Below are positions 1 to 43,045 of a stretch of DNA of 43,045 nucleotides, piece after piece. The position numbers were made by a program, and so were the translations under genes. Each line of letters starts with the position of its first letter. Position 1 is the first letter of the stretch. The DNA is from Pseudomonadota bacterium (GTDB lineage: Bacteria > Pseudomonadota > Gammaproteobacteria > Burkholderiales > SG8-39). The stretch spans positions 1-43,045 of the forward strand of contig JAFEDL010000082.1 of the NCBI GenBank assembly GCA_018241645.1. Direction: 5' to 3'. A model generated the notes under the pieces. That model was given only the letters and a program-made list of their open reading frames with translations. It had not been told where the DNA came from and made no database searches.

Positions 1-344
1 TACTGGCCCTGGGTGAACTTGGCCCCGGCCGGGACCGACCAGTTGCCCGGGCTGGTTTGCGCGAGGGTGATGGCGATCGGGCCATTCGTCCCGGGAAGCC
101 CGACGTGGATATGCGCAGCCCGGCCGTCGACGCCGCTGGTGGTCATCGTGCCGCTCACCGTCTTGTCCGAGTTCACCCAGAAGTTCGCGAAGCCCGACGC
201 GCCGGTGTTGACCGACGGAACCTCGCTCGCGCCGCCCAGCACGACGCGCGTTTCGGGTCCTATCGAAGCGCATCCGGAAAGCGCAATTGCGGCCGCGCCG
301 AGGGTGGCCATGAATATCCGTTTGATGCCGGTCTGCTTGTGCAT
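1..344 (-). CDS. CHRD-domain lipoprotein (3' end cut by window edge)
   Basis: Read on the minus strand from an ATG at 344, with a GGAG ribosome site about six bases upstream. The N-terminus has a basic start, a short hydrophobic stretch and the lipobox L-S-G-C with Cys25, so it should be a lipid-anchored envelope protein. The mature part shows features of the CHRD domain: a GASEVPSV-like opening, FWVNSDKTVSGTMT, then AAHIHVG and a GPIAITL stretch. CHRD domains occur in chordin and in many bacterial secreted proteins; their bacterial function is poorly known. The last visible residues are still inside the domain, so the C-terminus lies outside the window. It lies 53 bases downstream of another small lipoprotein gene on the same strand and may be cotranscribed with it. 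Family call fairly sure; role unknown. Confidence 0.8.
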   Translation of the reverse strand, partial: MHKQTGIKRIFMATLGAAAIALSGCASIGPETRVVLGGASEVPSVNTGASGFANFWVNSDKTVSGTMTTSGVDGRAAHIHVGLPGTNGPIAITLAQTSPGNWSVPAGAKFTQGQ

Positions 345-397
345 GTGGTACTCCGTTGGGTGGGATTGCATGAATGATTCCTGCCGCGCCGGCCGGC

Positions 398-622
398 TCA
401 CTTGCCGCGCGCCTTGTCCAATGCGTCCTGTGCCGCGAAGGCGGCGTTAGCGTCGGGCACCGAAGGATCCCGGGCAAAGACCTGGATCATTGGAGGGGAG
501 GTCGTCGCGATCTGCGAGGGCTGCCCGTTGGACGCAACGGCGGGCGTGTCGTTCCTGCCGCAACCGGCGACCAGCATCGCGCACGCGGCGCCAAGGAGAA
601 CGGAACGCAGCGCGTTGCTCAT
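398..622 (-). CDS. Small putative lipoprotein, 74 aa
   Basis: Starts at ATG 622, which is preceded by a G-rich stretch at a plausible ribosome-site distance. The N-terminus MSNALRSVLLG is followed by hydrophobic residues and a lipobox ending V-A-G-C (Cys21), typical of a lipoprotein signal. The mature part is only about 53 residues, rich in Ala, Pro, Ser and Asp, with an Ala/Asp/Lys-rich, probably helical tail ending KARGK. I recognise no domain. The open frame extends upstream to 880, but that part lacks the protein-like character and has no signal sequence. It sits just upstream of the CHRD lipoprotein gene on the same strand. The lipoprotein call is moderate; function is not assigned. Confidence 0.6.
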   Translation of the reverse strand: MSNALRSVLLGAACAMLVAGCGRNDTPAVASNGQPSQIATTSPPMIQVFARDPSVPDANAAFAAQDALDKARGK

Positions 623-943
623 TCCGTGCCCCGCGCTTGCGGCCCCGGCGAACCACCCGGTAACCTCCTGTGCGGTCGTTTCAGCCGGACAACGACCGCC
701 TTGCGGGCCGGCACGTGCCCGTCCCGGACCTGCTTTTCCACCGGATGCGCACTCCTCGGGGGATTCGATGGATCCCTGAGGAACTGGGTCATTCTCAGAT
801 AGGACATGGCGGAACTCCGGGCTGGGCTCGATGGAGCCAACATAGCGCCCGGAGCGGCGGCTATCTGTGCGCTGAGGCACATGCGGATGCCGCCAACAAC
901 GGCAGGCCGTACCGCGACGGCCCGCCGGACGAACTATCCCACT
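623..943. other. Intergenic stretch, no gene recognised
   Basis: About 320 bases between the small lipoprotein start and the stop of the baeRF-like gene. Open frames cross it on both strands, but none has a convincing start, ribosome site or recognisable protein. It probably contains the promoter of the two lipoprotein genes; I could not identify a clear -35/-10 pair. Confidence 0.4.
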
Positions 944-1348
944 TCAGCGCTCGAGGCCACCCTTGCCAAGCATCTGGTCCTTGGCGGCAAAGTAGCTGCG
1001 CGCATGCGCGACGACCTGCGCGTCGGTGGGATGGTCGACGCTCTCGACCCCCAGCACCCGCCCGACCAGCCCGGCATGGTGCTTGTGGATGTGCTTGATC
1101 AGCTCGAGCTTGGCGCTGCCCGGGCCGACGATGAGGACCTCCTGCGCGTCGCCAAGGAGCTTCACCACGGCGTCGAAGTAGGCGGCATCCCCGGCCCGGT
1201 TGCCGGGACCGATCGAGCCGCGCTTGTGGTGCAGGTGCGGATGCCTGTCCGAGGCGCGGGCGGTGAATTTCTCGACGTCGTCCTTGGCGATGTGCATCAC
1301 GTGCGCTTCGGTATGGTCAAGCCAGGCGACGGCATGGAAATGGGACAT
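944..1348 (-). CDS. baeRF/eRF1-like small protein ('translational machinery protein')
   Basis: 134 residues from ATG 1348, chosen because AGGA lies about seven bases upstream and because the product begins MSHFHAVAWLDH, as related proteins do. The pattern is WLDHTEAHVMHI at the N-terminus, a His-rich HPHLHHKRGSIG segment, AYFDAVVKLL, then VLIVGPGSAKLELIKHI and a VESVDHPTDAQVVAHARSYF tail. This resembles small proteobacterial proteins often labelled 'translational machinery protein', related to the bacterial/archaeal eRF1-like (baeRF) group. The GPGSAK..L..HI segment is the part shared with eRF1 domain folds. Molecular function is not established and I infer none. It stands alone, with about 110 bases to the next gene on the same strand. 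Confidence 0.7.
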   Translation of the reverse strand: MSHFHAVAWLDHTEAHVMHIAKDDVEKFTARASDRHPHLHHKRGSIGPGNRAGDAAYFDAVVKLLGDAQEVLIVGPGSAKLELIKHIHKHHAGLVGRVLGVESVDHPTDAQVVAHARSYFAAKDQMLGKGGLER

Positions 1349-1458
1349 GGTAATTCCTCGGGTGGGTGGGGAGGCGCGGACCGGCCGCTGCATGGCGGAA
1401 TTGTAGGCTCCGGGGCACGCGCCGGATTGACCTGAATCAACCCCGCAGCCCCGCCGCC

Positions 1459-2433
1459 CTACTCGGGTTCGATGCGCGCGGCGCGGACCATTTCGGCCAG
1501 CCCGGCCACCTCGTCGCGCACGACCGGCCCCACCTCCTGCGGGCTGTTGGCGACGATTTCGAGGCCCTTGGAGGTCGCGTGGCGCTCGGCGAACGCCGGG
1601 GTGCGCAGCACCGAGCGCACGTCATCGCTGATCTTCGCCAGCAGCGCTGCCGGCGTCCCGGCCGGCGCGAACAGGCCGTACCAGATCGACGCGGTCAGGT
1701 ACGGGAAGCCCAGCTCGGCCGTGGTCGGCAGGTCGGGGAACTGGGGCAGGCGCTCCTTGCCGGCCGCGGCCAGCGGCTTCACCTTGCCGCCCTTGATGAG
1801 TCCCATCGCCACGTTCGCCGACCCCGTGGCGAGGTCCACCTCGCCCGCGGCCAGCGCCGTCAGCAGCGGCGCTATGCCCTTGTACGGGATGTGCACGATC
1901 TCGAGCTTCTCGCGGTTGTTGAGCAGCTCGTAGGCGAGCTGCGGCTGGCTGCCGTTGCCGTACGAGCCGTAGTTGAGCTTGCCCGGCTCGCGGCGCGCGA
2001 GCGCCACCAGTTCGCGCAGGTCCTTCGCCGGCAGCGCGGCCTTGGCGAGCAGCATCTGGTCGCTCTTCACCATGATCGTGACCGGGGCGAAGCTCTTGTC
2101 CGGGTCGTAGGGCAGCGACTTGAACAGGAACCGGTTGGCGGTGATGGTCTGGTTGACCGTGGCGAGCAGCGTGTACCCGTCGGGCGCCGCCTTCGCCACC
2201 GCCTCGGCGCCCACGATCGAGCCGATGCCGGGCTTGTTCTCCACCACCACGGCCTGCTTCCAGCGCTCGGTCAGCTCGGCGGCCACCGCGCGGATCACTA
2301 TGTCGATCCCGCCGCCGGGCGGGAACGGCACGATGATGCGCACGGTGCGCGACGGGTATGTCTGCGCAAGGGCCGGAACGGCCGCCCCGGCGAGCAGGAC
2401 GGCGGCAAACAGGGTGCGCAGCTTGATGTGCAT
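1459..2433 (-). CDS. Bug-family (TctC-like) periplasmic solute-binding protein
   Basis: 324 residues. A signal peptide runs from Met1 to a probable cut after Ala-Leu-Ala at residue 23. The mature protein begins QTYPSRTVRIIVPFPPGGGI, the hallmark of the Bordetella uptake gene (Bug) family, followed by VVENKPGIGSIVGAEAVAKA and PDGYTLL. Such proteins bind carboxylates in the periplasm, and some deliver them to TctAB-type tripartite transporters. No tctA or tctB membrane genes lie nearby, which is usual for Bug proteins in Burkholderiales. It starts nine bases after the stop of the fumarylacetoacetase-like gene, so the two are probably one transcript. The ligand cannot be told from sequence; a dicarboxylate or aromatic-degradation intermediate is a guess from the neighbours. 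Confidence 0.93.
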   Translation of the reverse strand: MHIKLRTLFAAVLLAGAAVPALAQTYPSRTVRIIVPFPPGGGIDIVIRAVAAELTERWKQAVVVENKPGIGSIVGAEAVAKAAPDGYTLLATVNQTITANRFLFKSLPYDPDKSFAPVTIMVKSDQMLLAKAALPAKDLRELVALARREPGKLNYGSYGNGSQPQLAYELLNNREKLEIVHIPYKGIAPLLTALAAGEVDLATGSANVAMGLIKGGKVKPLAAAGKERLPQFPDLPTTAELGFPYLTASIWYGLFAPAGTPAALLAKISDDVRSVLRTPAFAERHATSKGLEIVANSPQEVGPVVRDEVAGLAEMVRAARIEPE

Positions 2434-2442
2434 TCGCTTCTC

Positions 2443-3327
2443 CTAGAACCGGCGCGGCGCGAATTGCGCCGCCTCGACCACTTGCAGGGTCATCTCGCCC
2501 ACCGACTCGATGCCGATGGTGACCTTGTCCCCCGGCACGATCGGGCCCACGCCTTCGGGCGTGCCGCTCGCGATGACGTCGCCGGGATTGAGCGTCATTA
2601 CGGACGAGATCAGCTCGATCAGCGCCGGTATGTCGACGATCATGTCGCGCGTGTTGGCGTCCTGCTTCGCCACGCCGTTGACCCACAGCTGGTTGCGCAG
2701 CGCGTGCGGGTCGGCAATCTCGTCGGCCGTGACGATCCACGGGCCCAGCGGCGTGAAGGTCTCGAAGGACTTGCGCGTCACGCGCTCCTCTTCGGCCACG
2801 CCCGGCTCGATGCGCATGGTGATGTCCATGAGGCAGCTGTAGCCGAACACGTACCCCATCGCCTCGGCGCGCGGCACGTTGCGCGCCCGCCGCCCGATGA
2901 TGACTGCGAGCTCCGACTCGTGGTCGAACCGGCGCGTGGATCCGCGCGGCAGTTCGATCGCGCCGCCCGCGCCGACCAGCGACGCCGTGGCCTTCATGAA
3001 GAACCCCTGCTGCTCCGCGCTGCGTCCCTTGCTGACCGAACGCGCCCCGATCTCGCCGATGTGCTTGCGATAGTTGGCCGGCGCGGCGATCACGTGCACC
3101 GGGCAGGGATTGGGAGGCAGCAGCTTCAACGATGCAAGGGGAACCGGCGCGGCGGCCTTGCGCGCGGCGGCCACCCGCGGCCCGAGCGCCGCCCACTGGT
3201 CGATCAGGCGGTTCATGTACATCGGCGGCCAGGCCGGGCCCGACCCCGGCACGGCCTCGGTGACGTCGAAGAACCGGTCGCCCTCGACTACGCCGACGCG
3301 GTGTTCCGTGGTGACTGCGAGCTTCAT
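2443..3327 (-). CDS. Fumarylacetoacetate hydrolase family protein
   Basis: 294 residues from ATG 3327, with AAGGAAA upstream. The open frame runs on to 3888 but the extra part has no family character. The C-terminal two thirds is the FAH catalytic fold: APANYRKHIGEIG near residues 82-94, the metal-ligand segment FDHESELAVIIG (Glu137, Glu139), then Asp168 in CLMDITM. The end has DVIASGTPEGVGPIVPGD, typical of the family. Members cleave or hydrate C-C bonds of diketo acids, or decarboxylate oxaloacetate, in aromatic and carboxylate catabolism using Mg2+ or Mn2+. It is the first gene of a two-gene unit with the Bug binding protein, suggesting uptake plus breakdown of one carboxylate. Substrate not assignable. 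Confidence 0.92.
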   Translation of the reverse strand: MKLAVTTEHRVGVVEGDRFFDVTEAVPGSGPAWPPMYMNRLIDQWAALGPRVAAARKAAAPVPLASLKLLPPNPCPVHVIAAPANYRKHIGEIGARSVSKGRSAEQQGFFMKATASLVGAGGAIELPRGSTRRFDHESELAVIIGRRARNVPRAEAMGYVFGYSCLMDITMRIEPGVAEEERVTRKSFETFTPLGPWIVTADEIADPHALRNQLWVNGVAKQDANTRDMIVDIPALIELISSVMTLNPGDVIASGTPEGVGPIVPGDKVTIGIESVGEMTLQVVEAAQFAPRRF

Positions 3328-3466
3328 CTGGTTTCCTTGGTCCCGAGGGTCGCCAGCATAGCGGAGGCGCAGCGCCGCGGCGCGCGGTTTCGGCGGGCGA
3401 AACTGGCCGCTGGGCCCCGTGTACACTCCCCCCAACACGCCGGCAAGGCGGAAGGACAAGACCATC

Positions 3467-6277
3467 ATGGAGATCAAACCGGAACGCCTGCTCGAAGTCG
3501 TCGCCGAGGTGACGAAGGAGGCCCGCCCGCACGTGGCGCCCCATGTGACGCTGGACAGCTCCCTGGAGCGCGAGCTCGGCCTCGACAGCCTCGCGCGCGT
3601 GGAGCTCGTGCTGCGCCTGGAGCAGGTGTTCGGCACCAGCCTGCCCGAGCAGGCCCTGGCCACGGGCGAGACCCCGCGCGACCTCCTGCGCTTCCTGCTG
3701 GCCGGCGCCGGGCACGCGCGCGAGGCGGCCGACAGCAGCGTGGCGAGCCTGGTGCAGTCCGAGGGCGTGCCCGCGCCCTCCGTTACCCAGGCGCGCACGC
3801 TGACCGAAGCCCTTGAGTACCACGTCGAGCGCCAGCCGGACCGGCTGACGGTGTTCATGTACGAGGACGGAAACGAGTATCCGCTCACCTTCCGGGCGCT
3901 GTGGGACGGCGCGCTCGGCTATGCGGCGCGGCTCACGCACGCGGGCCTGCAGCGCGGCCAGATGGTGGCGATCATGCTGCCCACCTGCAAGGAATACCTC
4001 TACTCGTTCTACGGCGTGCTGCTCGCGGGCGGCGTGCCGGTGCCGCTCTACCCGCCCGCGCGGCTCACCACGATCGAAGACCACATGACGCGCCACGTCG
4101 GGATCCTGAAGAGCGCGGGCCCGGTCATCATGATCACCGTGCCGGAGGCGAAGGCGCTGGCCTACCTCTTGCGCGCGCAGGTCGAATCACTGCAGCAGGT
4201 GCTGGTCCCGGCCGACCTCGAAAAATCCACCGGCGAGCGGTTCACGCCGGTGCACGGCAACCCCGGGGAGATCGGCTTCCTGCAGTACACCTCGGGCAGC
4301 ACCGGCAACCCGAAGGGCGTCGTGCTGTCGCACGCGAACCTGATGGCCAACGTGCGCGCGATGGGCGCGGCGGTGAGCGCCGGGCCGGAGGACGTGTTCG
4401 TGAGCTGGCTGCCGCTGTACCACGACCTCGGCCTGATCGGCGCCAACTTCGCCTCGCTGGTGCTCGGCTTCCCGACGGTGCTGATGTCGCCGCTTGCCTT
4501 CCTGTCGCGGCCCGCGAGCTGGATGCGCGCGATCCACCGCCATCGCGGCACGATGTCGGGCGGCCCGAACTTCGCCTTCGAGCTCTGCCTGCGCCGCATC
4601 TCGGACGAGGACATGGAAGGCATCGACCTGTCGTCGTGGCGATTCGCTTTCAACGCCGCCGAGCCGGTCAGCCCGGACACCATCATCGAGTTCGAGAAGC
4701 GCTTCGGGAAGTACGGGCTGCGCAAGAACTGCCTGTCGCCCTCCTACGGCCTGGCGGAATCCTCGGTGGGCGTGGCGATCACCGTGCCGGGCAGCCCCTG
4801 GCGCGCCGATCGCCTCGACCGCGACCGCTTCACGCGCACGGGCGAGGCCGTCGAGGCAAAGCCGGACGACCCCTCGCCGCTGATCGTGATCGGCTGCGGC
4901 ACGCCGATCCCCGGCCACGACATCCGCACGGTGGACGCCGCAGGGCTGGAACTCCCCGACCGGCAGGAGGGCCTGCTGCAGTTCCGCGGTCCCTCCTCCA
5001 CCTCCGGGTACTACCGCAACCCGGAGGCCACCAAGACCCTCTTCGACGGCGAATGGGTAAACACCGGCGACCGCGCGTACCTGTCGGAAGGCGTGCTGTT
5101 CCTGACCGGGCGCGAGAAGGACATCATCATCCGCGGCGGCCGCAACATCAGCCCCTACGAGCTCGAGCAGGCGGTGGGGGACCTCGCCGGCGTGCGGCGC
5201 GGCTGCGTCGCGGTGTTCGGCAGCAAGGACGCGACTACCGGCACCGAGCGCGTGGTGGTGCTCGCCGAGATGCGCGACAACGACGCCTCCCGCCACGACG
5301 ACCTGAAGCGGATGATCAACGAGATCGCGGTGAGCCTGCTCGGCGCGCCCGCGGACGACATCGTGCTAGCGCCGCCCGCCACCGTGCCGAAGACCTCGAG
5401 CGGCAAGATCCGGCGCGTCGCGGCGCGCGAGTTCTACGAGCGCGGGCCCTCGGCGGTGAAGCCCCAGGCCGTGTGGCTGCAGTTCGCTCGCCTGATGCTC
5501 TCGGGCGCCGCGCCACAGCTGCGCCGCGGCCTGCGCACGCTGGGCGGCGCGCTGTTCGCGCTGCGCGCCTACGCCGTGTTCGGCCTGCTGTTCCCGTTCG
5601 CGTTCCTCGCCGCGCTACTGGCCCCGGGCCGCACCTGCTGGAACGTGGGCAAGGCGGTGTCGAAGTGGTTCCTGGTGCTGTCGGGCATCCCGGTGGCGGT
5701 GCGCGGCCTGGAGCACCTCGAGCGGCAATCCCCGGTGGTGCTTGCGGTCAACCATACCAGCTACCTCGACGCGCTGGTCCTGCTCTCGCTGCTCGAGCAC
5801 CGCGGCTACGCGTTCGTGGCCAAGCGCGAGTTCCAGGACAATTTCCTGATGCGCGCCCTGCTCTCGGGGTTCGGCACCCAGTTCATCGAGCGCTTCGACG
5901 TGGCGAAAAGCGCCGAGCACGCCAATGAGCTGGGCGAGGCCGCCAAGCGCGGCATTTCGCTCATCGTGTTCCCGGAAGGCACGCTGACGCGCAACACCGG
6001 CCTGATGGATTTCCGCACCGGCGCGTTCCAGGCGGCGGCGCAGGCCGGCATCCCGGTGGTGCCGGTGGCATTGCGCGGCGTGCGCTCGGTGCTGCGCGAC
6101 GGCACCTGGTACCTGCGGCGCGGCGCGGTGTCGGTGACGATAGGCGCGCCGGTGACGGCCGAGGGCAGAGACTGGGCGGCGGCGATCAAGCTGCGCGATG
6201 CAGTGCGCGCCGCGATCCTCAGGTCCTGCGGCGAGCCGGACCTGGGCGCGCATGCAAGGAATGGACAGGGCCTTTGA
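3467..6277 (+). CDS. ACP - fatty acyl-AMP ligase - PlsC acyltransferase fusion
   Basis: 936 residues from ATG 3467 (GGAAGGA about 11 bases upstream). Domain 1, residues 1-85, is an acyl carrier protein with the phosphopantetheine serine in L-G-L-D-S (Ser41). Domain 2, about 105-670, is an adenylate-forming enzyme: YTSGSTGNPKG at 274-284, a YGLAESS motif, TGDRAYL and a SSGKIRR C-terminal lysine motif. It lacks an obvious CoA-ligase signature and resembles fatty acyl-AMP ligases. Domain 3, about 700-936, follows a hydrophobic stretch and is a PlsC-type acyltransferase with NHTSYLD (His763, Asp768) and FPEGT near 835. The inferred reaction is to activate a fatty acid as acyl-AMP, load it on the built-in ACP and pass it to a lysophospholipid or other acceptor. 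E. coli Aas couples the same chemistry in another domain order. Confidence 0.88.
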   Translation: MEIKPERLLEVVAEVTKEARPHVAPHVTLDSSLERELGLDSLARVELVLRLEQVFGTSLPEQALATGETPRDLLRFLLAGAGHAREAADSSVASLVQSEGVPAPSVTQARTLTEALEYHVERQPDRLTVFMYEDGNEYPLTFRALWDGALGYAARLTHAGLQRGQMVAIMLPTCKEYLYSFYGVLLAGGVPVPLYPPARLTTIEDHMTRHVGILKSAGPVIMITVPEAKALAYLLRAQVESLQQVLVPADLEKSTGERFTPVHGNPGEIGFLQYTSGSTGNPKGVVLSHANLMANVRAMGAAVSAGPEDVFVSWLPLYHDLGLIGANFASLVLGFPTVLMSPLAFLSRPASWMRAIHRHRGTMSGGPNFAFELCLRRISDEDMEGIDLSSWRFAFNAAEPVSPDTIIEFEKRFGKYGLRKNCLSPSYGLAESSVGVAITVPGSPWRADRLDRDRFTRTGEAVEAKPDDPSPLIVIGCGTPIPGHDIRTVDAAGLELPDRQEGLLQFRGPSSTSGYYRNPEATKTLFDGEWVNTGDRAYLSEGVLFLTGREKDIIIRGGRNISPYELEQAVGDLAGVRRGCVAVFGSKDATTGTERVVVLAEMRDNDASRHDDLKRMINEIAVSLLGAPADDIVLAPPATVPKTSSGKIRRVAAREFYERGPSAVKPQAVWLQFARLMLSGAAPQLRRGLRTLGGALFALRAYAVFGLLFPFAFLAALLAPGRTCWNVGKAVSKWFLVLSGIPVAVRGLEHLERQSPVVLAVNHTSYLDALVLLSLLEHRGYAFVAKREFQDNFLMRALLSGFGTQFIERFDVAKSAEHANELGEAAKRGISLIVFPEGTLTRNTGLMDFRTGAFQAAAQAGIPVVPVALRGVRSVLRDGTWYLRRGAVSVTIGAPVTAEGRDWAAAIKLRDAVRAAILRSCGEPDLGAHARNGQGL

Positions 6278-6310
6278 CCCACCGGCACGGCAACCCTGCG
6301 GACCGTTCAA

Positions 6311-7045
6311 ATGACGAAACGTGACCGAAAATTCCTGGGGATGCTGACCCCTTCGTCCAACACGACGCTGGAGCCCGTGACGGCCGCGATGCTCGCGGGC
6401 CTGCCCGGGGTTTCGGCGCACTTCGGGCGCTTTCGGGTCACCGAGATCTCGCTGTCGGCCCAGGCGCTCGGCCAGTTCACCGCGGAGCCCATGCTTGCCG
6501 CCGCCGAGCTGCTCGCGGACGCGCACTGCCATTCGATCTGCTGGAACGGCACCTCGGCCGGGTGGCTGGGCTTCGACGCGGACCGCACCCTGTGCGCCTC
6601 GATCACCGCGCGCACGGGCGTGCCGGCATGCTCCTCGGTGCTGGCGATCGACGAAATCTTCCGCAGCACCGGCGTCAGGCGCTTCGGCCTGGTCACCCCG
6701 TACACGGGCGACGTGCAGGAGAAGATCGTGGCTAATTTCGGCCGCGAGGGATTCGAATGCGTGGCCGAGCGCCACCAGGGGCTGGCGGCGAACTTTTCCT
6801 TTTCCGAGGTCGGGCCGCAGGCCGTCGAATCGATGATCCGGGAAGTCGCTGCCGCCGGCCCGGATGCGATCATCGTGTTCTGCACCAACATGGACGGTGC
6901 TTCGCTCGCCGAACGGCTCGAGCGGGAACTGGGCGTCCCGGTCTACGACACGATCGCCGCCGCGGTCTGGGCTTCCCTGCGCGTCGCGGGAATCGACCCG
7001 GGCCGGGTGCAGGGCTGGGGCCGCCTGTTCAGGGAGGTGAAATGA
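6311..7045 (+). CDS. Maleate isomerase / Asp-Glu racemase superfamily protein
   Basis: 244 residues, starting 33 bases after the fusion gene. The N-terminus LGMLTPSSNTTLEPVT is characteristic of maleate cis-trans isomerase and arylmalonate decarboxylase relatives. Two cysteines sit where this superfamily keeps its catalytic pair: Cys77 in SICWNGTSAGW and Cys191 in IIVFCTNMDG. Family members isomerise maleate to fumarate, racemise amino acids or decarboxylate malonates through these cysteines. In typical maleate isomerases the first cysteine lies in a C-T-S-G context, which differs here, so the substrate may be different. The SDR gene follows within 16 bases, pointing to a shared catabolic step. 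Superfamily call firm; specific reaction open. Confidence 0.85.
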   Translation: MTKRDRKFLGMLTPSSNTTLEPVTAAMLAGLPGVSAHFGRFRVTEISLSAQALGQFTAEPMLAAAELLADAHCHSICWNGTSAGWLGFDADRTLCASITARTGVPACSSVLAIDEIFRSTGVRRFGLVTPYTGDVQEKIVANFGREGFECVAERHQGLAANFSFSEVGPQAVESMIREVAAAGPDAIIVFCTNMDGASLAERLERELGVPVYDTIAAAVWASLRVAGIDPGRVQGWGRLFREVK

Positions 7046-7061
7046 TGCATACGCGGAGCCT

Positions 7062-7811
7062 GTGTTGAACCGCCTGCAGGGGAAGGTGGCGTTGGTCACC
7101 GGCGGCAACACCGGCATCGGCCGGGCCGTCGCGCTCGCCTATGCGGTCGAAGGGGCCGACGTTGCAATCGCATGGGTAGACCGCGAACCCGAAGCGCACA
7201 GCCTGGTCGCCGAAATCGGAAAGCTCGGGCGCAAGGCGCGCGCGATCCGCTGCGACGTGACCAGCGAGTCCGAGGTGGTTGCGTGCATGAACGAAGTGGT
7301 CGCCGGCCTGGGCCGGATCGATGTGCTCGTGTCGAACGCCGGGATCCAGCGTCCCCGGCCGATCACCGAAATGACAGTCGGGGACTGGGACCGGATGATG
7401 GCGGTGCACCTGCGCGGCGCATTCCTCACGGCGCGGGAGGCGGCCAGGCACATGATCCCGAACAAGCGGGGCTGGATGATCTTCACCTGCTCGCAGCTCG
7501 GCTACATCGGGCGGGAACGCTACACCGCGTACTCGGCCGCCAAGGCCGGGGTGATCGTGTTCATGCGTTCGCTGGCCAAGGAGCTGGCCCCGCACGGCAT
7601 CCTGGTGAACGGCGTGTCGCCCGGGCTGGTCGACACGGGCTTCGACCCGCTCTCCGCGGAGGTCAAGCAGGCGCACGCCGCAAGCCTGCCGATGAAGCGC
7701 CTGGGGACCCCCGAAGACATGGTGTCCGGATACGTCTTCCTCGCTTCCGAGGAGGCGCGTTACTACTGCGGGCAGCTCCTGCATCCGAACGGCGGGGAGA
7801 TCATGCCGTGA
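7062..7811 (+). CDS. SDR-family NAD(P)-dependent oxidoreductase
   Basis: About 249 residues, classical short-chain dehydrogenase. Cofactor motif TGGNTGIG lies at residues 13-20 and SNAGI near 91. The catalytic set is Ser144, Tyr157 and Lys161 (Y-S-A-A-K), with SPGLVDTGF after it, and the C-terminus ends in a GGEIMP tail. No ATG fits the start: GTG 7062 and TTG 7065 are both in frame. GGAG at 7055-7058 lies only three bases from GTG but six from TTG, so TTG 7065 may be the true start. The gene follows the maleate-isomerase-like gene closely and is probably cotranscribed. It ends 25 bases before the convergent dnaE stop. Substrate unknown; 3-oxoacyl or hydroxy-acid reduction are usual for the family. 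Confidence 0.9.
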   Translation: MLNRLQGKVALVTGGNTGIGRAVALAYAVEGADVAIAWVDREPEAHSLVAEIGKLGRKARAIRCDVTSESEVVACMNEVVAGLGRIDVLVSNAGIQRPRPITEMTVGDWDRMMAVHLRGAFLTAREAARHMIPNKRGWMIFTCSQLGYIGRERYTAYSAAKAGVIVFMRSLAKELAPHGILVNGVSPGLVDTGFDPLSAEVKQAHAASLPMKRLGTPEDMVSGYVFLASEEARYYCGQLLHPNGGEIMP

Positions 7812-7836
7812 CGAGAATGCTGGCCGGTGGCGCCGC

Positions 7837-10800
7837 CTACGAGGGCGTTGCGAAGGAGTAGACCACCCGCACCCGCTCGGGGGAGAGCCACTCTTCCAGC
7901 TGAGAGAGGAGCTGCTCGTCGGGCCGCACGCGCCAGTCGGCGCTGAGGGCCACGTCCACCTCCGCCTCGCCGTTGTGGTAGTGGACGACCACTGAGCAGC
8001 CGCCTCCCCCGCCATTGGCGCGGAAAGGCGCGAGGCACTCCTTTAACTTCTTCGCGTCGGCCTGGCCGTTGATGTCGAGGCGCAGGTTCTGCGCGTACCG
8101 CGCGCGCAGCGCGGCGAGGTCGAGCAGGTCCTCGGCCGAGATGCGCAGGCCGCCGAAAGATTCGTCGCGCGGCACCTGCACTTTGCACACCGCCACCAGC
8201 AGCGCGTCTTCCTTGAGTTTGTCGCGATGCTTGTCGAACAGCTCGTTGAACACCGTGACCTCGACCTGCGCAGTGCCGTCGTCGAGCGTCAGCACGACCA
8301 TCTTGCCGCGGCGGGTCATCTGCACGCGCACCGAGGCGATGACGCCGGCGAGCCAGGCCGTGCCGGTCACGGGCGCGAGCTTGGCGAGCGGCGTGCGCGC
8401 AAAGCCCTGCAGGTCGTGCGCATAGGCGTTGAAGAGGTGCCCGGACAGCGTGAACCCGAGCGCGGATTTCTCCTCGATCAGGCGCTGCTTCATGTCCCAG
8501 GGCCGCGCCTCGACCAGCCGGAAGGCCGCGCCGCGCGACTCGGACGGGTCGCCGAACAGGCTCTCCTGCGAGGCCTGGCGCTCGTCCTGCTCGGCGGCCT
8601 CCATCGCGAGGCCCACCGAGGCGAGCAGGCTGGCGCGGTTGGCCTCGAGCGTGTCGAACGCGCCGGCGCGCACCATCGCCTCCATCGCGCGGCGGTTGAC
8701 GAGGCGCCGGTCCACCCGGCGGCAGAAGTCAAACAGGCTCGTGAACGGCCCGTCGGCCTTGCGCGTCGCGAGGATCCCCTCGATCGCCGAGCGGCCGGTG
8801 CCGCGGATCCCGCCCAGGCCGTACCGGATCGTCTTCGCGTCCACCGGGGTAAAGCGGTAGTCGGAGGTGTTCACGTCCGGCGGCAGGATGGTGAGGCCGT
8901 TGGCGACGCAGTCCTTGTGGATCGAACGCACCTTGTCGGTGTCGTCCATGATCGCGGAGAAGTTGGCCGCCATGAACGCCGACGGGTGGTGCGCCTTCAT
9001 GTACGCCGTGTGGTAGGCGACCAGCGCGTAGGCCGCGGCGTGCGACTTGTTGAAGCCGTAGCCCGCGAACTTCTCCATGTAGTCGAAGATCTCGTTGGCC
9101 TTGTTGGCGCTGATCTCCTTCTGCTTTGCGCCGGTCACGAAGATCTCGCGCTGCTCGGCCATCTCCTCGGGCTTCTTCTTGCCCATCGCGCGGCGCAGCA
9201 GGTCGGCGCCGCCCAGCGAGTAGCCCGCGCACACCTGCGCGGCCTGCATCACCTGTTCCTGGTAGACCATGATGCCGTAGGTCGGCTCGAGGATCGGCGC
9301 GAGCAGGGGGTGCAGGTACTCGAAGCGCTTGCCGTGCTTGCGATCGATGAAGTCGGGGATCAGGTCCATCGGGCCCGGGCGGTACAGGGCCACCAGCGCG
9401 ATGATGTCCTCGAAGCGGTCGGGCCGCGCCTTCTTGATCATGTCGCGCATGCCGCTGGATTCCAGCTGGAACACGGCGGCGGTGTTGCCCGCGGCGAGCA
9501 GCTGGTAGCTGGCGCGGTCGTCGAGCGGGATCTTCTCGAGGTCGAAGTCCGGCTCGCCGAGCATCTTCACGTAGCGCACCGCCCAGTCGAGCACCGTGAG
9601 CGTGGTCAGGCCGAGGAAGTCGAACTTCACCAGGCCCACCGCCTCGACGTCGTCCTTGTCGAGCTGCGAGATCACGTTCTCGGTGCCCTCGGCCGCGTAC
9701 AGCGGACAGAAGTCGGTGAGCTTGCCGGGCGCGATCAGTACGCCGCCCGCGTGCATGCCCACGTTGCGGGTGAGGCCCTCGAGTTTCTCGCCCAGTTCCA
9801 GCAGCTCGCGGACTTCGTCTTCCTTCTCCTCGCGCTCGGCCAGCAGCGGCTCCATCTTGCGCGCGTCGTCCAGCGTGATGGTCTTGCCCGGCTGGAACGG
9901 GATGAGCTTGGCGATCTGGTCGCAGAAGTTGTAGCCGAGGTCCAGCACGCGGCCGCAGTCGCGCACCACCGCGCGCGCGGCCATCGTGCCGAAGGTCGCG
10001 ATCTGCGACACGCTGCCCGCGCCGTACTTGTCGCGCACGTAGCCGATGACCTTGTCGCGGCCGTCCTGGCAGAAGTCGATGTCGAAGTCCGGCATCGACA
10101 CCCGCTCAGGGTTCAGGAAGCGCTCGAACAGCAGGTCGTAGCGCAGCGGGTCGAGGTCGGTGATGCCGAGCGAATACGCCACCAGCGAGCCCGCGCCCGA
10201 GCCGCGTCCCGGGCCGACCGGCACGCCGTTGTTCTTCGCCCAGTTGATGAAGTCCGCGACGATCAGGAAGTAGCCGGGAAAGCCCATCTGCAGGATGGTG
10301 TTGATCTCGAACTCGAGGCGTTCGCGGTAGGTGGGCGCCTTCGCTTCGCGCTCGGCCGGGTCCGGGAACAGCTTCTCGAGGCGCTTCGCCAGTCCCTCCT
10401 CGCTCTGCTGGTGCAGGTAGGCCTCGATCGTTTCGCCGTTCGGGGTCGGGAACACCGGGAGCTTCGACTTGCCCAGCTCGATCGACAGGCTGCAGCGGCG
10501 CGCAATCTCGACCGCGTTCTCGAGCGCCTGCGGGATGTCGGCGAACAGGGCCGCCATCTCGTCCTGCGACTTGAAGTACTGCTCGGGCGTGAAGTGCTTG
10601 GGCCGCCGCTGGTCGCCGAGCACGTAGCCCTGCGAGATGCAGACCCGCGCCTCGTGCGCCTTGAAGTCGTCGGGCTGCATGAACTGCACCGGGTGCGTGG
10701 CGACGACCGGGAGCTTGAGCTTGGTGGCCAGCTGCACCGTGCGCGCTACCAGCGTCTCGGTCTGCGGCAGGCCTGCGCGCTGCAACTCCAGGTAGAAGCG

Positions 10801-11295
10801 CTTGAGGAACAGCGCCGACCATTCCTTCGCCAGCTTGGCGGCGGACTCCAGGTTGTCCGAGGCGAGCGCCTGCCCGACCTCGCCGCCCGAGGCGCCCGAC
10901 AGCGCGATCAGCCCCTCGGTGCCGCCTTCCTTCAGCCAGGCCTTGTCGATCTCGGCGCGCGAGCGGTGCTGGTTGGTGAGCCAGGCCCTCGAGAGCAGTT
11001 CGCACAGCTTCAGGTAGCCCTTGTGGGACGCCACCAGCAGCAGGATGCGCGAGGGCTTGTCGCGGTCCGCGGTGTTCTGCACCCAGCAGTCCGCGCCGAT
11101 CAGCGGCTTCACGCCCGCGCCGCGCGCCGCCTTGTAGAACTTCACCATGCCGAACAGGTTGCCGGCGTCGGTGAGGGCCAGCGCCGGCATGCCGTCGGCC
11201 GCCGCGCGCGCCACCGCTTCGTCGATGCGGACGATTCCGTCCGTCACCGAGTACTCGCTGTGCAGCCTGAGGTGGACGAAGCGCGGAGTGTTCAT
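7837..11295 (-). CDS. dnaE: DNA polymerase III subunit alpha
   Basis: 1152 residues, full length for proteobacterial DnaE (about 1160). It is the replicative polymerase subunit. The N-terminal PHP domain opens with FVHLRLHSEYS (His8, His12), close to the family consensus. The palm has GPGRGSGAGSLVAY at 361-374 and the catalytic aspartates 403 and 405 in MPDFDIDF; the third acidic site is in LVKFDFLGL. Further on are the fingers segment YRPGPMDLIPDFI, a helix-hairpin-helix region around GYGFNKSHAAAYA, and a C-terminal OB-fold (TGTAWLAGVIASVR). The start ATG 11295 has no Shine-Dalgarno but lies about 13 bases from an extended -10 box, so a near-leaderless message is likely. It is divergent from the DMT exporter gene. 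Confidence 0.98.
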   Translation of the reverse strand: MNTPRFVHLRLHSEYSVTDGIVRIDEAVARAAADGMPALALTDAGNLFGMVKFYKAARGAGVKPLIGADCWVQNTADRDKPSRILLLVASHKGYLKLCELLSRAWLTNQHRSRAEIDKAWLKEGGTEGLIALSGASGGEVGQALASDNLESAAKLAKEWSALFLKRFYLELQRAGLPQTETLVARTVQLATKLKLPVVATHPVQFMQPDDFKAHEARVCISQGYVLGDQRRPKHFTPEQYFKSQDEMAALFADIPQALENAVEIARRCSLSIELGKSKLPVFPTPNGETIEAYLHQQSEEGLAKRLEKLFPDPAEREAKAPTYRERLEFEINTILQMGFPGYFLIVADFINWAKNNGVPVGPGRGSGAGSLVAYSLGITDLDPLRYDLLFERFLNPERVSMPDFDIDFCQDGRDKVIGYVRDKYGAGSVSQIATFGTMAARAVVRDCGRVLDLGYNFCDQIAKLIPFQPGKTITLDDARKMEPLLAEREEKEDEVRELLELGEKLEGLTRNVGMHAGGVLIAPGKLTDFCPLYAAEGTENVISQLDKDDVEAVGLVKFDFLGLTTLTVLDWAVRYVKMLGEPDFDLEKIPLDDRASYQLLAAGNTAAVFQLESSGMRDMIKKARPDRFEDIIALVALYRPGPMDLIPDFIDRKHGKRFEYLHPLLAPILEPTYGIMVYQEQVMQAAQVCAGYSLGGADLLRRAMGKKKPEEMAEQREIFVTGAKQKEISANKANEIFDYMEKFAGYGFNKSHAAAYALVAYHTAYMKAHHPSAFMAANFSAIMDDTDKVRSIHKDCVANGLTILPPDVNTSDYRFTPVDAKTIRYGLGGIRGTGRSAIEGILATRKADGPFTSLFDFCRRVDRRLVNRRAMEAMVRAGAFDTLEANRASLLASVGLAMEAAEQDERQASQESLFGDPSESRGAAFRLVEARPWDMKQRLIEEKSALGFTLSGHLFNAYAHDLQGFARTPLAKLAPVTGTAWLAGVIASVRVQMTRRGKMVVLTLDDGTAQVEVTVFNELFDKHRDKLKEDALLVAVCKVQVPRDESFGGLRISAEDLLDLAALRARYAQNLRLDINGQADAKKLKECLAPFRANGGGGGCSVVVHYHNGEAEVDVALSADWRVRPDEQLLSQLEEWLSPERVRVVYSFATPS

Positions 11296-11307
11296 AAGGG
11301 GTGAAAA

Positions 11308-11316
11308 ATTTTACCA
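11308..11316 (-). promoter_or_regulatory. Extended -10 promoter element for dnaE
   Basis: Read on the minus strand this is TGGTAAAAT, an extended -10 (TGn + TAAAAT). Transcription would start around 11301, only about six bases before the dnaE ATG. No clear -35 was seen. The call rests on consensus match and position alone. Confidence 0.5.
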
Positions 11317-11336
11317 CCCGCACCGCTTCGCGGCGC

Positions 11337-11345
11337 TGCGATAAT
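11337..11345 (+). promoter_or_regulatory. Extended -10 promoter element for the DMT exporter
   Basis: TGCGATAAT, an extended -10 ending eight bases before ATG 11353. The predicted start point coincides with the start codon, and there is no Shine-Dalgarno between them. It faces away from the dnaE -10 box, so the two form a compact divergent promoter. Confidence 0.45.
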
Positions 11346-11352
11346 CGCACCG

Positions 11353-12237
11353 ATGCGTCCGAACTTTCGCCCTCGCGAGGGGCTTGCTTTAGTTGCCCTT
11401 TTGCTGGGCGCGGTGTGCATCGCCCTGTCGCCGATTTTCGTGCGCGTGTCCGAGACCGGGCCCACGGCAACCGCGTTCTGGCGCGTCGCGCTTGCGGTGC
11501 CCGTGCTGTGGCCTTTGTACCTCGCGTTCGGCCGCGGCACCGAAGCAACCGCTTCCCCGAAACCACCGGGATGGCTGTTCGTCGTGGCGGGCATCGCCTT
11601 TGCCGGCGACCTCTTCTTCTGGCACTTCTCGGTCAAGTTCACCTCGGTGGCGAATTCGACCCTGCTCGCCAACCTGGCGTCCGTGTTCGTCACCCTCGCC
11701 GCGTGGCTGCTCTTCCGGCAACGGCCGACGCGCCTGTTCCTGGTCGGCCTCGTCACCGCACTGGCCGGAGTGGGCATGCTGGTCAGCACCAGCCTCGCGT
11801 TTTCGCCCACCGCGCTGATGGGCGACGCGTTCGGCCTCGTCACCGCGACGTTCTACGCGTGGTACCTGCTCAACGTGAAGAACCTGCGCGACCGCGGCGC
11901 AGGCACGCTGCGGCTGATGGCAGTCACCACTGCGATCACCGCCCTGATCCTGCTGCCCGTGGCCCTCGCCACCGGCGAACAGATGCTTCCCGTCACCGGG
12001 GCCGGGTGGCTGAAGCTTGTCGGCATCGCGCTGATCTCGCACGCATGCGGGCAGGGGCTCATCGCGTACGCGCTGGCCCACCTGCCGGCTTCGTTCTCGT
12101 CCGTCAGCCTGCTGCTGCAGCCGGTGATGGCTGGGGTGTTTGCCTGGGTGCTGCTGGGGGAGCCGCTGGTGGCGCTGCAGATCGCGGGAGGGGCGGTGGT
12201 GCTGGCGGGGATTTACCTGGCGCGCAGGGGCTCTTAG
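11353..12237 (+). CDS. EamA/DMT-superfamily transporter
   Basis: 294 residues, mostly hydrophobic, with about ten predicted membrane segments arranged as two EamA repeats. The first covers roughly residues 13-145 (LGAVCIALSPIFVRVSETGPTA at its start) and the second roughly 155-290 (GDAFGLVTATFYAWYLLNVKN, then the family-typical LLLQPVMAGVFAWVLLGEPL). These inner-membrane proteins export or exchange metabolites; specificity cannot be read from sequence. The gene starts at ATG 11353 with no Shine-Dalgarno, consistent with a near-leaderless transcript. It is followed 64 bases later by a toxin-antitoxin pair with its own promoter. The family call is secure. Confidence 0.92.
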   Translation: MRPNFRPREGLALVALLLGAVCIALSPIFVRVSETGPTATAFWRVALAVPVLWPLYLAFGRGTEATASPKPPGWLFVVAGIAFAGDLFFWHFSVKFTSVANSTLLANLASVFVTLAAWLLFRQRPTRLFLVGLVTALAGVGMLVSTSLAFSPTALMGDAFGLVTATFYAWYLLNVKNLRDRGAGTLRLMAVTTAITALILLPVALATGEQMLPVTGAGWLKLVGIALISHACGQGLIAYALAHLPASFSSVSLLLQPVMAGVFAWVLLGEPLVALQIAGGAVVLAGIYLARRGS

Positions 12238-12274
12238 GCGGGACGCAGCCAGGTGAACCTCCTTGCAGGACGCG

Positions 12275-12280
12275 TATAAT
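12275..12280 (+). promoter_or_regulatory. Consensus -10 box for the toxin-antitoxin pair
   Basis: TATAAT, a perfect -10, lies 21 bases before the antitoxin ATG and just before its GGAGGT ribosome site (12290-12295). The -35 is weak at best. Position and consensus support a dedicated promoter for the pair, as expected for an autoregulated toxin-antitoxin operon. Confidence 0.6.
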
Positions 12281-12301
12281 CAATTCGTCGGAGGTCACTC
12301 T

Positions 12302-12526
12302 ATGAACTACCGCGACATCATCACGATCGAACCAGGCAAGCGTGGCGGCAAGCCCTGTATCCGCGGAATGCGGATGACCGTGTATGACGTACTCGAGTAC
12401 CTCGCCTCTGGGATGACGCAGCAACAGATCCTGCAGGACTTCCCATTCCTGACGGCCGAAGACATCCAAGCCTGCCTCGCCTACGCGGCCGATCGCGAAC
12501 GAATGCAATTCACCGCCAGCGCGTGA
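12302..12526 (+). CDS. DUF433-domain antitoxin
   Basis: 74 residues from ATG 12302, with a strong GGAGGT seven bases upstream. An in-frame upstream ATG at 12263 lies before the -10 box and is unlikely. The sequence is a textbook DUF433: I-T-I-E-P-G-K-R-G-G-K-P-C-I-R-G near the N-terminus, MTVYDVLEYLASGMTQQQIL, then FPFLTAEDIQACLAYAADRE. The domain is a helix-turn-helix of the VapB-like group and commonly pairs with PIN-like DUF5615 toxins. It probably binds both its promoter and the toxin. Its stop overlaps the toxin start, so translation is coupled. Confidence 0.9.
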   Translation: MNYRDIITIEPGKRGGKPCIRGMRMTVYDVLEYLASGMTQQQILQDFPFLTAEDIQACLAYAADRERMQFTASA

Positions 12527-12855
12527 AGCTGCTTTTCGACCAGAACCTCTCGCCGAGGCTGGTCGATCTACTCTCGGATTTGTTTGCTGGATCAATACAC
12601 GTCCAGGCCGTGGGACTGGATCGGGGTACCGACGAGGCGGTGTGGAGCCACGCGCGGGAAAACGGCCTCGTCATCGTAACCAAGGACTCGGATTTTCAGG
12701 AGCGCAGCCAGATCACCGGTTCCCCACCGTGCGTGGTGTGGATTCGACGCGGCAACTGCTCGACAACAGAGATCGCCGCATTGCTTCGAACTCACGCCGA
12801 ACAGATCACCGCTTTGGGTCGCGAGCGGAAGGCCGAGTTTCTGATCCTTTTCTAG
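12523..12855 (+). CDS. DUF5615 PIN-like toxin
   Basis: 110 residues starting at GTG 12523, overlapping the antitoxin stop by four bases (GTGA). The N-terminus MKLLFDQNLSPRL carries the first acidic active-site position (Asp6). GTDEAVWSHARENGLVIVTKDSDF carries further acidic residues of the PIN-like fold, as in Mut7-C/DUF5615 proteins. Family members are predicted ribonucleases, neutralised by the DUF433 partner upstream. The C-terminal part, with RRGNCSTTEIAALLRTH, also fits the family. The pair is a small accessory island between the DMT gene and purM, both chromosomal genes, so it was probably acquired here. RNase activity is inferred, not shown. Confidence 0.88.
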   Translation: MKLLFDQNLSPRLVDLLSDLFAGSIHVQAVGLDRGTDEAVWSHARENGLVIVTKDSDFQERSQITGSPPCVVWIRRGNCSTTEIAALLRTHAEQITALGRERKAEFLILF

Positions 12856-12951
12856 CCCGTTCTGCCAGACGGAAAATGTACTGGTACCGGTACATAAACT
12901 GGCCGGAGAGCGGCTCCTGGCGCAGACTTTAAGAAGTGAATTTCTAGAATT

Positions 12952-13980
12952 CTAGAGTACGACGGCCTGCGCCCCATCGGTGTGCTTCTCGATCTTCCCG
13001 ATCTGCCACACCTTTTCGCCCGACTCCGCCAGCAGCTTCATCGCCTGCGCCGCATGCTCCGCCGCAACCACGATCACCATGCCGATGCCGCAGTTGAACA
13101 CCCGGTGCATCTCGTCCTCGGCAACGCCGCCCTCGGACTTCAGCCACTCGAACAGCGGCGGGCGCGGCCAGAACTTGCCGTCGATGACGGCGCGCGTGCC
13201 TTCGGGCAGCACGCGCGGGACGTTGCCGGTGATACCGCCGCCGGTGATGTGCGCGAGGCCCTTGACCGGCAGGGCAGCCATCAGTGCGAGAGCCGACTTC
13301 ACGTAGATGCGCGTCGGCTCGATCAGGACGTCCTCAAGGGGACGGCCGTGGAAGTCAGCTTTCAAATCGGGCTTGGCGCGCTCGAGGATCTTGCGCACGA
13401 GCGAATAGCCGTTGGAATGCGCGCCGCTTGAAGCCAACCCCAACACAGCATCACCCGGCACGATCGTCTTACCGGTGATGATGCTTTCCTTCTCCACGAC
13501 GCCGACGCAGAACCCGGCGAGGTCATACTCGCCGGCCGGATACATGCCGGGCATCTCCGCGGTCTCGCCGCCGATCAGCGCACAGCCGGCGTACTCGCAG
13601 CCCTTGGCAATGCCCTTGATGACGTCGGCAGCCACGGCATTGTCCAGCTTGCCGCAGGCGAAGTAGTCGAGGAAGAACAAGGGCTCCGCCCCCTGCACCA
13701 GCACGTCGTTCACGCTCATCGCCACCAGGTCGATCCCGACCGTGTCGTGCCGCCCTAAAGCAAACGCGAGCTTGAGCTTGGTCCCCACCCCGTCCGTGCC
13801 CGAAACGAGCACCGGCTGGCGGTACTTCTTGGGCAGTTCCATCAGCGCGCCGAACCCGCCGATGCCGGCCAGCACCTCGGGCCGCATGGTGCGGCGGGCG
13901 AACGGCTTGATGGTCTCCACAAGTGCGTCCCCGGCGTCGATATCGACACCGGCATCGCGGTAGGACAGGCCTTTGCTCAT
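12952..13980 (-). CDS. purM: Phosphoribosylformylglycinamidine cyclo-ligase (AIR synthase)
   Basis: 342 residues, matching the usual length of about 345. It catalyses the ATP-dependent ring closure of FGAM to aminoimidazole ribonucleotide, the fifth step of purine synthesis, in the cytoplasm. It begins [20 protein letters not shown], as in other PurM proteins. Also seen are [50 protein letters not shown] and [16 protein letters not shown], all family signatures for ATP and substrate binding. ATG 13980 has no good Shine-Dalgarno, but the protein start fits homologues. It is divergent from the AI-2E exporter gene, a classic betaproteobacterial arrangement. Confidence 0.97.
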
Positions 13981-14069
13981 CGTGGAAACAGGGGGCAGGT
14001 GCGCCGCGAGGCGCGTGGTAAAGTGACGGCACAGGCAATCCGTCTTTTCCTCCCCGAATTTTACGTCAA

Positions 14070-15164
14070 ATGAATGGGCTTGGCTTCGCGAATCCGCGCA
14101 TGTGGTCGTGGCTCGCCATCGCCGCGATCGGCGCATGGCTGGTCTGGCTGCTGTCGCCCATCCTCGCCCCGTTCCTGGCCGGCGCGATCATCGCCTATGT
14201 GCTCAACCCGCTCGTAAACCGGCTGGAACCGCGCATCGGGCGCACGGCCGCGGTGATCCTGGTGATGCTGCTGGCCCTCGTGGTCCTGGTCGGGCTGATG
14301 CTGGTGGTGCTGCCGCTCTTCTACAAGGAAGCGCGGATGATGTTCGACCGCCTGCCGGACTTCCTCACCTGGCTGAACAACAACGTCGCCCCGCTGATGC
14401 AGGCGCACCTGGGCGTGTCGGTGATCTTCGACCTGGAGTCCGCCAAGCTCTTCCTCACCCAGCTGGTCCAGACCAACCGGGGCCTGGTGCAGCAGCTGCT
14501 CGGCTCGCTGCAGATCGGCGGCCTCGCCGTGCTGGGGTTCCTGATCAACCTGCTGCTGGTGCCGGTGGTGCTGTTCTACCTGCTGCGCGACTGGAACGAC
14601 CTGCTCGCCCGCATCGAACGCGTGCTCCCGCGCGGGCGCCGCGCCCAGATCCTGCAGATTGCCGGGGAGATCGACGCGGTGCTGGCCGAGTTCCTGCGCG
14701 GGCAGCTGCTGGTGATCGTGGTGATGGTCCTCTTCTACTCGGGCGCGCTGTGGCTCACCGACCTCGACTTCGCGCTGCCGATCGGCGTGATCACCGGGGG
14801 CCTGGTCTTCATCCCCTACGTAGGCGCGTTCATCGGGACGGCCCTGGGCACCGTGGCCGCGCTGCTGCAGTTCGACACCTTCGCCGGCGTGCTGTTCGTC
14901 TGGGTGGCCTTTGGCGCCGGCCAGGCGCTGGAAGGCATGCTGGTCACGCCCATGCTGGTGGGCAAGCGCATCGGCCTGCACCCGGTGGCGGTGATCTTCG
15001 CGCTGCTCGCCTTCGGCCAGGTGTTCGGCTTCTTCGGCGTGCTGCTCGCGCTGCCGGCGAGCGCGGCCCTGCTGGTGGGCATGCGCCACATGGGCGCGGC
15101 CTACCTCGCCAGCCCGCTGTACGGAAAATCCCCGGACGCGCCGCGCGGGGACGAGGGCAAGTGA
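14070..15164 (+). CDS. AI-2E family transporter (PerM-like)
   Basis: 364 residues with about seven to eight membrane segments. Two lie near the N-terminus ([20 protein letters not shown] and the following pair). Then comes a soluble segment (about residues 85-150) and a C-terminal membrane block with the family motif [15 protein letters not shown], plus [19 protein letters not shown]. The family includes E. coli TqsA and PerM, inner-membrane exporters; only TqsA is linked to AI-2, so the substrate here is unknown. It opens a long forward operon and is translationally coupled to hda, whose candidate GTG start overlaps its stop. No Shine-Dalgarno precedes ATG 14070. In betaproteobacteria this gene usually sits between purM and hda, as here. 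Confidence 0.9.
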
Positions 15165-15166
15165 GC

Positions 15167-15793
15167 ATGCGCCAGCTGGTGCTCGGGATCTCGCCGCCGC
15201 CCGAGCCCGCGTTCGAAGGCTTCGTCACCGGGCGCAACGCCGAACTCGTCTCTAGGCTCAAGGCGCTGGCCGCAGGGCAGCTCGCCGAGACGGTCGTCTA
15301 CCTGTGGGGCGAGCGCGGCTCGGGCCGCAGCCACCTGCTCGGCGCGACGCAGCGCGCGGCCGTGCACCCGGAGCGCCTCTTCATCGCCGACGACGTGGAC
15401 AGCCTCGACGCGGCCGCCCAGATCGCCCTGTTCAACCGGATCAACGAGGTGCGCGAGCCGGGGCAGGCCCCCCGCGGCACGGTCCTGGCGGCCGGATCCG
15501 CACCCCCCGCCCAGCTTGCGCTGCGCGACGACCTCCGGAGCCGCCTCGCCTGGGGCCTCGTCTACCAGGTGCACACGCTCACCGACGCGGAAAAAGCCAC
15601 CTACCTGCGCGACGAGGCGACCCGGCGCGGCCTGCGGATCAGCGACGAGGTGGTGGCCTACCTGCTGACGCACGTGCGGCGCGACCTGCCGACGCTGGTC
15701 GCCATCCTCGCGCACCTGGACGAGTACTCGCTGTCGCGCCAGCGCCCGCTCACGCTGCCGCTGGTACGCGAAGCGCTGGGGGCGATGCAATGA
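15167..15793 (+). CDS. hda: DnaA regulatory inactivator Hda
   Basis: 208 residues from ATG 15167, favoured because GAGGG lies nine bases upstream; GTG 15161 is an alternative only three bases from that site. It is a short AAA+ protein related to DnaA domain III. The P-loop is LWGERGSGRSHLL (about 47-58), where Arg replaces the Walker lysine, as in E. coli Hda. A FIADDVDSL Walker-B-like segment and a YLRDEATRRGLRISDEVVAYLL lid region follow. Hda with the sliding clamp stimulates DnaA-ATP hydrolysis after initiation. The usual N-terminal clamp-binding motif may be reflected by QLVLGI. Its stop overlaps the next ATG (ATGA). Confidence 0.88.
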   Translation: MRQLVLGISPPPEPAFEGFVTGRNAELVSRLKALAAGQLAETVVYLWGERGSGRSHLLGATQRAAVHPERLFIADDVDSLDAAAQIALFNRINEVREPGQAPRGTVLAAGSAPPAQLALRDDLRSRLAWGLVYQVHTLTDAEKATYLRDEATRRGLRISDEVVAYLLTHVRRDLPTLVAILAHLDEYSLSRQRPLTLPLVREALGAMQ

Positions 15794-16467
15794 ACCCGGT
15801 CCCGATGCAGCTCGCCCTGTTCGACCTCGACAACACCCTGCTCGCCGGCGACAGCGACTACGAGTGGGGGCAGTTCCTGGTCGACCGCGGGGTCCTCGAC
15901 CGCGACGAGTACGAGGCGCAGAACAACGAATTCTTCGAGCAATACAAGGCCGGCACGCTCGACATCCACGAATACCTGCATTTCGCCCTGGGGCCGCTGG
16001 CCCGCCACACGCCCGAGGACCTCGCCCGCTGGCACGCCGACTTCATGCAGACCCGCATCCGGCCCATGATCGGCCAGCCCGCCCTCGCGCTGGTCCGCAG
16101 GCACCTGGAGGCCGGCGACCTGTGCGCGGTGGTCACCGCTACCAACAGCTTCGTCACGGCGCCGATCGCCCGCGAATTCGGCATCCCGCACCTGATCGCC
16201 ACCGAGCCCGAGCAGGCGGCGGGCCTGTTCACCGGCCGGGTGGCGGGCACCCCCTGCTTCAAGGAGGGCAAGATCGTCCGGGTCCGGGCCTGGCTGGAGG
16301 GCCTGGGCCGGCCGCTGGAGGGATTTTCGCGTAGCACGTTCTACAGCGACTCGCAAAACGACCTGCCGCTGCTTTCTCTGGTAAAACAGCCGGTGGCAGT
16401 GGACCCGGACCCGACGCTGGCCGCCGAGGCGGCGCGCCGCGGCTGGCCGGTGATCTCACTGCGATAA
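15790..16467 (+). CDS. HAD-superfamily phosphatase (SerB-like, subclass IB)
   Basis: 225 residues, starting at ATG 15790 overlapping the hda stop. Motif I is FDLDNTLLAGDSD with the nucleophile Asp12 and acid/base Asp14. Motif II is VTATNSFV, with a Lys-containing segment at FKEGK, and motif III is YSDSQNDLPLL. A helical cap lies between motifs I and II (YEWGQFLVDRG to ARHTPEDLARWHADFM). This is the HAD-IB pattern of phosphoserine phosphatase relatives, and also of histidinol-phosphatases of this subclass. In Burkholderiales a similar gene sits between hda and pcnB. The exact substrate is undetermined; cytoplasmic phosphomonoester hydrolysis is the safe statement. Confidence 0.9.
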   Translation: MNPVPMQLALFDLDNTLLAGDSDYEWGQFLVDRGVLDRDEYEAQNNEFFEQYKAGTLDIHEYLHFALGPLARHTPEDLARWHADFMQTRIRPMIGQPALALVRRHLEAGDLCAVVTATNSFVTAPIAREFGIPHLIATEPEQAAGLFTGRVAGTPCFKEGKIVRVRAWLEGLGRPLEGFSRSTFYSDSQNDLPLLSLVKQPVAVDPDPTLAAEAARRGWPVISLR

Positions 16468-16479
16468 AATTCGGGAGGC

Positions 16480-17826
16480 ATGATCAAGAAGTTCATCCGC
16501 AAGGTGCTGGGCCTCAAGGCCGCCGGCCCGCAACGCGTCCCACGCGCCAAGCACACCATCGAGCGCAACCGCATCAGTCCCGCGGCGCTCAAGGTGTGCG
16601 GCGTGCTGCATGAGGCCGGCTTTTCGGCCTACGTGGTCGGCGGCGCCGTGCGCGACCTGCTGCTCGGGGCCACGCCCAAGGACTACGACGTCGCCACCAA
16701 TGCGCGCCCCGAGCAGATCAAGCCCCTGTTCCGGCGCGCGCTGCTGATCGGCCGGCGGTTCCGGATCGTGCACGTGATCATCAACCAGGACACGGTAGAG
16801 GTGTCTACCTTCCGCGCGGCCGAATCGGCCGACGCGCAGAAGGACGAGCACGGCCGCGTGCTGCGCGACAACGTGTTCGGCACGCAGGAGGAGGACGCGC
16901 TGCGCCGCGACTTCTCGGTGAACGCGCTGTACTACGACCCGGCCACCGAGGAAGTCATCGACTTCCACGAGGGGCTGTCCGACCTGAAGAAGCGCACGAT
17001 GCGGGTGATCGGCGACCCGGCTACCCGTTACAGGGAGGATCCGGTACGCATGTTGCGCGCAGTAAGGCTGGCGGCGAAGCTGGGGCTCTCCATTGAAGCG
17101 GGTTCGCGGGCGCCGATCAAGAAGATGGCGCCCCTGATCGGCAACGTGCCGCCGGCGCGCCTGTTCGACGAGATGCTCAAGCTCCTGATGTCGGGCCACG
17201 CCAGCGCCTGCGTGCGGCGGCTGCGCGACGAGGGACTGTCGCAGGGCCTGCTGCCGCTGCTCGACGTGATCCTCGACCAGCCGCTGGGCGAGCGGTTCGT
17301 GACCCTGGCGCTGGCGCAGACCGACGAGCGGGTGAAGACCGACCGGCCGGTGTCCCCGGCGTTCCTGTTCGCCTCGCTGCTCTGGCACGAGGTGCTCGCC
17401 AGTTCGAAGGCGCGCGAGAAAAAGGGCGAACGGCCCATGCTCGCGCTCGAGGCCGCGATGGACGAGGTGCTCGAGACCCAGTGCGAGAAGCTCGCCATCA
17501 CCCGCAAGCTCACCGCCACGATGCGCGAGGTCTGGGGCATGCAGCCGCGCTTCGAGCAGCGCTCGGGCCAGCGCCCCTACCGGCTCATCGAGTCGCCGCG
17601 CTTTCGCATGGCCTACGACTTCCTCGCGCTGCGCGCGGCGAGCGGCGAGGTGCCGGAGGAGCTCGAGATCTGGTGGCGCTCCTTCCAGTTCGCCGACGAC
17701 GAGACGCGCCGGGCCATGCTGCAGCCGGAGAACGGGCCCAAGCCCCGCCGCCGCCGCCGGCGCAAGAAACCCGCCGAAGGCTCCTCCGAGCCCGCGGGCG
17801 CGCCGCCGGCCGAAATGGCCGATTGA
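16480..17826 (+). CDS. pcnB: Poly(A) polymerase I
   Basis: 448 residues. It adds poly(A) tails to RNA 3' ends, promoting decay. The N-terminus is basic (IKKFIRKVLGLK). The class II nucleotidyltransferase motif is VVGGAVRDLLLGATPKDYDV, with metal-binding Asp68 and Asp70. RRALLIGRRFRIVHV and RRDFSVNALYYDP follow, and RYREDPVRMLRAVRLAAKLG is the neck region. The length, basic C-terminal tail (RRRRRRKK) and N-terminal extension favour PcnB over CCA-adding enzyme. ATG 16480 is preceded almost directly by GGGAGG (16473-16478), oddly close. A TAAAAT at 16465-16470 overlapping the previous stop may be an internal -10. Confidence 0.95.
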   Translation: MIKKFIRKVLGLKAAGPQRVPRAKHTIERNRISPAALKVCGVLHEAGFSAYVVGGAVRDLLLGATPKDYDVATNARPEQIKPLFRRALLIGRRFRIVHVIINQDTVEVSTFRAAESADAQKDEHGRVLRDNVFGTQEEDALRRDFSVNALYYDPATEEVIDFHEGLSDLKKRTMRVIGDPATRYREDPVRMLRAVRLAAKLGLSIEAGSRAPIKKMAPLIGNVPPARLFDEMLKLLMSGHASACVRRLRDEGLSQGLLPLLDVILDQPLGERFVTLALAQTDERVKTDRPVSPAFLFASLLWHEVLASSKAREKKGERPMLALEAAMDEVLETQCEKLAITRKLTATMREVWGMQPRFEQRSGQRPYRLIESPRFRMAYDFLALRAASGEVPEELEIWWRSFQFADDETRRAMLQPENGPKPRRRRRRKKPAEGSSEPAGAPPAEMAD

Positions 17827-17833
17827 AGCGGCA

Positions 17834-18316
17834 GTGACAGTCAGCGCGTTCATCGGCCTCGGCGCCAACCTCGCTGATCCGCGCGCACAGGTGCTGCGCG
17901 CATTCGACGAGCTCGCGCACCTGCCCCAGAGCGCGCTGGTCGCGCGTTCCTCGCTCTGGCGCTCGGCGCCGCTCGGGTACGCCGACCAGCCCGAATTCGT
18001 CAACGCGGTGGCCCGCATGGAAAGCGCACTGTCGGCCGACGAGCTGCTCGACGAGCTGCAGAAGGTGGAAGCCGCGCACGGCCGCATGCGCAGCTTCGCC
18101 AACGCCCCGCGCACGCTGGACCTCGACCTGCTCCTCTACGGCGACGAGGTGCGCAGCACGCCCCGCCTCACGCTGCCCCACCCGCGCATGCACGAGCGCG
18201 CGTTCGTGCTGAAGCCCCTGGTCGAAATCGCGCCCGACGCCGAGATCCCCGGCCGCGGCAGCGCCGCCGCGTGCCTCGATGCGCTCGGCGACCAGCACTG
18301 CGAAAGGATCGCCTGA
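17834..18316 (+). CDS. folK: 2-amino-4-hydroxy-6-hydroxymethyldihydropteridine pyrophosphokinase (HPPK)
   Basis: 160 residues from GTG 17834, seven bases after the pcnB stop. It transfers pyrophosphate from ATP to the pterin alcohol in folate synthesis. Signatures are FIGLGANLADP at the N-terminus, SSLWRSAPLGYADQPEFVNAVARME in the middle and NAPRTLDLDLLLYGDE, the HPPK motif carrying the Mg-binding aspartates. LPHPRMHERAFVLKPLVEIAPD closes the domain. Length matches the E. coli enzyme (159). The GTG start has only a weak ribosome site, suggesting coupling to pcnB translation. folK next to pcnB and upstream of the pan genes is a common proteobacterial order. Confidence 0.97.
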   Translation: MTVSAFIGLGANLADPRAQVLRAFDELAHLPQSALVARSSLWRSAPLGYADQPEFVNAVARMESALSADELLDELQKVEAAHGRMRSFANAPRTLDLDLLLYGDEVRSTPRLTLPHPRMHERAFVLKPLVEIAPDAEIPGRGSAAACLDALGDQHCERIA

Positions 18317-18674
18317 ATGGGGGCCGCCCCGGGATTGTCGCTGCAGACGGTCGCCCTCACGGCGCTGATGCTGGCCGCGTCGAACGTGTTCATGACCTTC
18401 GCCTGGTACGCGCACCTCAAGGACCTGTCGTCCAGGCCCTGGTACGTCGCCGCGCTGGTCTCGTGGGGCATCGCGCTGTTCGAGTACCTGATCCAGGTCC
18501 CGGCCAACCGGGTCGGCTACACCGCGATGAACCTCGGCCAGCTCAAGATCCTGCAGGAAGTCGTGACGCTGGCGGTGTTCGTGCCCTTCGCGTTCTACTA
18601 CATGCACCAGCCCCTGAAATGGGATTACCTCTGGGCGGCGCTGTGCATCCTCGGCGCGGTGTACTTCATCTTCC

Positions 18675-18682
<8 letters not shown>
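18317..18682 (+). CDS. DUF486-family small membrane protein (DMT-like)
   Basis: 121 residues with four predicted membrane helices (LQTVALTALMLAASNVFM, VAALVSWGIALFEYLIQV, ILQEVVTLAVFVPFAFYYM, LWAALCILGAVYFIF). The motifs TFAWYAHLK, QVPANRVGY and GQLKILQE are characteristic of DUF486, a family related to small multidrug transporters. ATG 18317 directly abuts the folK stop. Its last eight bases overlap the start of the deoxynucleoside kinase gene, so the three genes are translationally coupled. Substrate and function are unknown. Family call is confident. Confidence 0.87.
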
Positions 18683-20955
<2,273 letters not shown>

Positions 20956-20963
20956 CCGGCGCG

Positions 20964-21200
20964 TTAACCGGGATAGGGGTCGAACATCAGCGACCCGACC
21001 GCGCACCCCATGGCCTTGGCGATCTGGTCCATGGAGTCGTCGGTGATGGCGACGGCCTGGAAGTCCGCCTCGCCGCCCTTGGAGGTGATGAAAGCCTTGG
21101 CGTCGGCCTCGGTGTTCCAGGTCACGACCGGGTCCGGAGAAACCCCTTCGACCTGGCGGCAGATCGGAAAGCCATCGGATTTGTAGACGATTGCGTACAT
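20964..21200 (-). CDS. Small hypothetical protein, 78 aa
   Basis: Starts at ATG 21200, with a G-rich ribosome site (GGGGG) about seven bases upstream. The sequence opens MYAIVYKSDGFPICRQVEG, with no signal peptide or membrane helix. It contains WNTEADAKAFITSKGGEADFQAVAI, suggesting an alpha/beta fold, then a TDDSMDQIAKAMGC helix and an FDPYPG end. The clean start, ribosome site and balanced composition make it a likely gene. I recognise no family. It is convergent with panC (eight-base gap) and lies 59 bases downstream of the end of the divergent-side gamma-glutamyltransferase unit. Function not assigned. Confidence 0.65.
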   Translation of the reverse strand: MYAIVYKSDGFPICRQVEGVSPDPVVTWNTEADAKAFITSKGGEADFQAVAITDDSMDQIAKAMGCAVGSLMFDPYPG

Positions 21201-21259
21201 TATTTTTCCCCCGTCCTTGGGGCAAAACTGTAACCCATGTGGGGCGCAGTTTCCACCAT

Positions 21260-22861
21260 TCAGAATCCGGCCACCGATCCGTCGCCCCTGGGATCGAACC
21301 CGCCCTCCAGCGCGCCGTTCGGGTGGCGCACGAGGGCGCCTGCATGCCCCATGGTCTCCTCGAAATCCCCCAGTACTTCAACGTCATGGCCGCGCGCTTT
21401 GAGGTCATCTATCAGCGCGGCGCCGAGGCGCGCCTCGAGTTTCAGCGTTTCCGACACCGAACCCCAGGTCCGGCCCAGCAGCCAGCGCGGCGCGCTCACC
21501 GCGCGCTGCACGGACTGGTTGAACACGGCGTAACGGGTGAACACCGCCGCCTGGGTCTGCGGCTGGCCGTCGCCGCCCATGGTGCCGTACACCATGGTGC
21601 GCCCGTCGCGCAGGCGCGCCAGCGCCGGGTTCAGCGTATGGAACGGCCGCTTGCCCGGCGCGAGGCTGTTCACCGAACTCGCGGAGAGCGAAAAGCTGCA
21701 GCCGCGGTTCTGCCAGTTCACGTGCGTGCCGGGCAGCACCACGCCGGAACCGAACTCGTGGTAGATGCTCTGGATGAAGCTGACCGCGCGGCCCTCCGCG
21801 TCGATCACGCCCATCCAGATCGTGCCGCCGGGCTTGGACTTGCCGCCCCAGGGCTTCGCCTTCCCCATGTCGATGTTGGCGGCCAGCGCCTTGAGCGCCG
21901 CATCGTCCAGCAATGACTGCGGCTCGACTTTCATGTATGCGGGGTCGGTCACGTGCCGGTCGCGGATCTCGAGGAAGGCCTGCTTGGTCGCCTCCACCAC
22001 CGCGTGCACGTGGTCGGCGCTGTCCGCCTCGAGCTTCGCCAGGCCCAGCCGGTCGAGGATGCCGAGGATCGCGAGCGAGAGCACGCCCTGCGTCGGCGGC
22101 GTCATGTTGTAGAGCGTGCCGGTGGAGTGCGCGAGCTTCAGCGGCGTGACCTCCCGCGCGACATATCCCTCGAGGTCGGCCAGCGCGACGGGGCTCCCGG
22201 TCGCGGCCAGGTCCCGGGCAAGGGAACGCGCGAGGTCGCCGCGGTAGAAATCGGCGAGGCCTGCCTCGGCCAGTCGTTCCAGCGTCGCGGCGAGCGTCTT
22301 CTGCGCGAACAACGAACCGCGCACCGGCACAGCGCCGCCCGGCATGAACCGGTCCGCGAATCCGGGGACCTGCTCCAGTTCGGCACGCTTGCCCGCAGTG
22401 TTCAGTTCCTGGCTCACCGTGACGGGCACCCCGTTGCGCGCGTAGTAGATGGCATCGGCCAGGAGGCGCGACAAGGGCAGGCGGCCGCCGTACCGTGCCT
22501 TCGACATCGCGAGCGCGCACTCCCAGCTTGCGACCGTGCCGGCCACCGTGTTGGCGGCCAGCGCCCCGCGCGGCGGGATGGCCTGCAGGCCCCTGGCCGC
22601 GTAGAAATCGATCGAGGCCGCCGCGGCCGCCGTGCCCGACCCGTCGATCGCCACCGGCTCCTGCCCGGGCGCGGCCAGCACCCAGAACGCGTCGCCGCCG
22701 ATGCCGGTCATGTGCGGGTAGACCACCGAGATCGTCGCCGCGGCCGACACCATGGCCTCGATTGCGTTGCCGCCTTCGCGCAGCACCCCGGCGGCCGATT
22801 GCGCGGCGAGGGAATGCGAGGCAACGGCGATGCCGCGCCGCGCGTAACTGGTATTGATCAT
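21260..22861 (-). CDS. Gamma-glutamyltransferase-family Ntn hydrolase
   Basis: 533 residues from ATG 22861. The open frame runs further upstream but family similarity begins at MINTSYARRGIAVASHSLAAQ. Family motifs are VLREGGNAIEAMVSAAATISVVYPHMTGIGGDAF, GTVASWECAL and LYNMTPPTQGVLSLAILGIL. The autoprocessing threonine is probably Thr347 in KPGGTIWMGVID, aligned with T-T-H-Y-S-V-V-D of E. coli Ggt; the family's following T-H is I-W here. GTMGGDGQPQTQAAVF and a PNGALEGGFDPRGDGSVAGF end are typical. No signal peptide is seen, so it should be cytoplasmic, unlike classical Ggt. This suits relatives such as the oxamate amidohydrolase HpxW rather than glutathione hydrolase. Substrate unknown. It is divergent from a FAD oxidoreductase. 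Confidence 0.88.
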   Translation of the reverse strand: MINTSYARRGIAVASHSLAAQSAAGVLREGGNAIEAMVSAAATISVVYPHMTGIGGDAFWVLAAPGQEPVAIDGSGTAAAAASIDFYAARGLQAIPPRGALAANTVAGTVASWECALAMSKARYGGRLPLSRLLADAIYYARNGVPVTVSQELNTAGKRAELEQVPGFADRFMPGGAVPVRGSLFAQKTLAATLERLAEAGLADFYRGDLARSLARDLAATGSPVALADLEGYVAREVTPLKLAHSTGTLYNMTPPTQGVLSLAILGILDRLGLAKLEADSADHVHAVVEATKQAFLEIRDRHVTDPAYMKVEPQSLLDDAALKALAANIDMGKAKPWGGKSKPGGTIWMGVIDAEGRAVSFIQSIYHEFGSGVVLPGTHVNWQNRGCSFSLSASSVNSLAPGKRPFHTLNPALARLRDGRTMVYGTMGGDGQPQTQAAVFTRYAVFNQSVQRAVSAPRWLLGRTWGSVSETLKLEARLGAALIDDLKARGHDVEVLGDFEETMGHAGALVRHPNGALEGGFDPRGDGSVAGF

Positions 22862-22988
22862 GGGGGTCCCGGAATGGATTGCGCGAAACAGCGGATGTTC
22901 CGGGATTGGCGCAATCGGTGCAAGCGCGCTGGTCTGCCGCTGGTCTAAAATCGGCCGAGGATCGGTTCCCCCACCCGCGGAGGCAGCA

Positions 22989-24416
22989 ATGGCCGGCAAG
23001 AATCCCGACGAGCAGTTCTTCGTCTCGGACATGTTCCGGGGCCGCGAAGGCGGCGCGCGCGAGCGCCCGGACCTCGGCCGCGTGCACGAGGCGGCGCGCG
23101 ACATCCCGGTGTACCGCACCTGCGACGTGCTCGTCGCGGGCGGAGGCCCCTCGGGCACCGCGGCGGCGGCGGCCGCGGCACGGATGGGCGCCGACGTGGT
23201 GCTGCTCGAGCGCCACAACCACCTCGGCGGGCTGTCCACCGGGGGCCTCGTGATCTGGATCGACCGGATGACGGACTGGGACGGCGCCCTGGTGATCCGC
23301 GGTTTTGCCGACGAGGTCTTTGCGCGGCTGCCGAAGGACGCGGTGGCCGGGCCGGGCCCGGGCGAATGGGGCTCGCGCGACCCGGGGCGCGCCGCCTACT
23401 GGTCGCACCGCACGAGCGCCTTCCACGGCGTGGTCACCTGGTCGCCGACCATTGACCCCGAGCGCCTGAAGCTGCTGTCGCAGCAGATCCTGCTCGAGCG
23501 CAAGGTCCACCTCGTCCACCATGCATGGATCGCCGCACCTCTGGTGGAGGACGGCGCCGTGCGCGGCGCGATCTTCGAGAGCAAATCGGGGCGGCAGGCG
23601 GTGCGCGCGAAAGTGGTCGTCGACGCCACCGGCGACGGCGACCTGCATGCGATGGCGGGCGCGCGCAGCGAGACCGACATCGAGGAATCCGACATCCACC
23701 ACTGCATGAACACGTCCTGGCTGTTCGGCGGCGTGGACATGGAGCGCTGGATCGGGTTCAAGGCCGGCCAGCCGGAGCAGTTCGCGCAGTTCATGCAACT
23801 GGGCCGCGAGCGGCTGCGCTTCTTCGAAAAGCCCTTTGTCTCGTGGCGCAACGACATCGCGCTGTACATGGGGCCGCGCCAGTCGGGCTACTCGGCGCTC
23901 GACGTCGACGACCTGACCACGGTGGAAGTCCGCTCGCGCGAACTGATGGCGCAGCACCTCGAGTTCTACCGCGCGCACGCGCCCGGGTTCGAGCAGGCCT
24001 ACCTGCTGTACGGCGCGCCGCAGATCGGGGTGCGCCACGCGCGCCGCCTGGCCGGGATGTCCAAGGTCGTGCGCGCGCAATGGCCTACCGGCCTGGTCCA
24101 TCCGGACGAAATCGGCGTCTCACCCTGCCTTTCGCCCAGGTTTCCTGCGATTTCCATCCCGTATGGCAGCCTGGTGCCGGAAGCGCTCGACGGCCTGCTC
24201 GCCTGCGGCCGCCATATTTCCTGCGACGCCACGTCGCACTCGTTCCTGCGCGAAATCCCCCAGTGCTGGCTGACCGGCCAGGCGGCCGGCGCCGCTGCCG
24301 CAATCGCGGCAAACCGGGGGGTGGAACCGCGCGCGGTAGACCTGCGCGAACTCCAGCGCGCGCTGCTCGGCCAGGGGGCGCACCTGCGCCTGGCGCAAGG
24401 CGCTGCCGCCGCCTGA
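22989..24416 (+). CDS. FAD-dependent oxidoreductase (FAD_oxidored family)
   Basis: 475 residues from ATG 22989 with GGAGG about seven bases upstream. The Rossmann FAD site is CDVLVAGGGPSGTAAAAAAA followed by DVVLLERHNHLGG (about 40-78). A second conserved stretch is VVVDATGDGDLHAMAGA near 210-226. C-terminally, CGRHISCDATSHSFLREIPQCWLTGQAAGAAAAIAA is the typical end of the PF12831-type family, binding FAD again. There is no signal peptide. Members oxidise varied substrates; none can be named here. It is transcribed divergently from the gamma-glutamyltransferase-like gene across 127 bases with a possible TAAAAT -10 at 22946-22951, so the two could act on one compound. An earlier in-frame ATG (22854) lies inside the opposite gene and was rejected. 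Confidence 0.88.
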   Translation: MAGKNPDEQFFVSDMFRGREGGARERPDLGRVHEAARDIPVYRTCDVLVAGGGPSGTAAAAAAARMGADVVLLERHNHLGGLSTGGLVIWIDRMTDWDGALVIRGFADEVFARLPKDAVAGPGPGEWGSRDPGRAAYWSHRTSAFHGVVTWSPTIDPERLKLLSQQILLERKVHLVHHAWIAAPLVEDGAVRGAIFESKSGRQAVRAKVVVDATGDGDLHAMAGARSETDIEESDIHHCMNTSWLFGGVDMERWIGFKAGQPEQFAQFMQLGRERLRFFEKPFVSWRNDIALYMGPRQSGYSALDVDDLTTVEVRSRELMAQHLEFYRAHAPGFEQAYLLYGAPQIGVRHARRLAGMSKVVRAQWPTGLVHPDEIGVSPCLSPRFPAISIPYGSLVPEALDGLLACGRHISCDATSHSFLREIPQCWLTGQAAGAAAAIAANRGVEPRAVDLRELQRALLGQGAHLRLAQGAAAA

Positions 24417-24631
24417 CATCGCAATCCGAGATTTACCCGGCTGTCCGATCCGTCGTTGCCGCGCAACAATTCCCGGCCCTTTGGGCCGAATGTAAGAATC
24501 TGTCATTGCGCAACCCATTGAAGCCGCGTCTAATTGTTCCCGGGAGCGCCTGAATCCTCAAGCTTTTTGTGAGGAATCCGGCTCGGACAACTGCCTCCAT
24601 CGGGGGGGCTTCACATGGAAGGGAGCAGATC

Positions 24632-25570
24632 ATGAGCAACATGCATGAAGTGGCATTTCTGGATAAGGGATTGCGTTCGCCGTACGGCAGGAAATACAAG
24701 CAGTTGGACTATGAGTTCGATCCCGCCGGCGGGGTCCTGTGGGGACTGATGAACCCGAAGGGCACGCCCTGTTTCAACCTCGGGATGCTGAACGACATCC
24801 ACCACCACGACGAGACGCTGCGCGCCAACCGCGGGCAGATCGAGTGGGAGGGAAAGATACGCAACGTCGACTACTACGTCGCCGCGTCGCGCATACCCAA
24901 GGTGTTCGGGCTGGGCGGGGACCTCGCCCTGTTCCTGCTGCTCATCAAGGCGCGCGACCGCGAGGCGCTGGCCCACTACGCCAGGCTCTGCATCGACAAC
25001 GTCTATGCGCGCATCCGCAACTACGACTGCCCGACGCTCACCACGATCTCGCTGGTGCAGGGCGACGCGCTGGGCGGCGGATTCGAGACCGTGCTGTCCT
25101 CGGACGTGATCATCGCCGAGGAATCCGCGCACATGGGCCTGCCGGAAATCCTCTTCAACCTGTTCCCGGGCATGGGCGCCTACAGCCTGCTCGCGCGCCG
25201 CATCGGCATGCGCGCGGCCGAGGACCTGATCCTGTCGGGCAAGGTGCTGCCGGCGAGGAAGCTGCACGAGATGGGACTGGTGGACGTGATCGCCCCCGAC
25301 GGCAAGGGCGAAGCGGCGGTGAACGAGTGGATCGCCAAGCAGGCGCGCCGCAGGAACGGCATGCAGGGCATCCTGCGGGCCCGGCAGCACGTGTTCCCCG
25401 TCACCCGCGAGGAGCTCGACGGCATCGCCGACACCTGGGTGGACTGTGCGTTGCGCCTGGACGACCGCGACCTGCGCAAGATGGGCATGATCGTCGAGGC
25501 CCAGATGCGCCGCATGGAACAGGGCGACGTGAAGGACATCACCGTCGAGGCCCGCGCCGCGAACGAGTGA
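24632..25570 (+). CDS. rpfF: RpfF-like DSF (cis-2-unsaturated fatty acid) synthase
   Basis: 312 residues from ATG 24632, with GAAGGGAG about seven bases upstream. It is a crotonase-fold protein, but the details are of RpfF rather than ordinary enoyl-CoA hydratase. These are FGLGGDLALFLLLI, YARLCIDNVY, LVQGDALGGGFETVL, HMGLPEILFNLFPGMGAYSL and the C-terminal GILRARQHVFPVTREELDGI. Glu152 and Glu172 lie 20 residues apart, as do the catalytic Glu141 and Glu161 of Xanthomonas RpfF. That enzyme dehydrates 3-hydroxyacyl-ACP and releases the cis-2 fatty acid as a diffusible signal. About 20 extra N-terminal residues precede the family start. The receptor and regulator genes rpfC and rpfG lie 1.7 kb downstream on the other strand. 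Chain length of the signal cannot be predicted. Confidence 0.87.
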   Translation: MSNMHEVAFLDKGLRSPYGRKYKQLDYEFDPAGGVLWGLMNPKGTPCFNLGMLNDIHHHDETLRANRGQIEWEGKIRNVDYYVAASRIPKVFGLGGDLALFLLLIKARDREALAHYARLCIDNVYARIRNYDCPTLTTISLVQGDALGGGFETVLSSDVIIAEESAHMGLPEILFNLFPGMGAYSLLARRIGMRAAEDLILSGKVLPARKLHEMGLVDVIAPDGKGEAAVNEWIAKQARRRNGMQGILRARQHVFPVTREELDGIADTWVDCALRLDDRDLRKMGMIVEAQMRRMEQGDVKDITVEARAANE

Positions 25571-25588
25571 CGCCCTCCCCGATGACGG

Positions 25589-26263
25589 CTACGCGTCCGC
25601 CATGTTGGCGGCAAACCCGCCCGGGCCGAACATCTGCCCGAACTGGTGGAAATTGACACGCGTCGAATTGACGATCGCGGCCTGCGCTCCCGGGTCGGCG
25701 ATCGTCTTTACGAGCACGTTGAGCTTGGCCATATGATCCTGGTCCATCGAAGCATGCGAAGTGAGGAAGCGGAAGCCGCCGGAGTCCACCTCCCGGCCGA
25801 CGGCTTTCGCGATCGCGCCTGCGACCCGCCCGCCGTACACGGACGAGATCACCTCGAGCTGGTAGAGCATGCCGAGGACCGAGCAGGGATGCTGCCGTTC
25901 GGCGGCCCAGTAGTTGAATGCGATTACGCTCTGTACCGGCGCGCTCGGCGGGACGCTGCGCGCGGCGTCGACATCCCCGCCCATGGCGCGGATGTCGTCC
26001 ATCACCCACTCCTCGTGCCCCTTTTCCTCCTCGATGCGTTCGTAGAGCTCCATGCGCACGGTGCGGAAGGCGTCGTCGCAGCGCGAGGCGGCCGCCGCCA
26101 TGATCGGGCAGAAATGCCACACGATGTGGTACAGGTCGTGCAGGAACGCGCGGTACTCGGGCAGCGTGAGCCCGTGGTGGATCATCGAGTGGATCTTCGG
26201 CTCGGCTTCCAGTTCGCGGCGGCTGGCGTCGGTGGTTTCGATCAGCGTGATGAAGAATGACAT
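25589..26263 (-). CDS. Heme-oxygenase-like diiron oxidase (HDO) family protein
   Basis: 224 residues from ATG 26263, with AAGGGGAG about ten bases upstream. It is all-helical in character and resembles the 'iron-containing redox enzyme' (TenA/PqqC/UndA-like) group. Candidate metal ligands are Glu80 and His83 in EEEKGHEEW, Glu137 in YQLEVIS, and His170, Asp174 and His177 in TSHASMDQDH, a pattern typical of HDO proteins. Known relatives include UndA, which turns medium-chain fatty acids into terminal alkenes, and BesC and SznF, which oxidise amino acids. The gene is convergent with rpfF (18 bases apart) and divergent from the fatty acid hydroxylase. A fatty acid substrate is inferred from this setting only. 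Family call moderately strong. Confidence 0.78.
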   Translation of the reverse strand: MSFFITLIETTDASRRELEAEPKIHSMIHHGLTLPEYRAFLHDLYHIVWHFCPIMAAAASRCDDAFRTVRMELYERIEEEKGHEEWVMDDIRAMGGDVDAARSVPPSAPVQSVIAFNYWAAERQHPCSVLGMLYQLEVISSVYGGRVAGAIAKAVGREVDSGGFRFLTSHASMDQDHMAKLNVLVKTIADPGAQAAIVNSTRVNFHQFGQMFGPGGFAANMADA

Positions 26264-26326
26264 GTGCGCAATGCTCCCCTTGTACGAATCGTCGCTGCAT
26301 GAAGAATTAACGGACATTCTATTCCC

Positions 26327-27244
26327 ATGACTCCCGTCAAACTCTACGTTTACGCCCTGCCGGTCATATTCCTGCTGATCGCAGCCGAGGCCGCCTTTTA
26401 CCGCACCGTCCTGCGCAAGGACTACGGCTGGATGGTCACGCTCTCCAACGTGGCCGTCGCCATGGGGCGCCTCGCCACCGACGCCCTGTTCGCCGCCATC
26501 GTCGCGGCCGCATACGTGGCCGCCTACCACGTGCGCCTGGCCGACATCCCCATGGACCGCTGGGAGAGCTGGGTGGCGCTGTTCTTCGCGGTGGAGTTCG
26601 CCTACTACTGGCTGCACCGGATGAGCCACGAAATCCGCTGGATGTGGGCGCAGCACAGCGTGCACCACTCCGCCCGCCAGATCACGCTCTCCGTCTCCTA
26701 CCGGCTCGGCTGGACCAACATCGTCGCCGGGCCGTGGCTGTTCCTGATCCCGGTGTGCTGGGTCGGCTTCGACCCGCTGGCCGTGGCGCTGATGTACGCC
26801 GCCAACCTCCTCTACCAGTTCCTGCTGCATACCGAGGCGGTCCCCAAGCTCGGCGTCCTCGAGCGGATCCTGAACACGCCTTCGCACCACCGCGTCCACC
26901 ACGCCGTGAACCCGCAGTACCTGGACCGCAACTACGGCGGCGTGCTGATCGTCTGGGACAAGATGTTCGGCACCTTCGCGGCCGAGGAGGACGACACGCC
27001 GCGCGAATACGGGCTGGTGCACCAGATCGACACGCTCAACCCGCTGAAGATCGCGTTTGCCGAGTGGCGGGCCCTGTTCCGCGACCTGCGCTCGGCGCGT
27101 TCGCTGCGCGAGGCGGCGGGGTACGCGTTCGGCAGGCCCGGCTGGTCCCCCGACGGGGACGGGAATACTTCCGCGGCGATCCGGCGGCGCGCGGCGCAGG
27201 CGCGCACCTCCCCGGTAGCCGCGCCGGGCGCTCTAAACAGCTGA
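26327..27244 (+). CDS. Sterol desaturase / fatty acid hydroxylase superfamily membrane protein
   Basis: 305 residues with membrane segments near 5-24, 38-68, 82-96 and 130-165. The diiron histidine clusters are intact: H-x3-H at His97/His101 (WLHRMSHE), H-x2-HH at His110/113/114 (AQHSVHHS), His168, and HHxxHH at 187-192 in SHHRVHH. A GGVLIVWDKMFGTF tail is typical. Members use O2 and two iron atoms to hydroxylate or desaturate lipids, fatty acids or sterols at the inner membrane. The gene starts 63 bases from the divergent HDO gene. Its last 12 bases overlap the end of the rpfC-like gene on the other strand, so convergent read-through could influence rpfC. Substrate unknown. Confidence 0.9.
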   Translation: MTPVKLYVYALPVIFLLIAAEAAFYRTVLRKDYGWMVTLSNVAVAMGRLATDALFAAIVAAAYVAAYHVRLADIPMDRWESWVALFFAVEFAYYWLHRMSHEIRWMWAQHSVHHSARQITLSVSYRLGWTNIVAGPWLFLIPVCWVGFDPLAVALMYAANLLYQFLLHTEAVPKLGVLERILNTPSHHRVHHAVNPQYLDRNYGGVLIVWDKMFGTFAAEEDDTPREYGLVHQIDTLNPLKIAFAEWRALFRDLRSARSLREAAGYAFGRPGWSPDGDGNTSAAIRRRAAQARTSPVAAPGALNS

Positions 27245-29761
27245 CCGGCGCTGGTCCTGCAGGTGGCGCTCCAGCGCCCCGCGCGCCGCGGTGAGTTCCT
27301 GCTCGAGCGACTTGACCAGCTGGGGCGACTGCAGGCGCAGCTCCGAATCCGACAGCTTGCCCTGGTCGTTGCAGATGCGGGTGAGCCGCTCCGCGCCCAT
27401 GCTGGCCGCCGAGCCCTTCATGGCGTGCAGGTAGTTGCGGAATTCGACAAAGTTGCGCGCGGCCACCGAGGACTGGACCTTCTGCATCAGCACCTCGTTG
27501 TCCTCGACGAAGACGTTGATCAGCCGCTCCAGGAACCCGGCCGAGCCGAGCGCCTCGAGCTGCGCGAGCGTCTCGGGGTTGACGACCTGCATCTGCGCGA
27601 AAGGCGTCGCCGCGGGCGCGCCCTGCGGCGCGTAGTTGCGCTCGCCCGCCGCGGCCGGCGCACCCACCCCGCTCGCGACGAGTTCCTGGATGCCCTCGAG
27701 CAGCCGCATCGCCTCGATCGGCTTGGGCAGGAACGCGTCCGCGCCGGCCTCCAGGCATTCGTTGCGCGCGTCCTGGGTCACGTCCGCCGACAGCACGATG
27801 ACCGGGATGCGTTCCAGCCCGCGCCCCATCAGGCGGATCATCTGCAGCGCCTCGACGCCGCCCATGCGCGTCATGTTGCGGTCGAGCAGCACGATGTCGT
27901 AGTGCGCCTTCTCCAGCGCCTCCAGCACCTCGTCGCCGTCTGAAACCAGCGTCACCGTGTGCCCGCCCCGCTCGAGGATCTTGCCGATCACCTCGCGGTT
28001 GGTCGGGTTGTCGTCGGCCGCGAGCACGCTGCACTTGCGCCCCCCGGCGCCGCGGCGCGCGTAGTCCTCCAGCCGGACGACGCCTTCGCGCACCTCGTCC
28101 CCGGCCGCGACCGAGTGGAGCACGTTGAACAGCTGGCGCTTGTCGAACGGCAGCTCGAGCACCGCGGCATAGCCCGCCGACAGCGCGGCGAAGCGCTGCA
28201 CCTGGTTTTCGCGCGGGACGGCGAGGATCGCGGGCGGCGCGGGATTTGGCACGGCGCGCGCGTAGCGCTGCGCGAGCTGCGCACCGGCCGTGCCGCTCGC
28301 GCCGTAGATGAGCGCGCTGTGATACGGCTTGGCCAGGCTGATTTCGGCGGCGAGGCGCTCCGCGCCCTCCTCGATGCCGGCCACCGCGACCGGCGCGGCG
28401 CCCCAGGAGGCGAGCGCCTCGGACAGGGGGCCGAGTTCCGCCGCGGGAAAGCCCACGAGGAGCACGCGCGCGTCCGCCAGCTCGCCGCTGCCGGTCTCCG
28501 CCTTTTCCGGCTGCTTGTCGAGCGCGACCTCGAACCAGAAGGTGCTCCCCAGGCCCACCGCGCTCTCCACCCCGATGCGCCCGCCCATCAGCTCGACGAG
28601 CTGGCGGGCGATGGTCGTGCCCAGGCCCGTGCCGCCGAACCGGCGCGTGGTCGACTGGTCGGCCTGCGCAAAGCTCTCGAAGATGCGCTTCTGCGCCTCA
28701 GGCGCGATGCCGATGCCGGTGTCGCGGATCGAGAACTTCAGGCGCACCGCCGGGCCCTCCTCGCCCTCGGCCGAAACGTGCAGCGTCACGCTGCCCTTCT
28801 CGGTGAACTTGACCGCGTTGCTGGCGAGGTTGATGAGGATCTGCCGCAGGTGGTGCGGGTCGCCCAGCAGCGCCGGCGGCACCTCGGGCATGATCGAGAC
28901 CACGAACTGGACGCCCTTGGCCGAGGCCTGCGCCGCGACGATCCGCGACGTGCTGTTCACCAGCGCGTGCAGGTCGAACGGGGTGCGCTCCAGCGTGAGC
29001 TTGCCGGCCTCGATCTTGGAGAAGTCGAGCACCTCCTCGACCAGCCCGAGCATCATCTGCGAAGAGCTGCGCAGCGTCTGCAGCATGTCCGCCTGCTCGC
29101 GCGAGAGCTGCGTGTCGCGCAGCAGGTCCGCCATGCCGATGATCGCGTTCAGCGGGGTGCGCATCTCGTGGCTCACGACCGAGATGAAGCGGCGCTTGGC
29201 CTGGTTGGCCGCCTCGGCGCGGGACAGCGCGTCGAACATGCGGTTGACCAGCGACAGCACGTACAGGCTCAGCACCAGCAGGCCGAGCAGCAGGCCGGCG
29301 CCCTCGTCCAGGTGGGCGCGCCAGTAAGGGCTGGTGGCGAGCACCGTCGAGAATCCCGCCACGCTCAGGCCCAGCGACAGCAGCAGGTAGCGCGGGCCGA
29401 ACCGGAAGCCGTTGGCGAGCGTCACCCACACGTACACGAGGTAGAGCGCGAGCGCCCGCTCCTCGAAATACCACATCGTCCAGGTGACCGTGCCGAAGTC
29501 CGCCACCAGCGTGATGAACCGGCGCAGGTGCGACACGGAACTGGACAGCAGCGTCCAGGCGAGGATCCCCGCCGACACGGCGAAGTACGAGAAGAACACC
29601 TTCACCTCGGGCGACAGCGCCCCGCCTTCCTCGAAGTCGAGGCCCTTGAGCATGTACAGGCCGAGCACCATCGCGAGCACGATGCGCACCAGCGCCTGCT
29701 CGTGTTCGGTGTCGGGGCGCGCCGCGAGCCGGGTGCGCAGCGCCTTGATGAATTCCGGCAT
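27233..29761 (-). CDS. rpfC: RpfC-like hybrid sensor histidine kinase (with extra receiver-like domain)
   Basis: 842 residues from ATG 29761, five bases after the rpfG stop. The N-terminus ALRTRLAARPDTEHEQALVRI resembles the DSF-sensing end of RpfC, followed by about five membrane helices to residue 173. HisKA has His198 in SVVSHEMRTPLNAI; as I recall, Xanthomonas RpfC also uses His198. HATPase motifs are N-box NLASNAVKFT, DTGIG (347-351) and GGTGLG. Residues 430-555 look like a degenerate receiver without a clear phospho-Asp. A true receiver has Asp627 in VLLDRNM and Lys680. The C-terminal Hpt domain has His779 in LHAMKGSAASMG. The extra domain makes it about 115 residues longer than Xanthomonas RpfC. 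It should sense the rpfF product and pass phosphate to RpfG. Confidence 0.87.
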   Translation of the reverse strand: MPEFIKALRTRLAARPDTEHEQALVRIVLAMVLGLYMLKGLDFEEGGALSPEVKVFFSYFAVSAGILAWTLLSSSVSHLRRFITLVADFGTVTWTMWYFEERALALYLVYVWVTLANGFRFGPRYLLLSLGLSVAGFSTVLATSPYWRAHLDEGAGLLLGLLVLSLYVLSLVNRMFDALSRAEAANQAKRRFISVVSHEMRTPLNAIIGMADLLRDTQLSREQADMLQTLRSSSQMMLGLVEEVLDFSKIEAGKLTLERTPFDLHALVNSTSRIVAAQASAKGVQFVVSIMPEVPPALLGDPHHLRQILINLASNAVKFTEKGSVTLHVSAEGEEGPAVRLKFSIRDTGIGIAPEAQKRIFESFAQADQSTTRRFGGTGLGTTIARQLVELMGGRIGVESAVGLGSTFWFEVALDKQPEKAETGSGELADARVLLVGFPAAELGPLSEALASWGAAPVAVAGIEEGAERLAAEISLAKPYHSALIYGASGTAGAQLAQRYARAVPNPAPPAILAVPRENQVQRFAALSAGYAAVLELPFDKRQLFNVLHSVAAGDEVREGVVRLEDYARRGAGGRKCSVLAADDNPTNREVIGKILERGGHTVTLVSDGDEVLEALEKAHYDIVLLDRNMTRMGGVEALQMIRLMGRGLERIPVIVLSADVTQDARNECLEAGADAFLPKPIEAMRLLEGIQELVASGVGAPAAAGERNYAPQGAPAATPFAQMQVVNPETLAQLEALGSAGFLERLINVFVEDNEVLMQKVQSSVAARNFVEFRNYLHAMKGSAASMGAERLTRICNDQGKLSDSELRLQSPQLVKSLEQELTAARGALERHLQDQRRSAV

Positions 29762-29766
29762 GGGGC

Positions 29767-30867
29767 TCAGGGCACCGCGTCCTGGGCGGCGACCTGGTCG
29801 CCGAGTTCCTGCTGGATGCGCGCGACCTCGTTGGCCACGCCGAGGAAGGCGTCGACCATGTGCGGGTCGAAGTGCCGCCCGCGCTGGGCGCGCAGGTACT
29901 CGAAGGCCTCCTCCACCGGCCAGGCCTTCTTGTAGGGCCGCACCGCGGTCAGCGCATCGTAGACGTCGGCGACAGCGACCACGCGCGCGCAGAGCGGGAT
30001 GTGGTCCCCGACCAGGCCGTTCGGGTAACCCGAGCCGTCGTACTTCTCGTGGTGGCCGAGCGCGATCAGCGCGCCCATGCGCACGTACTTGGAGGCGCTG
30101 CCCTTGAGGATCTCGTGGCCGATCACCGGGTGGCGGCGCATGATCTTGAGCTCGGACTCGTCCAGCCGGCCGGGTTTCAGCAGGATCCCGTCGGGGATCC
30201 CGATCTTGCCGATGTCGTGCAGCGGCGCGGCAAGCTCGACCGTCTCGGCCTCCTCGTGCGACAGCCCGATCGTGTCGGCGATCAGCCGGGAGTACCGCGC
30301 CATGCGGATCAGGTGGTTGCCGGTCTCCTCGTCGCGGAATTCGCCCGCCCGCGCGAGGCGCAGCAGCGTCTCCTTTTCGCGCTCGCGGATTTCCTGGGTG
30401 GCGTCCTCGACCATTCCCTCCAGCAGGCGCTTCCGGTCCTCCAGCGCCAGCTGCTGGCGGCGCAGCGTGATCAGGTTCCTGCAGCGCGCAAGGCACTCGC
30501 GCGCGTCGATCGGCTTGATCAGGAAGTCGGTGATGCCCGCGTCGAGCGCCGCGTAGCGGATCTTGCGGTCGTCGTGCACGGTCACCATGACCATGGGCAC
30601 GTGCTCGTAGCCGGGCAGCGCGCGCAGGCGCTTCACGAACTCGATCCCGTCCATGTCGGGCATCGAATAGTCGACCAGCACCAGGTCGGCCACGTGCTTG
30701 GTCGCCCACACGACGGCGTCCACGGGCCGGGCGAACGGCTGCACCACGACGCGGTCGTCCAGCCCGCGCACCACCTGCTCCAGGATGGCGCGGCCCGTCG
30801 ACTGGTCGTCAACTACTACGATGGTGTTCTTCATCGCCGGCAGAATGTGGACTTGGGCGGTGCCCAT
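29767..30867 (-). CDS. rpfG: RpfG-like response regulator: receiver plus HD-GYP c-di-GMP phosphodiesterase
   Basis: 366 residues from ATG 30867, preferred because GAGGGGGG lies about nine bases upstream; ATG 30834 is an alternative giving MKNTIVVVDDQ. The receiver has an acidic pocket VVVDDQ, phospho-acceptor Asp66 in LVDYSMPDMDG and the conserved Lys in FLIKPID. A helical linker (about 135-170) leads to the HD-GYP domain: PLHDIGKIGIPD (His217, Asp218), HHEKYDGSGYP with the intact G-Y-P at 280-282, and DVYDALTAVRPYK. HD-GYP proteins of this type hydrolyse c-di-GMP. In Xanthomonas RpfG takes the signal from RpfC. Here it is first in a two-gene unit with the kinase, and an inverted repeat lies upstream (30895-30928). 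Confidence 0.9.
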   Translation of the reverse strand: MGTAQVHILPAMKNTIVVVDDQSTGRAILEQVVRGLDDRVVVQPFARPVDAVVWATKHVADLVLVDYSMPDMDGIEFVKRLRALPGYEHVPMVMVTVHDDRKIRYAALDAGITDFLIKPIDARECLARCRNLITLRRQQLALEDRKRLLEGMVEDATQEIREREKETLLRLARAGEFRDEETGNHLIRMARYSRLIADTIGLSHEEAETVELAAPLHDIGKIGIPDGILLKPGRLDESELKIMRRHPVIGHEILKGSASKYVRMGALIALGHHEKYDGSGYPNGLVGDHIPLCARVVAVADVYDALTAVRPYKKAWPVEEAFEYLRAQRGRHFDPHMVDAFLGVANEVARIQQELGDQVAAQDAVP

Positions 30868-30894
30868 GTGTGACTACCCCCCCTCGAGGACCGG

Positions 30895-30928
30895 GCTAGA
30901 CTACCCGCAGGCTGCGGATATGTCTAGC
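30895..30928. repeat. Nested inverted repeat upstream of rpfG
   Basis: Outer arms GCTAGAC (30895-30901) and GTCTAGC (30922-30928), inner arms CCGCAG and CTGCGG around one base. It lies 28 bases upstream of the rpfG start codon, between it and tRNA-Leu. It could be an operator for the rpfGC unit or a transcript hairpin. No T-run follows, so a terminator is less likely. Seen directly; function inferred. Confidence 0.55.
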
Positions 30929-31008
30929 AAGTGGTTGCCAAAGCAGGATATTTTCCCCTCCCCCGGTTTACGGCCGGCCGGCCGCGAACTTGATCCCCGG
31001 GAAACGGG

Positions 31009-31094
31009 TGGTGCCGGAAAAGGGACTCGAACCCTTACGATGATTAGTCGGCGGATTTTGAGTCCGCTGCGTCTACCAATTCCGCCATTCCGGC
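31009..31094 (-). tRNA. tRNA-Leu (anticodon CAA)
   Basis: On the minus strand the gene runs GCCGGAA ... TTCCGGC plus A and an encoded CCA. The anticodon stem GCGGA/TCCGC closes a seven-base loop CTCAAAA, giving anticodon CAA, which reads UUG. A long variable arm, as in class II tRNAs, and a T-arm GGGTTCGAGTCCC are present. The encoded CCA is 31009-31011. It stands alone between rpfG and queA. Confidence 0.95.
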
Positions 31095-31170
31095 AGTGCG
31101 GGCGGCGCGGATTATCGCATGCATGCCCTGCCTTGCGGCCGCGCGCCGGGGCGCGCGCGCATCTCATCTA

Positions 31171-31176
31171 TATAAT
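31171..31176 (+). promoter_or_regulatory. Consensus -10 box of queA
   Basis: A perfect TATAAT ends eight bases before ATG 31185, so transcription should begin at about 31183, within a base or two of the start codon. There is no Shine-Dalgarno between. This predicts a leaderless queA transcript. No convincing -35. Confidence 0.6.
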
Positions 31177-31184
31177 GCGCACCC

Positions 31185-33333
<2,149 letters not shown>

Positions 33334-33345
33334 ACCCACGCAAGC

Positions 33346-33354
33346 TGTTATAAT
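33346..33354 (+). promoter_or_regulatory. Extended -10 promoter of yajC-secD-secF
   Basis: TGTTATAAT is an exact extended -10 (TGn TATAAT), 50 bases upstream of the yajC GTG and just after the tgt stop. No strong -35 is seen, which extended -10 promoters tolerate. The predicted leader is about 44 bases, with an AGGAG ribosome site. Confidence 0.6.
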
Positions 33355-33404
33355 TTCGCGCTTTTTGCCCAATTCACGCTTAATCCGAATCCCAGGAGTT
33401 TCCC

Positions 33405-33734
33405 GTGCTGATTTCTTCCGCATACGCCCAGGCGGGCCCCGCCGGGGGCGGCGACGCCGGTTTGATGGGCCTGCTGCCGATCGTGCTGATGTTCGTGGTC
33501 CTGTATTTCCTGATGATCCGCCCGCAGATGAAGCGCGCCAAGGAAGCCAAGGCCATGGTGGAGGCCCTGCAGAAGGGCGACGAGGTCATCACGGCGGGCG
33601 GCATGCTCGGCCGGATCAGCAAGATCAGCGAGGCCTACATCACCCTCGAGATCGCCCCGGGCACGGAAATCAGCGTGCAGAAGGCCGCAGTGCAGACCCT
33701 GCTCCCCAAGGGCACGCTCAAGACGCTCCAGTAG
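33405..33734 (+). CDS. yajC: Preprotein translocase subunit YajC
   Basis: 109 residues from GTG 33405, with AGGAG about seven bases upstream. The protein is a single-span inner-membrane subunit that associates with SecDF. The short N-terminal region MLISSAYAQAGPAGGGDAG is followed by one strongly hydrophobic helix (LLPIVLMFVVLYFLMI) and the family motif RPQMKRAKEAKAMVEAL. Next come KGDEVITAGGMLGRISKI and a C-terminal beta-rich cytoplasmic domain. Size matches E. coli YajC (110). It opens the yajC-secD-secF operon, with 21 bases to secD. Confidence 0.96.
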   Translation: MLISSAYAQAGPAGGGDAGLMGLLPIVLMFVVLYFLMIRPQMKRAKEAKAMVEALQKGDEVITAGGMLGRISKISEAYITLEIAPGTEISVQKAAVQTLLPKGTLKTLQ

Positions 33735-33755
33735 CACCCAAGGGGTAGAAGAACC

Positions 33756-35615
33756 GTGAACCGATATCCCGCCTGGAAGTACGCCCTCATCGCGCTCGCC
33801 GTGGTGCTGGGGTTCCTCTACACGCTGCCCAACTTCTACGGCGAGTCGCCGGCCGTGCAGGTGTCCAGCGGCAGGGCCACCGTCAAGGTCGAGGCCTCGA
33901 CGCTCGCCCGCGTAGAAGAGGCGCTGAAGAAGGCCAACGTCGCCTATACGGCCGCGCTCCTCGACGCGAACAGCGTCCGGGTGCGCTTCGCCGACACAGA
34001 CACCCAGCTGAAGGCCAAGGACCTCGTCAACCAGGCGCTCAACCCGGACCCGGCCAACCCGACCTTCGTGGTCGCGCTGAACCTGCTGTCCTCGTCGCCC
34101 AACTGGCTCACCGCGATCCACGCCCTGCCCATGTACCTGGGCCTCGACCTGCGCGGCGGGGTGCACTTCCTTCTGCAGGTCGACATGCAGGCCGCGCTGA
34201 CCAAGCGCCTGGACAGCCTGGCCGGCGACGCGCGCAGCCAGATGCGCGAGAAGAACATCCGGCACTCGGGCATCGCGCGCGAAGGCCAGAGCGTGCGCGT
34301 GCGCTTTCGCGACGCCGAGACGCGCGAGAAGGCCAAGCGCCTGATCGGCGACAGCATCTCCGACCTGGTGCTCACCGAGTCGCAGGACGGCGAGGAGTTC
34401 CGCCTGGTCGGCACGCTGAAGCAGGAGGCGGTGAAGCGCACCCAGGACTACGCCCTCAAGCAGAACATCACCACGCTGCACAACCGGATCAACGAGCTGG
34501 GCGTCGCGGAACCCGTGATCCAGCAGCAGGGCGCCGACCGGATCGTGGTGCAGCTGCCCGGCGTGCAGGACACCGCCAAGGCCAAGGACATCCTCGGCCG
34601 CACCGCCAGCCTCGAGATCCGCATGGTGGACGAGGAGAAGATGAACCCCGAGACGCTCGCCGCCGCCGCCAAGGGCGAGGTGCCGTTCGGGGACGAGTAC
34701 TACGTCGAGCGCAACGGCGCGCCGCTGCTGGTGAAGAAGGCGGTGGTGCTGACCGGCGACCGGCTGACGGACGCCCAGCCCGGCTTCGACAACCAGACCC
34801 AGGAGCCCGCGGTGCACCTGACGCTGGACGGCACCGGCGCGCGCATCTTCAGGGATGTCACGCGGGAAAGCATAGGCAAGCGCATGGCCATCCTGCTCAT
34901 CGAGAAGGGCAAGGGCGAGGTCGTCACCGCCCCCGTGATCCGCTCCGAGATCGGCGGCGGCCGCGTGCAGATCTCGGGCCGCATGAGCACCGTGGAGGCG
35001 AACGACACCGCGCTGCTGCTGCGCGCCGGGTCGCTGGCCGCGCCGATGGAGATCATCGAGGAGCGCACCGTCGGGCCGAGCCTGGGCAAGGACAACATCG
35101 AGAAGGGCTTCAGCTCCACCAAGTGGGGGTTCCTCGCCATCGTCGCGTTCATGTCCGCGTACTACGTGCTGTTCGGCCTGATCTCCTCCGCCGCGCTGGG
35201 CGTGAACCTGATGTTCCTGGTCGCGCTGCTGTCGCTGCTGCAGGCAACGCTGACATTGCCGGGCATCGCCGCGATCGCGCTGACCCTGGGCATGGCGATC
35301 GACTCGAACGTGCTGATCAACGAGCGCATCCGCGAGGAAGTGCGCGGCGGCGCCACGCCGCAGGCGGCGATAACCGCCGGCTACGAGCGCGCGTTCGGCA
35401 CCATCCTCGACTCCAACATCACGACCCTGATCGCGGGACTCGCGCTGCTGATCTTCGGCTCCGGCGCGGTCCGCGGGTTTGCCGTGGTCCACTGCCTGGG
35501 CATCCTCACCTCGATCTTCTCGTCCGTGATGGTGTCGCGCGCGATCGTCAACCTGATCTACGGTCACCGGCGGCGGGTGCAGCACCTGTCCATCGGCGAC
35601 ACCGGCTGGAAGTAA
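33756..35615 (+). CDS. secD: Protein translocase subunit SecD
   Basis: 619 residues from GTG 33756, with AAGGGG upstream. SecD with SecF uses the proton gradient to pull proteins across the inner membrane on the periplasmic side. The first membrane helix is YALIALAVVLGFLYTLPNFY. LGLDLRGGVHFLLQVDM (about 127-143) is the SecD signature, and a large periplasmic domain follows. The membrane domain begins near residue 450 (FLAIVAFMSAYYVLFGLI) with TLGMAIDSNVLINERIREE, the conserved D-x-N region of the RND-like core, and FGSGAVRGFAVVHCLGIL. E. coli SecD is 615. Complete and unremarkable; secF follows after six bases. Confidence 0.98.
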   Translation: MNRYPAWKYALIALAVVLGFLYTLPNFYGESPAVQVSSGRATVKVEASTLARVEEALKKANVAYTAALLDANSVRVRFADTDTQLKAKDLVNQALNPDPANPTFVVALNLLSSSPNWLTAIHALPMYLGLDLRGGVHFLLQVDMQAALTKRLDSLAGDARSQMREKNIRHSGIAREGQSVRVRFRDAETREKAKRLIGDSISDLVLTESQDGEEFRLVGTLKQEAVKRTQDYALKQNITTLHNRINELGVAEPVIQQQGADRIVVQLPGVQDTAKAKDILGRTASLEIRMVDEEKMNPETLAAAAKGEVPFGDEYYVERNGAPLLVKKAVVLTGDRLTDAQPGFDNQTQEPAVHLTLDGTGARIFRDVTRESIGKRMAILLIEKGKGEVVTAPVIRSEIGGGRVQISGRMSTVEANDTALLLRAGSLAAPMEIIEERTVGPSLGKDNIEKGFSSTKWGFLAIVAFMSAYYVLFGLISSAALGVNLMFLVALLSLLQATLTLPGIAAIALTLGMAIDSNVLINERIREEVRGGATPQAAITAGYERAFGTILDSNITTLIAGLALLIFGSGAVRGFAVVHCLGILTSIFSSVMVSRAIVNLIYGHRRRVQHLSIGDTGWK

Positions 35616-35621
35616 GCGACC

Positions 35622-36563
35622 ATGGAATTCTTCAAGATCCGCCGCACCATCCCGTTCATGCGGCATGCGCTGGTGTTCAACATCGTCTCGCTGATCACCT
35701 TCATCCTCGCCGTGGTGTTCCTCGCGAGCAAGGGGCTGCATTTCTCCGTCGAGTTCACCGGCGGCACGGTCATGGAGATCAGCTACAAGGACACCGCCGA
35801 CGTGGACCGCATCCGCGGCGCGCTGGACAAGGCCGGCTTCAAGGACACCGCGGTGCAGAATTTCGGCTCCTCGCGCGACGTCATGATCCGCATGCCCATC
35901 GTGCAGGGCCAGTCGAGCGCCGACCTCTCGCAGAAGGTCATGGGCACGCTGCAGGCGGACAACAAGGACGCCGAACTGCGGCGCGTCGAGTTCGTCGGCC
36001 CCCAGGTCGGCAAGGAGCTGGCCGAGAACGGCGCGCTCGCGCTGCTGGTCGTATCGATCGGCATCGTGCTCTACCTCGCGCTGCGCTTCGAGTGGAAGTT
36101 CGGCCTCTCGGCGATCATCGCCAACCTGCACGACGTGGTGATCATCCTGGGCTTCTTCGCCCTCTTCCAGTGGGAATTCTCGCTGCCGGTGCTCGCCGCC
36201 GTACTGGCGGTGCTCGGCTACTCGGTCAACGAGTCGGTCGTCGTGTTCGACCGGGTGCGCGAGAACTTCCGCAAGATGCGCAAGGCCTCCACGCCCGACG
36301 TGATCGACGCCGCCATCACCGGCACCATCTCCCGGACCATCATCACCCACGGCAGCACGCAGATCATGGTCACAACGATGCTGATCTTCGGCGGCCCGGC
36401 GCTGCACTACTTCGCGCTGGCGCTCACCATCGGCATCTGCTTCGGCATCTATTCCTCGGTGCTGGTCGCGAGCCCGCTGCTCATGTGGCTGAAGGTGGAC
36501 CGCTCGCAGTTCGCCAAGGTGAAGAAGGACAAGCGGGAAGAGAACGACGGGGCGGTGGTTTAG
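35622..36563 (+). CDS. secF: Protein translocase subunit SecF
   Basis: 313 residues, close to E. coli SecF (323). The first helix (HALVFNIVSLITFILAVVFL) is followed by the periplasmic P1-like domain beginning HFSVEFTGGTVMEISYKD, a SecF hallmark. The membrane core has IVLYLALRFEWKFGLSAIIA, HDVVIILGFFALF, YSVNESVVVFDRVREN and GTISRTIITHGSTQIMV, the matching half of the SecD/SecF pair. It ends with a charged tail (KKDKREEND). An intrinsic terminator follows the stop within about 15 bases, marking the end of the operon. Confidence 0.98.
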   Translation: MEFFKIRRTIPFMRHALVFNIVSLITFILAVVFLASKGLHFSVEFTGGTVMEISYKDTADVDRIRGALDKAGFKDTAVQNFGSSRDVMIRMPIVQGQSSADLSQKVMGTLQADNKDAELRRVEFVGPQVGKELAENGALALLVVSIGIVLYLALRFEWKFGLSAIIANLHDVVIILGFFALFQWEFSLPVLAAVLAVLGYSVNESVVVFDRVRENFRKMRKASTPDVIDAAITGTISRTIITHGSTQIMVTTMLIFGGPALHYFALALTIGICFGIYSSVLVASPLLMWLKVDRSQFAKVKKDKREENDGAVV

Positions 36564-36578
36564 GCAGGTGCCCTGCCT

Positions 36579-36612
36579 CCCCGGAGTCCGATCCGGGGTT
36601 TGGCTTTCTTAT
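36579..36612 (+). terminator. Rho-independent terminator after secF
   Basis: Perfect seven-base GC stem, CCCCGGA (36579-36585) and TCCGGGG (36592-36598), loop GTCCGA, then a T-rich tail (TTTGGCTTTCTT). It lies 15 bases after the secF stop, where an operon end is expected. A smaller hairpin, AGGCAG/CTGCCT, sits just upstream. Confidence 0.8.
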
Positions 36613-36613
36613 A

Positions 36614-36680
36614 TCTCATGATTTTGCGAAGTTCTTGGTCCGCCCGGTCGGGCGGACCTTAACTTCGCAAAATCATGAGA
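36614..36680. repeat. 67-base near-perfect palindrome between convergent genes
   Basis: Outer arms of 20 bases are perfect: TCTCATGATTTTGCGAAGTT (36614-36633) against its exact complement at 36661-36680. Inside is a second perfect dyad, GGTCCGCCCG and CGGGCGGACC (36637-36658) around GT. Only a 3-against-2 base bulge interrupts the whole. It lies right after the secF terminator and 41 bases before the end of a convergent gene. A bidirectional terminator or a REP/MITE-like element are options. Confidence 0.85.
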
Positions 36681-36721
36681 GTGTGAACTTCAAAACCGGC
36701 GCCGCGGCCAACCTCAGGTAG

Positions 36722-38728
36722 CTACTTCAATATCTGCACCAGGTTGTTGTAGTCGTCCGTCCAGAGCCGCCAGGTCGGCTTTTCCTCCACCGGCTCGGAC
36801 ACGTCCTTGATCAGCTTGTCCTCCAGCGCCTTCGGGTCGCGCGAGACCAGCACCCAGTCGCTCTGGGTCCTGTCCTCCTCGCCCTTCTCGTAGACGTTCA
36901 CCGCGTAAGCGCCGGAGACCTTCGCGATCTGCCCCACCACCGGCCCGAGGTTGAGGAACCGGTTGGAGACGTGGAACGCGACGATGCCGTCCGGCTTCAT
37001 GTGCCGGAAATACACCGCGAGCGCCTCCCTGGTGATGAGGTGCACGGGGATGGAGTCGCTCGAGAAGGCGTCCACCGCCAGCACGTCGAACTGTTCGGGC
37101 TTCTCGCGCTCCAGCGTCAAGCGCGCATCTCCCAGCGCGATCTCGATCTTCGCCTCGCTGTCGCCGAGGTACCTGAATTCGCTCTTGGCGATCCTGACCA
37201 CCGCGGGGCTGATGTCGTAGAACCGGTAGACGTCGCCCTGCCGGCCGTAGGCGGCCAGGGTGCCGGTTCCCAGCCCGATCACGCCCACGCGGATGGGGCC
37301 GCCGGCCTGCTTGGCCGCGATCGCCTTGCCGATGCCCGAGGTGACCTGGTAGTAGGTCGTGGGCTCCCGGCGCGAAGGCCCGTTCAGGTACTGCTCGCCG
37401 TGCATGATGGTGCCATGGAGCAGGCGCCGCAGGTGGTCCTCGGCGCCCTCGGTGCCGTACTCCTTGACGCGCAGCACGCCGTAGAAATCACGCACAGACA
37501 GGCGCACGTAGTCCTGGAACTTGAAGCCGTCGTAGCACAGGGCCGCGGTGGCCCCGGCCAGCGTGGCGAGGCTGAAACCGAGCGCCACGTAGTTCAGCGA
37601 CCGGTACAGGACCGCGGCGAGCAGCGCGCATGCGACCAGCCCGATGCCCAGTTCGTAGTAGGCGTTGAAGGCGAGCGGCGCGACCACCGCGACAAACAGC
37701 CCGCCCAGCGCGCCGCCCACCGAGACCCACAGGTAGAAGGCCGTCAGGTGGCTGTTCGCGGGCCGCAGCCGGTAGAGCTCGCCGTGGCAGAACATGCACG
37801 CGAAGAACAGCCCGGTCAGGAAGACGCCCAGCTGCACGTAGAGGTCGAACTGGTGGTCGGGGTCGACCAGCAGCCAGGCCATTGCGCCGATCGCAGCCAG
37901 CACCACGGGCCACCAGAACTTCGGCCGGTACAGGCCCTGCCCCTCGAAACACAGGATGAAGGTCAGCAGGTACAGCGTCAGCGGCGCGAGCCAGAGCAGC
38001 GGGATCGCGGCGATGTTCTGGGTGATGTGGTTCGTGACCGCCAGCAGGATGGCCGATCCGGTCGCGGACAGCGCGAGCCACAACGCAATGTCCTTGCCTC
38101 CCGGAGCAGGCGCGTCCGAAGCCTCGGCCGTCCGCGCGACGGCTCCCGGCTGGGCGTTGGACACCATCCATGCGAGCGCCGCGCACAGCACCGCGAACGC
38201 CGCGAACATCCACGACCACCCGTAGACCTGCTGGCCGTTGGTGAGGTTCGGCTCCACGAACAGCGGATACCCGACCAGGGCGAGCAGCGATGCGAAGTTG
38301 GACACGGCGAACAGGCGATACGGGTTCGCTCCCGGCTGCGCGCGCGAGAACCAGGCCTGCACCAGGGGGCTGGTCGAGGAAATCAGCAGGTAGGGCAGGC
38401 CCACCGTGGCCGTGAGCAGCAGCAGGATGCGCGAAATCGGCTCGCCCCCGCCCTCGGGCTTCCAGGACGGGTCGGGCAGGATCGGCAGGGTGGCCGCCGC
38501 GGCCGCGAGCAGCGCCGTGTGCAGGAGCGCCTGCGCACGGGGCGAGAGCTTCGCGGATGCGGCATGCGCATACGCGTAGCCGGCCAGCAGGATGCACTGG
38601 AAGAACAGCATGCAGGTGGTCCAGACCGCGGCCGTCCCGCCGAACCACGGCAGGATCAGCCGCGCGATCAGCGGCTGGACAAGGAACAGCAGGAACGAGG
38701 ACAGGAAGATCGTGAGTGCGTAAAGCAT
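36722..38728 (-). CDS. Membrane protein fused to spermidine-synthase-like domain
   Basis: 668 residues. The N-terminal 380 or so are a hydrophobic domain of about 11-12 membrane segments, opening LTIFLSSFLLFLVQPLIARLILPWFGG, a start common to 'fused MFS/spermidine synthase' proteins. The C-terminal part is a Rossmann methyltransferase-like fold: VGVIGLGTGTLAAYGR (about 501-516), YDISPAVVRIAK, ALGDARLTLE and VDAFSSDSIPVHLITREAL. The family's aminopropyltransferase activity is unproven and several such proteins are thought not to make spermidine. The protein ends in YNNLVQIL. It is convergent with secF, past a terminator and palindrome, and lies 45 bases downstream of the purB stop on the same strand. 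ATG 38728 lacks a clear ribosome site. Confidence 0.88.
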   Translation of the reverse strand: MLYALTIFLSSFLLFLVQPLIARLILPWFGGTAAVWTTCMLFFQCILLAGYAYAHAASAKLSPRAQALLHTALLAAAAATLPILPDPSWKPEGGGEPISRILLLLTATVGLPYLLISSTSPLVQAWFSRAQPGANPYRLFAVSNFASLLALVGYPLFVEPNLTNGQQVYGWSWMFAAFAVLCAALAWMVSNAQPGAVARTAEASDAPAPGGKDIALWLALSATGSAILLAVTNHITQNIAAIPLLWLAPLTLYLLTFILCFEGQGLYRPKFWWPVVLAAIGAMAWLLVDPDHQFDLYVQLGVFLTGLFFACMFCHGELYRLRPANSHLTAFYLWVSVGGALGGLFVAVVAPLAFNAYYELGIGLVACALLAAVLYRSLNYVALGFSLATLAGATAALCYDGFKFQDYVRLSVRDFYGVLRVKEYGTEGAEDHLRRLLHGTIMHGEQYLNGPSRREPTTYYQVTSGIGKAIAAKQAGGPIRVGVIGLGTGTLAAYGRQGDVYRFYDISPAVVRIAKSEFRYLGDSEAKIEIALGDARLTLEREKPEQFDVLAVDAFSSDSIPVHLITREALAVYFRHMKPDGIVAFHVSNRFLNLGPVVGQIAKVSGAYAVNVYEKGEEDRTQSDWVLVSRDPKALEDKLIKDVSEPVEEKPTWRLWTDDYNNLVQILK

Positions 38729-38773
38729 GGGCCGAGGCGCGCGGCAAGGCGCGTCGTTGCGAAAACGGTTGGG

Positions 38774-40873
<2,100 letters not shown>

Positions 40874-40888
40874 ACAGGAACCCCGCGG

Positions 40889-41344
40889 ATGAACGACGGC
40901 ACCCTGCTGTTCGTCAATTTCGCGGTGTATTCCTGGCTGCTGCTCGTCCCGGTCATTGCAGTCGAAGCCCGCGAGCTCCACACGGGCCTCAAGGTCCCGG
41001 CGGGACGCGCGGCCGCGGTTTCGGGCCTCGCCAACCTGGCCTCGACACTCCTCGCAACCCTGGCCGTGCTGGCGGCTGGGTGGCTGCTCGGCTTTCTCGA
41101 CGTGATCGCCGAACCGCAGGCGGGCGAAGGCGACGTCGCCGTGCTCATAGCGCTTGTGCCCTGCTATTTCCTCTCCGCCTGGTCGGAGACGCTGGTCGGC
41201 GCCCCCTTGCTCAGGTCCGCCCCGCGCGAGGCAGTGCGCGCCGTGTTCTTCCGCGCGAACCAGCTCAGCTACGCGATGCTTGCGATCGTCCCCGTGGCGC
41301 GGTTCGCCAAGAGCGCGATCGTCAACGGGCGCCTCATCTGGTGA
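40889..41344 (+). CDS. Putative membrane protein, 151 aa
   Basis: 151 residues, starting 15 bases after the GST stop. At least three hydrophobic segments are visible: LLFVNFAVYSWLLLVPVIAV (6-25), LASTLLATLAVLAAGWLLGFL near 50-70, and AVLIALVPCYFLSAW near 83-97. Charged loops lie between them, as in EARELHTGLKV and RSAPREAVRAVFFRANQLSYA. The C-terminus has a fourth weakly hydrophobic stretch. I recognise no family. The gene is convergent with mnmA, with six bases between the stops. No function proposed. Confidence 0.7.
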   Translation: MNDGTLLFVNFAVYSWLLLVPVIAVEARELHTGLKVPAGRAAAVSGLANLASTLLATLAVLAAGWLLGFLDVIAEPQAGEGDVAVLIALVPCYFLSAWSETLVGAPLLRSAPREAVRAVFFRANQLSYAMLAIVPVARFAKSAIVNGRLIW

Positions 41345-41350
41345 GCGCGG

Positions 41351-42445
41351 CTAGGCGATGATCCCGCCGCCGAGGCAGACCGGCCCGTCGTAGACGACCA
41401 CCGACTGGCCGGGCGTCACGGCCCAGTGCGGCTCGGAAAACTCCAGCGAAAACCCGCCGTCTTCTACCCGCGTGACCTGGCAGGTGGAGTCCGCCTGCCG
41501 GTAGCGGCTCTTGGCCGTGTGCACCGACCCCTCCTCGGGCGGCTCCCCGCTCACCCAGCTCGCGTCCATCGCCGATAGCCGGCGCCGCAGCAGGAGCGGG
41601 TCGTCGTGCCCCTGCACCACGACCAGGGTGTTCTCGCCGAGGTCCTTCGCGGCCACGTACCAGGCCCCGCCGTCGCCGCCCTGCCTGCCGCCGATGCCGA
41701 TGCCCTTCCTCTGCCCGATCGTGTAGAACGCGAGTCCAATATGCTGCCCGACCAGCCGGCCGTCGGGCGTCTTGATCGGCCCCGGCTCCCGCGGCAGGTA
41801 GCGGTTGAGAAATTCGCGGAACGGGCGCTCCCCGATGAAGCAGATGCCGGTGGAATCCTTCTTGGCATGGTTCGGCAGGCAGGCCTCCTCGGCGATGCGC
41901 CGCACCTCGGTCTTCTTCAGGTGCCCCACCGGGAACAGGACGCGCGACAGCTGCGCCTGGTTCAGGCGGTGCAGGAAGTAGCTCTGGTCCTTGGCCGGGT
42001 CCGCGCCGCGCAGCAGCTCGAACTTGCTCACGCCCTCCGCGCGGTCCACCACCGTCTCGCGCACCTGCGCGTAGTGCCCGGTGGCGATGCGCGTGGCGCC
42101 GAGGTCCATGGCGTGGTCGAGGAACGCCTTGAACTTGATCTCGGCGTTGCACAGCACGTCCGGGTTCGGCGTGCGCCCCGCCGCATACTCGGACAGGAAG
42201 CTCGCGAACACGCGGTCCTTGTACTCGGCGGCGAAATTCACCGCCTCGAGCTCGATGCCGATCACGTCGGCGGCCGAGGCCGCGTCGATCAGGTCCTGGC
42301 GGGTCGAGCAGTACTCGTCGTCGTCGTCGTCCTCCCAGTTCTTCATGAACAGGCCCACGACGTCGTATCCCTGGCGCTTGAGCAGCAGCGCGGCCACCGA
42401 GGAATCCACCCCGCCCGACAGGCCGACGACGATCCGCTCGCCCAT
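41351..42445 (-). CDS. mnmA: tRNA-specific 2-thiouridylase MnmA
   Basis: 364 residues, near E. coli MnmA (368). It thiolates U34 of Lys, Glu and Gln tRNAs using ATP and a persulfide relay. The PP-loop is [16 protein letters not shown] (residues 7-22). The catalytic cysteines are Cys99 in [12 protein letters not shown] and Cys202 in [28 protein letters not shown] and [16 protein letters not shown] are further signatures. A run of Asp (39-43 in [11 protein letters not shown]) is encoded by a GTC repeat on the plus strand and is common in MnmA. Translation starts two bases after the NUDIX stop, so the genes are coupled. This mirrors nudJ-mnmA in E. coli. Confidence 0.97.
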
Positions 42446-42447
42446 GG

Positions 42448-42900
42448 TCAGGCGAACTCCCGCGAAAACACGTCGAGCGGGAAGCGCCGGCCCGCCAGGT
42501 AGTCGTCGATGCAGCGCATGACGAGCGGCGAGCGGTGCATGTCCGCCTTCGCCGCCAGCTCCTCGCGCGACAGCCAGTGCGTGGCCACGATCTCGGCATC
42601 GAGCTTGCGCGCGGTGTCGTACCCCTTCAGCACCCCGGCGAAGGCGAAGCGCAGGAAGGTGTTGTCCGCCGGGGCGTAGTGCCAGCGGTAGATTCCGACC
42701 AGGGCGGTCGGCTCGAACAGGTGCGCCGTTTCCTCAAGGGTCTCGCGCGCGCACGCGGCGACCAGCGACTCGCCCGGGTCGAGGTGCCCGGCCGGCTGGT
42801 TGAGCACGCGCCGGCCGTCCGCGATTTCCTCCACGAGCAGGAATTTGCCGTCGCGCTCGACGAGCGCGGCGACGGTGGCGCTGGGCTTCCAGGGCGTCAC
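42448..42900 (-). CDS. NUDIX hydrolase (NudJ-like)
   Basis: 150 residues from GTG 42900. The Nudix box is [22 protein letters not shown] with the metal-binding R-E-x2-E-E core, at about residues 38-59. [16 protein letters not shown] at the start and a [18 protein letters not shown] segment fit NudJ, a phosphatase of thiamine pyrophosphate and other nucleotides in E. coli; NudJ there also sits beside mnmA, which supports the call. Specificity is unproven. It lies seven bases after the stop of an aminotransferase gene and two bases before mnmA, so all three may share a transcript. Confidence 0.92.
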
Positions 42901-42907
42901 GGCAGGT

Positions 42908-43045
42908 TCACTTCGTGTTCTTCTTTACGAACTCCGCCATGCGCGCGACGCCCTTCTCGATCATCTCGTTCGAGGCCGCGTAGGAGAACCGCACGTGCTG
43001 GCCTTCGCCCGGCACCCGCGAGCCGAAATGGATGTCGGCAAGCAC
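42908..43045 (-). CDS. Class I/II aminotransferase, C-terminal fragment
   Basis: Only the last 45 codons are in the window; the gene runs out of the right edge. The visible protein, LADIHFGSRVPGEGQHVRFS then YAASNEMIEKGVARMAEFV, resembles the C-terminus of fold type I pyridoxal-phosphate aminotransferases, where G-E-G-x-V-R-F-S-Y carries the conserved arginine that binds the substrate carboxylate. It precedes the NUDIX gene by seven bases. Which aminotransferase cannot be told from this fragment. Confidence 0.8.
   Translation of the reverse strand: MLADIHFGSRVPGEGQHVRFSYAASNEMIEKGVARMAEFVKKNTK

Follow-up and report, generated by a model that had tools for sequence, protein, structure and literature searches.

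The rpf neighbourhood of the window

The DNA analysed here (hereafter the window) is a stretch of 43,045 nucleotides from a Pseudomonadota bacterium (GTDB lineage Gammaproteobacteria; Burkholderiales; SG8-39; assembly GCA_018241645.1, contig JAFEDL010000082.1). The gene under study is predicted, from its sequence and a structural model, to encode a soluble haem-oxygenase-like dimetal oxidase (HDO). It lies among homologues of rpf genes:

24632-25570, plus strand: rpfF homologue of the crotonase family (PRK08788), converging on the HDO gene
25589-26263, minus strand: HDO gene, 224 aa, ATG start, clean ORF
26327-27244, plus strand: FA_hydroxylase-family membrane protein, 305 aa, with the His motifs HRMSH, HSVHH and HHRVH
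27233-29761, minus strand: rpfC-like membrane hybrid histidine kinase with HisKA, HATPase, receiver and Hpt domains
29767-30867, minus strand: rpfG-like response regulator with an HD domain, of HD-GYP type by family resemblance

The start of the rpfC-like gene (29761) was read from the ORF listing, and the domain search covered 27233-29650. The FA_hydroxylase-family gene is divergent from the HDO gene, with 63 bp between them, and constitutes an optional insert between rpfC and HDO. A scan for promoters and terminators returned no informative site.

An earlier note on this sequence described the HDO gene as convergent with rpfF and 18 bases away from it, and this is confirmed: rpfF ends at 25570, and 18 bases separate the two stops. 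The same note called the neighbour a DSF synthase, a claim that stands in part. The rpfF product scored over the NCBIfam cut-off for PRK08788 and keeps both GGGFE (residues 148-152) and GLPE (residues 169-172), the motifs that hold the two catalytic glutamates of RpfF. Against the curated RpfF equivalog NF053515, however, it reached 210.8, below the cut-off of 550. Because this cut-off is missed, we use "DSF synthase" and "DSF-type" as putative labels based on homology and gene order.

Predicted fold and metal site of the HDO

In Pfam, the HDO matched Haem_oxygenas_2 (PF14518) with an E value of 1.3e-20 and 74.4 bits (cut-off 28.9), and it is the sole PF14518 match in the assembly that contains the window (180 contigs, completeness about 91%). 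TENA_THI-4 (TenA/THI-4/PqqC, PF03070) gave 18.3 bits, below its gathering score of 22. The CADD/pABA synthase model TIGR04305 scored 18.9, below its cut-off of 200, and PADLOC returned a weak match to HEC-02B (E 0.0027).

The AlphaFold2 model, built from 20 aligned sequences, is an all-helical bundle (pLDDT 92.2, pTM 0.88). Comparison by Foldseek and VIA-align showed it to have the seven-helix haem-oxygenase fold, the nearest solved structures being 3DDE (Z 25.4), CADD (Z ~23), HrmI (Z 20.8) and UndA (Z 20.1). Haem oxygenases scored level with HrmI and UndA, so the fold alone picks no function for the HDO.

The motifs EEEKGH (residues 78-83) and HASMDQDH (residues 170-177) were found where the earlier note had placed them and supply predicted metal ligands. 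In a profile search, the six residues assigned as ligands in UndA, in part from the motif, aligned column for column with E80, H83, E137, H170, D174 and H177 of the HDO. These residues make up a complete predicted 3H/3C set as defined for HDOs (PMC13108848), and together with the predicted fold they uphold the HDO assignment. Across 83 homologues, 28 of them rpf-linked and 55 not, the columns E, H, E, H, D, H are kept, the single exception being one with E in place of D174. D43 was also considered as a first-helix ligand and was dropped, since the sister clade has Q at this position. We infer all four of the following for the HDO: metal binding, substrate, reaction and effect on signalling.

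Relationship to known HDOs

The best match of the HDO in both sequence and structure is 3DDE (Sden_3740 of Shewanella denitrificans), an HDO-fold protein of unknown function (profile E 1.7e-23). Both proteins carry E, H, E, H, D, H in the six ligand columns, and their identity is about 19-20%. The likeness to CADD (CT610), a self-sacrificing pABA synthase, is one of fold. The residues that CADD sacrifices are Tyr27 and Lys152 (PMC11965152); by our reading of the profile alignment they correspond to K23 and V147 of the HDO, and given these two residues, self-sacrificing chemistry appears unlikely.

The fatty acid decarboxylase UndA resembles the HDO in its full 3H/3C set, its fold and its fatty acid context. 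The kinship with UndA proposed in the earlier note thus stands as far as ligands and fold align, but a specific tie is not supported: at 17% identity UndA is not a near relative, and its Z score falls behind those of 3DDE and CADD. In a maximum-likelihood tree, UndA, CADD, MboA and 3DDE all sit on saturated branches. MboA, an HDO that acts as a desaturase/acetylenase, gave a weak profile match (E 1e-5) and provides a precedent for HDO-catalysed desaturation (PMC13185094). It differs in acting on a peptide together with MboB, its redox partner, and no gene for a partner of this kind was noticed beside the HDO of the window.

Linkage of the HDO to rpfF across genomes

Among 98 genomes of the family, 25 encode the HDO, every one in an rpf locus, and 48 encode an rpfF homologue (Fisher p 3e-7 for co-occurrence, by a test that ignores phylogeny). 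An rpfF above threshold is present in 23 of the 25; G126 has part of an rpfF where its contig ends, whereas the contig of G032 stops inside the HDO gene, which adjoins rpfC. When other families and GTDB loci were added, rpfF adjoined the HDO gene in 33 of 34 genomes, that is, in every readable member, in a sample that includes many MAGs and related genomes that are not independent. HDO relatives with at least 44% identity are all rpfF-linked, and none of the homologues with 37% identity or less lies within 1.5 kb of rpfF in the 55 loci checked. The rpf-linked HDOs form a well-supported clade of their own, one side of a branch of the maximum-likelihood tree with a support of 97/83.

Most often, rpfG-rpfC-HDO and rpfF converge. 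The Noviherbaspirillum loci L043, L045 and L046 have rpfC, HDO and rpfF one after another on one strand; in an alphaproteobacterium (L049), HDO follows rpfF collinearly while rpfC and rpfG are divergent; and in G354, HDO precedes rpfF, its stop overlapping the rpfF start by a 4-nt ATGA. Since HDO and rpfF are collinear in these genomes, the earlier suggestion that antisense transcription links the two genes is weakened. The linkage survives several gene arrangements and is therefore more than inherited gene order, and ligand conservation together with clade-wide rpfF linkage makes the observation more than chance. The association of the HDO with the DSF synthase homologue is real and apparently selected for. 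Identities of HDO and RpfF also co-vary (Pearson 0.93 over 33 loci), which species history alone could produce.

The Xanthomonas locus, where an rpfG-rpfC operon is likewise convergent with rpfF (PMC4504480), differs in having rpfH in the operon and rpfB adjoining rpfF, and no HDO is described there. By eye, a thiolase-looking ORF follows rpfF-HDO on the same strand in the alphaproteobacterium (L049, 8001-9925).

A cassette position between rpfC and rpfF

The slot between rpfC and rpfF is a cassette position at which the HDO is exchanged with other acyl enzymes. It holds the HDO alone in some relatives, an FA_hydroxylase gene plus HDO in the window, L032, L033, L083 and L108, and a hydrolase, FA_hydroxylase and HDO in L008. 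Elsewhere it holds an alpha/beta hydrolase alone (L088, L089, L098), a beta-ketoacyl(-ACP) synthase alone in place of the HDO (L100, 4875-6143; L101, 8036-9301) or nothing recognisable (L090, L091, L093-L097, L099). L031, whose HDO is 93% identical to that of the window, has no FA_hydroxylase gene, showing that this gene comes and goes.

Several loci show further variation. The alpha/beta hydrolase replacing the HDO spans 2414-3325 in L066 and 2427-3338 in L070 (both Hydrolase_4) and 5469-6338 in L098, and L092 has a homologue on the opposite side of rpfF. L034 (326-2989) carries tandem HDO copies, the second apparently frameshifted, as well as an FA_desaturase-family ORF (1778-2989) directly 3' of rpfF on the same strand.

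Proposed function of the HDO

The presence of the HDO beside genes for making and sensing a fatty acid signal between cells, in every readable related genome, suggests that it chemically alters fatty acids in DSF signalling. The carboxylate of the substrate is a ligand of Fe1 in UndA, AetD, HrmI, PolF and MboA (PMC13185094), and RpfF sets free acids loose, saturated by-products included (PMC4504480); action of the HDO on these free acids is the simplest reading. We propose, with about even confidence, that the HDO serves a DSF-type cluster as a dedicated accessory enzyme, oxidising the acids near the carboxyl end and thereby tailoring the signal. RpfF would release a free acyl acid, either a cis-2-enoic acid or a saturated or 3-hydroxy by-product, whose carboxylate would dock on one iron of the dimetal site; the O2-activated cluster would then oxidise the chain near its carboxyl end, and the product would be a tailored signal with an extra desaturation or oxidation.

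Several points count against such tailoring. The RpfF homologue misses its equivalog cut-off, which leaves the DSF identity of the signal putative; the HDO is dispensable for the core system, since roughly half of the family genomes with rpfF do without it; known HDOs mostly take amino acids or peptides; and the HDO gene mostly lies downstream of the sensor genes and not with rpfF, which also fits turnover of the signal.

Such turnover is the first alternative: co-expressed with the sensor genes to provide feedback, the HDO would decarboxylate DSF-type acids oxidatively, as UndA does, or otherwise destroy them. The 3H/3C site common to HDO and UndA and the usual position downstream of rpfC favour this quenching, as does a weak resemblance of the slot alpha/beta hydrolase to a quorum-quenching lactonase model, which at E 3e-4 is far below the cut-off. 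However, C3-H is vinylic in a cis-2-enoic acid and would be poorly suited to abstraction of the UndA type, and the slot or its flank also carries a desaturase, a beta-ketoacyl synthase and hydroxylase-family proteins, which point to building or tailoring, as does the overlap of HDO and rpfF in G354. These neighbours and the overlap fit tailoring at least as well as they fit quenching or alkene production. We regard signal turnover as unlikely, and prefer tailoring over destruction because chain-building and chain-modifying enzymes keep the HDO company.

Clearance of by-products seems very unlikely. The HDO would here remove saturated or 3-hydroxy acids freed by the thioesterase activity of RpfF, a role that in Xanthomonas falls to the acyl-CoA ligase RpfB, which counteracts the free saturated acids that RpfF makes from any acyl-ACP (PMC4504480). 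Such acids do belong to the substrate class of UndA (PMC13108848), but oxidising them would waste carbon, and many rpfF genomes of the family do without an HDO. Least probable of all is that the HDO leaves the signal alone and serves in redox or O2-linked stress or as a sensor-associated protein: the HDO-domain protein DtpC of Acinetobacter does guard against desiccation-induced oxidative stress, needing its predicted ligands (PMC13232832), but the strict rpfF linkage of the HDO, kept in several gene arrangements, and the acyl enzymes found with it in the slot argue against such a role here.

Signal tailoring, our preferred reading, also has a more specific form, which is speculative and quite unlikely as it stands. 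By attacking the weak allylic C4-H of a cis-2-enoic acid, the HDO might make a new signal class, for example a 2,4-diene, or a butenolide formed by ring closure of a 4-hydroxy acid; the slot between rpfC and rpfF would then be a cassette that diversifies DSF-type signals.

HDOs and rpf clusters are each known, and we found no description of the combination in the open-access papers searched. These gave no relevant paper joining rpfF with a heme oxygenase-like, diiron, TenA or iron-containing redox enzyme, and no relevant paper for "iron-containing redox enzyme" with quorum sensing. Earlier work attributes the DSF-family signal pattern to the acyl substrates supplied to RpfF (PMC4504480). If tailoring is correct, a DSF-type signal would also be edited after or around RpfF by a dedicated O2-dependent enzyme, one whose place a hydrolase, a hydroxylase-family protein or a beta-ketoacyl synthase can take. 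A fatty acid-signal role would likewise be added to the HDO superfamily, whose functionally validated members number only about a dozen (PMC13108848).

A sister HDO subfamily in a different operon

In the sister loci, an AMP ligase gene and an SDR gene both adjoin the HDO gene in 53 of 55 cases, and a T_hemolysin-like gene is also there in all nine of the wider stretches fetched. No paper on a T_hemolysin-ligase-HDO operon was found among the open-access papers searched. The order T_hemolysin (PF12261)-AMP ligase-HDO-SDR recurs across Pseudomonadota (L111-L159, L020-L024, L030, L163-L171), and in L167 the ligase and HDO are fused in one ORF of 672 aa (3822-5840).
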